Shown one piece after another: positions 1 to 60,992 of a stretch of DNA of 60,992 nt (position 1 is the first letter of the stretch; the number at the start of each line of letters is the position of its first letter). This DNA is from Clostridiaceae bacterium (GTDB taxonomy: Bacteria; Bacillota; Clostridia; SK-Y3), in the NCBI GenBank assembly GCA_012735465.1, contig JAAYHJ010000074.1:1-60992 (forward strand). The letters run 5' to 3'. The position numbers and the translations under genes are program-made. Below the pieces are notes generated by a model. That model worked only from the letters and a program-made list of their open reading frames with translations. It was not told the DNA's origin and searched no databases.

Positions 1-1
1 A

Positions 2-1315
2 AACAGTATCCTGGTATCAGGTGGGCAGACAACAGTGGCAAACCTGTTTTATAATATGGCTTCAAGGCAAATAGGCCTTGTGGGTCTTTGGGATTGTGTG
101 GCATTTGACGAGGTTGCTGGAATTACTTTTAAAGATAAAGATGGGATTCAAATAATGAAGGACTACATGGCCTCGGGTTCTTTTGCCAGAGGGAAAGAAG
201 AGAAAAATGCTTCTGCTTCTATGGTATTTGTGGGGAATATTAACCAAAGTGTGGATGTACTGCTGAAAACATCCCACCTCTTTGAACCGTTCCCTGAGGC
301 AATGGCCAATGATACAGCATTTTTTGACAGGATGCATTATTACATTCCCGGGTGGGAAGTTCCTAAAATGCGACCGGAGTTTTTTACAGATGAATATGGG
401 TTTATTTCAGATTATGTATCAGAGTTTATGAGGGAAATGAGAAAATGGTCCTACTCTGATGCATTGGATAAATTCTTTAAACTGGGTAACAACTTAAACC
501 AAAGAGATGTTATTGCCGTAAGAAAAACAGTTTCAGGGCTTGTTAAACTTATATATCCTAACGCTAAGTTTACAAGGGATGATATTGAAGAAATACTGCG
601 TTATGCAATGGTGGGAAGAAGACGTGTTAAGGAGCAGTTGAAGAAAATCGGCGGTATGGAATTTTATGATGTCCATTTCTCTTACATAGATAATGAAACC
701 ATGAACGAGGAATTTGTTTCAGTTCCTGAGCAGGGCGGTGACAAAATAATACCTGAAGGAATAGGTAAACCGGGTCATCTTTATACCGTTGCCAGAGGTA
801 GATCAGGTATGATAGGAGCTTATAAGATTGAAACACAGGTTATATCAGGTACCGGTAAATTTGAAAGGACAGGCCTTGGCTCTGATAGAGAAGCAAAAGA
901 AAGTATAGAGACAGCCTTCAGGTATTTCAGGGCAAACAGCAAAAATATAAGCGGAAGTATAAGTGTTACCACAAAGGATTATTTGATGCATGTACAGGAT
1001 ATACATGGAGTAGGTATGACTTCTGAACTTGCATTGGCAGCATTTATAGCCCTATGTTCAGGGGCATTGGGTAAGCCTCCGCAGAGCCAGTTGGTTGTTC
1101 TGGGTTCACTTAGCATAGGCGGTACAATAATAAAGGTTAAGGAACTGGCAAATGTGCTGCAGGTATGTTTTGATTCAGGTGCCAAGAGGGTGCTTCTTCC
1201 AATGGCATCTGCGGTGGATATTCCTACGGTTCCGCCTGAACTGTTTGCAAAGTTTCAGATTTCATTCTACCAAAGTCCGGAGGATGCTGTATTTAAGGCT
1301 CTTGGGGTGGAGTAA
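2..1315 (+). CDS. brxL: BrxL, BREX phage-defence AAA+/Lon-like protein (5' end outside window)
   Basis: This is the C-terminal two thirds of BrxL, the AAA+ protein that closes many BREX phage-defence operons. The reading frame is open from base 2, so the first in-frame GTG (base 35) is not the true start; full-length BrxL is about 680 residues and roughly 438 are present. SGGQTTVANLF and the Walker B-type VAFDEVAGI open the fragment, followed by GNINQSV and the very conserved NQRDVIAVRKTVSGL and KEQLKKIGGMEF. The Lon-like C-terminal domain (about the last 120 residues) has GVGMTSEL where Lon has its DGPSAG serine motif and alanine where the catalytic lysine should be, so classical Ser-Lys protease activity is unlikely; BrxL is known as a DNA-binding AAA+ ring. 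The family assignment is very secure. Confidence 0.96.
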   Translation, partial: NSILVSGGQTTVANLFYNMASRQIGLVGLWDCVAFDEVAGITFKDKDGIQIMKDYMASGSFARGKEEKNASASMVFVGNINQSVDVLLKTSHLFEPFPEAMANDTAFFDRMHYYIPGWEVPKMRPEFFTDEYGFISDYVSEFMREMRKWSYSDALDKFFKLGNNLNQRDVIAVRKTVSGLVKLIYPNAKFTRDDIEEILRYAMVGRRRVKEQLKKIGGMEFYDVHFSYIDNETMNEEFVSVPEQGGDKIIPEGIGKPGHLYTVARGRSGMIGAYKIETQVISGTGKFERTGLGSDREAKESIETAFRYFRANSKNISGSISVTTKDYLMHVQDIHGVGMTSELALAAFIALCSGALGKPPQSQLVVLGSLSIGGTIIKVKELANVLQVCFDSGAKRVLLPMASAVDIPTVPPELFAKFQISFYQSPEDAVFKALGVE

Positions 1316-1362
1316 TATTATGGTTATATATTTGTCATACGAGGTATAAAGGGGAGCTAAAA

Positions 1363-1834
1363 ATGAATATTAGAATGGCAAAATTGGCTGACGTTAAAGA
1401 TATTTAAAGATATTTATGATTTAATTTGTGATATGGAAAATACAAAACTGGATTATGAAAAATTTAAACAGGTTTTTAAAAAATATCTTGAAGATGATAG
1501 GTTTTTCTGTTTTGTTGCGGAACATGGTGGAACTGTCATTGGATGTTTGAATCTACGGATAGAGTATCAACTTCATCATACAGCAAAAATTGCAGAAATT
1601 TTAGAATTAGCGGTAATGGATAAATACCGTTCTAAGGGCGTAGGAAAGGAACTTTTTGATAAAGCATCCGAAATTGCGAAAGACAATGAGTGTCTTCAAA
1701 TTGAGGTGTGTTGTAATCAATTAAGAATAAGAGCGCATAACTTTTATGAGAAACAAGGCATGTCTAAATTCCATTATAAATTTTCTATGAATCTATATAA
1801 TGAAAAAATAAAAGAGAACAGAATAGGAATATAG
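1363..1834 (+). pseudogene. GNAT N-acetyltransferase disrupted by a 10-bp tandem duplication
   Basis: The gene starts at ATG 1363 behind an AAGGGGAG SD, but after 14 codons (MNIRMAKLADVKDI) it meets a stop. The decamer AAAGATATTT occurs twice in tandem, at 1396-1405 and 1406-1415. Removing one copy restores a continuous frame, MNIRMAKLADVKDIYDLICD, into the downstream open frame. That frame carries GNAT features: ILELAVMDKYRSKGVGKELFDKA (acetyl-CoA loop, R/Q-x-x-G-x-G/A type) and HNFYEKQGM. An internal ATG at 1433 could give a 133-residue protein lacking the first beta strand and helix. GNAT enzymes move an acetyl group from acetyl-CoA to an amine; the substrate cannot be read here. The gene is either recently inactivated or reversible by slippage. 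Confidence 0.85.
1396..1415. repeat. 10-bp perfect tandem duplication (AAAGATATTT x2)
   Basis: Two adjacent identical decamers lie inside the GNAT gene. Ten is not a multiple of three, so the second copy shifts the frame and creates an immediate TAA. With one copy the acetyltransferase frame is intact. Confidence 0.95.
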
Positions 1835-1949
1835 ATTGTGTGATAGTAGAATGCTGTTTTTCTTTTTATCCTTTTTTCCAGGGGATTTTGTCCTAAACTG
1901 ATTTCTGGTAATGAGCCAATATTGGTGAATATTAAGGAGGGGAATTTAT

Positions 1950-2366
1950 ATGTGGTTTATATTTGCATTATTATCCGCCGTATTTGCTGCCCTGACATCC
2001 ATACTTGCCAAGATAGGGATTGAAGGAATCAATTCAAATTTAGCAACTGCCATACGTACAGTAGTTGTGTTAGTGATGGCATGGATCATAGTTTTTATTT
2101 CAGGAACGCAGAGCCAGATTAACGGTTTAAATAAAAAAAGTTGGATATTTTTGATTTTATCAGGTATTGCGACAGGATTATCCTGGCTTTGTTATTATAA
2201 AGCATTACAAATTGGGGATGCCTCAAAGGTTGTTCCGGTAGATAAATTTAGTGTTGTTATTACAATGGTACTCGCTTTTGTAGTGTTGCATGAAGTGCCT
2301 ACCATAAAAACAATTCTAGGTGGCATATTTATAACAATTGGCACATTTATAATGATTTTGAAGTAA
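1950..2366 (+). CDS. EamA-family half-size transporter, 138 aa
   Basis: A small, highly hydrophobic protein of the drug/metabolite transporter (DMT) superfamily with one EamA domain, about four or five membrane helices. Typical signs are the N-terminal FALLSAVFAALTSILAKIGIEG, the central SGIATGLSWLCYYKALQIGDASKVVPVDKFS and the final helix after LHEVPT. Full EamA proteins have two such halves; this one must form dimers, as other single-domain members are thought to. The ATG follows an excellent AAGGAGGGG SD. The substrate is unknown. It is followed after about 160 bp by a full-size EamA gene, but the two halves differ and this is not a broken copy of it. Confidence 0.85.
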   Translation: MWFIFALLSAVFAALTSILAKIGIEGINSNLATAIRTVVVLVMAWIIVFISGTQSQINGLNKKSWIFLILSGIATGLSWLCYYKALQIGDASKVVPVDKFSVVITMVLAFVVLHEVPTIKTILGGIFITIGTFIMILK

Positions 2367-2391
2367 ATAAGATTTTTTTTATGATTTGTTT

Positions 2392-2407
2392 AAAGTATGT
2401 ATACTTT
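2392..2407. promoter_or_regulatory. 16-bp dyad AAAGTAT-GT-ATACTTT, possible operator
   Basis: A perfect inverted repeat with 7-bp arms and a 2-bp centre lies in the gap between the two EamA genes, about 120 bp upstream of the second. It has the form of a dimeric repressor site. No regulator gene is visible nearby, so function is a guess. Confidence 0.3.
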
Positions 2408-2525
2408 CTCAACGTCTATAATAAGAACCGACTTTTAAGTATTAATATCAATAATATTTACGTTCTAAACTCGGAGCCCATTTATGGAATGAATGATGGA
2501 TAAGCCTACAGGGGGAACATATACA

Positions 2526-3413
2526 ATGAAAAATAGCAAAAATTATATAAAATACTTTGCCTCTCTCCTGATGTTCGGTATGAATGGCATAGTTGCAAGT
2601 TATATACACATGAACAGTTACGAAATTGTGCTCACAAGGGCACTGATTGGTAGCCTGCTGCTTATATTTATTTTTATAATTACAAAGCAAAGAGTGCGTT
2701 TGCTGGATAACAAGAAGCACCTTTTGTTTGTTTTTATATCTGGCATTGCGATAGGAATAAGTTGGATGTTTCTTTATGAGGCGTACAGGCAAATCGGTGT
2801 TAGTATTGCTACCCTTGCTTGTTACTCCGGTCCTGTTATTATTATGATACTTTCCCCGATCTTGTTCCATGAAAAATTAACATTGCAAAAGATTGCTGGC
2901 TTCCTTAGTGTTTTAATCGGTATGTTTTGTGTGAATCTGCAGGCACTTAACGAGGGAGGCACCACATGGGGGGTGCTTTGTGGTATTATGTCAGCGGTTA
3001 CGTATGCTATAATGGTGATTTTTAATAAGAAAGCAACAAGTATCAAGGGTTTGGAAAACTCTATGTGGCAGCTAATTATTGGTTTTCTAACCGTTTCCGT
3101 GTTTGTGATTGTTAAACAAGGCTTTTCTATAACTATTGAACCGAACAGTATACTACCGGTTTTGATTCTTGGTATTGTCAACACCGGTATCGGTTGTTAT
3201 TTTTACTTTTCCTCTATTGTAAATTTGCCGGTACAGACTGTGGCAATATGCGGTTATTTGGAGCCTCTATCAGCTGTGATTTTTTCTGTATTATTATTGA
3301 ATGAGCCGATGGGACCGGTTGAAATAATTGGTGCTGCACTAATTATTGGAGGCGCAGCATATGGAGAATTACCAAAGCCGGAAAAAGGATGCATATTGGC
3401 AAGTAAATCATGA
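2526..3413 (+). CDS. EamA-family transporter (two-domain DMT), 295 aa
   Basis: An inner-membrane transporter of the drug/metabolite superfamily with two EamA repeats and about ten helices. The second repeat ends in the usual signature, VAICGYLEPLSAVIFSVLLLNEPMGPVEIIGAALIIGGA, very close to the RhaT/YdcZ/RarD pattern. The ATG at 2526 is chosen over an in-frame upstream ATG (2493) because a GGGGGA SD sits nine bases before it and the extra residues are not hydrophobic. The substrate cannot be told from sequence; family members export amino acids, purines or toxic metabolites. It sits in the accessory left end. Confidence 0.88.
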   Translation: MKNSKNYIKYFASLLMFGMNGIVASYIHMNSYEIVLTRALIGSLLLIFIFIITKQRVRLLDNKKHLLFVFISGIAIGISWMFLYEAYRQIGVSIATLACYSGPVIIMILSPILFHEKLTLQKIAGFLSVLIGMFCVNLQALNEGGTTWGVLCGIMSAVTYAIMVIFNKKATSIKGLENSMWQLIIGFLTVSVFVIVKQGFSITIEPNSILPVLILGIVNTGIGCYFYFSSIVNLPVQTVAICGYLEPLSAVIFSVLLLNEPMGPVEIIGAALIIGGAAYGELPKPEKGCILASKS

Positions 3414-3967
3414 AAATGTGATATGAAATGGGATATGTTAATGTAAATGCGTGAATGGCATTAATAGCTTAAAAAATAAATAGGTGTTTGGGGGAAAAGA
3501 TTGTGGGAAAACATATAAAAGAAGATTTACAACCCAAATTTGCAGAGTATACACCACAATATACGCTTTTTAAAAACAGGATAAAAGCATTGTTGAAAGT
3601 TCTTTTGTAAATTTTACTCTTTTGTCTTCTAAGATGTTGATTTTTTCGCCTATATGGTATATCTTGTTTATATAGATGAGAATTTGTTTTAAACGACTTT
3701 TTCTCATCTCGAAGCATCCCCTTCTTTCTTTTGGTTTGTTGCAAAACTCATTATAGAAGGGATGTTTCTATTTTTCAAGACTCTTCCTTTGATTCCCAGA
3801 GTTTCCAGTAAAAATCGGAAAATACAACATTTCTAATACATAACCATAAATCACTGCAAATCATTGGCTTAGCTCTTAAAAAAATTTCTAATGCTATACT
3901 CCTGAATTAGCATTACTGAAATACACTTAGAGAATAATAAGTTATATCTTTTTGAGGGGTATGCCTA
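3414..3967. other. Gene-poor 554-bp gap with a possible 35-codon ORF and two hairpins
   Basis: No recognisable gene lies here. A GTG-started frame at 3503-3610 behind GGGGGA could encode 35 residues (VGKHIKEDLQPKFAEYTPQY...), basic and amphipathic, which I do not recognise; it may be the head of a lost gene. Two inverted repeats follow: AGATGAGAA/TTCTCATCT (3674-3682 with 3701-3709) and GAAGCATCCCCTTC against GAAGGGATGTTTC (3711-3724 with about 3756-3768). A long minus-strand frame across the area has no family features. The area looks like decayed DNA between the transporter and helicase genes. Confidence 0.5.
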
Positions 3968-6907
3968 GTGAATAGAGTGAGGTTAGAGAGGTCAGAGAAA
4001 GCAATTACAAAGTTTCGGGAAAATAATAAGGAATTTTTTGGTGAATTGATGTTTTTGCTTCATAAGTATAGAGATTATTATTTTAATAAAAAAAGGTTTT
4101 CATTGAATTACAGATGTCTTTTCAGAATCATAACTGACAGGACAAGAGAAGGGGATACCGATAATATACTATACAACCAAATGAAAGAAGATGTTGAAAA
4201 AATCCGAAATAAATATGAATATATATTTAATGATTTTTCTGCTATTGTAAAACGCCATGTTGATATGGATGGTAATGGTTATAATATGCTGGTTAGGCTC
4301 ATGTATGGTGAAAGTGTCGACTACATTTTACAAGAAACTGATATGGAAGAAACAAAGAGACAAAGACTGAGATTTGATGTGATAACTAATTTAATGGATG
4401 TATTTAACGAAGAAAAAAATGGATACTTTAGTGATGGTATTGCAAAAAATATTTTTATAACAAATTTTATTATTCAATCGGAGAATTATGATTATAACAC
4501 ACTTAGTAAATTGAATGCTGCCTCTCATAATCAGGGAAAATTAAGTTTTGTTGTAAGTGCAATTGATAGTATTAAAAGCACTATTTTAGAAGAATGCGAT
4601 TTTACTAATGCAGATACCATGGAGACGTCATTTGAGACAACGGGAAAGCCGTTAATAGCTGATAGCATATTAAATCATCCGGATTATAAAAGTGAAGTTA
4701 TCCATCTGGAAGAAACTGTAAATGCAATGATGCAAGAAATTGATGACCTTGAAAGAAAGAATAGTGAAATATATGAAAAGCTGAGGAAATTGTTAGCAAT
4801 CAATGGCAAAAAAAATTCGATGGACTTGCAAATCTATTCAAATATTCAAAAAGCTAATTCAAAAAAAATAATGGAGATAGAATCTGTTCTTGACTCTCCT
4901 TACTTTGGCAGAGTGGATTTTAAAGAAGATAATAGTGATGAATTTGAATCATTCTACATAGGTAAAGTAGGATTCCTACAAGGTTTAAAGTATGGTGTGA
5001 TTGATTGGAGAATGCCCATTGCATCAGTATTTTATGAATGTGAAAATGGTAGAGCAACGTATGAAGCACCGGACGGTGACGGTACTTTTTCCGGTGACGT
5101 CAAATTGAAAAGACAATACACAATTAAAGATGCACAGTTGATTTCCTTTACTGATGATGTTATTGCAGATAAAATTGCTAGTACTCTAAAAAGGGTTGAT
5201 TCTAAAGGACAAGAATCGATAAAGGATGATGTGATATCCGACCCTGTTCTAGTGGAAAAGCTGAAGCGAAATTCAGATAAGAGACTTAAAGATATTATTG
5301 AAACAATTAGGAAAGAACAAAATAAAATTATTAGACAACCTCTAAATAAAGTACTGGTGGTTCAAGGAGTTGCTGGTTCAGGGAAAAGTACAGTCGGATT
5401 ACATAGAATCTCGTATATACTATACAACAACAAAAAGATAGACCCCAGAAATATATTAGTGGTTGCTCCAAATAAAGTTTTTCTTGATTACATAATAGAT
5501 CTCTTGCCAAATATAGATGCTAAAGGGGTAATACAGTTAACTTTTGAGCAACTTGCATTAGATATAATTGGAACTGATTTGAATATTTTAAAAGATGAAA
5601 AAGTTGAATTCTTCTTAAGTATGCCTGAAGGAAACCTTTATCAATTCTTGAAGGATGCAATAATCGGTGTGTCTAAGTTTAAGGGGGCTTTGTCATTTAT
5701 CACTTTAGTTAAGTATATCATTGATAAAAAGACCAATGAAATTATTAGCAGTTTAAAAGATGTGAGCCTGTTCGGAGGAAAATTTAAGATTAGTCGATAT
5801 GAGCAACTCCGATATTTAGAGGGTGATATACCATTAAATAATAAAATTAAGAATCTAAAACAGGCAATAAATTATAAAGTAAAAGAATTTATTAAGCAGC
5901 AAGAGCTTTTCAGAAATATTGTAGAGTTATCAAAAGAGGAAAATATTTCATTTTTAAATAAGTATCTGAAGGAGTTAAAGCCAGTAAAGCCAATTTCTGT
6001 TTACAAAGAGTTATTTGAAGATGATCACGTTCATAAGACACTTTATAAGAATAGATACTTCTCATTGGTTTCTCAATACACTTTAAAAATGTTGAATTCA
6101 GGGTGTGTAGAAAGGGAGGACCTGGCTGCATTATGCTACATTAAATATAAGATTGATGGTATTAGTTCTAAGCATAAGTATATGCACATTTTTGTTGATG
6201 AGGCTCAGGACCTAAGTCCATTGGAATTTGTTATTTTGAATCTTGTTTCAGAAAACAATTCAATGACAATTATGGGAGACATAAACCAAGGCATTAATTT
6301 TCATAGAGGTATAGATAGCTGGGAAGAGCTAATTAATGATATTTATAGTGATCTAGAACCGGAATATTTTGAAATACTGAATAGTTACAGATCAACAAAG
6401 GAGATAGTTGAATTTTCAAATAAGTTGGTATCTAAAAACTTACCCAAAGCAAAACCTGTTGCAAGAGATGGCGAAAAACCTACTATTGAGAAATTTTCAT
6501 CTATAGAAGATGGAATAAGAAAGGTAATAAAAATGATAAAGTATTATCAGGAAAATGGATGCCAGACAATCGGAATTTTAGCAAAGAAGGAAAGTGAATG
6601 CAGAGATATTTACTCTGCGCTTGAAGAATTAAAGGATGATTTTGAAAATATAAATCTTATAGATGAAACTGTGGATGAGTATAATGGAGGAATTTCAATT
6701 GTTCCAATTGTTATGTCAAAAGGTCTGGAATTCGATGCAGTTATTTTGTGGAATGCATCGGATGAAAATTTTAGTGATACCGATTTTGATTTAAAAATTT
6801 TGTATGTTGCTGTAACCAGACCTATGCATTATTTACATATTCTTTATAAGGATAATATAACAGTACATTTAAAAGACTTTACATGCAGAAATATAGACTC
6901 AAATTAA
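3968..6907 (+). CDS. HelD-like superfamily 1 helicase/ATPase with N-terminal extension, 979 aa
   Basis: A UvrD/Rep-type motor of the HelD family, which in Bacillus strips stalled RNA polymerase from DNA; HelR relatives give rifampicin tolerance. HelD marks are a coiled coil (about residues 243-276) and the YIGKVGF...VIDWRMPIASVFY block (331-355) before the motor. Motor motifs are VVQGVAGSGKST (Walker A, ~461-475), FVDEAQDLSPLE (Walker B, ~740), MGDINQGI (III), LNSYRSTKEI (IV), SKGLEFDAVIL (V) and VAVTRPMHYL (VI, ~948). Bacillus HelD is 774 residues; this protein has about 230 extra, largely helical residues at the N terminus, of unknown role. GTG start 3968 follows GAGGGG. It stands alone downstream of the BREX gene, so a defence or rescue role is possible but unproved. 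Confidence 0.85.
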   Translation: MNRVRLERSEKAITKFRENNKEFFGELMFLLHKYRDYYFNKKRFSLNYRCLFRIITDRTREGDTDNILYNQMKEDVEKIRNKYEYIFNDFSAIVKRHVDMDGNGYNMLVRLMYGESVDYILQETDMEETKRQRLRFDVITNLMDVFNEEKNGYFSDGIAKNIFITNFIIQSENYDYNTLSKLNAASHNQGKLSFVVSAIDSIKSTILEECDFTNADTMETSFETTGKPLIADSILNHPDYKSEVIHLEETVNAMMQEIDDLERKNSEIYEKLRKLLAINGKKNSMDLQIYSNIQKANSKKIMEIESVLDSPYFGRVDFKEDNSDEFESFYIGKVGFLQGLKYGVIDWRMPIASVFYECENGRATYEAPDGDGTFSGDVKLKRQYTIKDAQLISFTDDVIADKIASTLKRVDSKGQESIKDDVISDPVLVEKLKRNSDKRLKDIIETIRKEQNKIIRQPLNKVLVVQGVAGSGKSTVGLHRISYILYNNKKIDPRNILVVAPNKVFLDYIIDLLPNIDAKGVIQLTFEQLALDIIGTDLNILKDEKVEFFLSMPEGNLYQFLKDAIIGVSKFKGALSFITLVKYIIDKKTNEIISSLKDVSLFGGKFKISRYEQLRYLEGDIPLNNKIKNLKQAINYKVKEFIKQQELFRNIVELSKEENISFLNKYLKELKPVKPISVYKELFEDDHVHKTLYKNRYFSLVSQYTLKMLNSGCVEREDLAALCYIKYKIDGISSKHKYMHIFVDEAQDLSPLEFVILNLVSENNSMTIMGDINQGINFHRGIDSWEELINDIYSDLEPEYFEILNSYRSTKEIVEFSNKLVSKNLPKAKPVARDGEKPTIEKFSSIEDGIRKVIKMIKYYQENGCQTIGILAKKESECRDIYSALEELKDDFENINLIDETVDEYNGGISIVPIVMSKGLEFDAVILWNASDENFSDTDFDLKILYVAVTRPMHYLHILYKDNITVHLKDFTCRNIDSN

Positions 6908-6957
6908 ATGCTTTCATAAATAAATAACCACAAAAAATACTGGGTTTAGAGGAAGTT

Positions 6958-7035
6958 ATGAATAGATATGAGCGAATACAAAGTTTATTCCAAGAAGTAT
7001 TAGATTTTTTAGGGGAAACGAATGAAGGAAGGTAG
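6958..7035 (+). CDS. Possible 25-aa micro-ORF
   Basis: ATG-started frame encoding MNRYERIQSLFQEVLDFLGE plus five residues, preceded by AGAGGAAG only a few bases away. I recognise no family. It is most likely the head of a decayed gene, since the next 230 bp carry transposase debris. Confidence 0.25.
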   Translation: MNRYERIQSLFQEVLDFLGETNEGR

Positions 7036-7086
7036 ATAAATAGGGCTGAAGTTTGCAATTTTTTACCTACAACAAATTGACAACCA

Positions 7087-7260
7087 TATGCTATAGGTAA
7101 GGAACTTGGCATATAAAAAAACACGGTAAAAAAGTATATGAGCCAGCCAAAAACAGAGCACGGGCTTAAAGGAAGGACAAGGCCATCAAAACGTGATCCT
7201 TTCAAACCAAAAATTAATGAATTGATGAAGAATGGAATATTTAACGATAGTTTGGAGTGA
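7087..7260 (+). pseudogene. IS21-family transposase (IstA) N-terminal remnant
   Basis: In one frame the bases read AIGKELGI-stop-KNTVKKYMSQPKTEHG and on through KGRTRPSKRDPFKPKINELMKNGIFN. This is the helix-turn-helix and following linker of IstA-type transposases (I-A-x-E-L-G-I-S-R-N-T-V-R-K-Y...QPKTEHGLKGR). An in-frame TAA sits where a serine or threonine codon is expected, there is no start, and the DDE catalytic domain and the IstB partner are absent. It is an old, dead fragment of about 170 bp between the helicase gene and a small membrane-protein gene. It shows that the left end has hosted mobile DNA. Confidence 0.75.
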
Positions 7261-7266
7261 ATAAAC

Positions 7267-7560
7267 ATGAGAAAAGAAAAAGCAGAAAAGATAATTATTG
7301 TATTTACTGTCATAAGTGCTTTGGTGGCATTTATCAGTGCGTTTTTTAGTTTATTGCTACCACTATACTTATCTAAAAAGTTCAATACAGATGCAAGAAA
7401 TGCCGGTTCCATAGGAATTATAGGCGGAGCAGACGGACCGACAGCAGTTTTTGTGTCCGGTAAGTCTTCTTTTCCCTTGTTAACCGTAATCTCTGTATTG
7501 CTGGCAATACCGGGAATCATCTATCTGGTTGTTGCTAAATATAGGGAAAAACATAATTAA
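7267..7560 (+). CDS. Mini membrane protein with decarboxylase-beta-subunit GGADGPT motif, 97 aa
   Basis: Two membrane helices (about residues 8-32 and 69-88) flank a loop reading GSIGIIGGADGPTAVFVSGK. That motif is the hallmark of the beta subunit of Na+-translocating decarboxylases (OadB/MmdB/GcdB), where it lies in a conserved channel segment of a protein of about 370-430 residues. Here it stands almost alone in 97 residues with its own start and SD (TTGGAG). It is probably labelled a truncated beta subunit by similarity, yet the helices on either side look designed rather than cut. No alpha or gamma subunit is near. Membrane location is clear; function is unknown. Confidence 0.75.
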   Translation: MRKEKAEKIIIVFTVISALVAFISAFFSLLLPLYLSKKFNTDARNAGSIGIIGGADGPTAVFVSGKSSFPLLTVISVLLAIPGIIYLVVAKYREKHN

Positions 7561-7622
7561 TTTTTTGTGTTAATAAGTACTTGATTCACCATGTTATAAA
7601 AATTATAATTGGGATATTAAAG

Positions 7623-7665
7623 CAGTTATTATGATATGCAAATTATCATAGGAACTGTATTTTTT
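7623..7665 (+). terminator. Rho-independent terminator after the mini membrane protein
   Basis: CAGTT (7623-7627) and TATGATA (7630-7636) pair with TATCATA (7644-7650) and AACTG (7653-7657), leaving a 7-nt loop and a small internal bulge. The stem is followed by TATTTTTT. Confidence 0.65.
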
Positions 7666-7838
7666 AATATAAATCAGGAAAAAAGTTAGTCCTGAGACAT
7701 AATAATGCTTTCTTAAACGGTAAAATTTTGGTAAAATCAAATTATAAATAAAATAATTATAAGTAAAATCACAAATTAACTTAATAATAAAAATATATCG
7801 TTATAGTATATTTTGAATATAAGAGGGGTTAATTTTAA

Positions 7839-8492
7839 ATGGCTTTGTGGATAATATTCATCGGTGCATTTTTAATAGGTTTTTCAGGAGCAATGATGCC
7901 CGGGCCTTTGTTAGGGGTCACAATTGACGGTAGCCTTAAAAAGGATTGGACAGCAGGTCCTTTGGTAGTATTAGGACATGGTATACTGGAATTTATATTG
8001 GTTATTATCATGACCTTTGGACTTAAAGATTTTTTTTCTAATCCAACAGTTGCAGGATTTATCGGATTATTTGGCGGTGCTTTTCTTGCATGGATGGGTT
8101 ACGGAATGATAAAATCCGGCATAAATAAGTCGGTTTCTTTGGAAAACCAAAGAGCGACAAAGGATACAGGAATGGGAAATCTTGTATTAGCGGGAGCGCT
8201 TGTAAGTGCTACTAATCCATACTTTATTATATGGTGGGCGTCAACGGGCATAGAGTCAATACGCGAATCTTATACTTTCGGATTAATTGGTGTCTTTGCA
8301 TTTTTCGTAGGACATATTTTATCGGACCTTGTGTGGTATTCAACGGTTTCCATAGCATTTTCCAAAGGAAAGAAACTGATAAGTGATGTAATGTACCATT
8401 GGATTATTTTATTATTAGGTATATTTATTATAGTATTTTCAATTTATTTTATGGGTAGCGGCTTTAATATGCTGTTGGGGGCTATAAAGTAA
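7839..8492 (+). CDS. LysE/RhtB-family amino-acid exporter, 217 aa
   Basis: A six-helix inner-membrane exporter. The N terminus, FLIGFSGAMMPGPLLGVTIDGSLKKDW, is the LysE signature (G-x-x-x-PGP), and LVSATNPYFIIWWASTG is the second conserved segment. Family members expel lysine, homoserine, threonine or similar compounds. The ATG follows AGAGGGG. The upstream 278 bp are very AT-rich and hold a terminator and a probable promoter area, so it is likely its own unit. The exact substrate is not readable. Confidence 0.88.
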   Translation: MALWIIFIGAFLIGFSGAMMPGPLLGVTIDGSLKKDWTAGPLVVLGHGILEFILVIIMTFGLKDFFSNPTVAGFIGLFGGAFLAWMGYGMIKSGINKSVSLENQRATKDTGMGNLVLAGALVSATNPYFIIWWASTGIESIRESYTFGLIGVFAFFVGHILSDLVWYSTVSIAFSKGKKLISDVMYHWIILLLGIFIIVFSIYFMGSGFNMLLGAIK

Positions 8493-8523
8493 GCGTATTA
8501 TTAATTTTTGGAGGATTTGTAGA

Positions 8524-8607
8524 ATGAAATTCAGAAGATATATCAGCTTACTGATATTGGCATTTCTGATTTGTAACCGGTTGCAGCGATCTATGAAATT
8601 TTTATAA
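8524..8607 (+). pseudogene. Frameshifted lipoprotein signal-peptide remnant
   Basis: A strong GGAGG precedes ATG 8524 and a typical signal sequence, MKFRRYISLLILAFLI. The frame then runs on as CNRLQRSMKFL to a stop. Shifting by one base at the same point reads VTGCSDL-stop, where V-T-G-C is a proper lipobox. I infer a lipoprotein gene of which only the export signal survives, with a frameshift at the cleavage site. It could also be a real 27-residue peptide, which is less likely. Confidence 0.45.
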
Positions 8608-8668
8608 AACTACGTAGTATTCTTATCGACCTAGTTGATTGTTGATCAAATATTCAGGAGGAAAACGA

Positions 8669-10765
8669 ATGACAGAAAAGACTACTAATCACAGACTTAA
8701 TGATGAAAATTTGATAGATATGTTTCCATGTGGCCTCTATGTGGTAAGAGACTCTGTAATAATTGATTGTAATAGTACAACGGTAAAGATGCTTGGTTAT
8801 TCGGGCAAAGAAGAAATCCTGGGACGTAAGCCCTACGAATTTTCACCTGAGAAACAACCGGATGGAAGTTCTTCGGTTGAGAAAGGTCAGGAAATTATCG
8901 AAAATGCGTTAAACAGTGATAGGGAAACGGTTTTCGAATGGATGCATAAGAGAAAGAACGGGGATGTTTTTACTGCTTACGTTGTTATTTATAATAAAAA
9001 TGAAAACCTGTATGCAGTGATGATGGATATTGACGAGATAAAACAGCTAAAGGGAGAAAAGGATATATCAAAAGAAAAGGCTTGTGAAGAACAATTAATA
9101 TTATTCAAAAAAATACTGGAAAACAATTCTGAAGGCATAGTAATTACCGATATTGATGGGAATATAGAGTGGATAAATGCTGCCTTTGAAAAAATAACGG
9201 GGTATTCGCTATTGGAAGTAAAGGGCCTTAATATGAGTATTCTAAAATCAGGAATTCAGGAGCAAACCTTTTACTCTAATATGTGGAACCAATTGATAAA
9301 CAAAGGAACATGGAGCGGCGTGGTGTGGAATAAAACCAAGAAAGGTGAAATCTATTCCGAGTGGCTCAAGATAAGCAGCATCAAAGACGATTTGAATAAA
9401 ATTACCCATTATGTAGGAGTTTTCAAGGACCTTACTGAGAAGAAAAAAATTGACCAGCAGGTGGCGGAACTGAAACAAAAAGATGCTTTGACCGGGCTGT
9501 ATAACAGGGACTATTTTATTAAACTTGTGGATAATCATATAAAAAAATGTAAAGATGATGAACAGTTTTCAATTGTTTTTATAGATATTGCAGGACTTAA
9601 AGAAGTAAACAATTCCATAGGCCATCATATAGGAGATAGATTGCTGATTGAACTGTCCAAAAGGTTACGTCTTTTGATAAACGATTATTATGTATTATCA
9701 AGATATAGCGGAGATGAATTTGCTATTCTTTGTAAAGAAAAAAGAGATATAAAAACTGTAGCGGAAATGATTTTGGCAAGTATTAAACGGCCTTTTATGA
9801 TAGAAAATACTGTATTAAATGTGTCGGCAAATATTGGGATTAGCAGGTTTCCTAATGACGGTAAAAATGCGGAAGCCTTGATCAGGCATGCAGAGACGGC
9901 TATGTATAAATCGAAAGGACAGCTGGAAGGGAAAATATTCTTTTATTCCAAAGAGATGTCTGAAGAAATCGAGGATAGATTTTACATAGTAAACCTTTTA
10001 ACAAGAGCAATAGCAAATGAAGAACTAAGTGTTTATTACCAACCAATATTTAATATTGAAAATCCTGCAAATATTGTGGCTATAGAGGCGCTGTTGCGTT
10101 GGAAAAACCCTATATTGGGAAATGTGGCACCAGATAAATTTATCCCTCTGGCGGAAAAAACGGGATATATTATAAATATCGGGGAATGGGTGCTGGAGCA
10201 GGTGTGCAAACAAATTAAATCATGGAAACAGGCAGGGTATCGTGTTTTACCTGTGGCAGTTAATGTTTCTGTAAAGCAGTTGGAGCAGCAAGGGTTTTCA
10301 AAAAGGGTAATAGGAATTGTAAAAGAATATAATCTTAAGCCGGATAACATAGAGTTGGAAATAACGGAAAGCATATCTTCGGGAAACTTGACAACCATTG
10401 TTAAAAACCTGAAAGAACTTAAAAAATACGGTTTTAAAATTTCCATGGACGATTTTGGAACAGGTTTTTCTTCCCTTGGACAGATAGACCGATTTGAGCT
10501 GGATAAACTTAAAATAGATAAGATTTTCATAGAGGATTTATTAAATACTTCAAAGAAGCAGAACCTGGTAAGAACAATTATTGCAATGGCCAGCAGCCTG
10601 AATTTAACCGTAGTGGCGGAAGGAATAGAATCCAATGAGCAGTTATTATATCTTAAGGAATTTGGGTGCCATCTGGGACAGGGATATTTATTGAGCAGGC
10701 CTTTGCCGGCAGGGGAAATAGAAGTTTTACTTGGTGAGTGTAACACAAAAAGGGGACGGTTTTAG
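8669..10765 (+). CDS. PAS-PAS-GGDEF-EAL cyclic-di-GMP signalling protein, 698 aa
   Basis: Cytoplasmic sensor that likely controls c-di-GMP. Order: PAS (about 10-130), PAS with PAC (~145-265), GGDEF (~275-430), EAL (~440-690); no membrane helix. The GGDEF site reads SGDEF and there is no RxxD inhibitory site before it, so cyclase activity may be weak. The EAL domain keeps its usual catalytic set: EALLRW, NVSVKQL, ELEITES, MDDFGTG, KIDKIFI, VAEGIES and GQGYLLSRPL, so phosphodiesterase activity is likely. ATG 8669 is chosen because AGGAGG stands eight bases before it; the in-frame TTG at 8639 has no SD. It converges with the lipoprotein gene at 10762 and overlaps it by four bases in a shared terminator. 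Confidence 0.93.
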   Translation: MTEKTTNHRLNDENLIDMFPCGLYVVRDSVIIDCNSTTVKMLGYSGKEEILGRKPYEFSPEKQPDGSSSVEKGQEIIENALNSDRETVFEWMHKRKNGDVFTAYVVIYNKNENLYAVMMDIDEIKQLKGEKDISKEKACEEQLILFKKILENNSEGIVITDIDGNIEWINAAFEKITGYSLLEVKGLNMSILKSGIQEQTFYSNMWNQLINKGTWSGVVWNKTKKGEIYSEWLKISSIKDDLNKITHYVGVFKDLTEKKKIDQQVAELKQKDALTGLYNRDYFIKLVDNHIKKCKDDEQFSIVFIDIAGLKEVNNSIGHHIGDRLLIELSKRLRLLINDYYVLSRYSGDEFAILCKEKRDIKTVAEMILASIKRPFMIENTVLNVSANIGISRFPNDGKNAEALIRHAETAMYKSKGQLEGKIFFYSKEMSEEIEDRFYIVNLLTRAIANEELSVYYQPIFNIENPANIVAIEALLRWKNPILGNVAPDKFIPLAEKTGYIINIGEWVLEQVCKQIKSWKQAGYRVLPVAVNVSVKQLEQQGFSKRVIGIVKEYNLKPDNIELEITESISSGNLTTIVKNLKELKKYGFKISMDDFGTGFSSLGQIDRFELDKLKIDKIFIEDLLNTSKKQNLVRTIIAMASSLNLTVVAEGIESNEQLLYLKEFGCHLGQGYLLSRPLPAGEIEVLLGECNTKRGRF

Positions 10766-10781
10766 TTCAAATCGTCCCCTT
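10750..10781. terminator. Bidirectional terminator containing both stop codons
   Basis: AAGGGGACGGTTT (10750-10762) pairs with AAATCGTCCCCTT (10769-10781), a 13-bp stem with one G-U pair and a 6-nt loop. A U-rich tail follows on each strand. The TAG of the c-di-GMP gene is in the loop and the stop of the opposite gene overlaps it. The GGGGACGG core resembles the ends of the RAYT element near 32-33 kb. Confidence 0.85.
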
Positions 10782-12285
10782 GTTTTATATGGTTTTCCAA
10801 AGTTCTTTTCCAATTTTCTACATATTGACCTGTTGCCCATTCTACCATGATTACAACTTCACCTTCCTTTAAAGGAATCCTTTCTAAAGGTTCTTGTTGA
10901 AGATAATAACCATTTATTGCGAACACCATTATTTCTTCCTTTGTTATTACCAAAGCAATATCTTTGTTCGGAGATGTATAAAGATCAACAGCAGCAGGTA
11001 CCCTGTCCTTTACAGTTGTCCATGGAATACAGAGGTTATCATAGAAAACCAGTTCCCGGGGCGGAATAAGGTTAATGTTGTAATCGGAGATTCTTAATTG
11101 CCCGTCTTCAAAAAAGCTAACACGACCTTTTAACAGCCAGTGACCAAGCCTTCTTTCAAGGCCGTAATTTTCACTGTATTGGCTAAGACGATATTTGATT
11201 TTTTCACTCCTTTGATCCAGCACCTTTTGGATACCGGTTTTTATTGCCTCCAGGCCCGCATCTCCTAATAAGTCCGATATATTTACCCTTCTGATATTGG
11301 GGAGGCTGTCAATGACCAGTACGTGCAGCCCCTGACTTTGCAAGAATCTGTTTCCTTCTGAGGTTACATAGGTTTTTTCTTCAATGGAAACGTAATCGTT
11401 GCTGATAAAATTTATTTTTCTGTAAATCTCCTCTTTTCTTTCATAGGGATGGAACAGTTCAAAATTTTCCTTTTTAATGGGATGCATGTCTTTACTTAGA
11501 ATATTGTAAGCCACCAATAAGTCTTCTGTTCTATTGCCTTCGCTTATCCTATTAACCTCCATTTTCCAGAAACCTTTTCTTCTTGGGAAAAAGATGCCTT
11601 CCGTCTCTAAAAGAGGCTCCAGGTTTTTATTTTCTGCAGAAATCCAAAGGGTCCTATAGGAGTGGGTTTCTGTATCCGTGTCATTTTCTTTAAGGGTTTG
11701 GCGAAGGCCTATAAGGACTCCGCTACGTTGTAAATCAGTTTGGGGCTGATTCTCTATCTTGCTTTTTAGTATATTTTTTTCCAATAACTGTTTTATGGAT
11801 GCTTCATCAACCTCGGGAGAAATCTTCTTCAAAACAAAACTGTCATTGTAGATTTTTAATACCAGTTTATCCTCCTGTTCTTTTAAAATCTCGCAGAAAA
11901 AAAGTTCATTGTCTGTAACCGAAATTACTTCCGTTTCCTTTACAGGAAAAGAGTATCCTTCAGGAAAAGCGTCATAATGATATAGGATATATTCCTCCGT
12001 ATTTACCCGCCTTACCTGGTAACTAACATCTTTAATAAAATAATCGGCTATCATTGCATATTCCTTGGTAAAAAAAGCGGTTTTGCCCAGCCATTGTCGG
12101 AGGCTGTCTTCGGTAGAAGTTGACTGATTCAATACATCGGTAATTTCCCATGTCCCGCTTATAGGAATATTAAAACTTTCAGGAGGTATAATCTGTAATC
12201 CCAGCTCATTGGATGTATTCACACAACCGGTTGCAAGCAATAAAAACAGTAATAAAATAAAGCTCAGTTTAATTACAGGCTTCAT
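10762..12285 (-). CDS. Lipoprotein partner of the adjacent two-component system, 507 aa
   Basis: The N terminus, MKPVIKLSFILLLFLLLATGC, is a lipoprotein signal with lipobox A-T-G-C, so the mature protein is anchored outside the membrane. I do not recognise the rest. Three sections begin with similar G-x-W strands (GTWEITDVL near residue 44, GFWKMEVNR near 237, GHWLLKGRVSFFEDGQLRIS near 380), which suggests repeated beta-rich domains. The start ATG overlaps the kinase stop as ATGA, so translation is coupled to the histidine kinase. By position it could be an accessory sensor or inhibitor, as YycH/YycI are for WalK, but there is no visible similarity to those. Confidence 0.75.
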   Translation of the reverse strand: MKPVIKLSFILLLFLLLATGCVNTSNELGLQIIPPESFNIPISGTWEITDVLNQSTSTEDSLRQWLGKTAFFTKEYAMIADYFIKDVSYQVRRVNTEEYILYHYDAFPEGYSFPVKETEVISVTDNELFFCEILKEQEDKLVLKIYNDSFVLKKISPEVDEASIKQLLEKNILKSKIENQPQTDLQRSGVLIGLRQTLKENDTDTETHSYRTLWISAENKNLEPLLETEGIFFPRRKGFWKMEVNRISEGNRTEDLLVAYNILSKDMHPIKKENFELFHPYERKEEIYRKINFISNDYVSIEEKTYVTSEGNRFLQSQGLHVLVIDSLPNIRRVNISDLLGDAGLEAIKTGIQKVLDQRSEKIKYRLSQYSENYGLERRLGHWLLKGRVSFFEDGQLRISDYNINLIPPRELVFYDNLCIPWTTVKDRVPAAVDLYTSPNKDIALVITKEEIMVFAINGYYLQQEPLERIPLKEGEVVIMVEWATGQYVENWKRTLENHIKQGDDLN

Positions 12286-13676
12286 CTAACCACCTCCTGC
12301 AAGGGCAGCCTGATGGTAACGGTTGTCCCTTTGCCCAACTCACTGCTTATATCCAGGCTTCCGCCCATCATTTTAATAATTTCATCGGAGATGGATAAAC
12401 CAATTCCGGTATGGGATTTGCTGGATTTTCCCTTGTAGAATTTTTCTTTAATTTTTGGAAGCTCATCAGGAGCTATGCCACTGCCTGTATCTTCCACAAT
12501 GAGTATTATTTGTTCACCCTCTCTTTTTGCCTCTAATAGTATTTTCCCATTTGGAGGAGTAAACTTAAAAGCATTGTCCAATATGTTAATAAGAACCTGC
12601 TTCAGGCGGTTGTCATCCGAATAAATCAAAGGAAGATTATCGGCATAGTTCAACTGAAAATCCACTTTTTCCCTTAAAGCCCTTGGAGTCAGTTGCTTTT
12701 TAACATGTTCCAATATTTTAATCAAGTTTACCGGTTTTATATTAAGGGTGATTTTACCTGATACAAATTTAGAAAAATCAAGCAGTTCTTCCACCATAAG
12801 GCTTAGTCGGTCGCTTTCCTTTTCAATGATTTCAAGACCGTCCGATAAGATTTCTTTATCTTCATAATCCTGTTTTAGAGTGATTACCCAGCCCTTGATG
12901 GAAGTTAGGGGAGTCCTAAGCTCATGGGATACCGAGGATATAAAATCATTTTTTAGCTGCTCTTTCTTGATAATTTCCTTTGCCATATGATTTAAAGTAT
13001 CCGAAAGCCGGCCAATTTCATCATCTCTTCTTTTTTTAGTTTGGATATGATAATTACCTTCCGCCATTTTTTCTGCCACGAGGGTGATTTCTTCAAGGGG
13101 TGTGGTTATGGTATTTGCCAGGAAAATACTGACTAACCCTGTTATTAAGGTTACCAAAACCCCAAAGGCAATAAAAATATAGGCAATTCTTTTTATATCG
13201 TTGTTTACTTCCCTGAGGGAAGCAATAAATCTCAGGACGCCCACTTGTTGACCCCTTGAATGGAGAGGCGTGGAAATTGCCATCACCTTTTCGGTGCTAT
13301 AATCAATCTCGCCAATCCATTTCCCGGTCTGCCCTTCCAGTGCGCTTTTCACATCCTCCATTTCTTTTGTGGAATCGGACATAATACCCAGGGAATCCAT
13401 CAGAACCTTACCGTTCATATCAATAATTACTACCTGGGCTGTGGTTTGATTCCAAAAAGCATCTACATTGCTTAGTACGTTTTCCTCTAATGTAGCATCG
13501 GAAAAGTATTTTTCATAAAAATCTGCAGAGGTATACAACTGATTTAGCAAAGTGCTTTCCAGGTTGCTGTAATAGTATTGTTTAATATTGATGATCAATA
13601 CTGCTTCAAGAATGGCTACCGTAATGATGATAATAAATACAAAATAAAAAACCAGCCTTTTTTTAATACTCTTCAT
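12282..13676 (-). CDS. Sensor histidine kinase (HAMP-HisKA-HATPase), 464 aa
   Basis: Membrane sensor that phosphorylates the regulator encoded just upstream. A membrane helix at about 9-30, an extracytoplasmic domain of about 130 residues, a second helix at ~163-187, HAMP (~188-240), the phospho-accepting SSVSHELRTPLTS box near 250, and an ATP-binding domain with RLKQVLINILDNAFKFTPP (N box), VEDTGSGI (G1) and GIGLSISDEI (G2). The architecture is that of PhoR/WalK/ResE-like kinases. It lies one base after the regulator stop and overlaps the lipoprotein start. The signal sensed is unknown. Confidence 0.93.
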   Translation of the reverse strand: MKSIKKRLVFYFVFIIIITVAILEAVLIINIKQYYYSNLESTLLNQLYTSADFYEKYFSDATLEENVLSNVDAFWNQTTAQVVIIDMNGKVLMDSLGIMSDSTKEMEDVKSALEGQTGKWIGEIDYSTEKVMAISTPLHSRGQQVGVLRFIASLREVNNDIKRIAYIFIAFGVLVTLITGLVSIFLANTITTPLEEITLVAEKMAEGNYHIQTKKRRDDEIGRLSDTLNHMAKEIIKKEQLKNDFISSVSHELRTPLTSIKGWVITLKQDYEDKEILSDGLEIIEKESDRLSLMVEELLDFSKFVSGKITLNIKPVNLIKILEHVKKQLTPRALREKVDFQLNYADNLPLIYSDDNRLKQVLINILDNAFKFTPPNGKILLEAKREGEQIILIVEDTGSGIAPDELPKIKEKFYKGKSSKSHTGIGLSISDEIIKMMGGSLDISSELGKGTTVTIRLPLQEVVR

Positions 13677-13677
13677 A

Positions 13678-14388
13678 CTAATTCCTACCTCGCAACCTGT
13701 AACCTATTCCCCAGACGGTTTCAATCAGCCTGGGGGCAGAGGGATTGTCTTCAATCTTTTCCCGTATGCGCCTGATGTGAACATCCACTGTTTTCATGTC
13801 GCCAAAATAGGTTTTACCCCAGATCTTGTTCAATATGTCATTACGGCTAAAGGCTTTATCCGGATTTTCCATGAGTGTTTTCATTATGGCAAATTCCGTA
13901 GGAGTTAATTCAATTTCCCTGTCTCCCTTGTAAAATCTTTGACCTTGTAAATCAAGTTTTAGTCCATGAAATTCAAGGATTTTTCTGCTGCCCTTTTTTC
14001 TTATATCTACCTTCCTTAAATGGGCATGGATACGGGCAATAAGTTCCAGCGGGTTAAAGGGTTTTATCATATAATCGTCTGCTCCCAGCTCCAACCCCAT
14101 GATCTTATCCATATCCTGGCCTTTTGCTGTTAACATGATAATAATCATTTCCGGTTCGGTTTTTCTTATTTGCTGACATAGTTCAAAACCGTCCATTCCC
14201 GGCAGCATCACATCAAGAATGGCTACTATAACCTCTTCTTTTTCTATCAGTTTTAACGCTTCTTCTCCGCTTTCACATTCCAATACTTGAAACCCGCTGC
14301 GGTTGAGATTAATAGCTAAAAATTTTCGAATAGAGGCTTCGTCTTCTACCACGAGCACTTTTTTTTGCATTTCTTCCATCATCATCAC
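13678..14388 (-). CDS. OmpR/PhoB-family response regulator, 236 aa
   Basis: Transcription regulator with a receiver domain (VVEDEASIRKFL acidic pocket; phospho-acceptor Asp in AILDVMLPGMDG; LTAKG with the conserved Thr/Lys region) and a winged-helix DNA-binding domain (ELTPTEFAIMKTL, then DVHIRRIREKIEDNP and VWGIGYRL). First gene of the regulator-kinase-lipoprotein operon. The start is uncertain: GTG 14388 is followed by three ATGs, and only a weak GGGTG lies ahead, so the true N terminus may be a few residues shorter. The divergent neighbour is an envelope deacetylase, which hints at cell-wall control. Confidence 0.92.
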   Translation of the reverse strand: MMMMEEMQKKVLVVEDEASIRKFLAINLNRSGFQVLECESGEEALKLIEKEEVIVAILDVMLPGMDGFELCQQIRKTEPEMIIIMLTAKGQDMDKIMGLELGADDYMIKPFNPLELIARIHAHLRKVDIRKKGSRKILEFHGLKLDLQGQRFYKGDREIELTPTEFAIMKTLMENPDKAFSRNDILNKIWGKTYFGDMKTVDVHIRRIREKIEDNPSAPRLIETVWGIGYRLRGRN

Positions 14389-14578
14389 CCAGCATATGTA
14401 ATCTTTTTTTAAGCCTATTGTACTATATTTTTATCTTGACTTCCAGTTTCTATTGACCCGCCTTGAAAGTCTTAATCTTTTCGTAACCTTTTTTAACGGA
14501 TCTGTAAATCAATATGCGACAAAACGTGATAAGATTTTTACATAAAAATGTAGAAAGTAACAAAAAGGGGGCCAAACA

Positions 14579-15478
14579 ATGAAGCATTATCTAAAAACAA
14601 GTGTTTTTATTCTATTATTAGTTATTATGTCGTTTGGGCTTGTAGGATGTGGAGCATCTCTGACCAGCGAAACAACTGCAGTGGCAGATGAGTTTAATAC
14701 CGGCCTTGAGGAAGAGACAACACAGGAAAACATATCTATTGAAGAATTGCCCAAATTCCCACAAGAAAACCTGAAAGAAGAAGAGCCGATTGAAGAACCA
14801 AAGGAAGAGGTGAAAGAAGAGCCCGTTGATGAAGCATTTCAAGAAGAGAAACCAATAGGGGTAGATGAAAATGTCAGGGTTGCATATCTCACTTTCGACG
14901 ATGGTCCGTCTCCTAACATAACGCCTCAGGTTTTGGACATTCTTAAAGAGTATGATATAAAAGCGACTTTTTTCGTCATCGGAAACATGGCTGAAAAAAA
15001 TCCGGATATACTGTTAAGGATTCAAAAAGAGGGACATCTAATAGGCAATCATACTTATACCCATGATTATAAGCATATTTACTCGCATCCACAAAAACTG
15101 GTGGATGAATTAAAAAAGACGGATGAGCTGCTTTTATCAATACTGGGGAATGAATATGGAAAGCCAAGGTTTATGAGGTTTCCGGGCGGTTCCTTTGGGG
15201 ACAAATTACTGCCGTTTCGCCAGGCTGTAAAGGAAGCCGGTTATATTAGCATTGATTGGAACGTTGTTAATGGAGATGCGGAGGCTCCTAGTGTTCCGGC
15301 GGAAAAACAATTTAAAAGATTGCAGGAAACATTACAAAACAAAAGACAAGCTGTTATATTAATGCATGACAGCAATGGTAAACAAACCACGGTGGATGCT
15401 TTGCCGGCCCTTATTGAATATATAATGTCTCAGGGCTATGTTTTTAAGACTCTTGAACCGGGCCTTTTGCAAAACTAA
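14579..15478 (+). CDS. NodB-type polysaccharide deacetylase lipoprotein, 299 aa
   Basis: A surface enzyme that removes acetyl groups from peptidoglycan or another amino-sugar polymer. Signal peptide with lipobox V-G-C (residues 1-22), an acidic Glu/Pro/Lys-rich spacer (~30-95), then a NodB domain. Catalytic motifs are all present: TFDDGPSPN (metal Asp and catalytic base), GNHTYTH (metal histidines), RFPGGSFGD, IDWNVVNGDAE and ILMHDS (motif 5 His). ATG follows AAAGGGGG. It is divergent from the response-regulator operon and ends at a strong terminator shared with the next, opposite gene. Confidence 0.92.
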   Translation: MKHYLKTSVFILLLVIMSFGLVGCGASLTSETTAVADEFNTGLEEETTQENISIEELPKFPQENLKEEEPIEEPKEEVKEEPVDEAFQEEKPIGVDENVRVAYLTFDDGPSPNITPQVLDILKEYDIKATFFVIGNMAEKNPDILLRIQKEGHLIGNHTYTHDYKHIYSHPQKLVDELKKTDELLLSILGNEYGKPRFMRFPGGSFGDKLLPFRQAVKEAGYISIDWNVVNGDAEAPSVPAEKQFKRLQETLQNKRQAVILMHDSNGKQTTVDALPALIEYIMSQGYVFKTLEPGLLQN

Positions 15479-15480
15479 TG

Positions 15481-15509
15481 AAAATAACGAGCAGGCCGCT
15501 CGTTATTTT
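15481..15509. terminator. Bidirectional terminator
   Basis: AAAATAACGAGC (15481-15492) and GCTCGTTATTTT (15498-15509) form a perfect 12-bp stem with a 5-nt loop between two converging genes; the A and T ends give a U tail in either direction. It overlaps the stop of the minus-strand lipoprotein gene. Confidence 0.9.
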
Positions 15510-16348
15510 CTAAATGCTTCCTCCAGCTTATTTAAATTATCCAGTGCTATATCGCTTTTCAACAATGTTAGGGTTAGGTTGCTTTGCTTTACCACTTTTT
15601 CAAGCTCATAAATGGAAAATTCCACCTGGCTGGCTTGTTTTTCTTGTTCTTTTTTTACCTGGGCTTTTACAATTGACCAGTAGGATTTTAAGCTGTCAAT
15701 ATCTGCAGAAGACTTTTCCCATTGCCCTGCAATACCATTATATTTTGCGTCCCTTATGAAGTATCCCATTCGCTTGACATCGGGAGGTATTTCACTGTTA
15801 TACTGGGCCGTAAAATCAGAAATGAATTGGGTCAATTCATTGGCTGCAAATAAGGTATTTAACAAGTCTTTTGACTCCGCATAAATTGTCAGGTTGTTTA
15901 ATACGTCACTGAATTTGTCAAGGGTTTCTTTAGGAACCCCCGTTTTTACTATCTCGGGCTGAAATTTATTCCATTCTTTATGAATATTTTCAACCTTTTC
16001 CTTAGCTGCCTTCCACATTTTATCATCCGGTGATTCTTTTTTAACTTCTTGTTCCGTTTCCTGTTTCGTTTCTGTTTTTGCTTCTTCTTGGTCTTCTTCT
16101 TGTTTTACCTCCGTTTTGGTTTCAATGCTTATTTTTTCTTCCGATTTTTCATCTTCTTTTTTATCTAATTCCTCAATCAAATTTTTAATTTCCGATTCCA
16201 TTTTTTCCAGGGATCCCGGTGCTTCGTTTTCTGCCTGATTCTCAGTTTGAGGTGCCGGTTTCGTTTCTTTCCTGTAACAGGCTGAAGAAGAAAAAGCTAA
16301 AAAAAATGCTAAAAGTATAACGGCAACAGGACTGCGGTTTTGTTTCAT
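15503..16348 (-). CDS. Lipoprotein with charged coiled-coil spacer, 281 aa
   Basis: Signal peptide MKQNRSPVAVILLAFFLAF with a lipobox S-S-A-C, followed by about 85 residues extremely rich in Glu and Lys with repeated TETK/ETEQE runs (coiled or extended spacer), then a helical domain of about 165 residues (W-x-x-A-K-E-K-V-E-N...). The domain has no motif I recognise; it resembles helical-bundle lipoproteins of unknown function common in Clostridia. Monocistronic, converging on the deacetylase gene. A role as a surface or wall-linked protein is inferred only from the signal and spacer. Confidence 0.75.
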   Translation of the reverse strand: MKQNRSPVAVILLAFFLAFSSSACYRKETKPAPQTENQAENEAPGSLEKMESEIKNLIEELDKKEDEKSEEKISIETKTEVKQEEDQEEAKTETKQETEQEVKKESPDDKMWKAAKEKVENIHKEWNKFQPEIVKTGVPKETLDKFSDVLNNLTIYAESKDLLNTLFAANELTQFISDFTAQYNSEIPPDVKRMGYFIRDAKYNGIAGQWEKSSADIDSLKSYWSIVKAQVKKEQEKQASQVEFSIYELEKVVKQSNLTLTLLKSDIALDNLNKLEEAFRK

Positions 16349-16873
16349 AAATAATCACCTCAAATTTAGTCTAACCACTAAAGTTCAATCAATACGCAAC
16401 ATAAATTTTATATTCGTAAATTAACGGCATATTTAATAGTAATGAATAGTTATTCTTAATAAATATTAGTAAAAATATATATATATTATGTCAATTACTT
16501 CATATGATTACTAATTGTAGAAAAATGATGTTTACTTTTATTATGTCATGTAGTATAATTAATAATATAAATGGGGTGAAAAATATGTCCAATATCTCTT
16601 CAGATTGTGGATACATGATCCTTATGATTTATGGCAATCATATCTGTGGCCTCTTTATATAAAAATACGCTGAATTATTTATGAGTTTTTCTACAATCAA
16701 TAAATCTGCTTTTACATTATAAAAATGTAATGGCTAAGCCTTGTCTTATTAAACAGCATGCTGTTCAGGTATTGTTCATAATTTTAGTTATCCATTTTTT
16801 TTTTGGCATTACTAAAAAATACTTCAGACATAAAAAATGTGTTAAACTACAAGCATTCAGGGGGGGCATTTTT
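16349..16873. other. 525-bp AT-rich gap with promoter, micro-ORF and 12-bp inverted repeats
   Basis: A plausible promoter (TTTACT 16531-16536, 17 bp, TATAAT 16554-16559) leads to GGGGTG and a 25-codon ATG frame (16585-16662) with no known match. ATTGTAGAAAAA (16514-16525) is repeated inverted as TTTTTCTACAAT (16686-16697), bounding a 184-bp block that holds all of these. No transposase is present. The in-frame hydrophobic stretch before 16874 lacks an SD and is treated as untranslated. Confidence 0.45.
16531..16559 (+). promoter_or_regulatory. Sigma-A-type promoter
   Basis: TTTACT, 17-bp spacer, TATAAT. It points toward the micro-ORF and the chemoreceptor-like gene at 16874, with a leader of about 300 nt. 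Confidence 0.5.
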
Positions 16874-18979
16874 ATGAATGATAAGGCAACAAATTTTAAA
16901 GGTCGGTTTATTTATTTTTTTATGTTCATGGTGTTAATACCTGCAATCATAGGGATCATATCATTTTTCATCTTAAAAAATTTTGAAGGACTAATACCGT
17001 ACCTCGTAATTTTTATTGTTTATGAAATATTATCCGCTTTCATACTGTCCTTCATAAAGACATCTGGTTATAAGGAAGAATCGGTTATTCAGTTGTTGGA
17101 AGAAAACATTACAAATTGTGACTTTTCCTCCAATGAAAAAGAGAAAAACCTTCCCGAAAAAATCAAAAATTTCAGGAAAAAGATGAATGAATTTCTTGGA
17201 AATGTTCACATGGTGCAATCGGCAATGCAGAACATCTTGTATGCTCTTGAGCAGACGACATCTCAGTTTTCATCTTCCGTAAGCAAAATCACATTATCGG
17301 CTGATGCTGTAGCAAAGGGTGCAGAACAGCAGGCAAAGGACACAGAAGCATGTAGTGATGCCATGCAGGAATTATCGGAACGCATTAACAGTGTTTCCCA
17401 ATCCATGGAAGAGATAGGGAAAGAATTTATGATTACCCATCAGAAAAGTGAAGAAGGCACACAAAATATTGCAAGATTAATTGAAGAGAGCACACAGTCG
17501 CTTAGTATTATTAGTGATACCAATAACAGGATTGAAAAACTAAATCAAAAGGCAAAAGAGATAGAAAAAGTCCTTTCTGTAATTGCTGACATATCCAATC
17601 AAACAAGTCTTTTATCTCTTAATGCATCTATTGAAGCTGCTCATGCAGGTGCATACGGAAGAGGATTTGCAGTTGTAGCCCAGGAAATTAGGAAATTGGC
17701 AGAACAAAGCAGGATTTCAGGTATTGAAATTAATAAAATTGTTTCAGGCATAAAATCGGAAATTGAGGCTACAAATGAAATTATCAGGAGCACAGGTGAA
17801 GTACTTAAACAACAAGTAGATGCGTTGCATATGTCCCAGGATATTTTCAGGCAAATAGCAGATTCTGTCAGAGTATTGTTTGGCAAGATGGAAAAAGTAG
17901 TTGATAGTGTGCAAATTATGGACGAACAAAAAAATAATGTATTATTTGCAATGTCAAACATTGCAGCCGTTGCAGGAGAATCGGCAGCCTCTTCCCAGGA
18001 AATGGCTTCACTGACGATAGAAGCGGATACTTTTTCAGGAACTTTGAGAGAAATATGGGAAAATTTAAAGAAAAACAATAACATACTTGGAAGCGACATT
18101 GGTTTGTTCAAATTTGATAGCAAAGTGATTCAAAATAAAAAGTTTTTATTAATCACAAGCCTACCGGAAAACCATCCTTTTTTTATTGACACTGTTCGTA
18201 ATGCCCGCATTGCAGCAAAGAAATATAATTGGGACATAGTTGAAGCATATGTTACGGAATATGATGCCGGACATCAGGCAGCCCTGGTGGAAAAAGTAAT
18301 GGCTGAAAATAAACTGGATGGTATTGTTATATCCCCCATAGATGATGCAATATTGTCCCCTGTTCTTAGAAAGGCTGGACAGTTAGGAATCAAAGTTGTA
18401 TGCTTTGATGGAGATGCCCCAAGCAGCGGACGCATATCCTTTATTGGAACCGATGACCGGTTGGCTGGTCGACAGGCTGCTGAAATAGTGGCCAAGTTAT
18501 TGAATAAAAAGGGTAATGTAATTCTTAGTACTTTTGATTCTTCGCAAGATAAACAGGCTTTGAGAATAGAAGGAATAAAGGAAGTTCTTTCCAGGTATCC
18601 GGATATTAAAATACTTGCTATCGAAGATAAGGGCGGTATAGAAGAAAGACGAACAGGTTCTATAGAAAGAATAGTTAAAGAATATCCTAATTTTGACTTA
18701 ATGCTTGGTTTGGATGCCGACTTTGGTCCAAGAGCAGCTAAAGTGTGGAAAAAGTATAATTTAGATAAGAAATTTGTTGCATGGGATAGAACGGAAGAAA
18801 ATATGCAGTACTTGAGAGAAGGTATAATAACGGCAATTATAGCTCAAAGGCAACAAATCTGGGGAGAACTGGGTGTGAAAGTATTAAATGATGCAGTAAA
18901 CGGCAAGCCGGTGAAGCAGTTCTATGATACCGGTGTTTACGAGATAAACAGACAAAACCTATCAATATTTGGAAGTTAA
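16874..18979 (+). CDS. Chemoreceptor-like protein fused to a C-terminal sugar-binding-protein domain, 701 aa
   Basis: Two adjacent membrane helices (about 12-34 and 40-62), no large outer domain, then a methyl-accepting signalling domain with the conserved hairpin tip (IADISNQTSLLSLNASIEAAHAG, GRGFAVVAQEIRKLAEQS). From about residue 418 a complete type 1 periplasmic-binding-protein domain follows: KKFLLITSLPENHPFF, DGIVISPIDD, GIKVVCFDGD, SFIGTDDRLAGRQAAEIV, FDLMLGLDADFGPRA, FVAWDRTEENM. No helix separates the two, so the sugar-binding fold should be cytoplasmic. ATG 16874 has GGGGGG eight bases ahead. No che genes are near. Ligand is probably a sugar or related metabolite, by family. Confidence 0.88.
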   Translation: MNDKATNFKGRFIYFFMFMVLIPAIIGIISFFILKNFEGLIPYLVIFIVYEILSAFILSFIKTSGYKEESVIQLLEENITNCDFSSNEKEKNLPEKIKNFRKKMNEFLGNVHMVQSAMQNILYALEQTTSQFSSSVSKITLSADAVAKGAEQQAKDTEACSDAMQELSERINSVSQSMEEIGKEFMITHQKSEEGTQNIARLIEESTQSLSIISDTNNRIEKLNQKAKEIEKVLSVIADISNQTSLLSLNASIEAAHAGAYGRGFAVVAQEIRKLAEQSRISGIEINKIVSGIKSEIEATNEIIRSTGEVLKQQVDALHMSQDIFRQIADSVRVLFGKMEKVVDSVQIMDEQKNNVLFAMSNIAAVAGESAASSQEMASLTIEADTFSGTLREIWENLKKNNNILGSDIGLFKFDSKVIQNKKFLLITSLPENHPFFIDTVRNARIAAKKYNWDIVEAYVTEYDAGHQAALVEKVMAENKLDGIVISPIDDAILSPVLRKAGQLGIKVVCFDGDAPSSGRISFIGTDDRLAGRQAAEIVAKLLNKKGNVILSTFDSSQDKQALRIEGIKEVLSRYPDIKILAIEDKGGIEERRTGSIERIVKEYPNFDLMLGLDADFGPRAAKVWKKYNLDKKFVAWDRTEENMQYLREGIITAIIAQRQQIWGELGVKVLNDAVNGKPVKQFYDTGVYEINRQNLSIFGS

Positions 18980-19112
18980 ATAGATGCTGGTGCACAGGGG
19001 CAGTAAGAGAGTATAAGAGTATATCTGATTTTGCAAAATTTACATAAAGGGTTTTATGTTTTTTTGTAGAATAGATAATATAGTTATAATTATGTTTTTT
19101 GCATTTATGCTG

Positions 19113-19172
19113 GGAACAGCAATATAGTTTGCAGTTTTAATAAAAAGAAATGCAATACTATTTGGCTGTTCC
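19113..19172 (+). terminator. Long imperfect hairpin between genes
   Basis: GGAACAGC (19113-19120) pairs with GCTGTTCC (19165-19172) and the inner arms AATATAGTTTGCA and TGCAATACTATT pair with few mismatches. A loose U-rich stretch follows. It may end the chemoreceptor transcript or shape the leader of the next gene. Confidence 0.45.
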
Positions 19173-19214
19173 TTGGTTTGTTTGATGTTTTAATATATTG
19201 AGGGGAGTATTAGT

Positions 19215-19508
19215 ATGTTGGTTACTGTCAGTCTGATGTCTAAGAAAAAGGGGGAAATAAAAAAATTCCTGGATAAGCATTATGAGAAAGAGTCCTATGC
19301 GGATGAAAATGTTATTGAATGGATATATGTTTACAGAAATATCATGCAAGCAATGGATATGATTGATGTTGCAATGGACTATCGTGAAGATAACCCCATT
19401 TCCTTATGGGTACAAATTGATGATGATGATATTGTAGAGGTTACAAAACAAAACAGGAAAGCGCTGAGGGATGAAATAATAAGGAGATATGAGAACACTT
19501 GCATTTAG
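19215..19508 (+). CDS. Hypothetical acidic protein, 97 aa
   Basis: Soluble, acidic protein starting MLVTVSLMSKKKGEIKKFLD with a central DNVIEWIYVYRNIMQAMDM-like helix region and a strand SLWVQIDDDDIVEV. ATG follows GAGGGG at good distance. No motif or family recognised. No signal peptide or membrane segment. It lies between the chemoreceptor-like gene and the L25 gene, with a spacer of 75 bp to the latter. Confidence 0.7.
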   Translation: MLVTVSLMSKKKGEIKKFLDKHYEKESYADENVIEWIYVYRNIMQAMDMIDVAMDYREDNPISLWVQIDDDDIVEVTKQNRKALRDEIIRRYENTCI

Positions 19509-19548
19509 TAAGGCGTAACCAGGTTTAAAATTTGAAGATATGGGAATA

Positions 19549-19576
19549 CTCCTCAATTAGATTAAGATTGAGGAGG
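19549..19576 (+). promoter_or_regulatory. Hairpin sequestering the Shine-Dalgarno of the L25 gene
   Basis: CTCCTCAAT (19549-19557) and ATTGAGGAG (19567-19575) are perfectly complementary with a 9-nt loop. The right arm contains most of the GGAGG (19572-19576) that serves the ATG at 19584, so the folded mRNA would hide the ribosome-binding site. There is no poly-U after it, so it is not a terminator. Confidence 0.6.
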
Positions 19577-19583
19577 ATTACAT

Positions 19584-20189
19584 ATGGATGTACCTGTATT
19601 ACGTGTGAATTATAGGATTGGAAGCGGAAAAAACAGTGCCCGCAGGTCAAGGCGTGCGGGACAGGTTCCCGGGGTTATTTATGATGCTGTGAAGAATAAG
19701 CTGATTAGCGTTGAAAAGAAAGAATTGGATGCGATATTACATGACTATGGAGAAAATGCTTTGGTTAATCTTGAATTAGGCGATGAGCATATTAAGTCCA
19801 TAATTGCGCAGGTGCAAAGACATCCCGTTAGCCAACAGGCAATACATGTGGATTTTAAGCCTGTGCAGGAAGATATGAGGGTGCGCGCTCATGTCCCCAT
19901 AAGATTCATTGGAGTATCCGAGATAGAACGCAACGGAGGTATTGTACAAAGGCAAAGGCAGGAAATAGAAGTGGAATGCAGTGCGGACCGGGTTCCAAAA
20001 TATATACCTGTTGATTTGGGTAAGTTAGCGGTTGGGCAAAACTTAAAAGTGCAGGATATAGAAATATCGGAAGAGTTATCGATACTTACCAAGCCTACCG
20101 AGGTAATTGCAACTTTGACTTTGCCTAGCAACTATGTCAGCCAGAAAAGCATAGCTGTTGAAAATAATGGTGAAGAGGGGCAGGCTTAA
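19584..20189 (+). CDS. rplY: 50S ribosomal protein L25/general stress protein Ctc, 201 aa
   Basis: Binds 5S rRNA in the large subunit. It has the long (Ctc/TL5) form: an N-terminal L25 domain with SARRSRRAGQVPGVIYD and the strand around AQVQRHPVSQQAIHVDF, then the C-terminal beta domain (RVRAHVPIRFIGVSEIERNGGIVQ, and ECSADRVPKYIPVDLGKLAVGQNLKVQDIEI). ATG 19584 follows GGAGG, which is buried in a hairpin, so translation may be regulated. In Bacillus ctc is a stress gene; whether that is so here is not visible. Confidence 0.93.
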   Translation: MDVPVLRVNYRIGSGKNSARRSRRAGQVPGVIYDAVKNKLISVEKKELDAILHDYGENALVNLELGDEHIKSIIAQVQRHPVSQQAIHVDFKPVQEDMRVRAHVPIRFIGVSEIERNGGIVQRQRQEIEVECSADRVPKYIPVDLGKLAVGQNLKVQDIEISEELSILTKPTEVIATLTLPSNYVSQKSIAVENNGEEGQA

Positions 20190-20239
20190 TGTCGATACAT
20201 AGATAAAGGATATTTAACAAGGTAAAAGGGGATGAATAT

Positions 20240-20623
20240 ATGACCATGATAGATGACATCAAGAATAAGGTGGCGGAAACAGCTAAGAATGCTATAAAAA
20301 AATCCAATGAAATCGTTGAAATAGCCAAGATAAATTTAGCCATTGGGGATTCGCAGTCCCGCATCAACAGCCTTCTAAGGGATGTAGGGAAAATTATTTA
20401 TGATGCCTATAAGGCAGGGGATTATTTCGCAGAAGAAATTTCTTCCAAGTGCCTGGAGATTGATGAAATTGTGGATAATGTCAATAATTTGCGTAAAAAG
20501 TTATGTCAACTAAAAAATATTAAAATATGTCCACAATGTGAAAAAGAAAATGAAAGGGATGCTTGTTTTTGTTCAAGATGCGGATACAGGATAGAGGATG
20601 AAGCGGAGGACAAAATGGAATAA
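20240..20623 (+). CDS. Coiled-coil protein with C-terminal zinc ribbon, 127 aa
   Basis: Helical N-terminal part (about 1-90, MIDDIKNKVAETAKNAIKKSNEIVEIAK, amphipathic) followed by a four-cysteine zinc ribbon, CPQCEKENERDACFCSRCG, near residues 95-115. It matches the general layout of small zinc-ribbon proteins common in Firmicutes whose role is unknown. ATG follows AAGGGG. It is followed by a strong terminator and then another zinc-ribbon gene with a different architecture. Confidence 0.8.
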   Translation: MTMIDDIKNKVAETAKNAIKKSNEIVEIAKINLAIGDSQSRINSLLRDVGKIIYDAYKAGDYFAEEISSKCLEIDEIVDNVNNLRKKLCQLKNIKICPQCEKENERDACFCSRCGYRIEDEAEDKME

Positions 20624-20645
20624 AAAGAAAATTTTCCTTGCAGAT

Positions 20646-20696
20646 AACCTCTCATGTAGTATACAATAATATGAGTATGATACATGAGAGGTTTTT
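20646..20696 (+). terminator. Rho-independent terminator
   Basis: AACCTCTCATGTA (20646-20658) pairs perfectly with TACATGAGAGGTT (20681-20693) and a T run continues after it. The 22-nt loop is long. Confidence 0.8.
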
Positions 20697-20762
20697 CTTA
20701 TGTTGCAGTTATAAGCTGTAAAATATGAGGAAAGGTGTAAGCTAAGGGAAGGAGAGGAAAAA

Positions 20763-21239
20763 ATGAGACAATGTCCTTACTGTGGAGAACTAATTGATGA
20801 TGCTACAACAAGATGCCCTTTTTGCGGGAGTACCTTAAAGCCACAGGATAATGTACAGGATAATGTGCAGGATGGTGTACAAGACGATGCGCCTGTTCCT
20901 GATGGGGATTTAAATATTCCTAAGAAGGATGCCAAAGATACCAGGAATGAAACAAGTCCTTCTTTGAGCAATGGTGTGAAGGTGCTCTTGTCAATGGTGT
21001 CGGTTATACCATTGATTGGACAAATTATTGGTATCATAGTATCAATTGTTTTTATGAATTCGGAAGGGGATCCGGATAAGAAATCTTTTGGAAAGGCTTT
21101 GCTCACGGGAACATTGATTATTACGCTGATTACCTGCATATGTTGCATTGCTTATATTGCCTTTTATATTGCCTTTTCGTTTTATGCTTTAAATAACATA
21201 ACGCCTAAAATATTTGAACAGATCCAGGAATTGCCGTAA
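20763..21239 (+). CDS. Zinc-ribbon membrane protein, 158 aa
   Basis: An N-terminal zinc ribbon (CPYCGELIDDATTRCPFCG, residues 4-22) is followed by a short tandem repeat (DNVQDNVQDGVQDDA), a hydrophilic spacer and two hydrophobic segments (about 75-97 and 115-145). The C-terminal part is probably a membrane anchor with the ribbon in the cytoplasm. SD GGAGAGG is well placed. The gene runs three bases into the next gene's leader, so it is likely co-transcribed with the DUF2085 protein. Function unknown. Confidence 0.8.
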   Translation: MRQCPYCGELIDDATTRCPFCGSTLKPQDNVQDNVQDGVQDDAPVPDGDLNIPKKDAKDTRNETSPSLSNGVKVLLSMVSVIPLIGQIIGIIVSIVFMNSEGDPDKKSFGKALLTGTLIITLITCICCIAYIAFYIAFSFYALNNITPKIFEQIQELP

Positions 21240-21242
21240 AAC

Positions 21243-21926
21243 ATGGTTATGGATGTGATAGAGAAAATATTATATGAGGTTGGTACGGTTCTGTGCCATC
21301 AGTTGCCTTCAAGGACGTTGACGGTTGGGGGGAAAAGCCTTCCCGTATGTGCCAGGGATACCGGTATTTATATTGGGATGTTCATTGCGCTCATGTTTTT
21401 GGTTTTAAAGGGGAGATGGAGTTGCGATAAGCCTCCTAAAACCGGCATAACCCTGATATTATGCCTTTTTATTTTCATAATGGGATTGGATGGTATAACC
21501 TCCTATCTTAATATGCGCAGTACAAATAATGCCACTAGGCTTATAACGGGGGGCCTTTTTGGAATATCCGTGACTTTTTTACTGATACCTATTGCAAATT
21601 ATAAAATTTATCTGCCCAATAAAAAGGCTTCTTTGGAAAGTTTACAGGAATTGGTGATGTTGACTGTTACATTAATACTGTCCTGCCTAGGGATATATTA
21701 CCGGTGGATTGACAATTGGTGGCTGATTTCAATTATTTCTATAATCACCATATTGTTCATCCATCATAGAATATGTTATACATTGGTTATACAGGTATTG
21801 AATAAAAAAGGAATATACCCTGTTATTGTTTCCTTGATACTGCAGTTGATTCTGTCGCTTTGTATGTATCTTTTTTCAAAGCATGTTATACATTCAATAA
21901 TGCGATTGGATGGAACCTGGAGGTAG
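21243..21926 (+). CDS. DUF2085 membrane protein, 227 aa
   Basis: The segment CHQLPSRTLTVGGKSLPVCARDTGIYIGMF is the DUF2085 signature (CHQxPxRSF...LPVCARCTGIYxG), except that the usual second cysteine of the C-x-x-C pair is Asp here (CARDTG). About six membrane helices follow. The family's role is unknown. It is tightly packed between the zinc-ribbon membrane protein (3-bp gap) and 5-formyl-THF cyclo-ligase (3-bp gap), so these form one operon. The N-terminal MVM start is ambiguous between two close starts. Confidence 0.85.
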   Translation: MVMDVIEKILYEVGTVLCHQLPSRTLTVGGKSLPVCARDTGIYIGMFIALMFLVLKGRWSCDKPPKTGITLILCLFIFIMGLDGITSYLNMRSTNNATRLITGGLFGISVTFLLIPIANYKIYLPNKKASLESLQELVMLTVTLILSCLGIYYRWIDNWWLISIISIITILFIHHRICYTLVIQVLNKKGIYPVIVSLILQLILSLCMYLFSKHVIHSIMRLDGTWR

Positions 21927-21929
21927 AAC

Positions 21930-22511
21930 TTGGATAAGAAAAAATTGAGAAAACATTATCTTGATATGAGAAACGCCATGGAACCCAGCGAAGTTGAACA
22001 AAAAAGCAAATGCATTATAAAAAAGTTGCTGAATTGTCAAATTTATAAGATGTCCAATACAATTATGGCCTATGTGGATTTTAGAAATGAGGTAAAAACA
22101 AGGGACTTTATTCGTTATGCCCTGGGAGATGGTAAAAGGGTGGCAGTACCCATTACGGATTTGCAGTCCAAGGCCCTTACTGTTTCAGAAGTAAGGGATA
22201 TTGACCATGAGCTGTGTAAAAGCAATTATGGGATTATGGAACCTAAGGAAGGTTATATACGAAAGCTGGACCCGTACGAGCTGGACCTTATTTTGGTTCC
22301 CGGGATTGTATTTGACACCCGCGGTTACCGGATAGGATATGGAGGGGGTTATTTTGATCGCTTTTTGAAAAATATAAGGCCGGATGCCAGGACAGTGGGT
22401 ATATGTTTTGATTTTCAAGTTATAGACAAAATAAAGGAAGAAAGCTTTGACAGGCCAGTACATATGATTATAACAGAGGAAAGGATTATTGGTTATGAAT
22501 ACTCACGGTAA
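21930..22511 (+). CDS. 5-formyltetrahydrofolate cyclo-ligase, 193 aa
   Basis: Converts 5-formyl-THF to 5,10-methenyl-THF with ATP, recovering folate locked in the storage form. Conserved features: KKLRKHYLDMRNAM at the N terminus, the central YGIMEPKEG, DLILVPGIVFDTRGYRIGYGGGYFDRFL (phosphate-binding loop) and a C-terminal VHMIITEE. Length is normal. TTG start behind GGAGGT. The end overlaps the next gene by 17 bases, so the protease is translated from the same message. Confidence 0.93.
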   Translation: MDKKKLRKHYLDMRNAMEPSEVEQKSKCIIKKLLNCQIYKMSNTIMAYVDFRNEVKTRDFIRYALGDGKRVAVPITDLQSKALTVSEVRDIDHELCKSNYGIMEPKEGYIRKLDPYELDLILVPGIVFDTRGYRIGYGGGYFDRFLKNIRPDARTVGICFDFQVIDKIKEESFDRPVHMIITEERIIGYEYSR

Positions 22512-23421
22512 AGTAACGGTTCGGGGAGCAAATATGTTATTTTTAACTATTTTTTTACTTCAATTTGTAGTTGCAATGGCAGGAACAGTGGTATTCCTTT
22601 TAATGGGAATATATGATGAAAATGAAATGACTGAAGCCATACTTCTTTTTACCCAGTTGTTTGCTGTCTTATTACCTGCTGTTTTGTATCTTAAGGTAAA
22701 GGGCGTGGAAGTTAAACAGGTTTTGCGCTTAAGGTCTGTCCGGCCTTTACACTTGTTTTTAGCAGTGGTGGTGGGCATATCAGGTCAGTTTATTGCTCAA
22801 TTGCTAAATCTCCCCATACTTATTATACTAAGCCTGCTGGGAGAAATACCGGATTATCCCATACCCATTCCCAGGAGCATAGAAGAATTGGCAGTAAGTT
22901 TGTTGATTGTAGCTGTTTTACCTGCCATTTGTGAAGAAATCATGACGCGGGGAATAATAATGAAGGCTTATGAAATACGTGGTACAAAAGCAGGAATTAT
23001 CCTTTCTGCATTGTTTTTTGCATTAATGCATGGGGATATAAAGAACTTCTTTGGTCCTGTGTTTTTTGGATTAACCTTTGGATACCTGGTTGTAAGGACT
23101 GATTCCCTTATTCCGGGGATAGTTGCTCATTTTTGCAATAATGCGTTTGCTCTGCTTTTGTCTTTTTTACAGGAAAGTGAAATGTATGAGGTGCCGTTTT
23201 TGGAAAGCCTTTGGTTTTTCCTTATTGCTGTTTTGGTTTCAGTTGTCCTGTTTATTTCGGCAATCCTTTTGGTTAGGAATACTACGGTGATTGATATGAA
23301 AGAATCTATTTCCGGTACGATGGAACATATAAAGGCAGCATTTACAAATGGGCCTGTTGTAATATCAATAGTCATTTTTATTGTGATTCAAATCTCAAAC
23401 ATTATTACAATGGTTGCTTAA
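22495..23421 (+). CDS. CPBP (CAAX-like) intramembrane protease, 308 aa
   Basis: Multi-helix membrane protein with the three CPBP/Abi motifs: CEEIMTRGIIM (EExxxR), FALMHGDIKNFFG (FxxxH) and IPGIVAHFCNNA (HxxxN). These metal-type glutamyl proteases process prenylated proteins in eukaryotes and act in bacteriocin immunity or unknown signalling in bacteria. ATG 22495 lies inside the end of the cyclo-ligase gene with AAAGGA ahead. A strong terminator follows, so the operon from 20763 ends here. Confidence 0.9.
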   Translation: MNTHGKVTVRGANMLFLTIFLLQFVVAMAGTVVFLLMGIYDENEMTEAILLFTQLFAVLLPAVLYLKVKGVEVKQVLRLRSVRPLHLFLAVVVGISGQFIAQLLNLPILIILSLLGEIPDYPIPIPRSIEELAVSLLIVAVLPAICEEIMTRGIIMKAYEIRGTKAGIILSALFFALMHGDIKNFFGPVFFGLTFGYLVVRTDSLIPGIVAHFCNNAFALLLSFLQESEMYEVPFLESLWFFLIAVLVSVVLFISAILLVRNTTVIDMKESISGTMEHIKAAFTNGPVVISIVIFIVIQISNIITMVA

Positions 23422-23426
23422 TTTTT

Positions 23427-23450
23427 GCAGGTAATTGACCTGCTTTTTTT
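23427..23450 (+). terminator. Rho-independent terminator
   Basis: GCAGGT (23427-23432) pairs with ACCTGC (23438-23443), 5-nt loop, then seven Ts. Confidence 0.88.
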
Positions 23451-23568
23451 GCACGGAATAAATTTACATAAATTACCATAGGTTTTTTTTGGTTTACTAT
23501 AGAATTATATTATGCAATAATAGAATATGTAAAGCTTTTAAAGGTCCGGGTTTGAAGGGAGTAATAAT

Positions 23569-24780
23569 GTGAGGAGCAAAGAAAGAAACAGTAAGATTGA
23601 TATAAAAAGGCTGGACAAGATTATAAAAAAGACAATCGAAGCTATTAATGCAAGCAAAAAGCAGATATATGATATTGCTGAAACAGCACGCAAAGAATGT
23701 AAAAGGCTTGAACAGGAACTGGCCGAGCTGAGGGAACAGGCGAAGAAAATAATAGAGACGGTGGAAAAATTAGAGAATGAATTAAGAGAAAGTCGCCGGC
23801 AGCTAATGTTGCTGAGCAGGAATTTTGGAGAGGGTTCAGAGACAAAGTTAAGAGAAGCTTATGAGAGAGCCGATAATTTACGCATTGAGTTGGCCGTGAA
23901 AAAGGAACAAGAGCAGAATATTATTATGCGGCGCAATGAAATAGAAATAAGGCTGAAAGAGGCTTACAAGACAGTTGAAAAAGCTGAAAATTTAATTACT
24001 CAGGTAGGAAAAGCCATGGACTATTTATCCGGGGATCTGGATAACTTGAGCTTTCAGTTAAAAGATCTGCAACATAAGCATAATTTAGGTATTAAGATTA
24101 TTGAAGCCCAGGAGGAAGAAAGGAAGCGTGTTGCAAGGGATATTCATGACGGCCCGGCCCAATCCATGTCCAATGTGGTACTGAAGGCAGAAATTTGCGA
24201 AAAATTGATAGATGTGGATATACAGAGGACAAAAGATGAGCTTAAGGAGCTAAAAAATGTGGTTAGAGGATGCCTTCAGGATGTAAGGAGAATTATATAT
24301 GATTTAAGACCCATGTCTTTGGACGATCTCGGGCTTTTGCCTACAATTGAAAGATACGTGTCAAATTTTCAGCTGGAAACAGGTATAGAAACGCGCTTTC
24401 GAACCGGCGGTAAGTTTGACGATATAAGCCCTGTAGTATCTTTAACGGTTTTCAGGATTGTTCAGGAAGCATTGAGCAATGTAAAAAAACATGCAGATGC
24501 TAATGATGTAATAATTCATTTATCTTGTGCGAATGATACCCTTTCCTTATTTATTTTCGATAATGGTAAGGGGTTTAATATTAAAGAGTTAAGTAAAAAG
24601 AACCGCGATGAAAGCGGAGGTTTTGGTATATATAGTATGAAAGAAAGGGTAGAGTTGCTGGATGGCAGCTTTGAAATTAGTTCGGAGATAGGTAAGGGTA
24701 CAAGATTAAAGATAGATATACCGTTGCAAGTAAAAGGGGAGGTCAAAGATGAGCAATATACGGGTTCTCATAGCAGATGA
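23569..24780 (+). CDS. degS: DegS-like cytoplasmic histidine kinase, 403 aa
   Basis: Soluble sensor kinase: a long coiled coil (about 1-180), the HisKA_3 dimer box EERKRVARDIHDGPAQSMSN with phospho-His near 194, and a HATPase_c domain (LTVFRIVQEALSNVKKHADAN, FDNGKGF, GFGIYSMKERVELLDG). No membrane helix, as in B. subtilis DegS, which also has an N-terminal coiled-coil sensor domain. GTG start after GAAGGGAG. It overlaps the regulator gene by 32 bases, the usual degS-degU arrangement. DegS/DegU controls secreted enzymes and motility in Bacillus; the regulon here is unknown. Confidence 0.9.
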   Translation: MRSKERNSKIDIKRLDKIIKKTIEAINASKKQIYDIAETARKECKRLEQELAELREQAKKIIETVEKLENELRESRRQLMLLSRNFGEGSETKLREAYERADNLRIELAVKKEQEQNIIMRRNEIEIRLKEAYKTVEKAENLITQVGKAMDYLSGDLDNLSFQLKDLQHKHNLGIKIIEAQEEERKRVARDIHDGPAQSMSNVVLKAEICEKLIDVDIQRTKDELKELKNVVRGCLQDVRRIIYDLRPMSLDDLGLLPTIERYVSNFQLETGIETRFRTGGKFDDISPVVSLTVFRIVQEALSNVKKHADANDVIIHLSCANDTLSLFIFDNGKGFNIKELSKKNRDESGGFGIYSMKERVELLDGSFEISSEIGKGTRLKIDIPLQVKGEVKDEQYTGSHSR

Positions 24781-25402
24781 TCATTCAATGGTCAGGCAGG
24801 GATTAAAACAGATTGTTGAATTGGAAAAGGATATTGAAGTAGTAGCCCAGGCATCTAACGGAGAAGAAGCTGTTGATTTGGCGCTTAAATTGAAACCGGA
24901 TGTTGTGCTGATGGATATCAATATGCCTAAAATGAATGGTATTCAGGCAGTTGCCCAATTAAAGGAAAAAGGATGTCCATCAAAAATAATCATGTTAACT
25001 ATTCATGCCGATCATGAATATCTGATTAAAACTGTTCAATTGGGAGCAGCAGGGTATGTGCTAAAGGATGCGGATTCAGATGTATTAATTAAGGCTATTA
25101 GAAGTGTTTATGAAGGCCAGTCGTATATCCCGCCTAACATGACCACAGAAATTATAAGGGGATTTACGCAAGCCACTGCAGAGGACTCGCGAAGCAAGGT
25201 GCAGAACCTGCTTACCCAGAGGGAAATAGAAGTGCTGGAACTTATTGCAGAAGGCATGTTAAATAAGGAAATTGCTGCAAAGCTTTATATAAGTGAAAAA
25301 ACAGTAAAAAACCATGTATCCAATATTTTCAAGAAAATCAATGTGTCCGACAGAACACAGGCTGCTATTTATGCTTTTAAACATAATATAAAAAAGTCTT
25401 AA
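24749..25402 (+). CDS. degU: DegU-like NarL-family response regulator, 217 aa
   Basis: Receiver domain (IADDHSMVRQGLKQI, phospho-Asp in VVLMDINMPKMNG, LTIHADHEYL, YVLKDADSD) and a LuxR-type helix-turn-helix (LTQREIEVLELIAEGMLNKEIAAKLYISEKTVKNHVSNIFKKI). Cognate of the kinase whose gene it overlaps. ATG with AAGGGGAGG upstream within the kinase coding sequence, so translation is coupled. Confidence 0.92.
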   Translation: MSNIRVLIADDHSMVRQGLKQIVELEKDIEVVAQASNGEEAVDLALKLKPDVVLMDINMPKMNGIQAVAQLKEKGCPSKIIMLTIHADHEYLIKTVQLGAAGYVLKDADSDVLIKAIRSVYEGQSYIPPNMTTEIIRGFTQATAEDSRSKVQNLLTQREIEVLELIAEGMLNKEIAAKLYISEKTVKNHVSNIFKKINVSDRTQAAIYAFKHNIKKS

Positions 25403-25468
25403 ATAAGCTAAACATAGGTTTATAAAATTAAAATAGAAAAAATAAGATTCAAGGGTGAAGAATACCAG

Positions 25469-27289
25469 ATGCAAATACGGGAAGATGTAAGAAATATTGC
25501 AATTATTGCACATGTGGATCATGGCAAGACCACTTTGGTAGATGGTTTATTGAAACAAAGTGGTATTTTTAGGGCAAATGAGCAGGTTGGGGAAAGAGTA
25601 ATGGACTTCAATGACCTCGAGAGGGAGCGAGGTATAACTATACTTTCAAAAAATACTTCTGTCATGTACAACGGTATAAAAATTAATATTATAGATACAC
25701 CGGGGCATGCGGATTTTGGCGGGGAAGTAGAACGGGTGCTTAAAATGGTGGACGGAGTCCTTTTGTTGGTGGATGCCTTTGAAGGATGTATGCCCCAGAC
25801 ACGATTTGTTCTTAGGAAAGCATTAGGTCTTAATTTGAAGCCTATTGTAGTGATAAACAAAATTGACAGGCCCGGTGCACGGCCCCTGGAAGTGGTGGAT
25901 GAAATACTGGAATTATTTATTGAACTGGGTGCCGATGATGAACAGTTGGAATTTCCTGTAGTATATGCCTCGGCACGCCAGGGATATGCAGTTACCCAGC
26001 CGGACGAAAAGGGGGAAAATCTAGTGCCCCTGTTTGAGACTATTGTCAATCATGTTCCCCCTCCACGGGGAGAAATGGACAAACCTTTTCAAATCCTTGT
26101 ATCCAGTATTGAATATGATGAATATGTAGGAAGGATTGCAATAGGAAGAGTGGAGCGGGGCAGTGTACAATACGGCCAGCAGGCTGTTTTGTGTAAAAGG
26201 GATGGCAGAGTCGAAAATGTAAAGGTTACCCGCCTATATCAGTTTGAAGGCTTGAAAAGGATTGAAGTGGACAGTGCAAGGTTGGGAGATATTATTGCCG
26301 TATCCGGAATCAATGATATTAATATTGGGGAAACCATTTGCGACGTGGTTAATCCAGAACCTCTACCCTTTGTACAAATAGATGAGCCTACCATTTCCAT
26401 GACCTTTATGGTAAACGACAGTCCTTTTGCAGGAAGAGAAGGTACTTTTGTAACCTCAAGACACCTTAGAGAAAGGCTGTTCAAAGAAGTTGAAACAAAT
26501 GTGAGCTTAAGGGTGGAAGAAACCGATTCCCCTGATTCTTTCAAAGTTTCAGGCCGTGGAGAGCTTCATCTTTCCATTTTAATTGAGACAATGCGCAGGG
26601 AAGGATATGAGTTTCAGGTTTCAAAGCCGGTAGTTATTTATAAAGTCATTGACGGGCAATTGCACGAGCCGATGGAATTGCTGATGATTGATGTACCGGA
26701 AGAATACATGGGAGTGGTTATGGAAAAGCTTGGAGCACGAAAGGCAGAACTGATAAACATGACTTCTGCCAATTCGGGATACATGCGCCTGGAATTTAAA
26801 ATACCTGCAAGAGGGTTAATTGGTTATAGATCCGAATTTTTAACCGATACCAAGGGTAACGGAATATTAAATCATGTATTTTGGGGTTATGAACCTTACA
26901 AGGGGGAGATTCAGGGCAGGCAGAGGGGCTCGCTTATTGCTTTTGAAACCGGTGAAGCAGTAACCTATGGTTTATACAATGCACAGGAAAGAGGAAGACT
27001 TTTTATTACCCCCGGCACAAAGGTGTACGAGGGAATGGTGGTTGGAGAAAATTCACGCTCGGAAGATGTGGTAGTAAATGTATGTAAAAAGAAGCATGTG
27101 ACAAATATGAGAGCGGCCGGTTCCGATGATGCCCTTCGTCTGACACCTGCAACTGTTCTGAGCCTGGAACAGTGTCTGGAATTTATTGCGGATGATGAGT
27201 TGGTGGAGATTACGCCTAAAAGCATACGTATTAGGAAAAAAATTCTCGATAAGGAATTAAGGGCAAAAGTAAAAAATAGGGAGGGTTAA
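25469..27289 (+). CDS. typA: Translational GTPase TypA/BipA, 606 aa
   Basis: Ribosome-binding GTPase of the EF-G family that helps 50S assembly and growth under stress. G1 [15 protein letters not shown], switch [15 protein letters not shown]3 DTPGHADF, G4 NKIDRPGA, then domains II, III, V and the TypA-specific C-terminal domain ([46 protein letters not shown]). Length is normal. It lies 66 bp after degU and two bases before mltG. Confidence 0.97.
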
Positions 27290-27291
27290 AA

Positions 27292-28389
27292 ATGAACACA
27301 TACCCTGAACCTGGGGAAAATAAAGATGTCCTGAATAAGGTCCTTTTGTGGGTAGTACGTTTGTTTCTATCCTGCCTGATAATTGTGGGATGTATTTTCT
27401 TGGGAGTATATGCTTTTAAGATAGGATACAATTATGTAACCGATCCGGACAGTTTCGATAAGCCGGATGACATACCCCAAGCGGTAGAGGTTGAAATAGC
27501 TAAAGGCGCTTCCACAAAGGATATTGCAGAAATTCTTAAGGAGAAAAAACTGATAAAATATCCCCTTTTGTTTAGAGTAGTATCAAGGATAAAGCAAAAC
27601 GATGGAAAGTACCAGCAAGGTGTGCATTTGCTGGATACCTCAATGGATTATGATGCTATTATGGCCGAATTGAAAAAAACAGTGGCCAAAAAGGAAGTAA
27701 AAAGGTTTACCATCCCGGAAGGATATGAATTTAAACAAATTGTTGAAAAATTGTCAACGGAAAAACTGATTGATAAAGAAAAGTTTATTGCTCTGGCTGA
27801 AATGGGGGATTTTGAATATTCTTTCCTGAAAGACCTGCCGGAGCGCAAACCCAGGCTTGAGGGATACCTTTTCCCCGAGACCTATGAAGTGTATGCAGAT
27901 GCCACAGAAGAGGATATACTAAGAAAAATGCTTGAACAATTTGAAAAAGAGTTTAAGCAGGAATATTTGGAGAGGGCAGAGGAATTGGGGATGACCGTGG
28001 ATGAGGTTATTACTTTAGCTTCTATCATAGAACGGGAGGCAAGGCTGCAGGAAGAAAGACCCCTTATTTCCGCTGTTTTTCACAACCGCCTGAAAAGCAA
28101 GGAATACCCTCTTCTCCAGTCCTGTGCCACGGTTCAATACATTTTGGGGGAACGGAAAGAGGTATTATCCGAAGAAGATACTAAAATACAGTCCCCCTAC
28201 AATACCTATTTAAATCCGGGGCTGCCGCCCGGGCCCATTGCATCCCCAGGGCGTGAATCCATTTATGCCGCATTATATCCTGCCGATGTAAGCTACTTAT
28301 TTTTTGTAGCAAAAAGCGACGGGAGCCATATATTTTCCAACACTTACGAGGAACATCAAATAGCACAAAAAAAAGCACAACAGGAGTAG
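27292..28389 (+). CDS. mltG: Endolytic murein transglycosylase MltG, 365 aa
   Basis: Membrane-bound enzyme that cuts nascent glycan strands during peptidoglycan synthesis. One membrane helix (about 18-42), a LysM-like subdomain and the YceG domain with catalytic Glu near residue 247 in LASIIEREARLQEERPLISAVFHNRL and the closing SPYNTYLNPGLPPGPIASPGRESI. ATG behind GGGAGGG. In B. subtilis yrrL (mltG) precedes yrrM-yrrN-yrrO, the same order as here. Confidence 0.95.
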   Translation: MNTYPEPGENKDVLNKVLLWVVRLFLSCLIIVGCIFLGVYAFKIGYNYVTDPDSFDKPDDIPQAVEVEIAKGASTKDIAEILKEKKLIKYPLLFRVVSRIKQNDGKYQQGVHLLDTSMDYDAIMAELKKTVAKKEVKRFTIPEGYEFKQIVEKLSTEKLIDKEKFIALAEMGDFEYSFLKDLPERKPRLEGYLFPETYEVYADATEEDILRKMLEQFEKEFKQEYLERAEELGMTVDEVITLASIIEREARLQEERPLISAVFHNRLKSKEYPLLQSCATVQYILGERKEVLSEEDTKIQSPYNTYLNPGLPPGPIASPGRESIYAALYPADVSYLFFVAKSDGSHIFSNTYEEHQIAQKKAQQE

Positions 28390-28397
28390 CTGATTAC

Positions 28398-29069
28398 ATG
28401 ATAGGATACAATAATAATTATTATGACTATGTAATAAAATATATCCGTGAAACCCTTCCTCAGACGAGGGGTATACTAAAAGAAATGGAAGAATATGCCG
28501 CATATAACCATGTGCCCATTGTACATCCGGAAGTTGCCCGGCTGATTTTGGTGCTTTGTAAGATGCTGCGCCCCAAAAGTATACTTGAAATCGGAACAGC
28601 TATTGGGTATTCTTCCATTTTGATGTCCGAGGCGCTCGAAGCAGGAGGTAAGATCGTGACCATTGAAAGGTACAGAAAGATGGTGGAGCTTGCCCGGGAA
28701 AATATTAAAAAGGCCGGACTGGAAGATACCGTTGAAGTGCTGGAAGGGGAAGCAGTGGATATTCTTCCTGCTTTAAAGGGTAGCTTTGATTTTATATTCA
28801 TGGATGCCGCAAAGGGCCAGTACCTGGATTTCCTGCCTTATTGCATGGATTTATTAAGGGAAGGTGGGGTCCTTGTATCAGACAATGTACTTTATAAAGG
28901 CATGGTTGCTACGGATACAATGGTGGTGCGCAGGAAAAAGACCTTGGTAAACAGGCTGAGGGATTATCTTTATATAATATGCCATCATCCCCTGTTGGAA
29001 AGCACTATAATTCCCATAGGGGACGGCGTTGCCATTTCTTATAAAGTTAACAACAAGGATATGAGGTGA
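28398..29069 (+). CDS. trmR: tRNA 5-hydroxyuridine methyltransferase (TrmR/YrrM-like), 223 aa
   Basis: SAM-dependent O-methyltransferase of the caffeoyl-CoA-OMT-like family (motif I LEIGTAIGYSSILMS, IERYRKMVELARENI, FIFMDAAKGQYLDFLP, LLREGGVLVSDNVLYKG). In Bacillus the orthologue methylates 5-hydroxyuridine at position 34 of tRNA, giving 5-methoxyuridine. The next gene is the U32 protein that makes the hydroxyl, and mltG precedes it, so context supports TrmR over other methyltransferases. Confidence 0.9.
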   Translation: MIGYNNNYYDYVIKYIRETLPQTRGILKEMEEYAAYNHVPIVHPEVARLILVLCKMLRPKSILEIGTAIGYSSILMSEALEAGGKIVTIERYRKMVELARENIKKAGLEDTVEVLEGEAVDILPALKGSFDFIFMDAAKGQYLDFLPYCMDLLREGGVLVSDNVLYKGMVATDTMVVRRKKTLVNRLRDYLYIICHHPLLESTIIPIGDGVAISYKVNNKDMR

Positions 29070-29074
29070 AATGA

Positions 29075-30301
29075 ATGAAAAAGCCGGAACTGTTGGCACC
29101 GGCCGGTAACCTGGAGAAACTAAAAATGGCTTTTTTATACGGTGCCGATGCCGTATATATTGGAGGAGAAGAATTTGGTCTGCGGGCAGCGGCCGATAAT
29201 TTCACAATGGATGAAATGAAGGAAGGGATTGAATTTGCCCATGAGAGGGGTAAAAAGGTTTATGTTACTGCAAATATAATCCCGCATAATGAGGACTTAA
29301 TTGAATTTCCACAATATGTAAAACAAGTATACGAATTGGGAGCTGATGCAGTTATTATTTCCGACCCTGGCATGTTCTCAATTGTAAAAGAAATTGCGCC
29401 GGGTATGGAAATCCATATAAGCACTCAGGCAAATAACACCAACTGGAAGAGCGTTGAATTTTGGTACAAGCTTGGTGCAAAAAGAATTGTATTGGCCAGG
29501 GAACTGTCGCTGGCAGAAATTAAGGAAATCAGGCAAAGGATTCCTCAGGATGTGGAACTTGAATGTTTCGTACACGGGGCCATGTGCATTTCTTATTCCG
29601 GACGCTGCCTGCTTAGCAATTACATGGCAGCCAGGGATGCAAACCGTGGTGATTGTGCCCATCCCTGCCGCTGGAAATATTATTTGATGGAAGAAAAAAG
29701 ACCGGGACAGTATATGCCGGTATTTGAAAATGACAGGGGTACGTTTATTTACAATTCCAAGGACCTGTGCATGATTGAACATATTCCCGAGTTGGTGGAC
29801 TGCGGAATATCAAGTTTTAAGATTGAAGGAAGGGTTAAAAGCGCCTATTATGTGGCGACAGTCGTTAAGGCTTACAGGGAAGCAATAGATTCCTATTTTG
29901 AAAAGGGAGAAAATTACGTGTTTGACCCGCTATGGCTTGACGAGCTGAGAAAGGTAAGCCACAGGGACTATACCACAGGTTTTTATTTTGGCAAGCCTTC
30001 CGGCAATGAACAGGTTTATGGCACCAGTTCTTACATCAGGGAATATGATATTGTAGGCCTTGTTAAAGAATATGATGCTGCCACGGGTATTGCGACGGTG
30101 GAGCAAAGGAACCGGTTTTTTGTAGGGGATGAAATAGAAGTTATACAGCCGGGGAAACCTTTTTTCAGTCAGACCATTGAAAAGATGTGGGATGAACAGG
30201 GGGAACCGCTGGAAGTAGCTCCCCACCCTCAGATGATTGTCAAAATGCCCATGCGTGCTCCAGTGGTACCGTGTGCCATGTTGCGCAAAGGAAAGGTTTA
30301 A
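29075..30301 (+). CDS. trhP: U32-family tRNA uridine 5-hydroxylation protein (TrhP-like), 408 aa
   Basis: Annotated historically as a collagenase-like peptidase U32; family members (TrhP/YegQ, B. subtilis YrrN/YrrO) are needed for prephenate-dependent 5-hydroxylation of uridine 34 in tRNA. Conserved: PELLAPAGNLEKLKMAFLYGADAVYIGG, IHISTQANNTN, ELECFVHGAMCISYSGRCLLSNYMA, and the cysteine block NRGDCAHPCRWKYYL, which fits an Fe-S cluster. Six bases after trmR, so one operon makes the modification. Bacillus has two paralogues; only one is seen here. Confidence 0.9.
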   Translation: MKKPELLAPAGNLEKLKMAFLYGADAVYIGGEEFGLRAAADNFTMDEMKEGIEFAHERGKKVYVTANIIPHNEDLIEFPQYVKQVYELGADAVIISDPGMFSIVKEIAPGMEIHISTQANNTNWKSVEFWYKLGAKRIVLARELSLAEIKEIRQRIPQDVELECFVHGAMCISYSGRCLLSNYMAARDANRGDCAHPCRWKYYLMEEKRPGQYMPVFENDRGTFIYNSKDLCMIEHIPELVDCGISSFKIEGRVKSAYYVATVVKAYREAIDSYFEKGENYVFDPLWLDELRKVSHRDYTTGFYFGKPSGNEQVYGTSSYIREYDIVGLVKEYDAATGIATVEQRNRFFVGDEIEVIQPGKPFFSQTIEKMWDEQGEPLEVAPHPQMIVKMPMRAPVVPCAMLRKGKV

Positions 30302-30304
30302 ATA

Positions 30305-30339
30305 TGTCAATTGACAGGCAGGATGGTAGGATTGTATAG
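30305..30339 (+). promoter_or_regulatory. Possible promoter with TGTCAATTGACA palindrome
   Basis: A 12-bp perfect palindrome (30305-30316) contains TTGACA, followed 18 bp later by TATAGC. It could be the promoter for the PBP gene or an operator. No regulator known. Confidence 0.35.
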
Positions 30340-30397
30340 CACACCGACGGATAGGGAAAAATAAGACATAATTAAATTTTTATTTGGAGGTGTGCTG

Positions 30398-32053
30398 TTG
30401 ATTAGTCCTAATCGGCTGCGGTTTTTAGTAATTGCCATTATTTTTTTGTTTTTATGCCTCCTTGGACGGTTTTATTACCTTCAGGTTGTCGAGGCGGATA
30501 CATTGACCCGCCAGGTTACCCGCCAGCGGGCGCTGGATACCACATTAAAATATACCCGTGGATATATATATGATAGAAATATGATTCCCTTTACCGATAG
30601 AGAAGACAGGTACTATATCATCGTCATTCCAGGCCTTATCAAAGACGGGGAAAAAGTGATCGGTGGATTATCCGGTTTTACCGGCTATAGCAGGGAAGAA
30701 ATTGAAGAAACCTTTCGGGAACAAGTACCGGTTACATATATTGTTGAAAACTATTTGGAACAGGAAATCAGGGAAGTACTGGATGACCCTTCCATTAAAA
30801 TAATCCCGTTAAGCAAACGGTATGGCAAAGAATCCCTGGCCAGGCATATCATTGGTTATGTTAATGAGGCTGATCAAACGGGTTTTTCGGGAATTGAAAA
30901 AGCTTTTGATTCCTATCTTAATGAGCGGAAACCGCAGAGCATAGGCATGGTGGGGGATGCGATAAAACGGTCCATACCCGGCCTGGGATACAGGGTGATA
31001 AATTGTTTTAGCAATAATGAAGGTGAAGCGGTACGCCTTACGTTGGATTATCACATACAAAGCATAGTGGAAAAGGTTATGGATAAACGGATGGGGCAGG
31101 GGGCAGTTATTGTTACCGATGTAAAAAGCGGGGACATTTTAGCCCTTGCCAGCAGGCCCAATTATGACCAGGAACACGTGGAGCAATATATTGACAGTGA
31201 CGGAAGCGAATTGGTTAATAGGGTGTTTTCGCCTTATGATGCGGGCTCCATATTTAAAATAGTTGTGGCTGCTGCCGCATTGGAAAAAAACACGGTCAGC
31301 CTGGATACTCCTTTTACATGCACCGGATATATTGATGTAGACGATATGGCATTTATGTGCCATAAATCGGACGGCCATGGGGAATTAAGCTTCATGGAAG
31401 GGTTTGCTAATTCCTGCAACCCGGTTTTTATTGATACGGGCCTGAAGGTGGGGTACAAATCCATTATTGAGATGGCCAAAAGATTTGGTTTTGGCAGTTC
31501 CCTGTACCTTTTTGACGGACTTATACAGGAAAAAGGGAATATACCCGATAAAAAATACGTTTCTGCCAGGGAAACAGCTAATATTTCCATTGGCCAGGGA
31601 GAAATCCTTGTAACCCCTATCCAGGTAGCGGATATGGTTACTACCATTGCAAACAATGGTGTACGTAAGAAACTCAACCTTGTTGACGCCATTGTGATGG
31701 ATGACGGAAGTATTGTAAAGGATATGCGGATTAAAGGGGAAACACGTATTATTAGCGCGGAAGTTGCAAAAAAAATTCAGAGGATGATGGAAGAAGTAAC
31801 CTTATCAGGAACAGGTGCAAATGTGCGCATGGAACATTATGGAGGGGTTGCAGGCAAGACCGGCAGTGCGGAAACGGGCTGGGTCATGGAAAACGGCAGT
31901 ACAAAAGTACATGCCTGGTTTGCCGGATATTTCCCCATAAAAGATCCCAAATATGCCATGGTTGTGTTTGTGGAAAACGGCAGGCAGGGCGGCAGCGCCG
32001 CAGCTCCGGTTTTTAGGGATATTGCCGAAGAGATTATGAAGTTAAATCGATAA
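30398..32053 (+). CDS. Class B penicillin-binding protein (peptidoglycan transpeptidase), 551 aa
   Basis: One N-terminal membrane helix (about 8-26), a dimerisation domain and a transpeptidase domain with all three active-site motifs: SxxK in DAGSIFKIVVA (Ser near 284), SxN in ANSCNP (~338) and KTG in AGKTGSAETG (~485). Length fits FtsI/SpoVD/PBP2-like enzymes but no PASTA domain is present. TTG 30398 is preferred over GTG 30392 because the SD GGAGG (30386-30390) is only one base from the GTG and seven from the TTG. It follows the tRNA-modification genes by about 100 bp; whether it acts in division, elongation or sporulation is not decidable. Confidence 0.92.
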   Translation: MISPNRLRFLVIAIIFLFLCLLGRFYYLQVVEADTLTRQVTRQRALDTTLKYTRGYIYDRNMIPFTDREDRYYIIVIPGLIKDGEKVIGGLSGFTGYSREEIEETFREQVPVTYIVENYLEQEIREVLDDPSIKIIPLSKRYGKESLARHIIGYVNEADQTGFSGIEKAFDSYLNERKPQSIGMVGDAIKRSIPGLGYRVINCFSNNEGEAVRLTLDYHIQSIVEKVMDKRMGQGAVIVTDVKSGDILALASRPNYDQEHVEQYIDSDGSELVNRVFSPYDAGSIFKIVVAAAALEKNTVSLDTPFTCTGYIDVDDMAFMCHKSDGHGELSFMEGFANSCNPVFIDTGLKVGYKSIIEMAKRFGFGSSLYLFDGLIQEKGNIPDKKYVSARETANISIGQGEILVTPIQVADMVTTIANNGVRKKLNLVDAIVMDDGSIVKDMRIKGETRIISAEVAKKIQRMMEEVTLSGTGANVRMEHYGGVAGKTGSAETGWVMENGSTKVHAWFAGYFPIKDPKYAMVVFVENGRQGGSAAAPVFRDIAEEIMKLNR

Positions 32054-32063
32054 ATACGATGCT

Positions 32064-32083
32064 GGGGACGGGGCAATAATTGT
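32064..32083 (+). repeat. Left 20-bp terminal repeat of the RAYT element
   Basis: Exact reverse complement of bases 32935-32954, 11 bases after the PBP stop codon. Confidence 0.95.
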
Positions 32084-32140
32084 GCAAAACATTGAAATAA
32101 ATTATAATGATTGGTATAATTCTGTATGAGGTGGTTGAAA

Positions 32141-32929
32141 GTGGCAAGATTAGCGAGAAAAATAAGCCAGACAGGATTATACCATATTATTTTTAGAGGC
32201 ATATGCCGGCAAAATATTTTTGAGGATATGAATGATTATGAAAAGATGCTTGAAGTGATTAAGCAGGTAAAAAGAGAATTACAATACGATATTTATGCAT
32301 ATTGTCTTATGACAAACCATGCCCATTTATTTATAAAGGAGAAGAATGCTGGAGATATAATAAAAATCATGTCAAAGATATTGTCACAGTATGCAGGTTG
32401 GTTTAATAGAAAGTATTTAAGAAGCGGTGCTTTATTTGGTGACAGATATAAAAGTGAAGCAATTGAAGATTATAGATATTTGTTTTCTTTAGTAAGATAC
32501 ATACACCAGAATCCACTTAGGGCAGGAATAGTAAGTAAATTAGATGACTATAAGTGGAGTAGTTATAATGATTATATAAAGCCAAAAGAGAATTCGTTAA
32601 CGGATACAGGATTTATATTAAATCAATTTTCTGATGACAAAGACAAAGCAGTTGAATTATTTATAGAGTTTAACAATGAGATTGAGGATAATGATTTTAC
32701 AATTGCAGACGGAAGAAGAAAGAACGAAGGTAGCATAAAAAGAATAATAATGAGTTTAATAGATGGTGAGCAGCCACATACAATAAAAAGCATGCCGAAA
32801 GAAAAAAGGGATCTAATTATATACAAGTTGTATAAAGATGAAGGATTATCGAAAAGTGTAATTGAAAGAGCTACCGGAATATCAAGGGGAACGATTATAA
32901 AAATCATAAAGCAGTTTGAAATGCAATGA
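32141..32929 (+). CDS. REP-associated tyrosine transposase (Y1_Tnp, IS200-like), 262 aa
   Basis: HUH-type single-strand transposase. N-terminal ARLARKISQTGLYHIIFRGICRQNIF is typical of RAYTs; the HUH metal motif is in YCLMTNHAHLFIKE and the catalytic tyrosine is likely in LVRYIHQNPLRAGIV, followed by KWSSYNDY. After the Y1 domain (about 1-150) comes a helical tail ending in GLSKSVIERATGISRGTIIKIIKQ, a helix-turn-helix. GTG 32141 is chosen over ATG 32126 because GAGGTGG stands just before it. The frame is intact, so the protein may be active. Confidence 0.9.
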   Translation: MARLARKISQTGLYHIIFRGICRQNIFEDMNDYEKMLEVIKQVKRELQYDIYAYCLMTNHAHLFIKEKNAGDIIKIMSKILSQYAGWFNRKYLRSGALFGDRYKSEAIEDYRYLFSLVRYIHQNPLRAGIVSKLDDYKWSSYNDYIKPKENSLTDTGFILNQFSDDKDKAVELFIEFNNEIEDNDFTIADGRRKNEGSIKRIIMSLIDGEQPHTIKSMPKEKRDLIIYKLYKDEGLSKSVIERATGISRGTIIKIIKQFEMQ

Positions 32930-32934
32930 ATTGT

Positions 32935-32954
32935 ACAATAATTGCCCCGTCCCC
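32935..32954 (-). repeat. Right 20-bp terminal repeat of the RAYT element
   Basis: ACAATAATTGCCCCGTCCCC, exact reverse complement of the left end. It begins five bases after the transposase stop. Confidence 0.95.
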
Positions 32955-32985
32955 CCTATGATATTATTTTTTTCTTGAAATAAAT

Positions 32986-33014
32986 TTGAATGTTGATACA
33001 ATATACAATATAAA
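32986..33014 (+). promoter_or_regulatory. Promoter for proBA
   Basis: TTGAAT, 17-bp spacer, TATAAA, 29 bases before the proB start. It lies between the RAYT element and the gene, so the element does not interrupt it. Confidence 0.6.
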
Positions 33015-33042
33015 GTAGTATCGCATGAAAGAAGGATTAGGA

Positions 33043-33876
33043 ATGGACAAAATATTAAATGAAGTGAAGAATGCTAAAAGAATCATTGTAAAAGTAGGGA
33101 CATCAACTCTGACCCATAGCAATGGAAAGCTTAACTTAAAGCGGATAGAATGTCTTGTAAGGGTGCTGTCCGACTTGAAAAATGAAGGCAAGGAAGTAAT
33201 TTTGGTAACATCCGGTGCTATTGGTGTCGGAGTTGGTAAACTGGGGCTTAGCGAAAGGCCCAGGACGACACGGGAGAAGCAGGCTATTGCGGCAGTAGGA
33301 CAATGTGAACTTATGTTTCTTTACGACAAGCTGTTTTCCGAATACGGGCACATAGTTGCCCAGATATTGCTGACGAAGGATGTGGTGGAAGAAGAGCACC
33401 GCAAACAAAATGCTATAAATACGTTTAATACGCTTCTGGAGTTTAATATTATACCTATTGTTAATGAAAATGATACCGTTGCTGTGGAAGAGATTGAATT
33501 TGGTGATAACGATACTTTATCGGCAGTGGTAGGGAAACTGGTAAATGCCGATTTGCTGATCATTCTTTCGGATATTGATGCACTGTATGATGCAGACCCA
33601 AGGGTAAATAAAAATGCAAAGCCTATTCCCGTTGTTACTGAAATTACTGATGAAATCAGGCTGCTGGCAGGTGGAGCCGGAAGTAACCGCGGAGTTGGCG
33701 GTATGATAACCAAGATTTCTGCAGCGGAAATTGCATGTGAATCAGGGGTTAATATGATCATTGCCAGCGGGGAAGACCCAAGAATTTTATACGATATTTT
33801 TGAAGGGAAGCAGGTAGGGACCTTGTTCTTGAAAAAGGGGCAGCACATTGTCCGGTCATTGGCAGAGATAAGTTAA
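33043..33876 (+). CDS. proB: Glutamate 5-kinase lacking the PUA domain, 277 aa
   Basis: First step of proline synthesis: ATP-dependent phosphorylation of glutamate. Amino-acid kinase fold with IIVKVGTSTL, VTSGAIGVGVGKLGL, PIVNENDTVAVEE, LLIILSDIDALYDADP, and GGMITKISAAEIA. Enzymes of about 365 residues carry a C-terminal PUA domain; here the protein stops straight after the kinase domain. ATG 33043 is favoured over ATG 33025 because GAAGGA is placed between them. It is followed 20 bases later by proA. Confidence 0.94.
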   Translation: MDKILNEVKNAKRIIVKVGTSTLTHSNGKLNLKRIECLVRVLSDLKNEGKEVILVTSGAIGVGVGKLGLSERPRTTREKQAIAAVGQCELMFLYDKLFSEYGHIVAQILLTKDVVEEEHRKQNAINTFNTLLEFNIIPIVNENDTVAVEEIEFGDNDTLSAVVGKLVNADLLIILSDIDALYDADPRVNKNAKPIPVVTEITDEIRLLAGGAGSNRGVGGMITKISAAEIACESGVNMIIASGEDPRILYDIFEGKQVGTLFLKKGQHIVRSLAEIS

Positions 33877-33896
33877 AAAAAGGGGGTAAGATAAAG

Positions 33897-35141
33897 GTGA
33901 ATGAATTAATAGAAAAGGGGAAAAAAGCCAGGCAGGCATCCTATCTTATGGCAAATCTGTCTACAACGGTGAAGGACAAGGCACTTCAGGCGATTGCAGA
34001 GGCACTGATAAGCAACGAAAAAAAGATTCTTGAGGCAAACCGGATTGATTTGGAGTGTGCAAAGAAAAAAGGGATTTCGGGAGCATTGCTGGACCGGCTT
34101 ACTTTAAACACCAACCGAATCGCCTCCATGGCAGAGGGGGTACTGCAAATAAAAGGGCTGCCGGACCCGGTGGGTGAAGTGGTTTCCATGTGGACCCGCC
34201 CTAATGGCCTTACAATAGGGCAAAAAAGGGTGCCTTTGGGTGTCATAGGCATCATTTACGAAGCAAGGCCAAATGTGACCGTAGATGCCGCATGCTTGTG
34301 TTTAAAAGCCGGCAATGTAGTAATATTGCGGGGGGGCAGTGAAGCCATCAATTCCAATACCACCATTGTGGAAATCATGAATACTGCTGCATTAGAAGCA
34401 GGATTACCCGAAGGATGCATAAACCTTATTGAGGATACCCGAAGGGAAACGGCCGTGGAAATGATGAAACTGAACAAGTATATAGATGTTCTCATACCAC
34501 GGGGTGGTGCCGGACTGATACAGACGGTGGTTAACAATTCAACTGTTCCTGTTATTGAAACCGGTGTTGGAAACTGCCATGTTTATGTGGATAGTGATTG
34601 TGACCTGCAAATGGCAGAAGATATTATTGTCAATGCAAAAACAAGCAGGCCGGGAGTATGTAATGCAGCAGAAACTCTTCTGGTAAACAGGGAGATAGCA
34701 GAAGAATTCCTGCCAAGGGCATTGAACCGTTTGAAGCAGTTAAATGTAGAGATTCGCGGATGTGAAGAAGTACGAAAAATTTATCCTGATGCATTGCCTG
34801 CAACCGAAGAAGATTGGTCTACCGAATACCTTGATTATATATTGGCGGTCAAGGTGGTGGACAGCATAGACGAAGCAATTGAGCACATAAATGAATATGG
34901 TACCAGGCATTCGGAAGCCATTGTAACCAATAACTATGCCCACTCTCAGCAATTTCTAAAGCAGGTGGATGCGGCTGCCGTGTATGTAAATGCTTCTACC
35001 CGGTTTACCGATGGCTTTGAATTTGGATTTGGTGCAGAAATAGGTATCAGCACGCAAAAGCTTCATGCAAGAGGCCCTATGGGACTAAAGGAGCTTACCA
35101 CAATAAAATACATTGTGTATGGAAACGGACAAATTAGATAA
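33897..35141 (+). CDS. proA: Glutamate-5-semialdehyde dehydrogenase, 414 aa
   Basis: Second step of proline synthesis: NADPH reduction of glutamyl phosphate. ALDH-like fold with catalytic Cys in SRPGVCNAAETLLV, GVIGIIYEARPNVTVDAACLCLKAGN, LRGGSEA, and the closing GFEFGFGAEIGISTQKLHARGPMGLKELTT. GTG start behind GGGGGT. Normal length. Ends at a strong terminator. Confidence 0.97.
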   Translation: MNELIEKGKKARQASYLMANLSTTVKDKALQAIAEALISNEKKILEANRIDLECAKKKGISGALLDRLTLNTNRIASMAEGVLQIKGLPDPVGEVVSMWTRPNGLTIGQKRVPLGVIGIIYEARPNVTVDAACLCLKAGNVVILRGGSEAINSNTTIVEIMNTAALEAGLPEGCINLIEDTRRETAVEMMKLNKYIDVLIPRGGAGLIQTVVNNSTVPVIETGVGNCHVYVDSDCDLQMAEDIIVNAKTSRPGVCNAAETLLVNREIAEEFLPRALNRLKQLNVEIRGCEEVRKIYPDALPATEEDWSTEYLDYILAVKVVDSIDEAIEHINEYGTRHSEAIVTNNYAHSQQFLKQVDAAAVYVNASTRFTDGFEFGFGAEIGISTQKLHARGPMGLKELTTIKYIVYGNGQIR

Positions 35142-35146
35142 TATAT

Positions 35147-35176
35147 AAAGGGGGGATAAAACATCTCCTCTTTTTT
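35147..35176 (+). terminator. Terminator of proBA
   Basis: An 11-bp stem (35147-35157 with 35163-35173, two G-U pairs) with a 5-nt loop and a run of Ts. Confidence 0.85.
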
Positions 35177-35283
35177 ATTGTTTTCATTAGGACAGGCACA
35201 AAACACAATATAAAAACAATATTATACTTGGAATCCTTATTGATAGGATTACAATTTGTGGTGATAAAGGAGTTGATGAATTA

Positions 35284-36387
35284 ATGCCTAAGACAGGTTC
35301 AATAAGGCATATTTTTGCAGGTGGGAATACTACCAGGGGCTTTTATTCCTATTATCAATACATACTTAGTCAGGAAGAAGCTAACAGGATTATATGCATA
35401 AAAGGAGGACCCGGTGTAGGGAAATCTACATTCATGAAAAAAATTGGTGATGAAATGATTAAAAAAGGCTATGACCTGGAATACATACACTGTTCATCGG
35501 ACAATAATTCGTTGGACGGGGTGGTTATTCCGGCGCTAAAGGTTGCTTTAATTGACGGGACGGCTCCCCATGTTGTGGACCCTAAAAATCCGGGGGCGGT
35601 TGATGAGATTTTACACTTGGGTGACTTTTGGAATGAAGAAGGATTGAGAAAAAACAAGAAGCAAATTTTGCAGTCCAATGCCACAATCAAGGGACTATTT
35701 GCAAGGGCATACAGGTATCTTGCAGCAGCAAAGAGCATATATGATGACATATCTGCGGTTTATGAAGAAGCAACAAATAGGGCAGGGGTAAACAGGGAAG
35801 CAGAAGAGATTGTTTCAGGATTGTTTAAAAACGTACCCCTGTCGGATAAGCTCGGCAGGGTGAGAAAGCTTTTCGGCAGTGCGATTACACCTGGCGGACT
35901 GTGCAATTATCTTGAAACAATCATTGATGTAAATGAAAGGGTTTATGTTGTAAAAGGAGCCGTTGGAACCGGGACCGAAAGACTGCTGGCAAAAATAGCA
36001 GATGCGGCTGTGCAGAGAGGATTGGATGTTGAAACATATTATTGTCCCATGGACCCGGAAAAAAGGATAGAACATGTGATCATACCTGGGTTAAGTTTAG
36101 CTTTCACCACCTCAAATAAATACCATGCAGCCGGTAACAATTCAAAAAATATTATTGATTTGGGTATATATACGGATAAGAGCATACTTGAAAAACATGG
36201 TGAAATATTAAAATATGATAATGATATGCTTGATTCTTTGCTTGACAGGGCCATTTTAACAATTAAAAAGGCAAAAGAAGAACATGACCGCATGGAATCT
36301 TATTATATACCAAATATGAATTTTGATGAAGTACAGGCCTGCCTGGAAAAAACGTTAAACCGTATTTTTAAATATGCAGACGGATAA
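35284..36387 (+). CDS. Double P-loop ATPase of the PRK06851 type, 367 aa
   Basis: Two related NTPase halves. The first has a good Walker A, IICIKGGPGVGKSTFMKKIG (about 35-54), followed by YDLEYIHCSSDNNSLDGVVIPAL. The second (from about 220) repeats the pattern, RVYVVKGAVGTGTERLLAKIA, then LDVETYYCPMDPEKRIEHVIIPGLSLAF, but the loop reads GAVGTGTE and has lost the lysine. Both halves share a Cys-xx-(D/S)-based block after the strand (HCSSDNN, YCPMDPE). Function unknown. It is a single gene, closed by a terminator shared with argH. Confidence 0.85.
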   Translation: MPKTGSIRHIFAGGNTTRGFYSYYQYILSQEEANRIICIKGGPGVGKSTFMKKIGDEMIKKGYDLEYIHCSSDNNSLDGVVIPALKVALIDGTAPHVVDPKNPGAVDEILHLGDFWNEEGLRKNKKQILQSNATIKGLFARAYRYLAAAKSIYDDISAVYEEATNRAGVNREAEEIVSGLFKNVPLSDKLGRVRKLFGSAITPGGLCNYLETIIDVNERVYVVKGAVGTGTERLLAKIADAAVQRGLDVETYYCPMDPEKRIEHVIIPGLSLAFTTSNKYHAAGNNSKNIIDLGIYTDKSILEKHGEILKYDNDMLDSLLDRAILTIKKAKEEHDRMESYYIPNMNFDEVQACLEKTLNRIFKYADG

Positions 36388-36392
36388 ATAAA

Positions 36393-36426
36393 TTATTTGG
36401 GCGGACAGATACGTCCGCCCAAATAA
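36393..36426. terminator. Bidirectional terminator between the P-loop gene and argH
   Basis: A 14-bp perfect stem (36393-36406 with 36413-36426; core TTTGGGCGGAC/GTCCGCCCAAA) with a 6-nt loop; A/T ends give U tails for both strands. Confidence 0.9.
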
Positions 36427-36440
36427 ATCACACAGTATTT

Positions 36441-37838
36441 TTATTCATCTATTTTGTATTTTTCAATAAACTTTTTACCCTTTTCAATGGAATCCAGTAC
36501 CGCTTCCTTTGCCGGGCCTCCCGGCAGGTTTCTGCCTTGTACGCATTGTTCCAGGCTTATGGCCCGGTATACGTCTTCATCAAATAAATCGGAACAAGCC
36601 TTGTATTCCTCCATGGTCAGTGTATCGAGGCTTTTTCCCTTTTCAATGCAGTACAGTACCATTTTGCCTACCACTTCATGGGCTTTGCGGAAAGGAAGTC
36701 CCTTTTTGACAAGGTAGTCGGCCACATCGGTAGCGTTGGTAAATCCGCCCTGGGCACCTGTATACATATTTTTTACATTGACCTTCATGGTCTTTATCAT
36801 ATTATTAAATACAGGCAGACACATTTTTACAGTGTCCAACGCATCAAAGATGGCTTCCTTATCCTCCTGCATGTCCTTGTTATATGCAAGGGGAAGGGAT
36901 TTCATCATGGTGAGCAAAGTGATTAAACTACCGTATACCCTTCCGGTCTTACCGCGTATGAGTTCTGCCACGTCGGGATTCTTTTTTTGAGGCATGATAC
37001 TGCTGCCTGTGCTATAGGCATCGTCCATTTCTACAAAAGAAAACTCGTGGCTGGACCACAGTATCAATTCTTCACAAAAGCGGCTCAAATGCATCATCAA
37101 TATGGAAAGGCATGATGCCAATTCTATTATAAAATCCCTGTCGCTGACAGCATCCAGGCTGTTTTGGGTTATGTCCTTAAAGCCCAGTTGTTTTGCTACA
37201 TAATAGCGGTCCAGCGGGTATGTGGTGCCTGCCAGGGCGCCCGAGCCCAAAGGCATTATGTTCATCCGCGAATAACAATCCTTTAACCTTTCCAGGTCCC
37301 GCCTGAACATCTGGAAATATGCCATCATGTGATGGGCAAAGGTAATTGGCTGGGCTTTCTGCAAGTGGGTGTACCCGGGCATGATGGTATCCAGGTGTTT
37401 TTCACTTAAGTAAATAACAGTCTGCTCAAGCTCAACAAGCATTGATGCAATTTGGGCGACTTCATCCCTTAAATACATCCTTATATCCAGCGCAACCTGG
37501 TCATTGCGGCTTCTGCCCGTATGCAGTTTTTTACCGACATCCCCGATTCTTGATATAAGAATTTTTTCTATGTTCATGTGTATGTCTTCCGCATCTACTT
37601 CAAAGGTTATTTTTCCGTTTTCTATGTCTTCGAGTATTTCTGCCAATGTTTTTTTTATGAGCTCCGATTCCTGCTGCGTAATAATATTGCATTTTCCCAG
37701 CATGTCTGCATGGGCAATGCTGCCCTGTATGTCATGCCTGTACATTCTCTGGTCAAACCGGATGGATGAGTTAAAATCATCCACTGCCCGGTCCGTGGCT
37801 TTTTGGAACCTACCACCCCATAATTTCATCTTTTTCAC
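36441..37838 (-). CDS. argH: Argininosuccinate lyase, 465 aa
   Basis: Last step of arginine synthesis, splitting argininosuccinate into arginine and fumarate. Opens with [22 protein letters not shown], has [20 protein letters not shown], and the superfamily signature [21 protein letters not shown]. Length normal. Three bases after argG, so one operon reads argG-argH on the minus strand. Confidence 0.97.
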
Positions 37839-37841
37839 ATC

Positions 37842-39053
37842 CTATTTGTTTTTTTCCATCATCATTGCACGAACCTTTAGAGGCAGGCCAAACAGGTTGA
37901 TGAAGCCTTCCGCATCCTTTTGATTGTATACCTCATCTTTTCCAAAGGTTGCAATGTCTTCGTTATACAAGGAATATTTCGATTTAGCCCCTGCAGGCAT
38001 GCAGTTGCCCTTGTACAGCTTTAACCGAACAGTACCGGTTACCGTTTTTTGGGTGCTGTCCACAAAGGCGGATAAGGCTTCACGAAGCGGTGTGTACCAG
38101 TTGCCGTCGTACACCAGCTCTGCAAATTTTATTGCCACCATTTCTTTAAAATGCATTGTCTGCCTGTCCAGCGTCAGATGTTCCAGTTCCCTGTGGGCGA
38201 TATGTAAAATTGTACCGCCGGGGGTTTCGTACACACCTCTTGATTTCATACCCACTAACCGGTTTTCAACAATATCGGCAATACCGATACCGTGTTTTCC
38301 GCCTATTTTATTTAATTCCTGTATGATCTCGACAGGGCCGTATTCTTTCCCGTTAATGCGCTTAGGAATACCTTCTTCAAAATCAATCTCTATATAATCC
38401 GGTTCATCCGGCGCCTTTTCCGGAGTGGTCATGAGTTTTAGAATCTTGTCATACTGCGGCTCGTTCCATGGGTCTTCCAGGTCGGAACCTTCATGGCTTA
38501 AATGCCAAAGGTTTCTGTCCATGCTGTAATTGTCTTTCTTGGTAACAGGAATTGGGATATTTCGTGCCTGGGCATAATCTATGGCATCTTCCCTGGATTT
38601 TATATCCCATATTCTCCAGGGAGCAATTATTTTGAGATGGGGTGCCAATGCCTTTACGGTTAGCTCGAAGCGCACCTGGTCATTTCCCTTGCCGGTTGCT
38701 CCATGGCAGATGGCCACTGCCCCTTCTTTTTTAGCAATCTCGACCAACCTTTTTGCAATGCATGGCCGGGCCATGGAAGTACCCAATAAATATTTTCCTT
38801 CATATACCGCTCCGGCTTTCAGGGTAGGGAAGATAAAGTCGGTGACAAATTCTTCTTTCAAATCTTCAATATATATTTTGCTTGCACCGGTTTTAATTGC
38901 TTTTTCCCTTAACGGTTCAAGCTCTTCTCCTTGTCCCACATCGCCCACTACTGCGATAACTTCGTAGTCATAGTTTTCCTTTAGCCATGGTATGATAATG
39001 GAAGTATCCAATCCACCGGAATAAGCTAATACAACTTTTTCTTTATTACTCAT
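37842..39053 (-). CDS. argG: Argininosuccinate synthase, 403 aa
   Basis: Joins citrulline and aspartate with ATP. Nucleotide-binding [17 protein letters not shown] at the start, [17 protein letters not shown], and [21 protein letters not shown] behind AAGGAGG. It leads the argGH operon. Two ARG-box-like sites lie in the upstream gap, so ArgR/AhrC repression by arginine is likely. Confidence 0.97.
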
Positions 39054-39121
39054 TTAAAAATCCTCCTTGGCATGATAAAATACAATATAATGAAAAATGT
39101 TTTCTATATTATATATTATTA

Positions 39122-39135
39122 TGTATAAATATGCA
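39122..39135. promoter_or_regulatory. ARG-box-like site TGTATAAATATGCA
   Basis: Fits the TGNAT-N4-ATNCA half-site pattern of ArgR/AhrC operators and lies about 70 bases before argG. Inference from pattern and position. Confidence 0.55.
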
Positions 39136-39292
39136 ATACATATCCGGTTAATTAATTTTATTTTAACTTGTATTACCGGGTGGAAAAGTATGTATATGGC
39201 ACATGCACTTTATAATTATGTGAGATTATTTTTAATCCGTAATGAAAAAATAAAGAATTTGCGGTGATAAGTTAATTAGGCATGAAAAATTA

Positions 39293-39306
39293 TGCATAAA
39301 TATGCA
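39293..39306. promoter_or_regulatory. Second ARG-box-like site TGCATAAATATGCA
   Basis: Half-sites TGCAT and ATGCA around AAAT are perfectly complementary. It is 171 bp from the first site, so DNA looping by a hexameric repressor is possible. Confidence 0.5.
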
Positions 39307-39323
39307 TAAATAATCAATCCGTT

Positions 39324-39361
39324 ATATGCAATATATTAATTGATATGCAGTATATTAATTG
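39324..39361. repeat. Tandem 19-bp direct repeat, one mismatch
   Basis: ATATGCAATATATTAATTG is followed at once by the same unit with a single A-to-G change. It sits 70-107 bases before tcdA and next to the second ARG-box-like site; each unit carries an ATGCA half-site. Confidence 0.85.
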
Positions 39362-39430
39362 AATGGTTAAGCCATTTATAATGTATAATAGATTAAAAAT
39401 TTTAAGAATAAACTATCATGGAGGAAACAT

Positions 39431-40177
39431 ATGTTGCATTCTTTTTCACGTACGGAATTATTAATCGGCACAGAAGGATTGGAAAAGCTGTCCCTTTCAA
39501 AGGTATCCGTTTTTGGAATTGGAGGCGTGGGTAGCTTTGTGGTTGAAGGACTGGCAAGGTCGGGGGTGGGTAAATTTGTCCTCGTTGATGATGACACCGT
39601 TTGCCTTACAAATATTAACCGCCAGTTGCATGCAACCCGTAAAACGGTTGGAAAGCCAAAAGTTAAATTAATGCAGGATAGGATATTGGAGATTAATCCA
39701 AAGGCAGAGGTTATCACGTACCAGAAGTTTTATACTCCGGAAACTGCCGAAGAATTATTTCACACTGATTCCGATTATATAGTGGATGCTGTTGACACCG
39801 TGTCGGCTAAAATAGACTTGGTGGTCCGGGCCAAACAAATGGGTATTCCTATCATAAGCAGTATGGGTGCCGGCAATAAGCTTGATCCAACAAAATTTGA
39901 AGTGGCGGATATTTACAGCACGTCCATTGACCCTTTGGCAAAGGTGATGAGAAGGGAGTTGAAGAAAAGAGGAATAACGTCTTTAAAAGTGGTATATTCC
40001 AAAGAAGAGCCCTTGGTTCCTTTGCAATTGGAAAATACATGCAGGACGGATTGCATTTGCAGCAATAAAGAGCGCACCTGCCTGGTAAGAAGGCAGATTC
40101 CGGGAAGCGTTGCCTGGGTACCTTCCGTTGTAGGGATGATTATTGCGGGGGAAGTTGTAAAGGATCTCATAAAATAA
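39431..40177 (+). CDS. tcdA: tRNA threonylcarbamoyladenosine dehydratase (TcdA/YrvM), 248 aa
   Basis: ThiF/E1-like enzyme that cyclises t6A in tRNA using ATP. N-terminal RTELLIGTEGLEKLSLSKVSVFGIGGVGSFVVEGLARSGVG, VDDDTVCLTNINRQLHA, and VDAVDTVSAKIDL, followed by TcdA-type PGSVAWVPSVVGMIIAGEVVKDL. Cysteines in CRTDCICSNKERTC may bind metal. ATG behind GGAGG. In Bacillus the gene is yrvM, next to aspS; here it faces argG instead. Confidence 0.93.
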   Translation: MLHSFSRTELLIGTEGLEKLSLSKVSVFGIGGVGSFVVEGLARSGVGKFVLVDDDTVCLTNINRQLHATRKTVGKPKVKLMQDRILEINPKAEVITYQKFYTPETAEELFHTDSDYIVDAVDTVSAKIDLVVRAKQMGIPIISSMGAGNKLDPTKFEVADIYSTSIDPLAKVMRRELKKRGITSLKVVYSKEEPLVPLQLENTCRTDCICSNKERTCLVRRQIPGSVAWVPSVVGMIIAGEVVKDLIK

Positions 40178-40257
40178 TACTTCTTTAACCAAAGGGAAGA
40201 ATATTTAATATGCATTATTCAAAACCTATGGTTACCAAGGGTTAAAGGAGTGTTATT

Positions 40258-40623
40258 TTGAAAAAGAAATATCGTTTAATAAAACTCGGAGCAATTGGTA
40301 TCATAACAGGATTGTGCAATGGATTGTTTGGTTCTGGAGGAGGTACTGTTGTTGTACCGTCCATGGAAATGTTTCTTAAAGTAGAGGAGCATAAGGCCCA
40401 TGCAACGGCCATTGCAGTAATTTTGCCCCTGACACTGGTAAGCGCATTTTTATACATTAAGAATGATTATGTAGACTGGAACATAACATGGCAGGTATCC
40501 ATAGGAGGAGTTATAGGAGGGTATGTTGGTGCACGCCTTTTAAAAAATATCCCATCGGGTATTTTAAGAAAAATATTTGGGGTTTTTATGCTAATTGCTG
40601 CGGTAAGGATGGTGCTGCAGTGA
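40258..40623 (+). CDS. TSUP-family half-permease 1 (TauE/SafE-like), 121 aa
   Basis: Half of a typical sulfite/organic-anion exporter: TGLCNGLFGSGGGTVVVPSMEMFLKVEEHKAHATAIAVILPL is the family's first repeat, and GGVIGGYVGARLLKNIPSGILRKIFGVFMLI the end of the repeat. Full TSUP proteins have two such repeats in about 250 residues; here each repeat is its own gene. TTG start behind AAAGGAG. The stop overlaps the next start as GTGA. Substrate unknown. Confidence 0.85.
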   Translation: MKKKYRLIKLGAIGIITGLCNGLFGSGGGTVVVPSMEMFLKVEEHKAHATAIAVILPLTLVSAFLYIKNDYVDWNITWQVSIGGVIGGYVGARLLKNIPSGILRKIFGVFMLIAAVRMVLQ

Positions 40624-40970
40624 TTATTGCCGTTTTAGCGGGATTTATTTCCGGGATTATAAGCGGTATGGGTATAGGAGGGGGAGCCATCCTGATACCT
40701 GTACTGGTATTTGTTTTAAATGTAAACCAACATACGGCCCAAAGCATCAACCTGCTGTATTTTATCCCTACTGCCATCATTGCGCTTATCGTTCACATAA
40801 AGAATAAAAGCATAGATTTTAGGATTGCTGCTTCCATTATACTGTTTGGGGTATTAGGGGCAATCATAGGTTCCCATTTTGCGGTATCCGTTTCCTCTGA
40901 TGTATTAAAAAAGTTATTTGGCATATTCTTATTTTTTATGGGGATGCATGAGATAATAAAAAAGCGTTAA
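40620..40970 (+). CDS. TSUP-family half-permease 2, 116 aa
   Basis: Second half: GFISGIISGMGIGGGAILIPVLVFVLNVNQHTAQSINLLYFIPTA is the homologous repeat. GTG 40620 overlaps the first gene's TGA, giving tight translational coupling and implying a hetero-oligomer. AAGGATGG upstream serves as SD. An intact single-gene permease could be formed if the overlap were bypassed, but the same split is common in this family in clostridia as I recall, so I do not call it a frameshift. Confidence 0.8.
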   Translation: MIIAVLAGFISGIISGMGIGGGAILIPVLVFVLNVNQHTAQSINLLYFIPTAIIALIVHIKNKSIDFRIAASIILFGVLGAIIGSHFAVSVSSDVLKKLFGIFLFFMGMHEIIKKR

Positions 40971-41010
40971 AGATGTGCTCAAAAATACACATTCGTATTT
41001 TGTGAAAATA

Positions 41011-41039
41011 TTGACGATTTTCAATTTTTGAGATATAAT
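41011..41039 (+). promoter_or_regulatory. Promoter of serCA
   Basis: TTGACG, 17 bp, TATAAT, 50 bases before serC. Confidence 0.8.
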
Positions 41040-41088
41040 CGAAAATAAAAATATTTCCAAATTATTATGTGAATAGGAGGGGAAACTT

Positions 41089-42171
41089 ATGGATAGAGTG
41101 TATAATTTTTCGGCAGGTCCGTCTATGCTTCCGGAGCCTGCATTAAGAAAGGCCCAACAGGAGATGTTATGCTATGGTACGTCAGGAATGTCCGTTATGG
41201 AGATGAGCCATCGTTCCGGCCTGTTTAAGGAAATAATCGAAGAGACTGAGAAATTGCTTAGAGAACTAATGGATATTCCTGATAATTATAAGGTGCTTTT
41301 TTTACAGGGCGGTGCATCCAGCCAGTTTGCCATGGTTCCTTTGAACCTTTTAAGGAAAAGCAAAAAGGCTGATTATGTAATAACCGGTTTATGGGCAAAA
41401 AAGGCTTTTAAAGAAGCAGCACGTTATGGTACCGTAAGGGTGGTAGCTTCTTCGGAAGATGCTACGTTTAATTATATTCCGGAACTGGATGCAAGTATGT
41501 TTGACCCGGATGCAGATTATGTTCATATTACAACAAACAATACCATATATGGAACCCGTTATACCACCTTGCCGGATACAGGGGATGTACCTCTGGTGGC
41601 GGATATGTCATCCAATATATTATCCCAGGTATATGATGTTTCAAAGTTTGGGCTTATTTATGCCGGTGCTCAAAAGAACATGGGTCCTGCAGGTTTGACG
41701 GTAGTGATCATACGGGAAGACCTCATTGGACATGCTTTGGATATTACACCTACCATGTTTGATTATAAAGTACATGCTGATGCAGGTTCATTGTATAATA
41801 CGCCCCCTACCTACAGTATATATATGTGCAAATTGGTGCTTGAATGGCTCAAGGAGCTGGGAGGAGTTAAAGCAATAGAAAAAATAAACATTGAAAAAGC
41901 TCAGATTTTATATGATTTCCTTGATGAATCTTCCTTGTTTAAAGGTACCGTTGTTAAGAAGGACCGTTCATTGATGAATATACCTTTTGTATGTCCGACA
42001 GAAGAACTGAATGCCAAATTTATTAAAGAAGCGGCAGCAAAAGGGCTTGTTAATCTGAAAGGGCATCGTACCGTAGGCGGTATGAGGGCAAGTATTTATA
42101 ATGCTATGCCTGTGGAAGGAGTCCAGAAACTTGTTGAATTCATGAAACAGTTCGAGGTAGAGAATAAATAA
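41089..42171 (+). CDS. serC: Phosphoserine aminotransferase, 360 aa
   Basis: PLP enzyme converting 3-phosphohydroxypyruvate to phosphoserine with glutamate. [18 protein letters not shown] at the start, [32 protein letters not shown], and the PLP lysine in [17 protein letters not shown]. Ends [23 protein letters not shown]. Normal length. AGGAGGGG SD. Fourteen bases separate it from serA. Confidence 0.97.
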
Positions 42172-42185
42172 GAAGGGGAATTGCT

Positions 42186-43349
42186 ATGTATAATATTAAA
42201 ACATTAAATAAAATCTCGCCTTTAGGCTTGAAGCTGTTTGAAGAAGGAAAATACTTTGTTTCTGATTCGGCGGAGAACCCCGATGCTATCCTGGTGCGCA
42301 GTTATGTTATGCACGATATGGAACTGCCTGAGTCTTTAAAGGCAGTGGCAAGGGCCGGGGCAGGGGTAAATAATATTCCCATTGACAGATGCTCCGAAAA
42401 AGGGATCGTGGTCTTTAATACGCCCGGTGCAAATGCCAATGCGGTAAAGGAACTGGTTATTGCAGGATTACTTCTTTCTTCCCGTAAAATAATACAGGCT
42501 ATAGAGTGGGCCAAAACCCTGATTGGCCAGGGAAGCGAGGTACCAAAGCTTATTGAAAAAGGTAAGAGTGCTTTCGTAGGTCCTGAGATAAAGGGTAAAA
42601 AGCTTGGCGTTATTGGGCTTGGAGCCATTGGGGTTATGGTAGCCAATGCCGCAAGGGCACTGGGTATGGAAGTGGAAGGATTCGATCCTTACATCTCCAT
42701 TGATTCGGCATGGGGCCTTTCCAGAAGCGTAAAAAAAGCATCGGATTTTAAATCCCTCCTGGAAAATTGTGATTATATCACCTTGCATGTACCGTTAACG
42801 GATGAAACGAGAAATATGATGAATGCAGAAAAATTTGAGCTCATGAAAAAGGGAACCCGACTGCTGAACTTTTCGAGGGGCGAGCTGGTAAATACTGAAG
42901 ATTTGAAGAAAGCTCTTGAAGATGGTACCATTGAAACCTATGTGACCGATTTCCCTAACGAGGAGTTGCTGAAGCTGGATAAGGTAATTGCTATTCCTCA
43001 TTTAGGTGCATCCACTCCTGAGTCGGAAGAAAATTGTGCTGTTATGGCAGCAACTCAGCTAAAGGATTTCCTGGAGAATGGTAATATTACTAACTCGGTG
43101 AATTTCCCGGATTGTGAAATGGCTCGTTCTTCAAATTATCGCGTTACAATTTCCCATATGAATATTCCCAATATGGTAGGGCAAATTTCTACCATACTGG
43201 CAAAAGCGCATATCAATATACTAAACATGAATAACAGAAGCAAGGGGAATATGGCTTATACAATTATTGATGCCGAGAAGGAAATTGATGAGGATATTAT
43301 AAATAAACTGGAAAATATAGATGGAGTCTTACGTGTCAGGTTATTATAA
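42186..43349 (+). CDS. serA: D-3-phosphoglycerate dehydrogenase with ACT domain, 387 aa
   Basis: First step of serine synthesis. NAD-binding GLGAIGVMVANAARALGMEVEGFDPY, catalytic Arg in FSRGELVNTEDL, Glu in TDFPNEELL and His in IPHLGASTPESEENCA; a C-terminal ACT domain (about 320-387, MVGQISTILAKAHINILNM), the usual site of serine feedback. Lacks the extra ASB domain of longer forms. Operon with serC. Confidence 0.95.
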   Translation: MYNIKTLNKISPLGLKLFEEGKYFVSDSAENPDAILVRSYVMHDMELPESLKAVARAGAGVNNIPIDRCSEKGIVVFNTPGANANAVKELVIAGLLLSSRKIIQAIEWAKTLIGQGSEVPKLIEKGKSAFVGPEIKGKKLGVIGLGAIGVMVANAARALGMEVEGFDPYISIDSAWGLSRSVKKASDFKSLLENCDYITLHVPLTDETRNMMNAEKFELMKKGTRLLNFSRGELVNTEDLKKALEDGTIETYVTDFPNEELLKLDKVIAIPHLGASTPESEENCAVMAATQLKDFLENGNITNSVNFPDCEMARSSNYRVTISHMNIPNMVGQISTILAKAHINILNMNNRSKGNMAYTIIDAEKEIDEDIINKLENIDGVLRVRLL

Positions 43350-43355
43350 AAATAA

Positions 43356-43399
43356 GGGGGCACTTTTTGTGGTGTATGTAAACCACTAAAAGTGTCCCT
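43356..43399. terminator. Terminator between converging serA and DUF1015 genes
   Basis: GGGGGCACTTTTTGTGGT pairs with ACCACTAAAAGTGTCCC, one bulge and one mismatch, 7-9-nt loop. Confidence 0.7.
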
Positions 43400-43404
43400 G
43401 CCTT

Positions 43405-44727
43405 TTACATGAATTTATTCATGACCAGTCCTGTAACAAGTTTTGGGTAGAAATATGTAGATTTTTGGGGCATTTTCTCATTTGCGAGAGACACATCTTT
43501 AATCTCATGCACTTTTGTTGCGTTAAGCAAAAAAGAACATTGGAAAGCACCGGTTTTTACCCATTCGATAGCTTCCTGAGAACTACGAGTATATGTAAGG
43601 TTTTTCTGGTTTGCCATATTTTCACCGTCAATCCCCAGTATTTCATCAAGTATAAGAGCGTGCAAAATGCTTACATCCAGATTACGGTATGCATCCGATT
43701 TATCGGGCAGAGCTTTTTTTATGGCATCAGCATTCTTCAATGTGATGATATAATAATTATCATTTCCCATGTAAAGGGCGAAAACTTTTTCACTTTTTCT
43801 GGCCTCAAGCTTTTCTTCAATAATCAAATGAAGCTGTGGGCTCTCCGGCTCCACTGAAAATTCTTCAACATAAAAGTTTTGTTCGAGCTTGGTTAAAAGG
43901 TCCTTTTTATCAAAGTTATCAAGGTCTTTTATTACACGGTGGGTAGGGAACACTACCAGACCGGGATCATCCATTTCCACCAGCATCATCATTACATAAT
44001 TGAATAAATCATCTTTAGAATAATGGGGGTTTTCTTCCCGCAGTTTATTTCTAAAGTTTAGAGCTGTCTCATAGCGATGGTGGCCGTCAGCAATAAATAA
44101 CTTCTTTCCCGTAAAGCCATCGTGTATTTTCGCGAGGATATCCGGGTCGCTTATAATCCAGAGGTTTTGCACAATACCTTCCTTTGAGGTAAAGTGAATA
44201 TGAGGCTCATCCTTTGAACATTCATTGATAATACTGGTAATTGTTTTTTCGGGGTCCATGTAAAGGGAAAAAATTTGACTGAAATTACTGTAAGTAGTGG
44301 ACATGAGGTTAAACCGGTCCGTTTTGGCTTTGGAAAGGGTTTCTTCATGGGGAAGTATTATGCCCTTCGAAAATTCTTCCAGTTCAACTAATCCGATAAT
44401 CCCTTTGCATGACTTTTTTTCTCCGTCTTTAAGTTGAAATATCTGCTCATAAATGTAAAAAGCAGGTTGCGATTCAAACACCAGTATTTTTTCTTCAATC
44501 CATTGGTTTAGATAGGCGGCAGCCCGCGTGTACTTATTATTGTTTTCTGTATCCTCTGCATGCTCCTTTCCCAGTTCCAGTCGTATAACATTGTTGGGAT
44601 GGGCCTTGTAGTAGTCATCCTGCTCGGAAGGAGAAATAATATCGTAAGGTGGAGTGATAACCTTGCTTAAATCGCTTATTTTTTCAGTGTTGTAACGTAG
44701 TCCCCTAAAAGGAATGAAATTTGCCAT
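43405..44727 (-). CDS. DUF1015 family protein, 440 aa
   Basis: A complete DUF1015 (PF06245) protein. MANFIPFRGLRYNTEKISDLSKVITPPYDIISPSEQDDYYKAHPNNVIRLELG is the family's N terminus; LFIADGHHRYETALNFRN carries the most conserved G-H-H-R-Y block, and LVVFPTHRVIKDL follows. The ATG at 44727 has a clear AAGAGGTG SD, so the upstream frame residues are excluded. It converges on serA. The family often accompanies serC/serA, which suggests a link to serine metabolism; enzyme activity is not established here. Confidence 0.88.
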   Translation of the reverse strand: MANFIPFRGLRYNTEKISDLSKVITPPYDIISPSEQDDYYKAHPNNVIRLELGKEHAEDTENNNKYTRAAAYLNQWIEEKILVFESQPAFYIYEQIFQLKDGEKKSCKGIIGLVELEEFSKGIILPHEETLSKAKTDRFNLMSTTYSNFSQIFSLYMDPEKTITSIINECSKDEPHIHFTSKEGIVQNLWIISDPDILAKIHDGFTGKKLFIADGHHRYETALNFRNKLREENPHYSKDDLFNYVMMMLVEMDDPGLVVFPTHRVIKDLDNFDKKDLLTKLEQNFYVEEFSVEPESPQLHLIIEEKLEARKSEKVFALYMGNDNYYIITLKNADAIKKALPDKSDAYRNLDVSILHALILDEILGIDGENMANQKNLTYTRSSQEAIEWVKTGAFQCSFLLNATKVHEIKDVSLANEKMPQKSTYFYPKLVTGLVMNKFM

Positions 44728-44903
44728 TTTTTCACCTCTTAAAATTTTATAAAATATATAAACCTTGGTTAAATTTTTCAAGGCAAAGTATATACTATAT
44801 TATTCCTATAGTCAATATGTATATATATGTATTTTTAAAATAAACTACTATAAAGAGAATTTCAGGATTCTTTATGGTTTTTTGGTGGGCAACGGAGGTA
44901 TTT

Positions 44904-45458
44904 ATGCAAAAGTGCAGCGATGTTATTGGTTTGCCTGTTATAAGCTTGTCAACAGGTGAAAAAATAGGTTTTGTAAAGGACATACTGCTTGATTCTGATA
45001 CAAAAAAAATAAAAGCTTTTGTAATTTATTCCCGCAATATTTTTTCCAAACCAAGGGCGGTTTTATCGGAAAACATCGTGCGAGTGGGAAAGGGTGCGGT
45101 ATTGGTGCGGGATAGGGAAAAGACCGTTTCCGTCCGGGAGCTGATGTCTTTACCCAATATAAGAAGCTACAAGGAAGGGCTGGTGAACCAGCCGGTTTAT
45201 ACCGACAGCGGTGTGGATCTGGGAGTGGTACAGGATGCTATTTTCAATTTTGAAATTGGGCAGTTGGATGAAATTGAAGTATCCGACGGAATTGTCCAGG
45301 ATTTGATGGAAGGCAGAAAAATTATATCGGCATCTGAATCATTGCAACTGGAACAGGGAATAGTAATTGTAGAAACTGAAAAAGTACGTGCCATAAGGAA
45401 AAATGGAAAAGGCATTAAAAAATATATTATGAAAGGGAGTAAGGAAGATGAGAAATAA
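44904..45458 (+). CDS. Protein with two PRC-barrel domains, 184 aa
   Basis: Two PRC-barrel-like beta domains: CSDVIGLPVISLSTGEKIGFVKDILLD (about 4-80) and LVNQPVYTDSGVDLGVVQDAIFNFEIGQL (~94-165), then a basic tail. PRC barrels occur in RimM, photosynthetic reaction centres and sporulation proteins (YlmC/YmxH-like). ATG 44904 follows GGAGG by seven bases. It overlaps the next small gene by 11 bases. Confidence 0.88.
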   Translation: MQKCSDVIGLPVISLSTGEKIGFVKDILLDSDTKKIKAFVIYSRNIFSKPRAVLSENIVRVGKGAVLVRDREKTVSVRELMSLPNIRSYKEGLVNQPVYTDSGVDLGVVQDAIFNFEIGQLDEIEVSDGIVQDLMEGRKIISASESLQLEQGIVIVETEKVRAIRKNGKGIKKYIMKGSKEDEK

Positions 45459-45624
45459 TGGTTTCACAAAGGGATTAATCACAGGCACCATTATTGGTGC
45501 TACCGTTAGCATGATGGCTAATTCTGCAGATAGCAAAAAGGGAAAGATGTTTAAAAGAAAAACAAATAATTTTATGCGTATTATGGGAAATATTATTGAA
45601 GATATTATGGATATAAGAGGATAA
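45448..45624 (+). CDS. Small YtxH-like membrane-anchored protein, 58 aa
   Basis: MRNNGFTKGLITGTIIGATV is a Gly/Thr/Ile-rich segment like the N terminus of YtxH-type proteins, followed by a basic, amphipathic tail (SKKGKMFKRKTNNFMRIMGN). AAGGAAG precedes the ATG inside the PRC-barrel gene. Probably co-translated. Function unknown. Confidence 0.7.
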   Translation: MRNNGFTKGLITGTIIGATVSMMANSADSKKGKMFKRKTNNFMRIMGNIIEDIMDIRG

Positions 45625-45629
45625 GAAAT

Positions 45630-45677
45630 ATTAGGCATAATCAGAGAACAAGAGTTTTTTTCCTGGTTATGCCTAAT
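45630..45677. terminator. Hairpin between the small gene and the AI-2E gene
   Basis: TTAGGCATAA (45631-45640) pairs with TTATGCCTAA (45667-45676), extendable by one outer A-T and two inner pairs. The loop holds a T7 run. It may attenuate transcription into the AI-2E gene. Confidence 0.55.
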
Positions 45678-45695
45678 TAAAACAGGTGAAGGACA

Positions 45696-46742
45696 GTGTA
45701 TAATTTTCTGAGCAGAAAGCGCATGATGTATCTTATTCTTTTTGCATGCCTCTTTATTCTGGTATATTTTTTGTACCTGATACGAAAGCCGTTATTGGAA
45801 CTGTTTTATCCTGTTTTTATTGCATTTTTCCTTACATACCTTGCAAATCCTCTTGTCAATTTTTTTGAAGAAAAGTACAAGTCAAGAACAGCCGCAATTA
45901 TTATAGTGTATGTGCTTGCAATTGCGGTTATTGCAGGAATACTGCTTTTTTTGGTTCCGGAACTGGTACGAAGCGTAAAGGATTTATCCCGAACCATTCC
46001 GGTATATTTTGAGCGATACCAATTAATTTTTTATGAGTTTGTTATAAGATATAAACATAGTGACCTGCCTGCCAGAATTAAGGAGCTATTGGACGAAAAC
46101 ATAGCCTATTTGGAAAAGGTACTGACCGATTCATTGCAGATAGGGGTAGAAGCTATAACAGGTGCTTTTTCCTTTTTTGTAAATCTGATACTTGGGGCGG
46201 TTATTTCTTTTTATATTTTAAAAGACATGGATTTACTAAAAAAAACAGTCATTTCCCTTATACCGCGCAAAGCAAGAAAGTGGACATTTGCATTGGCAAG
46301 GGATATTGATGTGGTATTGTCGGGCTTCATCCGCGGACAACTATTGGTGGCAGCTATTTTGAGCATATTGACTGCTCTCGGCTTGCTCCTTTTAAGGGTG
46401 AGATATGCACTGCTTTTAGGGGTTATAGTAGGAATGATGGACGTGATTCCTTACTTTGGCCCTATATTGGGTATTGTCCCTGCCATTGTTATTGCCTTTA
46501 TTGACCGGCCTGTCAGTGCGGTATGGGTTATAGTACTGTATTTCATTATTCAACAGTTGGAAGGGGCTGTTATATCTCCGCGAATTGTCGGCTCACGGGT
46601 AGGGCTTCACCCGGTCATAATTATACTTGCAGTGATGGCAGGAGGCAAGTTTTTTGGCCTGGCGGGTTTATTGCTTGCCGTTCCAATTGCAGGTATCATA
46701 AAAGTATTGGTCCATAGGATAATAGACAGTATTGTTTCATGA
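45696..46742 (+). CDS. AI-2E family transporter, 348 aa
   Basis: About eight membrane helices in the AI-2E/PerM (UPF0118) layout: an opening pair, a helical soluble segment (about 85-145), then FIRGQLLVAAILSILTALGLLLL, GVIVGMMDVIPYFGPILG (family signature) and GSRVGLHPVIIILAVMAGG. Family members act as exporters or Na+/H+ antiporters; the substrate is not evident. GTG start after AAGGACA. Confidence 0.9.
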   Translation: MYNFLSRKRMMYLILFACLFILVYFLYLIRKPLLELFYPVFIAFFLTYLANPLVNFFEEKYKSRTAAIIIVYVLAIAVIAGILLFLVPELVRSVKDLSRTIPVYFERYQLIFYEFVIRYKHSDLPARIKELLDENIAYLEKVLTDSLQIGVEAITGAFSFFVNLILGAVISFYILKDMDLLKKTVISLIPRKARKWTFALARDIDVVLSGFIRGQLLVAAILSILTALGLLLLRVRYALLLGVIVGMMDVIPYFGPILGIVPAIVIAFIDRPVSAVWVIVLYFIIQQLEGAVISPRIVGSRVGLHPVIIILAVMAGGKFFGLAGLLLAVPIAGIIKVLVHRIIDSIVS

Positions 46743-46787
46743 AGTACATTTTTAATTGAATTATATGATTTAGTAAATAACTTCCTG

Positions 46788-46815
46788 TTGACTATGTGCT
46801 GTAAAATGATATAAT
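46788..46815 (+). promoter_or_regulatory. Promoter of the non-coding RNA
   Basis: TTGACT, 16-bp spacer, TATAAT; transcription should begin near 46821. Confidence 0.75.
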
Positions 46816-46820
46816 CATTA

Positions 46821-47075
46821 GTGCTAAGTCAATTTAATATTTTCTGGGATATTCGTAGGCTTCTGTTTTGAACCTACATTCTAACTAAGGGAGTTCAATA
46901 AGGGACAGTGGATATTAGGCCCATAGTGAGTCCTATACAGGCAGGGGAAAATAGAAGCATCCATGAGAGCACCCACCTATCGAGAGATAGGTGTCAAAAT
47001 TGAAGTAGCGGTATCTTGGATATTAAATTGATTAATGGTAAGCCATAAGTACTTAATGTACTTGTGGTTTTTTGT
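46821..47075 (+). ncRNA. ssrS: Non-coding RNA, probable 6S RNA (SsrS)
   Basis: A good promoter and a good terminator enclose about 255 nt without an ORF. The ends pair: TCAATTTAATAT (46829-46840) with ATATTAAATTGA (47020-47031), a perfect 12-bp closing stem, continued by GATA/TATC and CG/CG pairs. Inside are a GTAGG...CCTAC hairpin on the 5' side and an apical CACCTATC-GAGA-GATAGGTG hairpin (46974-46993). A long rod with an open centre and a 5' side hairpin is the 6S plan. It is unlike SRP RNA, tmRNA or RNase P RNA. Family call is by shape and size; covariance search needed. Confidence 0.62.
47043..47075 (+). terminator. Terminator of the non-coding RNA
   Basis: CCATAAGTAC (47043-47052) pairs with GTACTTGTGG (47058-47067), one G-U, 5-nt loop, followed by seven Ts. 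Confidence 0.88.
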
Positions 47076-47208
47076 TTTGTTATAAAAATTACAAAATTAT
47101 GTTGTTCGGCCGGAAACTATATTGTATGATATTGCTATAACGTTTAAAATATGCATGTATTTGAAATACTATTAACCTGAATAAACCGGCGAGAAGGAAG
47201 GTTGGAAA

Positions 47209-48393
47209 GTGGACATCAAAATGCAAAACACAAGGGTTAAAAGATTAATTGAATACGTCAAGGGATTAAAAGCCAATTTGAATGGTAAAGAGCTATATAT
47301 TAGGTATAAGGAAGATATAGACAATGTAACGCCCCAGGAAGCCTTTGAAATTTTTTATAGCTTATTGGAAGAAGGGATTGAAGCAAAGGAAATTCTAGTG
47401 TTTTTGGACAAGGTGGTTAACGTCTTTTATAAAAGTTTATTAAATTATCGATGGCAAAAGCCTAAAAATGATAATTTTCTTATGGATTTAATCAGCGAAA
47501 ATGAAGCCCTGGTAAAAAAGACGGACGAAATCAGGTTACTGCTAAAAGAGCCTGATCTTGATGTAAAAAAAGAAAAACTGCTTCCAAAGATAGAAGAGCT
47601 AAAACAGTTTAATGTACATTACCTAAAAAAAGAAAATATTCTGTTCCCTTATATGGAAAAGGCAATGCCTAAATTTCAAGGTTTGTCCATAATGTGGGCA
47701 CTGCATGATGTGGTAAGAAATCAAATTAAAGAGTTAATTGAAATATTAAAAGATAGTAACAGTTCTGAAGAAAAGCTAAACAAATCCATAGCCAATTTAT
47801 TTTTCAGCATGTTAGGATTAAAGAAAAAGGAAGAGTTAATACTGTTCCCTGCTGCAAGCGAGGTACTAAGTGATGATGATTGGTATCAAATGCACAAACA
47901 AAGCCTGGAATACGGTATTGCTTTTTCGGAAAGGGATAGTTACTTTTCCGATAAAGATGAAATACTGGAGGTACTGGGTAACGGCATGATAAAGACGGAA
48001 ACAGGCATATTGAGTTTTGAAGATGTCTTGATGATATTTAATATCCTGCCGTTGGATTTAACATTTGTTGATGAAAACAATAAGGTAAGGTTTTTTACGA
48101 GGCCCAAGGATAGGATTTTTCCCAGGTCTCCGGCGGTTATAGGGAGGGATGTTAGAAACTGCCATCCTCCGGACAGTGTGCATGTTGTAGAAGAAATAAT
48201 AGAAAGCTTTCGTTCCGGCAAGGAAGACTTTGCAAAGTTTTGGATTAACATGAAGGGAAAAACCATATTGATTCAATACTTTGCTTTAAGGGACCCAAAA
48301 GGGAACTATAAAGGCGTTTTGGAAGTAAGTCAGGATATTACCGAAATAAAGGGCCTGGAAGGAGAAAGAAGAATTTTGCAGTGGAATAAATAG
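47209..48393 (+). CDS. DUF438/hemerythrin-like/PAS protein, 394 aa
   Basis: Three-part soluble protein: DUF438 (about 1-75, with LKANLNGKELYIRYKEDIDNVTPQEAFEIFYSLLEEG), a hemerythrin-like helical domain (~90-220, histidines and glutamates in FNVHYLKKENILFPYME and ALHDVVRNQ), and a PAS domain (~270-385; VRNCHPPDSVHVVEEIIESF, KFWINMKGKTILIQYFALRD). Relatives are thought to sense oxygen or redox state in anaerobes; metal or heme binding is inferred. GTG start after GAAGGAAGG. Stands alone between the ncRNA and a terminator. Confidence 0.85.
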   Translation: MDIKMQNTRVKRLIEYVKGLKANLNGKELYIRYKEDIDNVTPQEAFEIFYSLLEEGIEAKEILVFLDKVVNVFYKSLLNYRWQKPKNDNFLMDLISENEALVKKTDEIRLLLKEPDLDVKKEKLLPKIEELKQFNVHYLKKENILFPYMEKAMPKFQGLSIMWALHDVVRNQIKELIEILKDSNSSEEKLNKSIANLFFSMLGLKKKEELILFPAASEVLSDDDWYQMHKQSLEYGIAFSERDSYFSDKDEILEVLGNGMIKTETGILSFEDVLMIFNILPLDLTFVDENNKVRFFTRPKDRIFPRSPAVIGRDVRNCHPPDSVHVVEEIIESFRSGKEDFAKFWINMKGKTILIQYFALRDPKGNYKGVLEVSQDITEIKGLEGERRILQWNK

Positions 48394-48426
48394 GAACTTA
48401 AACTGTATTAATCATTGAAAATATTG

Positions 48427-48482
48427 AAGGGGATGATTCTTGTGGAAAAGCAAACTTGTGTTCCAATGGAATCATCCCTTTT
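48427..48482. terminator. Terminator between converging genes
   Basis: GGGATGATTC (48430-48439) pairs with GAATCATCCC (48469-48478), extendable by A-T and G-U pairs; followed by TTTT. The loop is 29 nt. Confidence 0.75.
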
Positions 48483-48499
48483 AGCTCATTAAGGTTAGA

Positions 48500-48829
48500 C
48501 TAATCTTGAACAACTTCTAGGGCTCCGGATTGTATCATAATGGTTCTGATTTTATCCGCATTGTGTCTGGTTGCATTTACTGCAACCAGTATTCCTTCCT
48601 TTCCTTTGAGCCCCTTAACTCCGTCAGCAAAATTGCCAATTTCCCAAAGACCGTCCCGTTCGGTCTTGATAAATGAAATTTCCTGGGCTGCTTCTTCCGG
48701 ACTGGTCCATTCCTGCTCGTCGGCAAGGTTACTGATTATCATATCCCCTCGATCCAATCCGATGTTTCTCAAAGAATCAACTAAGGCTCCAACCTGCTGT
48801 TGATTTGGCATTCTTGCAACTAATCTCAT
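48500..48829 (-). CDS. Hypothetical protein, 109 aa
   Basis: Small alpha/beta protein, MRLVARMPNQQQVGALVDSL, then EWTSPEEAAQEISFIKTERD and GILVAVNATRHNADKIRTIM. The two strand-helix units resemble heat-induced YflT-type stress proteins in outline, but I cannot claim membership. ATG with GGAGG seven bases before it. Monocistronic, divergent from sbcD. Confidence 0.75.
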   Translation of the reverse strand: MRLVARMPNQQQVGALVDSLRNIGLDRGDMIISNLADEQEWTSPEEAAQEISFIKTERDGLWEIGNFADGVKGLKGKEGILVAVNATRHNADKIRTIMIQSGALEVVQD

Positions 48830-49016
48830 CCATACACCTCCGATTATTGCACATCACTCTTAGTTTTTACATTTCTTAATTAAAACATTACACGCTTCTG
48901 AAGATGAATTAAAAGGCAGTTGTCAAAGTTTGATTGACTTGATTATTTTGGTAGCATATAATGGGTGCTGGAGATACATTTTTCGGTAATTTATTTACAT
49001 ATCTGAGGTGAATTTA

Positions 49017-50174
49017 ATGAGATTATTGCATTTAGCGGACCTGCATATTGGTAAAATAATAAACAATTTTTCAATGATAGAAGACCAGCGACATATACTT
49101 GGCCAGATAAAGGATTTAATAAAAGAATATAAACCCCACTGTGTAATACTGGCAGGAGATATTTATGACAGAAGCGTACCTCCGGCAGAGGCCGTAGATT
49201 TGCTTGATATGTTTTTAACCGATGTTTTAATAGAGCTTAACACGCCTGTATTTGCCATTGCAGGAAATCATGACAATTCCAAGCGGCTCCATTTCGGCAG
49301 CAAGCTTCTGGAAAGGACAAACTTTTACATCGAGGGGGTATTTAATGGCAATATCAGAAAGGTGAAGCTTAAGGATGAGTTCGGGACAGTAAATTTCTAC
49401 CTGGTTCCATTTGCTGATGCCGAAGAAGTGAGAGATATTTTTAATAATAAGGACATTAAAACTTTAAATGATGCAATGAAATGTATAGTGGAAAAGATAA
49501 CGGAGGACTTTGAAGAAGGAGAAAGACATGTAATGATTACCCATGGCTATGTATTGGGTAATGAAGATCTGGAAACCTGTGAATCGGAAAAAAACCTGGT
49601 CATAGGAGGTACTGAAAATGTGGACCTCTGTTTATTTGATAAATTCCACTATACCGCATTGGGACATCTTCATTGCCCGCAAAAGGTCGGTTCCGACAGG
49701 GTCAGGTATGCAGGTTCTCCAATAAAATATTCTTTTTCCGAAGAAAGGCATAAAAAATCTGCAACCCTAGTTGATATGGATGGGGAGGGGAATGTGAGCA
49801 TAAAACTGCTGGAGTTAAAACCTGTTCGGGATATGAGAACCATAAGAGGAACGCTTGAAGAACTATTAAACCCCGGTTTTTATGAAAATACGAATCGAAA
49901 CGATTATATCAGGGCCGTATTGACCGATGAAGGTGAGCTTATTGAGCCGATGGCTAAGCTAAAGCAAGTTTATCCAAATATTATGACGATGGAAATTGAA
50001 AGGGAAAACGGAATTTTTAATTCATCGCTAATATCATCAAAAGAAATATCGAAAAAAACGCCTATGGAGCTTTTTAAGGATTTTTATAAATTTTATACCA
50101 ATACGGAGATGTCTCGGTTTGAAGTTGAGATTGCAGAAGAAATCTTTAATGAATTAAAAGAAGGGGACATTTAA
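49017..50174 (+). CDS. sbcD: SbcD nuclease subunit (Mre11-like), 385 aa
   Basis: Metallo-phosphoesterase of the SbcCD complex, which opens hairpins and blocked DNA ends. Motifs: HLADLHIGK, VILAGDIYDRS, FAIAGNHDN, MITHGYVLG and TALGHLHCPQ. ATG 49017 is used because TGAGGTG sits six bases before; the in-frame GTG 49008 is part of that SD. sbcC starts one base after its stop. Confidence 0.95.
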   Translation: MRLLHLADLHIGKIINNFSMIEDQRHILGQIKDLIKEYKPHCVILAGDIYDRSVPPAEAVDLLDMFLTDVLIELNTPVFAIAGNHDNSKRLHFGSKLLERTNFYIEGVFNGNIRKVKLKDEFGTVNFYLVPFADAEEVRDIFNNKDIKTLNDAMKCIVEKITEDFEEGERHVMITHGYVLGNEDLETCESEKNLVIGGTENVDLCLFDKFHYTALGHLHCPQKVGSDRVRYAGSPIKYSFSEERHKKSATLVDMDGEGNVSIKLLELKPVRDMRTIRGTLEELLNPGFYENTNRNDYIRAVLTDEGELIEPMAKLKQVYPNIMTMEIERENGIFNSSLISSKEISKKTPMELFKDFYKFYTNTEMSRFEVEIAEEIFNELKEGDI

Positions 50175-50175
50175 A

Positions 50176-53100
50176 ATGAGGCCGATTTGTTTAAGGATGA
50201 CAGCTTTTGGTCCGTATCCGGATAAAACGGAAATTGATTTTACATATTTGAAGGATAACAACATATTTGTTATAGCAGGGCCTACGGGGTCAGGAAAAAC
50301 AACTATTTTTGATGCCATATGCTATGCGCTTTATGGAGAGACAAGCGGGAATAAAAGGTCCGGTAAGGAATTGAGAAGCGATTTTGTAGACATAGACGGG
50401 GCAATAACCGAAGTGGAATTCATTTTCTCATCCAAAGGAAAGGACTATTATATAAGACGTGTACCGGCTCAAATGAGGAGGAAAAAAAGAGGGGAAGGCA
50501 CTGTGGAGTATCCTGCTAAAGTGGAATTTAAAGAACTTAATTCCGCTAACCCTCCCCTTACAAGGGTCGATGAAGTGAATGAAGCGATAGAAAAAATCAT
50601 TGGCATTAAAGCCAATCAGTTTAGGAAGATAGTGATGATTCCCCAGGGCGATTTCAGGGAGTTCTTATCTGCCAGTACTACGGAAAAAGAAGAAATACTA
50701 AGGAAAATTTTTGGCAGTGAATACTACAAGACCTTCCAAGATAAATTAAATGCAAAGGCTGAAAATCTGCGCAAGGAAGTAGAAAAGTTAAGCGGAGAAA
50801 TACAGGGAAATATAAAATTGATAGATGCCGGCGATAACGTGGAATTAAAGGAAAGCATAACGGGAGACGTGCCGGTTTCCAAGATTATTGAATTGCTTGA
50901 GGACTTCATAAAGGAAGAAGAACGCATTAAGGACGAGGAAAACAATGAGATAGAAAAATTAAGCAAAACCATAGAAAAGGAGCAGCGGGAGTACGACAGG
51001 CAGTCGGAGATAAATGAAAAATTTGAGGAAAAGGAAAAATATGAGTCTGAACTTTTGAAGTTGGAAAACAGAAAAAATGAGATTGCGGAGAAGGAAATAA
51101 GGAAAGCCAAGGCGGAGAAAGCACGGCTTTTAGTTCCCTATGAAAACTCTTTGATGCAAAGGGTTAAAGAAAGAGACGAGGTACTTAAGCAGCTTAATTT
51201 AGAAAAAACAAACCTTGAAAAAGCAGTTGAAGCCCTTTCTCAGGCAGAAGAAAGGAAGAAAAAAGCCGATGCCCTTGAAAAGAAAATTGAAAATTTAAAC
51301 AGGCAATTGGTTATTTTAAGCGGATATGTTGACGATGCTAAGAGCCTGGATGAAAAGAATAAAGCTATTGCCAAGCGCAGTCAAGAGCGTGAAGAACTTG
51401 AAAAATCCTTATCGGAGGGCGAGAAAAAGGTAAAGGATTTGGAAAAGGAGCTTGAAGTTTTAAAGGCAAAGGAAAAAGAAAAGGCGGTTTTGGATGTAGA
51501 ATTGCAAAAGCTTAAGGCTGACTTTGCAGATATTGAAAATTCCTATTACATATGCCAAAATCTCTATATTGAAAATAAGAGATATTCAAATAATCTTAAG
51601 AATATTGAAGAAAAACGGAAGCTTAAAAAAGGCATGGAAGAGGAAATAAAAGCAGAAAAACAAGATTATGAGGCTAAAAGGAACATATACAATAACAGTT
51701 CTGCAATAATTCTTGCCAGAAAGCTTAAAGAGGGGGAGCCATGTCCCGTGTGCGGTTCGATACACCACCCGGCTCCAAACACAATAGAGGGGGAAATACC
51801 GACCGAAAAACAGCTTAAAGAGATGGAGGATGTTATCAATAAAAAGCAGGAAAAACTAAACAATTTAAATATGGAAATAAGCAGATTGGAAGGCGAACAA
51901 AATGCATTAATCTCATCAATAAGTCAAAAATTTAAACAATTGCAGGAAAAAGGATGGTTCAGCAATAAAGACCGATTGGATAATGAAGATGTCATTAAAG
52001 AAGAAGGTTTGAAAATATCGGAAAAGAAAAAGGAAGTTGAAAACAAACTTAAAGTTTTTGACAATAAAGTTAAAGAAATCGCATTACAATTAAAGACCAT
52101 TGAAGCAAAGAAGCATGAATTGGATACTCTTAAAGCAAAAGTAGAAGAAAATAGGAAAAAACACTTTGAAGTGTCTAATGCCGTGTCCACTTTGGAAGGA
52201 AGTCTAAAGGATATATATAATAGGTTGCCTCCGGAATATAGGGTGTTTCATAAATTGGAAGAAGATATTCGTAATTGTAAGGAAAATATAGATAAATTTA
52301 CAGAGTGGGTAAGAAAAGCAGCGGAAGACTACGATAAAGCCAATATTAACTGTGAAAAATTGAAGGAGAGAGTAAAAGGGCTAAATGAAAGACTTTTAGA
52401 ATGCAATGAAGCCCTTAAGAAGGCAGAAGACGAGTTTAACAGTAAGGTGGACGGCACCTTTGGAAGCAGGAAGGCATATGAAGAAGCCAAACTCAGCGAC
52501 GAACTTATCAAACAGCTTGAGAAGGAACTGGAAGGGTACTATAATGATCTGAATATAACGCGGGATAGAGTGAAAAAGCTGTCGGAAGAGCTTAGCAAAT
52601 TTAAAAAATTCGATACAGAAATAATTAAGAATTCAATTTATGAGCATAGAAAAATGCTGGAAGAAAAAAGGCAAGTTTTTTCAGTGCTCGATAAAAGAGT
52701 TGGAATAAACAGGAAGGTGCTAACAACTATAAAGGGTTATAGTGAAAAAATTAGTAAAAAGGAAAATGAATATAAAATAGTGGGGAAGCTGGCCAAGATG
52801 GCAAACGGCAGCGGCCCCGAAAAGATTTCCTTTGAAACCTTTGTACTTATGAGCTACTTTGATGATGTTATAATGGCGGCCAATAAACGGCTTCAAAAAA
52901 TGACCTCAGGAAGATATTATCTAATCAGAAGAGATGAAAGCGAAGGCAGGGGAAGGGGAAGAAGGGGCTTGGATCTGGATATCTATGATAACTATACCGG
53001 AAAGCCAAGGCCTGTGAGCACATTGTCCGGTGGAGAGAGTTTTCAGGCATCTTTAGCCCTTGCCCTTGGATTATCCGATGTGGTACAGCAAAATTCCGGG

Positions 53101-53322
53101 GGAGTGGAACTTAATACCATGTTTATAGATGAAGGCTTTGGAACATTGGATACGGATACGGGAACATTGGACTGTGCCATAAACATGCTGATGGAGCTTC
53201 AGAGGAATGGAACCCTTGTAGCGGTAATATCCCATGTTAATGAAATTAAGGAAAGGATTCCTGTGAAGTTGATTGTTGAAAAAGGCCCTTATGGGAGCAA
53301 AGTCAGGTTTAGCGGCGTCTAG
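50176..53322 (+). CDS. sbcC: SbcC ATPase subunit (Rad50-like), 1048 aa
   Basis: SMC-like ATPase. Walker A GPTGSGKTTIFDAICYALYGE at the N terminus, long coiled coils with a zinc hook (CPVCGSIHHPAP, Cys about 523 and 526) at mid length, and the C-terminal signature STLSGGESFQASLALALGLSD and Walker B TMFIDEGFGTLD. Forms a complex with SbcD. Overlapping expression is ensured by the one-base gap. Confidence 0.96.
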   Translation: MRPICLRMTAFGPYPDKTEIDFTYLKDNNIFVIAGPTGSGKTTIFDAICYALYGETSGNKRSGKELRSDFVDIDGAITEVEFIFSSKGKDYYIRRVPAQMRRKKRGEGTVEYPAKVEFKELNSANPPLTRVDEVNEAIEKIIGIKANQFRKIVMIPQGDFREFLSASTTEKEEILRKIFGSEYYKTFQDKLNAKAENLRKEVEKLSGEIQGNIKLIDAGDNVELKESITGDVPVSKIIELLEDFIKEEERIKDEENNEIEKLSKTIEKEQREYDRQSEINEKFEEKEKYESELLKLENRKNEIAEKEIRKAKAEKARLLVPYENSLMQRVKERDEVLKQLNLEKTNLEKAVEALSQAEERKKKADALEKKIENLNRQLVILSGYVDDAKSLDEKNKAIAKRSQEREELEKSLSEGEKKVKDLEKELEVLKAKEKEKAVLDVELQKLKADFADIENSYYICQNLYIENKRYSNNLKNIEEKRKLKKGMEEEIKAEKQDYEAKRNIYNNSSAIILARKLKEGEPCPVCGSIHHPAPNTIEGEIPTEKQLKEMEDVINKKQEKLNNLNMEISRLEGEQNALISSISQKFKQLQEKGWFSNKDRLDNEDVIKEEGLKISEKKKEVENKLKVFDNKVKEIALQLKTIEAKKHELDTLKAKVEENRKKHFEVSNAVSTLEGSLKDIYNRLPPEYRVFHKLEEDIRNCKENIDKFTEWVRKAAEDYDKANINCEKLKERVKGLNERLLECNEALKKAEDEFNSKVDGTFGSRKAYEEAKLSDELIKQLEKELEGYYNDLNITRDRVKKLSEELSKFKKFDTEIIKNSIYEHRKMLEEKRQVFSVLDKRVGINRKVLTTIKGYSEKISKKENEYKIVGKLAKMANGSGPEKISFETFVLMSYFDDVIMAANKRLQKMTSGRYYLIRRDESEGRGRGRRGLDLDIYDNYTGKPRPVSTLSGGESFQASLALALGLSDVVQQNSGGVELNTMFIDEGFGTLDTDTGTLDCAINMLMELQRNGTLVAVISHVNEIKERIPVKLIVEKGPYGSKVRFSGV

Positions 53323-53388
53323 GGTGTCTAAAGGGGGACGAAGTTGTTCTCCCTCCCATACTTCCTCCCCCCATAAATACACATAACG

Positions 53389-54463
53389 TTACTTATTATA
53401 TAGTAATCCCAGAACAGTAGACTTATTATGTATTTCTATTTGTCCATCGGTTTTGGATGCAATTTCTCCTATTGATAACGCTCCTTCGACCGGGAAAGCC
53501 AGATTATTTTGAATGTTTTCGAGTTCTTGTTCAAAATCATCTTCCAAAAACATCGCCCTGGAGACACAATCAAATAACAGAGGAATATATTCTCCTTGTA
53601 CTTTGGAAGAACATTGCTCAGCTATTTGTAGAGAAGAATCCAATAGGGTTTGGGTATCTCCTTTTAGTACATATATATCACAGTCTTGAGGTATATTGGC
53701 TACACATATAATTTCGTTATTATTACCAAGTGCAATAGGGTCACGAACAACATCCGTTTGATCCTTCTGAGCAATGCCAAATGGGTGATCTTTGGGCAAA
53801 TACGAAAAAATCTTCCCTGAAAAGGGCAACTTTTTCTTCTTCCTCTATTATATGCTTGTACACTTCAAAAGCATTTTCCGAATCCAATTCCATTAAAATG
53901 TTATCCTGAGATTTTGTTACATAAAAAGGACCTCTTAGCCTCTGCCATCCGTGGGTTACTGCAATCTGGATATCAGATTTTATTATGCATATATACATCA
54001 CGTCTTTAAATATTCCCTTATTTGTAAAAATACATGGTTCCTGTTTTAAAGTATGATATCCAGCCCCTCCGCCGATGTACTTTACATGGTCCTTTAATTT
54101 CCCATATACCGTATCCGTTAAATCTTTCATTCTACTGGATAAGCCATCTACAAGAAGGATTGCAGTACAATTTTGCAATTGGTCCGGGGACAGCCTGAAA
54201 GGCATAAGGTATGGTAACACAATGGAACTATAGACAGGTTCATACTTTTGAACAATAAACCCTTGGGAATAATGCTTATTGCCTGCCACCAAACCAGGGA
54301 AGATCCCACCGAAGAACTTGATATTTTCATTATTTAAATAGGAAATCAGTTCTTCTACGTATTGTGCCGACCTATCACCTACCATTATCATTAATTCTTC
54401 TTCCTGTTTTACATTTAACGTTTTTAAGTAGTATCTCATTTCATCAATGGTAGAAATATACAT
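53389..54463 (-). pseudogene. FIST domain protein with a one-base frameshift
   Basis: The first part (ATG 54463; MYISTIDEMRYYLKTLNVKQEEELMIMVGD, GGIFPGLVAG, IGGGAGYHT) is a FIST_N domain; the second, in another frame, holds the FIST_C part (DHPFGIAQKDQTDVVRDPI, PLLFDCVSRAMFLEDDFEQELENI). The frames join if one base is removed from the run of six As at 53805-53810 (Ts on the coding strand), giving LFREDFSYLPKDHPFGI. FIST proteins are putative small-ligand sensors that feed signalling domains. It is a pseudogene, a slippage-controlled gene or a sequencing error in a homopolymer. Confidence 0.8.
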
Positions 54464-54540
54464 GATGTGCCTCCTTTAAAATATTTATAGCATTGAAAAG
54501 TACCCGAAAAAATATACTCAACACTTTATAATTATAATTC

Positions 54541-54577
54541 AACTGGTTATTTTTTTCTATAAAACTGGTTATTTTTT
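54541..54577. repeat. 15-bp direct repeat with 22-bp period
   Basis: Two identical copies of AACTGGTTATTTTTT placed 22 bp apart, on the same face of the helix, 80 bp before the alaS promoter. Possible regulator site for either the FIST gene or alaS. Confidence 0.6.
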
Positions 54578-54655
54578 ATATAAATTACTGTTCACTAATG
54601 TATAAATTTACAAGCAATCTTTGACCGTATTTTTGTGTATCTTTATTTTTTGGCA

Positions 54656-54684
54656 TTGACACTTATAATTCATTTTTATATAAT
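54656..54684 (+). promoter_or_regulatory. Promoter of alaS
   Basis: Consensus TTGACA, 17 bp, TATAAT. Confidence 0.9.
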
Positions 54685-54690
54685 TTCACA

Positions 54691-54957
54691 TAAGAAGATA
54701 TGGATATGGCGATGAAGGAGAGGAGTACATCAAATGTACGTACACAGAGAAAGAATCCCAGGCTGAGAGATTCTTTACGAAGTTTGATGGAAGCAGCTCC
54801 TGAGCACGGGTGGGTAAGAGGTATCCTAAACCACCTGCGTTAGCTGCGTTAAGGCATAAGAGTGGATGGAAGCTATTTGCTGCCATCAACTAGGGTGGTA
54901 CCGCGTGAAGAACTCTCGCCCCTAAGGAGTATTGCTTGGGAGGGGAGTTTTTTTATT
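54691..54957 (+). promoter_or_regulatory. T-box riboswitch (alanine) of alaS
   Basis: Leader with the T-box sequence AGGGTGGTACCGCG (54892-54905) that binds the 3' end of uncharged tRNA, followed by a terminator hairpin (about 54911-54950) and T run. Stem I lies upstream; alanine codons GCA-GCT at 54793-54798 are candidates for the specifier. Uncharged tRNA-Ala should favour antitermination and so alaS expression. Confidence 0.9.
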
Positions 54958-55019
54958 TGTGAACAGAAATGTTGCTATGACAATTTAACATTTTTAGCAA
55001 TTAAGAAAGGAAAGATACG

Positions 55020-57659
55020 ATGCAAAAATTAGGATTAAATGAGATTAGGGAAAAGTTTTTAAGCTTTTTTGAAAGCAAAGATCATTTGAGGTTGCCGAGT
55101 TTTCCGTTAATTCCTCAAAATGACGCAAGTTTATTGTTAATCAATGCAGGAATGGCTCCCTTAAAACCTTATTTTACAGGTAAGGAAATACCTCCGCGAA
55201 AAAGGGTTACCACCTGTCAGAAGTGTATCCGCACACCGGATATAGAGCGTGTGGGGAAAACGGCACGGCATGCTACTTTTTTTGAAATGCTGGGCAACTT
55301 TTCCTTTGGGGATTATTTTAAAAGGGAAGCCACCAAATGGGCATGGGAATTTGTAACCAAGGAACTGGAGCTTCCCGTGGACCGGCTGTGGGTCAGCATT
55401 TATGAAGAAGATGACGAAGCCTTTGATATATGGACGAAAGAAGTAGGGGTTTCTCCTGAGCGCGTTGTGAGGATGGGTAAGGACGATAATTTCTGGGAAA
55501 TTGGAACGGGACCCTGTGGCCCATGCTCTGAAATATACTTTGACCGGGGAGAAGAAGCAGGATGCGGTAGTCCCGATTGTGCGGTAGGATGTGATTGTGA
55601 CCGTTTTGTTGAATTTTGGAACCTTGTATTTACCCAGTTTGATAAGGATGAGCAGGGCAACTATAATCCTTTGGCGAATCCAAATATTGATACGGGAATG
55701 GGCCTGGAAAGGATAGCCGCCATAATGCAGGGAGTGGGCTCTTTGTTTGAGGTGGATACGGTTAAAAGTATTATGGAACATGTGAGCCGCATAGCTGGTG
55801 TTAAATATAAAGAAAACCCAAAGACTGATGTTTCATTGAGGGTTATAACCGATCATATCCGCAGCACCACCTTTATGGTATCCGACGGAATACTTCCATC
55901 CAATGAAGGAAGAGGGTACGTGCTTAGAAGACTGTTGCGCAGGGCGGCTCGGCATGGTAAGCTGCTTGGTATTGAAAAACCTTTCCTTTTTGAGATAGCT
56001 GATACGGTGATAGACGCATCCCGTGAAGCTTACCCGGAACTGGAAGAAAAGAGAAAGTATATACAGAAGGTCATAAAAGTTGAAGAAGAGCGTTTTAATG
56101 AAACGATTGACCAAGGACTGAACATATTAAATCAATATATTGATGAACTAAAAGAAAAAAATGAGAAAGTGCTTTCGGGGGACAAAGCCTTTAAGCTATA
56201 CGATACTTATGGATTCCCCATTGATTTAACCCGGGAGATTATAGCAGAACAGGGCATAGAACTTGACGAGGAAGAATTTAATCGTGAAATGGAAGCCCAA
56301 AGAGAAAGGGCAAGGTCTGCCCGCCAGGATGCGGCTTCTGCCGGATGGGATGACAATGTATTTTCCAGGATGGATAAAAGTATTACAACGCAGTTTATTG
56401 GATATTTTCAGTTTGAATCGGTGTCCCGGGTACTTGCAATTATAAGCGGCAATGAAGAAGTTGAAAGTGCTTCCCAGGGAAGGCAGGTTACAATTTTACT
56501 GGATAAGACGCCTTTTTACGGGGAAAGCGGAGGACAGGTAGGCGATACTGGGGTACTGGAAAATGATGATGTATTGATAAAAGTTGTGGACTGTAAAAAG
56601 TTGGGAGACGGGAAAATACTGCATATATGCGAGGTTGAAAAGGGAGTCATAAGCAAGGGAGATGAAGTAAAAGCGGTTATTGATGTGGAAAGAAGGAAGG
56701 CAATTACCCGGAACCATTCAGCAACTCACCTGCTCCATAAAGCCCTGAGAAGGGTATTGGGCGAGCATGTGGTGCAGTCCGGTTCCCTGGTTACACCGGA
56801 TCATTTGAGATTTGATTTTTCACATTTTGCTCCCATGACCAAGGATGAAATTGACCGCGTTGAAAGAGAAGTAAACAGGGTGGTTCTGGACAGCCTGCCT
56901 ATAAAAGCAGAAGAAATGCCCATTGAAGAGGCAAAGAAAAAAGGTGCAATGGCACTGTTTGGAGAAAAATATGGCAGTGTGGTGCGCCTTGTAACAATGG
57001 GCGATTACAGCCTGGAGCTGTGCGGTGGGTGTCATTTAACTTCCACCAGCCAGGTAGGTTCCTTTAAAATTGTGAGCGAAAGCGGTGTTGCAGCAGGTGT
57101 GCGCAGAATAGAAGCCGTTACAGGACTGGGAGCGCTGAATTACTATGCTTCCAGGGAGCAGCTGCTGGAAGACTTGGCAGTGGTGCTAAAAACAAATGTC
57201 AATGATGTGGTAAAAAAAGCCGAATCCGTTGTATTGGAATTGAAGGAAAGCCAAAAGGAAATTGAAAAGTTGAGAAACAAGCTTACCCAGGAATCGGTGG
57301 ATAAAATTCTAGCCGGGGCGGTGGAAATTAAAGGGATTAAGGTTGCAACAGCAAGAATGGATGCCCTGGATATGGAAGGACTGCGCAATATGGGAGACGC
57401 GCTGAGGGCAAAAATGGGCTCCGGTGTAGTGGTACTGGCATCGGGCGGAGAAGGAAAGGTAAGCTTTGTGGCAATGGCAACAAAGGATGTCCTGCCAAAA
57501 GGCATCCATTGTGGAAATATAATACGCGAAGTAGCAAAAACAGCCGGGGGCGGAGGTGGTGGAAGACCGGATATGGCCCAGGCAGGAGGCAAGGATGTTT
57601 CCAAGATAAACGAAGCACTTCAAAAAGTAGCAGGTTTGGTAGAACAACAAATCAAGTAA
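55020..57659 (+). CDS. alaS: Alanyl-tRNA synthetase, 879 aa
   Basis: Class II synthetase with the usual order: catalytic core ([66 protein letters not shown]), tRNA-recognition part, editing domain with zinc site ([12 protein letters not shown] and [10 protein letters not shown]) and a C-terminal C-Ala domain containing a Gly run ([16 protein letters not shown]). Length normal. Controlled by the T-box upstream. Confidence 0.98.
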
Positions 57660-57675
57660 AAAAGGAGGGATTTAA

Positions 57676-58020
<345 letters not shown>

Positions 58021-58082
58021 CAGTAAAATGAAAATATTTGAAAAAGTATATAGACTTGTCAAAATAATGGGAACTATGTATA

Positions 58083-58112
58083 TTGACATGTTTTATGGAT
58101 ATAATGTATAAT
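58083..58112 (+). promoter_or_regulatory. Promoter of rpsU-yqeY
   Basis: TTGACA, 18-bp spacer, TATAAT, about 105 bases before rpsU. An overlapping TATAAT lies at a wrong spacing. Confidence 0.65.
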
Positions 58113-58217
58113 TATTTTGCGTTGTAGTATTGTTTTGTTCCCACTAATCGACAAAGCAAATTTTACAGCCTATACCGCGCACAATTGATAGTAGCGGAGG
58201 GAGGGAAATAGAAATAA

Positions 58218-58394
58218 ATGTCAGAAGTTAGAGTAAAAGAAAATGAATCATTAGACAGCGCACTTCGCCGATTCAAACGTCAATGTGCTAAAGCTGGTGT
58301 TTTGTCTGAAATTAGAAAGAGAGAACACTATGAAAAGCCAAGTGTAAAACGTAAGAAGAAATCTGAAGCTGCGAGAAAGAGAAAGTTTAGGTAA
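58218..58394 (+). CDS. rpsU: 30S ribosomal protein S21, 58 aa
   Basis: [20 protein letters not shown], then [20 protein letters not shown]: a complete S21, a basic small-subunit protein near the 16S 3' end that helps initiation. Followed by yqeY, the usual pair in Firmicutes. Confidence 0.97.
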
Positions 58395-58439
58395 AAAAAT
58401 AGTTTGTTAACTTTATAATAAAGGAGAGGGGGGATGAAT

Positions 58440-58883
58440 ATGTCCCTCAAAGACAGATTATTGGAAGATATGAAAGCTGCAATGAAAGAGAAGGATCTTG
58501 TTCGTAAGAATGCGGTGCAGATGGTGAGAGCAGCAATTCTTCAGGTTGAAAAAGATGATAAAATCACTTTAGACGATGAAAAAATCTTAGAAGTAATATA
58601 TAAGGAAGTGAAGAAAAGAAAAGATGCACTTCCTGAATATGAAAAAAGTGGCCGACAGGACTTAATAGATGATTTAAATAAAGAAATTGAGGTGCTCATG
58701 AGCTATCTGCCGAAGCAATTAACTGAGCAGGAGTTGGAGCAAATGGTGAAAGAAACGATTCAAGAGCTGAATGCTTCCAGTATGAAGGATATGGGAAAAG
58801 TTATGTCATCTATGATGTCAAAAACAAAAGGTCGCGCGGATGGAAAAACGATTAATGCACTTGTAAAAAAATATTTGGCATAA
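58440..58883 (+). CDS. yqeY: GatB/YqeY domain protein, 147 aa
   Basis: Stand-alone YqeY, related to the tail of GatB/Asp-Glu tRNA amidotransferase; exact role unclear. MSLKDRLLEDMKAAMKEKDLVRKNAVQMVRAAI, EYEKSGRQDLIDDLNKEIEVLMSYLPKQLT and SMKDMGKVMSSMMSKTKGRADGKTINALVKK are all typical. ATG 58440 has AAGGAGAGG at better distance than ATG 58434. Operon with rpsU. Confidence 0.93.
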   Translation: MSLKDRLLEDMKAAMKEKDLVRKNAVQMVRAAILQVEKDDKITLDDEKILEVIYKEVKKRKDALPEYEKSGRQDLIDDLNKEIEVLMSYLPKQLTEQELEQMVKETIQELNASSMKDMGKVMSSMMSKTKGRADGKTINALVKKYLA

Positions 58884-58885
58884 GA

Positions 58886-58912
58886 AGGCAGGAATCAACC
58901 TGCCTTTTTTTG
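58886..58912 (+). terminator. Terminator of rpsU-yqeY
   Basis: AAGGCAGG (58886-58893) pairs with CCTGCCTT (58900-58907), 6-nt loop, T run. Confidence 0.9.
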
Positions 58913-58990
58913 TGTTATGTTGAAATGCCACGGACACCCGTGGACGGTTGGTTGCACGTATACGGTTATTATCCAATGATTATATGCGTA

Positions 58991-60181
58991 TTACAGGATC
59001 TTTGATACGGAAAAGAGATTGTTTAACAGCGTCCAGTTTTGCTCAAAGGCCCCTCCTAACACCCAGTAGCTTATGCCTCTCAGATTCATATGTCTCATCA
59101 GATGATATTTTGCCAGCAGGCTCTTTGCATCTTCAAACCATACAATATGCCTCTTGGTATCAGAATCTATGTATGTAAAGTAAGGTGCATTTGAGCAGGA
59201 GTCATAATATATCATTGCCCCGTATTTTTGAGCAATTTGTACTGCAGTAACCGGGTCCACTGCCTTTGCTTTTTGTTTTCCCACGGAATAAGGCAGGGTC
59301 CAGTCGTAACCATATAAAGGAATGCCCATCATGATTTTTTCCGCTGGTATGTACGAACATGCATAAACCAACTCGTTCCTGACTAAATTTAGCGGTGCTA
59401 TGGGATTAGGAGGGCCGCCCGACCAGCCCCATCCGTAAGTCATAATCAGCAGAAAATCGGCAATATCCTTGTATACGGAGTAGTCGTAATTGGAATCTGC
59501 CGGTTCGTAAAATCCATCCATAAATTTCGGGGGCAGAGAAAGGGTAAGTATATAGCCTTCTTCTTTCAGATGGGTCTTTAGCCGCCTGAGGAAGTGGTGG
59601 TATGCCGGTAAATCCTTTGGAGAAATGCCTTCAAAATCTATATTTACTCCCACATATTTTTTCCTTCTCATGAAGTATAGGATATGTTCTATCAGCGTAT
59701 CCTGAATACTGCTGTCCGATAAGAGAGCCGTTGCCAGAGCAGTGCTGAATATGTCTTGGACCAGGTTTGAAACAACCATTAAAGGGGCTACTCCTTTTTT
59801 GTATGCTATGTCCAGCAATTTTGAATCAGGAGCCGGAATCAGTGTACCGTCCTTTTGTATACGGTAGCTGAAGATGCTTATGTATGTAAGGTAAGGAGCT
59901 GCTTTTTCAAGGGATTGCTGCTCATTTATATTTCCTGTTGCTTCAATATAAGCATTAACTTCAATTTTTTTAGGTTTTGCCGGGCAGGTCGGGATATCTA
60001 TTCTTTGCCCGGGGCGAACGGTATGTATCCATGCGTCGGAAGGGATTAAAATGCTTTGTCCATAGGTTACCGTACCTGCTTTTTGCAGATCATTGATTTG
60101 CAAAAGGTGTTTTAATGCAACACCGTACTTTCTTGATATATCCCATAGGTTTTCGCCGGGCTTTATTACATGAATTAACAT
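58991..60181 (-). CDS. LysM-GH18 hydrolase (SleL/YaaH-like), 396 aa
   Basis: One clear LysM (HVIKPGENLWDISRKYGVALKHLLQINDL, residues 4-47), then a degenerate second (IHTVRPGQRIDIP), then a GH18 domain (from about 75) with the catalytic motif KYVGVNIDFEGISP, MTYGWGWSGGPPNPIAPL and IPLYGYDW. It matches SleL/YaaH cortex-fragment lytic enzymes, which act on N-acetylglucosaminyl bonds in spore cortex. No signal peptide, as in spore-coat members. ATG behind GAGGTG. Supports a sporulating host. Confidence 0.9.
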   Translation of the reverse strand: MLIHVIKPGENLWDISRKYGVALKHLLQINDLQKAGTVTYGQSILIPSDAWIHTVRPGQRIDIPTCPAKPKKIEVNAYIEATGNINEQQSLEKAAPYLTYISIFSYRIQKDGTLIPAPDSKLLDIAYKKGVAPLMVVSNLVQDIFSTALATALLSDSSIQDTLIEHILYFMRRKKYVGVNIDFEGISPKDLPAYHHFLRRLKTHLKEEGYILTLSLPPKFMDGFYEPADSNYDYSVYKDIADFLLIMTYGWGWSGGPPNPIAPLNLVRNELVYACSYIPAEKIMMGIPLYGYDWTLPYSVGKQKAKAVDPVTAVQIAQKYGAMIYYDSCSNAPYFTYIDSDTKRHIVWFEDAKSLLAKYHLMRHMNLRGISYWVLGGAFEQNWTLLNNLFSVSKIL

Positions 60182-60337
60182 TTATTTCACCTCACCTATA
60201 ATTGCTAGTACTAATATATTACTGTTCAGCTGCATAATTGCACTGATTTTAAATAAATGTATAAAACATTATCATATGTTGAAAAATGAGTTGGGATAGA
60301 ATAGAATACTGTTATTAGATACTGTTGAGGTGAAGTT

Positions 60338-60844
60338 ATGATAGAAATATTTTTTCCCGATATCGTGGTAAATAGATTTCAAGATATTGATCTTGAATTA
60401 TTAGAAAAACATAATATCAAGGGACTGATTATTGATATAGACAATACCCTGGTAGCGTGGGATATAAAGGAAGCCGATGAAGCATCCATTCGATGGATTG
60501 AATATTTAAAAAAACATGGTATCAGGATTTGCCTGGTATCAAATAATTCGGAGAGCAGGGTTGTAAAGTTTAATGAAAACTTGATGCTTCATGCAATACA
60601 CCGCGCTAATAAGCCCAGGCGCAAGCCGTTTTTAAAGGCGTTAAAGCTTTTAAATCTTAGGCCGCAGGAAGTTGCTGTGGTAGGAGACCAGATTTTTACC
60701 GATGTGTTGGGCGGCAACCGCTTGAATATGTTTACGATATTGGTTTCTCCAATTAAGGAAAAGGAATATATATTCATACGCTTAAAAAGGATATTGGAAA
60801 AAAAGGTGTTGAAGGAATATTATAAAAGGCATCAGGATAAATAA
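60338..60844 (+). CDS. yqeG: YqeG-family HAD phosphatase, 168 aa
   Basis: HAD IIIA hydrolase: LIIDIDNTLVAWD (catalytic DxD), LVSNNSESR (motif II), and VVGDQIFTDVLGGN (motif IV). Substrate unknown. ATG after GAGGTG. In Bacillus yqeG precedes yqeH and aroD(E); here aroE follows directly. Confidence 0.92.
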   Translation: MIEIFFPDIVVNRFQDIDLELLEKHNIKGLIIDIDNTLVAWDIKEADEASIRWIEYLKKHGIRICLVSNNSESRVVKFNENLMLHAIHRANKPRRKPFLKALKLLNLRPQEVAVVGDQIFTDVLGGNRLNMFTILVSPIKEKEYIFIRLKRILEKKVLKEYYKRHQDK

Positions 60845-60858
60845 TAGGGGGGATCTTA

Positions 60859-60992
60859 ATGGAAACACATATCAATGGATATACAAAAGTACTGGGTATT
60901 ATTGGGAATCCCGTTGAACACAGTTTTTCTCCATTCATTCACAATACACTTTCCAGTAAATTACACCTCAATTATGTTTATGTTCCCTTCCG
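60859..60992 (+). CDS. aroE: Shikimate dehydrogenase, N-terminal part (runs off the window)
   Basis: METHINGYTKVLGIIGNPVE then HSFSPFIHNTLSSKLHLNYVYVPF is the N terminus of AroE (substrate-binding S-x-S motif in HSFSP). It reduces 3-dehydroshikimate in aromatic amino-acid synthesis. Preceded by AGGGGGG. Truncated by the window edge. Confidence 0.93.
   Translation, partial: METHINGYTKVLGIIGNPVEHSFSPFIHNTLSSKLHLNYVYVPF

Follow-up and report, generated by a model that had tools for sequence, protein, structure and literature searches.

A probable TIRYT-type HUH element between a penicillin-binding protein gene and proB of a Clostridiaceae bacterium, and its enzyme-less miniature copies

The TIRYT/TIRtron class of elements was described by Di Nocera et al. 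2013 (PMC3733652). The motif GGGGWSAS is found in the TIRYT repeats of some members (of the majority according to PMC6006769), and some of the terminal inverted repeats (TIRs) are partly or wholly self-complementary (PMC3733652). For the genes of TnpA-Y1 subclass 2.1, low copy number and low identity were given (1.9 copies, 49%; PMC6006769), and no REP-like structure or hairpins were found beside them (Quentin et al. 2018, PMC6006769). Furthermore, class 2 genes lie close to housekeeping genes (PMC8266576).

The window, i.e., the whole stretch of 60,992 bp analysed here, contains an 891-bp unit (32064-32954) in which an intact Y1 HUH gene stands between two inverted arms. The features of the locus are as follows.

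30392 to 32053, + strand: flanking host gene, penicillin-binding protein (PBP), which adjoins proB in relatives without the element
32064 to 32083, + strand: left terminal inverted repeat, GGGGACGGGGCAATAATTGT
32064 to 32125, + strand: left non-coding end with the TIR and a promoter-like TTGAAA..TATAAT, retained in three miniature copies
32141 to 32929, + strand: gene of the RAYT-like Y1 HUH transposase, 262 aa when started at GTG (267 aa when started at ATG 32126)
32315 to 32326, + strand: NHAH, the HUH metal-binding motif (H65 and H67, numbered from ATG 32126)
32498 to 32515, + strand: catalytic tyrosine motif YIHQNP (Y125); Y---NP is the class 2 TnpA-Y1 signature (PMC6006769)
32852 to 32923, + strand: C-terminal helix-turn-helix (HTH)
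32929 to 32954, + strand: right non-coding end, retained in miniature copies
32935 to 32954, - strand: right terminal inverted repeat, reading inward GGGGACGGGGCAATTATTGT
33025 to 33876, + strand: flanking host gene, from its sequence features a putative proB (glutamate 5-kinase)

With a probability of roughly 0.7, we read this unit as an autonomous TIRYT ('TIRtron') element of the HUH/Y1 type that has inserted between the PBP gene and proB and that, like its miniature copies (minis), would be moved or copied as single strands by its enzyme. As in TIRYT/TIRtrons, a RAYT-like Y1 gene is framed by TIRs with a GGGG-type motif and without GTAG REPs, and the end-repeats occur also as dimers and clusters. 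The original prediction had regarded terminal inverted repeats as unusual for RAYTs, which overlooks this described class with its GGGGWSAS-type ends (PMC3733652). The ends differ slightly from the described motif, since those of the window (GGGGACGG) fit GGGGWSAS at 7/8 positions; relatives with GGGGACAG fit it exactly. Literature searches on the GGGGACGG motif and on hairpins of RAYTs in Firmicutes gave nothing relevant.

The predicted gene coordinates and layout, an intact gene with the arms in place on both sides, are borne out. However, the arms, called perfect 20-bp repeats in the prediction, agree at 19/20 positions with a sole mismatch at position 15, the outer 14 nt being exact; a weaker similarity extends to 42 nt (79%). 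The local alignment of the two flanks scored 42 (maximum 21 in 100 shuffles), the arms are the longest inverted repeat of the 61-kb window at the settings used, and no other gene lies between them. The longer 20-nt form of the ends was found in four of the 391 genomes of the class (G000, which is the window genome, G287, G179 and G023), and its reversed control in 0/391. The spacers of 57 bp (left) and 5 bp (right) given earlier hold with the start at GTG 32141, which we adopt because both the homologue N-termini (M-[SP]-R-x-x-R; VARLARK from this GTG in the window) and an AGGTGG ribosome-binding site just 5' of it support this start. Elsewhere in the window (10745-10786) there is a second, different GGGGAC inverted pair, ACAAAAAGGGGACGGTTTT ... 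CGTCCCCTTGTTTT, a small dimer of another end type that measures ~28 bp between its outer runs of G and C.

The window genome (2.32 Mb, 95 contigs) has one full copy of the element. Its outer 14-mer, GGGGACGGGGCAAT, has eight exact copies there (chance expectation ~0.02), which form four inverted pairs and never occur unpaired, so that the search for solo and paired ends proposed with the original prediction returned pairs throughout, three of them enzyme-less. Besides the window pair, these are three minis of 90 bp (contig C18), 94 bp (C45) and 85 bp (C90). They consist of the two non-coding ends of the element without the gene: the left parts are identical to the left 61-62 bp of the window element at 57/61, 59/63 and 49/58 positions, and the right 26 bp at 25/26 (C18) and 26/26 (C90). 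All three have one deletion point in common and share derived bases that differ from the window copy; the simplest reading of these sequences is a single enzyme-less founder, which was copied later. The minis imply copying without the gene. As a single strand, each can fold into one long hairpin (~-39 to -48 kcal/mol with RNA parameters), and no Rfam family was found in the three mini loci. They are preceded by ATTT, ATTT and GTTT before GGGG and followed in all three cases by ATTT after CCCC, which suggests, for three copies only and by analogy with IS200/IS605, that cleavage or targeting uses a short T-rich site. For the C18 mini, a search for an empty site at DNA level found no homologue in 60 relatives. 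At the same locus (L060, C18 1074-1590), the preceding host gene reads ~12 codons into the mini, which provides its stop codon.

Miniature derivatives of this kind, which go back to one founder and have cleanly lost the gene, distinguish the element from described TIRYT/TIRtrons. They resemble REPINs and their RAYTs (PMC3116915) in that inverted pairs of short ends spread enzyme-less and can fold as one long hairpin, but here the pairs number only three, there is no GTAG foot, and each mini retains ~60 bp of the autonomous left end, which is MITE-like. The earlier idea of a new REP pair moving with its own enzyme thus stands insofar as the repeats belong to the mobile unit of the gene and enzyme-less pairs exist. 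It fails on the REP itself: the GTAG tetranucleotide, the REP/REPIN foot, is absent from both 20-nt arms, and the element is not a new GTAG REP.

In G001, G002 and G003, which belong to the same family and to other genera, PBP adjoins proB without a transposase gene. Gene order therefore identifies the window gene as an insertion with respect to the family, and the contrary case of an old fixed gene does not apply at family level. The proposed comparison of empty sites, made with other genera, thus showed the absence of the gene at the level of gene order. The gap is plain intergenic DNA in G001, whereas in G002 (locus L107) it contains three tandem hairpins, TGCGACA-GGGGACGGTTCTCGCT-TGTCGCA, orthologous to the insertion place in the window, and in G003 (L110) a degenerate GGGGAC inverted pair. 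The spot has thus received related repeats independently.

Multiple copies of the whole element, a further difference from described TIRYT/TIRtrons, are present in a relative. G003, a single-contig genome of 5.5 Mb with a listed contamination of 11%, has seven copies of exactly 880 bp (GTATATGGGGACG ... CGTCCCTAAG) that are 96.8-100% identical, each <15 kb from another copy. Their flanks differ, the 260-aa frame is open in 7/7, and the encoded enzyme is 50% identical to that of the window. Recent movement of the whole element is shown for G003 and not for the window copy. For the latter, the predicted recent movement finds no support: there is no second full copy, the minis are about 6-16% divergent from it where their left parts align, and directly beside it stand GCT and CCT, without the TTT and ATTT seen beside all three minis. 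At five G003 loci (L041-L044, L046), tandem duplications of 10-18 bp at the junctions take in both the end of the element and the 4-6 bases next to it. Pairing between host flank and inner arm was considered as a target rule for the seven copies and looked by eye close to chance. In G179, two contigs break off 100 bp into elements with the same end type as the window element, as is expected when assembly fails at a repeated element. In G287, two loci (L101, L103) carry clusters of GGGGACGGGTCGTTTTTGTTGCG-type end repeats with no gene between them (spacing ~34 bp in L101); to judge from their sequence, the clusters are a REP-like amplification of this end type.

The window gene could also be a domesticated RAYT, i.e., a resident gene with relic ends that may shuffle short end-repeats in trans and no longer moves itself. 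The single full copy, the shared founder and later divergence of the minis, the dissimilar flanks of the window ends, and the low copy number (PMC6006769) and proximity to housekeeping genes (PMC8266576) of class 2 genes agree with it. Nevertheless, we regard it as unlikely, as the gene is absent from the PBP-proB place in G001-G003, the 50% identical enzyme of G003 has seven near-identical copies, and the frame and ends of the window element are intact.

In the wider family, 79 loci could be tested, namely the window plus 78 relatives that come mostly from Clostridia and Bacilli. In 61 of them, the window included, the terminal inverted repeats beat all 100 shuffles. Most relatives' ends are single hairpins with a conserved loop (GGGGACGGTTCT, GGGACGTTCT, GGGACAGG and others), whose stem arms vary between genomes yet stay complementary; such covarying hairpins in relatives are also a difference from described TIRYT/TIRtrons. 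The contiguous stem, averaged over 159 occurrences of the motif in 76 loci, was 5.28 nt long, compared with 3.27 nt when arms were swapped between loci (200 draws, of which the highest mean was 3.55; sd of the means 0.08). In 58 GGTTC-class ends, aligned in the one register that leaves a single spacer base, Watson-Crick pairing at each of pairs 2-7 was present in 36-50 of the 58, exceeding each of 500 shuffles, all four pair types were present at pairs 4-7, and the effect was gone when the register was moved one base either way; the rows are related, so these counts are not independent events. The loop class tracks the enzyme tree, with 15 changes compared with 32.4 on average after shuffling (0/200 as low).

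At the window's own ends, hairpin formation was at chance level, and in the 21 GGGGACGGGGC-type ends of its lineage the stems were at chance as well (3.86 own vs 3.88 swapped). The covariation result therefore applies to the wider family and must not be transferred to the window copy. L119, of the same end class as the window, still has a 7-bp stem. Tentatively, and with slightly more doubt than confidence, we suggest that GGGGAC-end TIRYTs may be true transposons in which the enzyme reads the sequence of a per-end hairpin loop (GGGGACGGTTCT type) that evolves along with it, the stem being read by shape and free to change, and that the window lineage may be a derived branch in which plain inverted repeats replaced the per-end hairpins.

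These data bear as well on the notion that an unrelated (DDE-type) transposon or MITE family is the source of the repeats, with the RAYT gene as passenger. Near-perfect inverted repeats with MITE-like minis do resemble DDE transposons, but in most of the 79 loci RAYT-like genes stand between GGGGAC-type ends, the end type follows the RAYT tree and no other gene lies between the ends, which makes a passenger gene most improbable.

The enzyme itself is RAYT-like. Y1_Tnp (Pfam) matched 66/66 aligned proteins (61.7 bits for the window protein), across which H65, H67, Y125, N129 and P130 are invariant. The AlphaFold model of the window protein (mean pLDDT 91.7) has its best solved fold match in 4ER8, a structure of the E. 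coli RAYT in complex with a REP hairpin (Z 18.4, 163 residues); next come the transposases of IS608 (Z 11.1) and ISDra2 (~Z 9-11). A helical C-terminal region (residues 201-266 in the model) ends in the HTH; HTH_23 was found in 17/66 members and weakly in the window protein (E 0.058). The nearest NCBIfam model is that of the REP-associated tyrosine transposase (NF047646, 73.8 bits, under the curated cut-off of 80, which is passed by the relatives L119 with 81.3 and L137 with 81.0), rather than IS200, whose equivalog model gave 24.5 bits. With NH-x-H, Y---NP, a core of ~112 aa and the C-terminal HTH, the protein resembles TnpA-Y1 subclass 2.1, from which the relatives studied here differ in having hairpins and seven copies at 97-100%. 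This RAYT-like enzyme of class 2 fits best among the TIRYT/TIRtron genes and would fall roughly in subclass 2.1. A second TIRYT-like gene of the window genome (contig C83, about 1600-2490) is 41% identical and has its own end type, GGGGACGGTTCT with the stem TGTCAA/TTGACA.

A classical IS200/IS605 insertion sequence, with which the Y1_Tnp match, the catalytic HUH/Y1 fold and the possible short T-rich flank of the minis would agree, is very improbable given the equivalog score far below the cut-off of 55, Y---NP instead of Y---Q, 262 aa with an HTH tail, a fold nearer to the 4ER8 RAYT, the inverted-repeat ends, the RAYT-type signature and the lack of tnpB.

Single-strand recognition, 5'-phosphotyrosine cleavage, joining and reinsertion near the replication fork make up the biochemistry of IS200/IS605 elements and RAYTs. 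By homology and fold, the window enzyme belongs to the class that cleaves single-stranded DNA. By analogy, it would bind the GGGGAC ends in single-stranded form, probably on the lagging-strand template; Tyr125 would nick at or near the ends via 5'-phosphotyrosine cleavage and then join them; movement or copying as single strands would take place in cis for the full element and in trans for the minis; and the joined strands would reinsert near the replication fork. The gene is co-directional with replication in the window (GC skew +0.163), in 49/64 loci and in all G003 copies; on contig C1 of G003, RAYT-like copies are all on the minus strand in 0.58-2.94 Mb and all on the plus strand in 3.6-4.83 Mb, and the GC skew flips near 3.3 Mb. 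Most Firmicutes genes are also co-directional with replication; the orientation is compatible with lagging-strand use, but as it is no stronger than this general gene bias, it was not counted as a sign of it.

The window element is an ordinary-sized but informative member of the TIRYT/TIRtrons, a kind already named and little studied, with MITE-like derivatives. RAYTs are usually described as domesticated and non-mobile, whereas relatives of this element show recent whole-element copies. If the loop is indeed read by sequence and the stem by shape, the plan of REPs, with the fixed GTAG outside the stem, would be reversed. The covariation data name the likely recognition site of these enzymes, and the minis of the window genome are a natural candidate for a trans-mobilised substrate. 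What HTH-tailed RAYT-like enzymes recognise and move is now a directly testable question.
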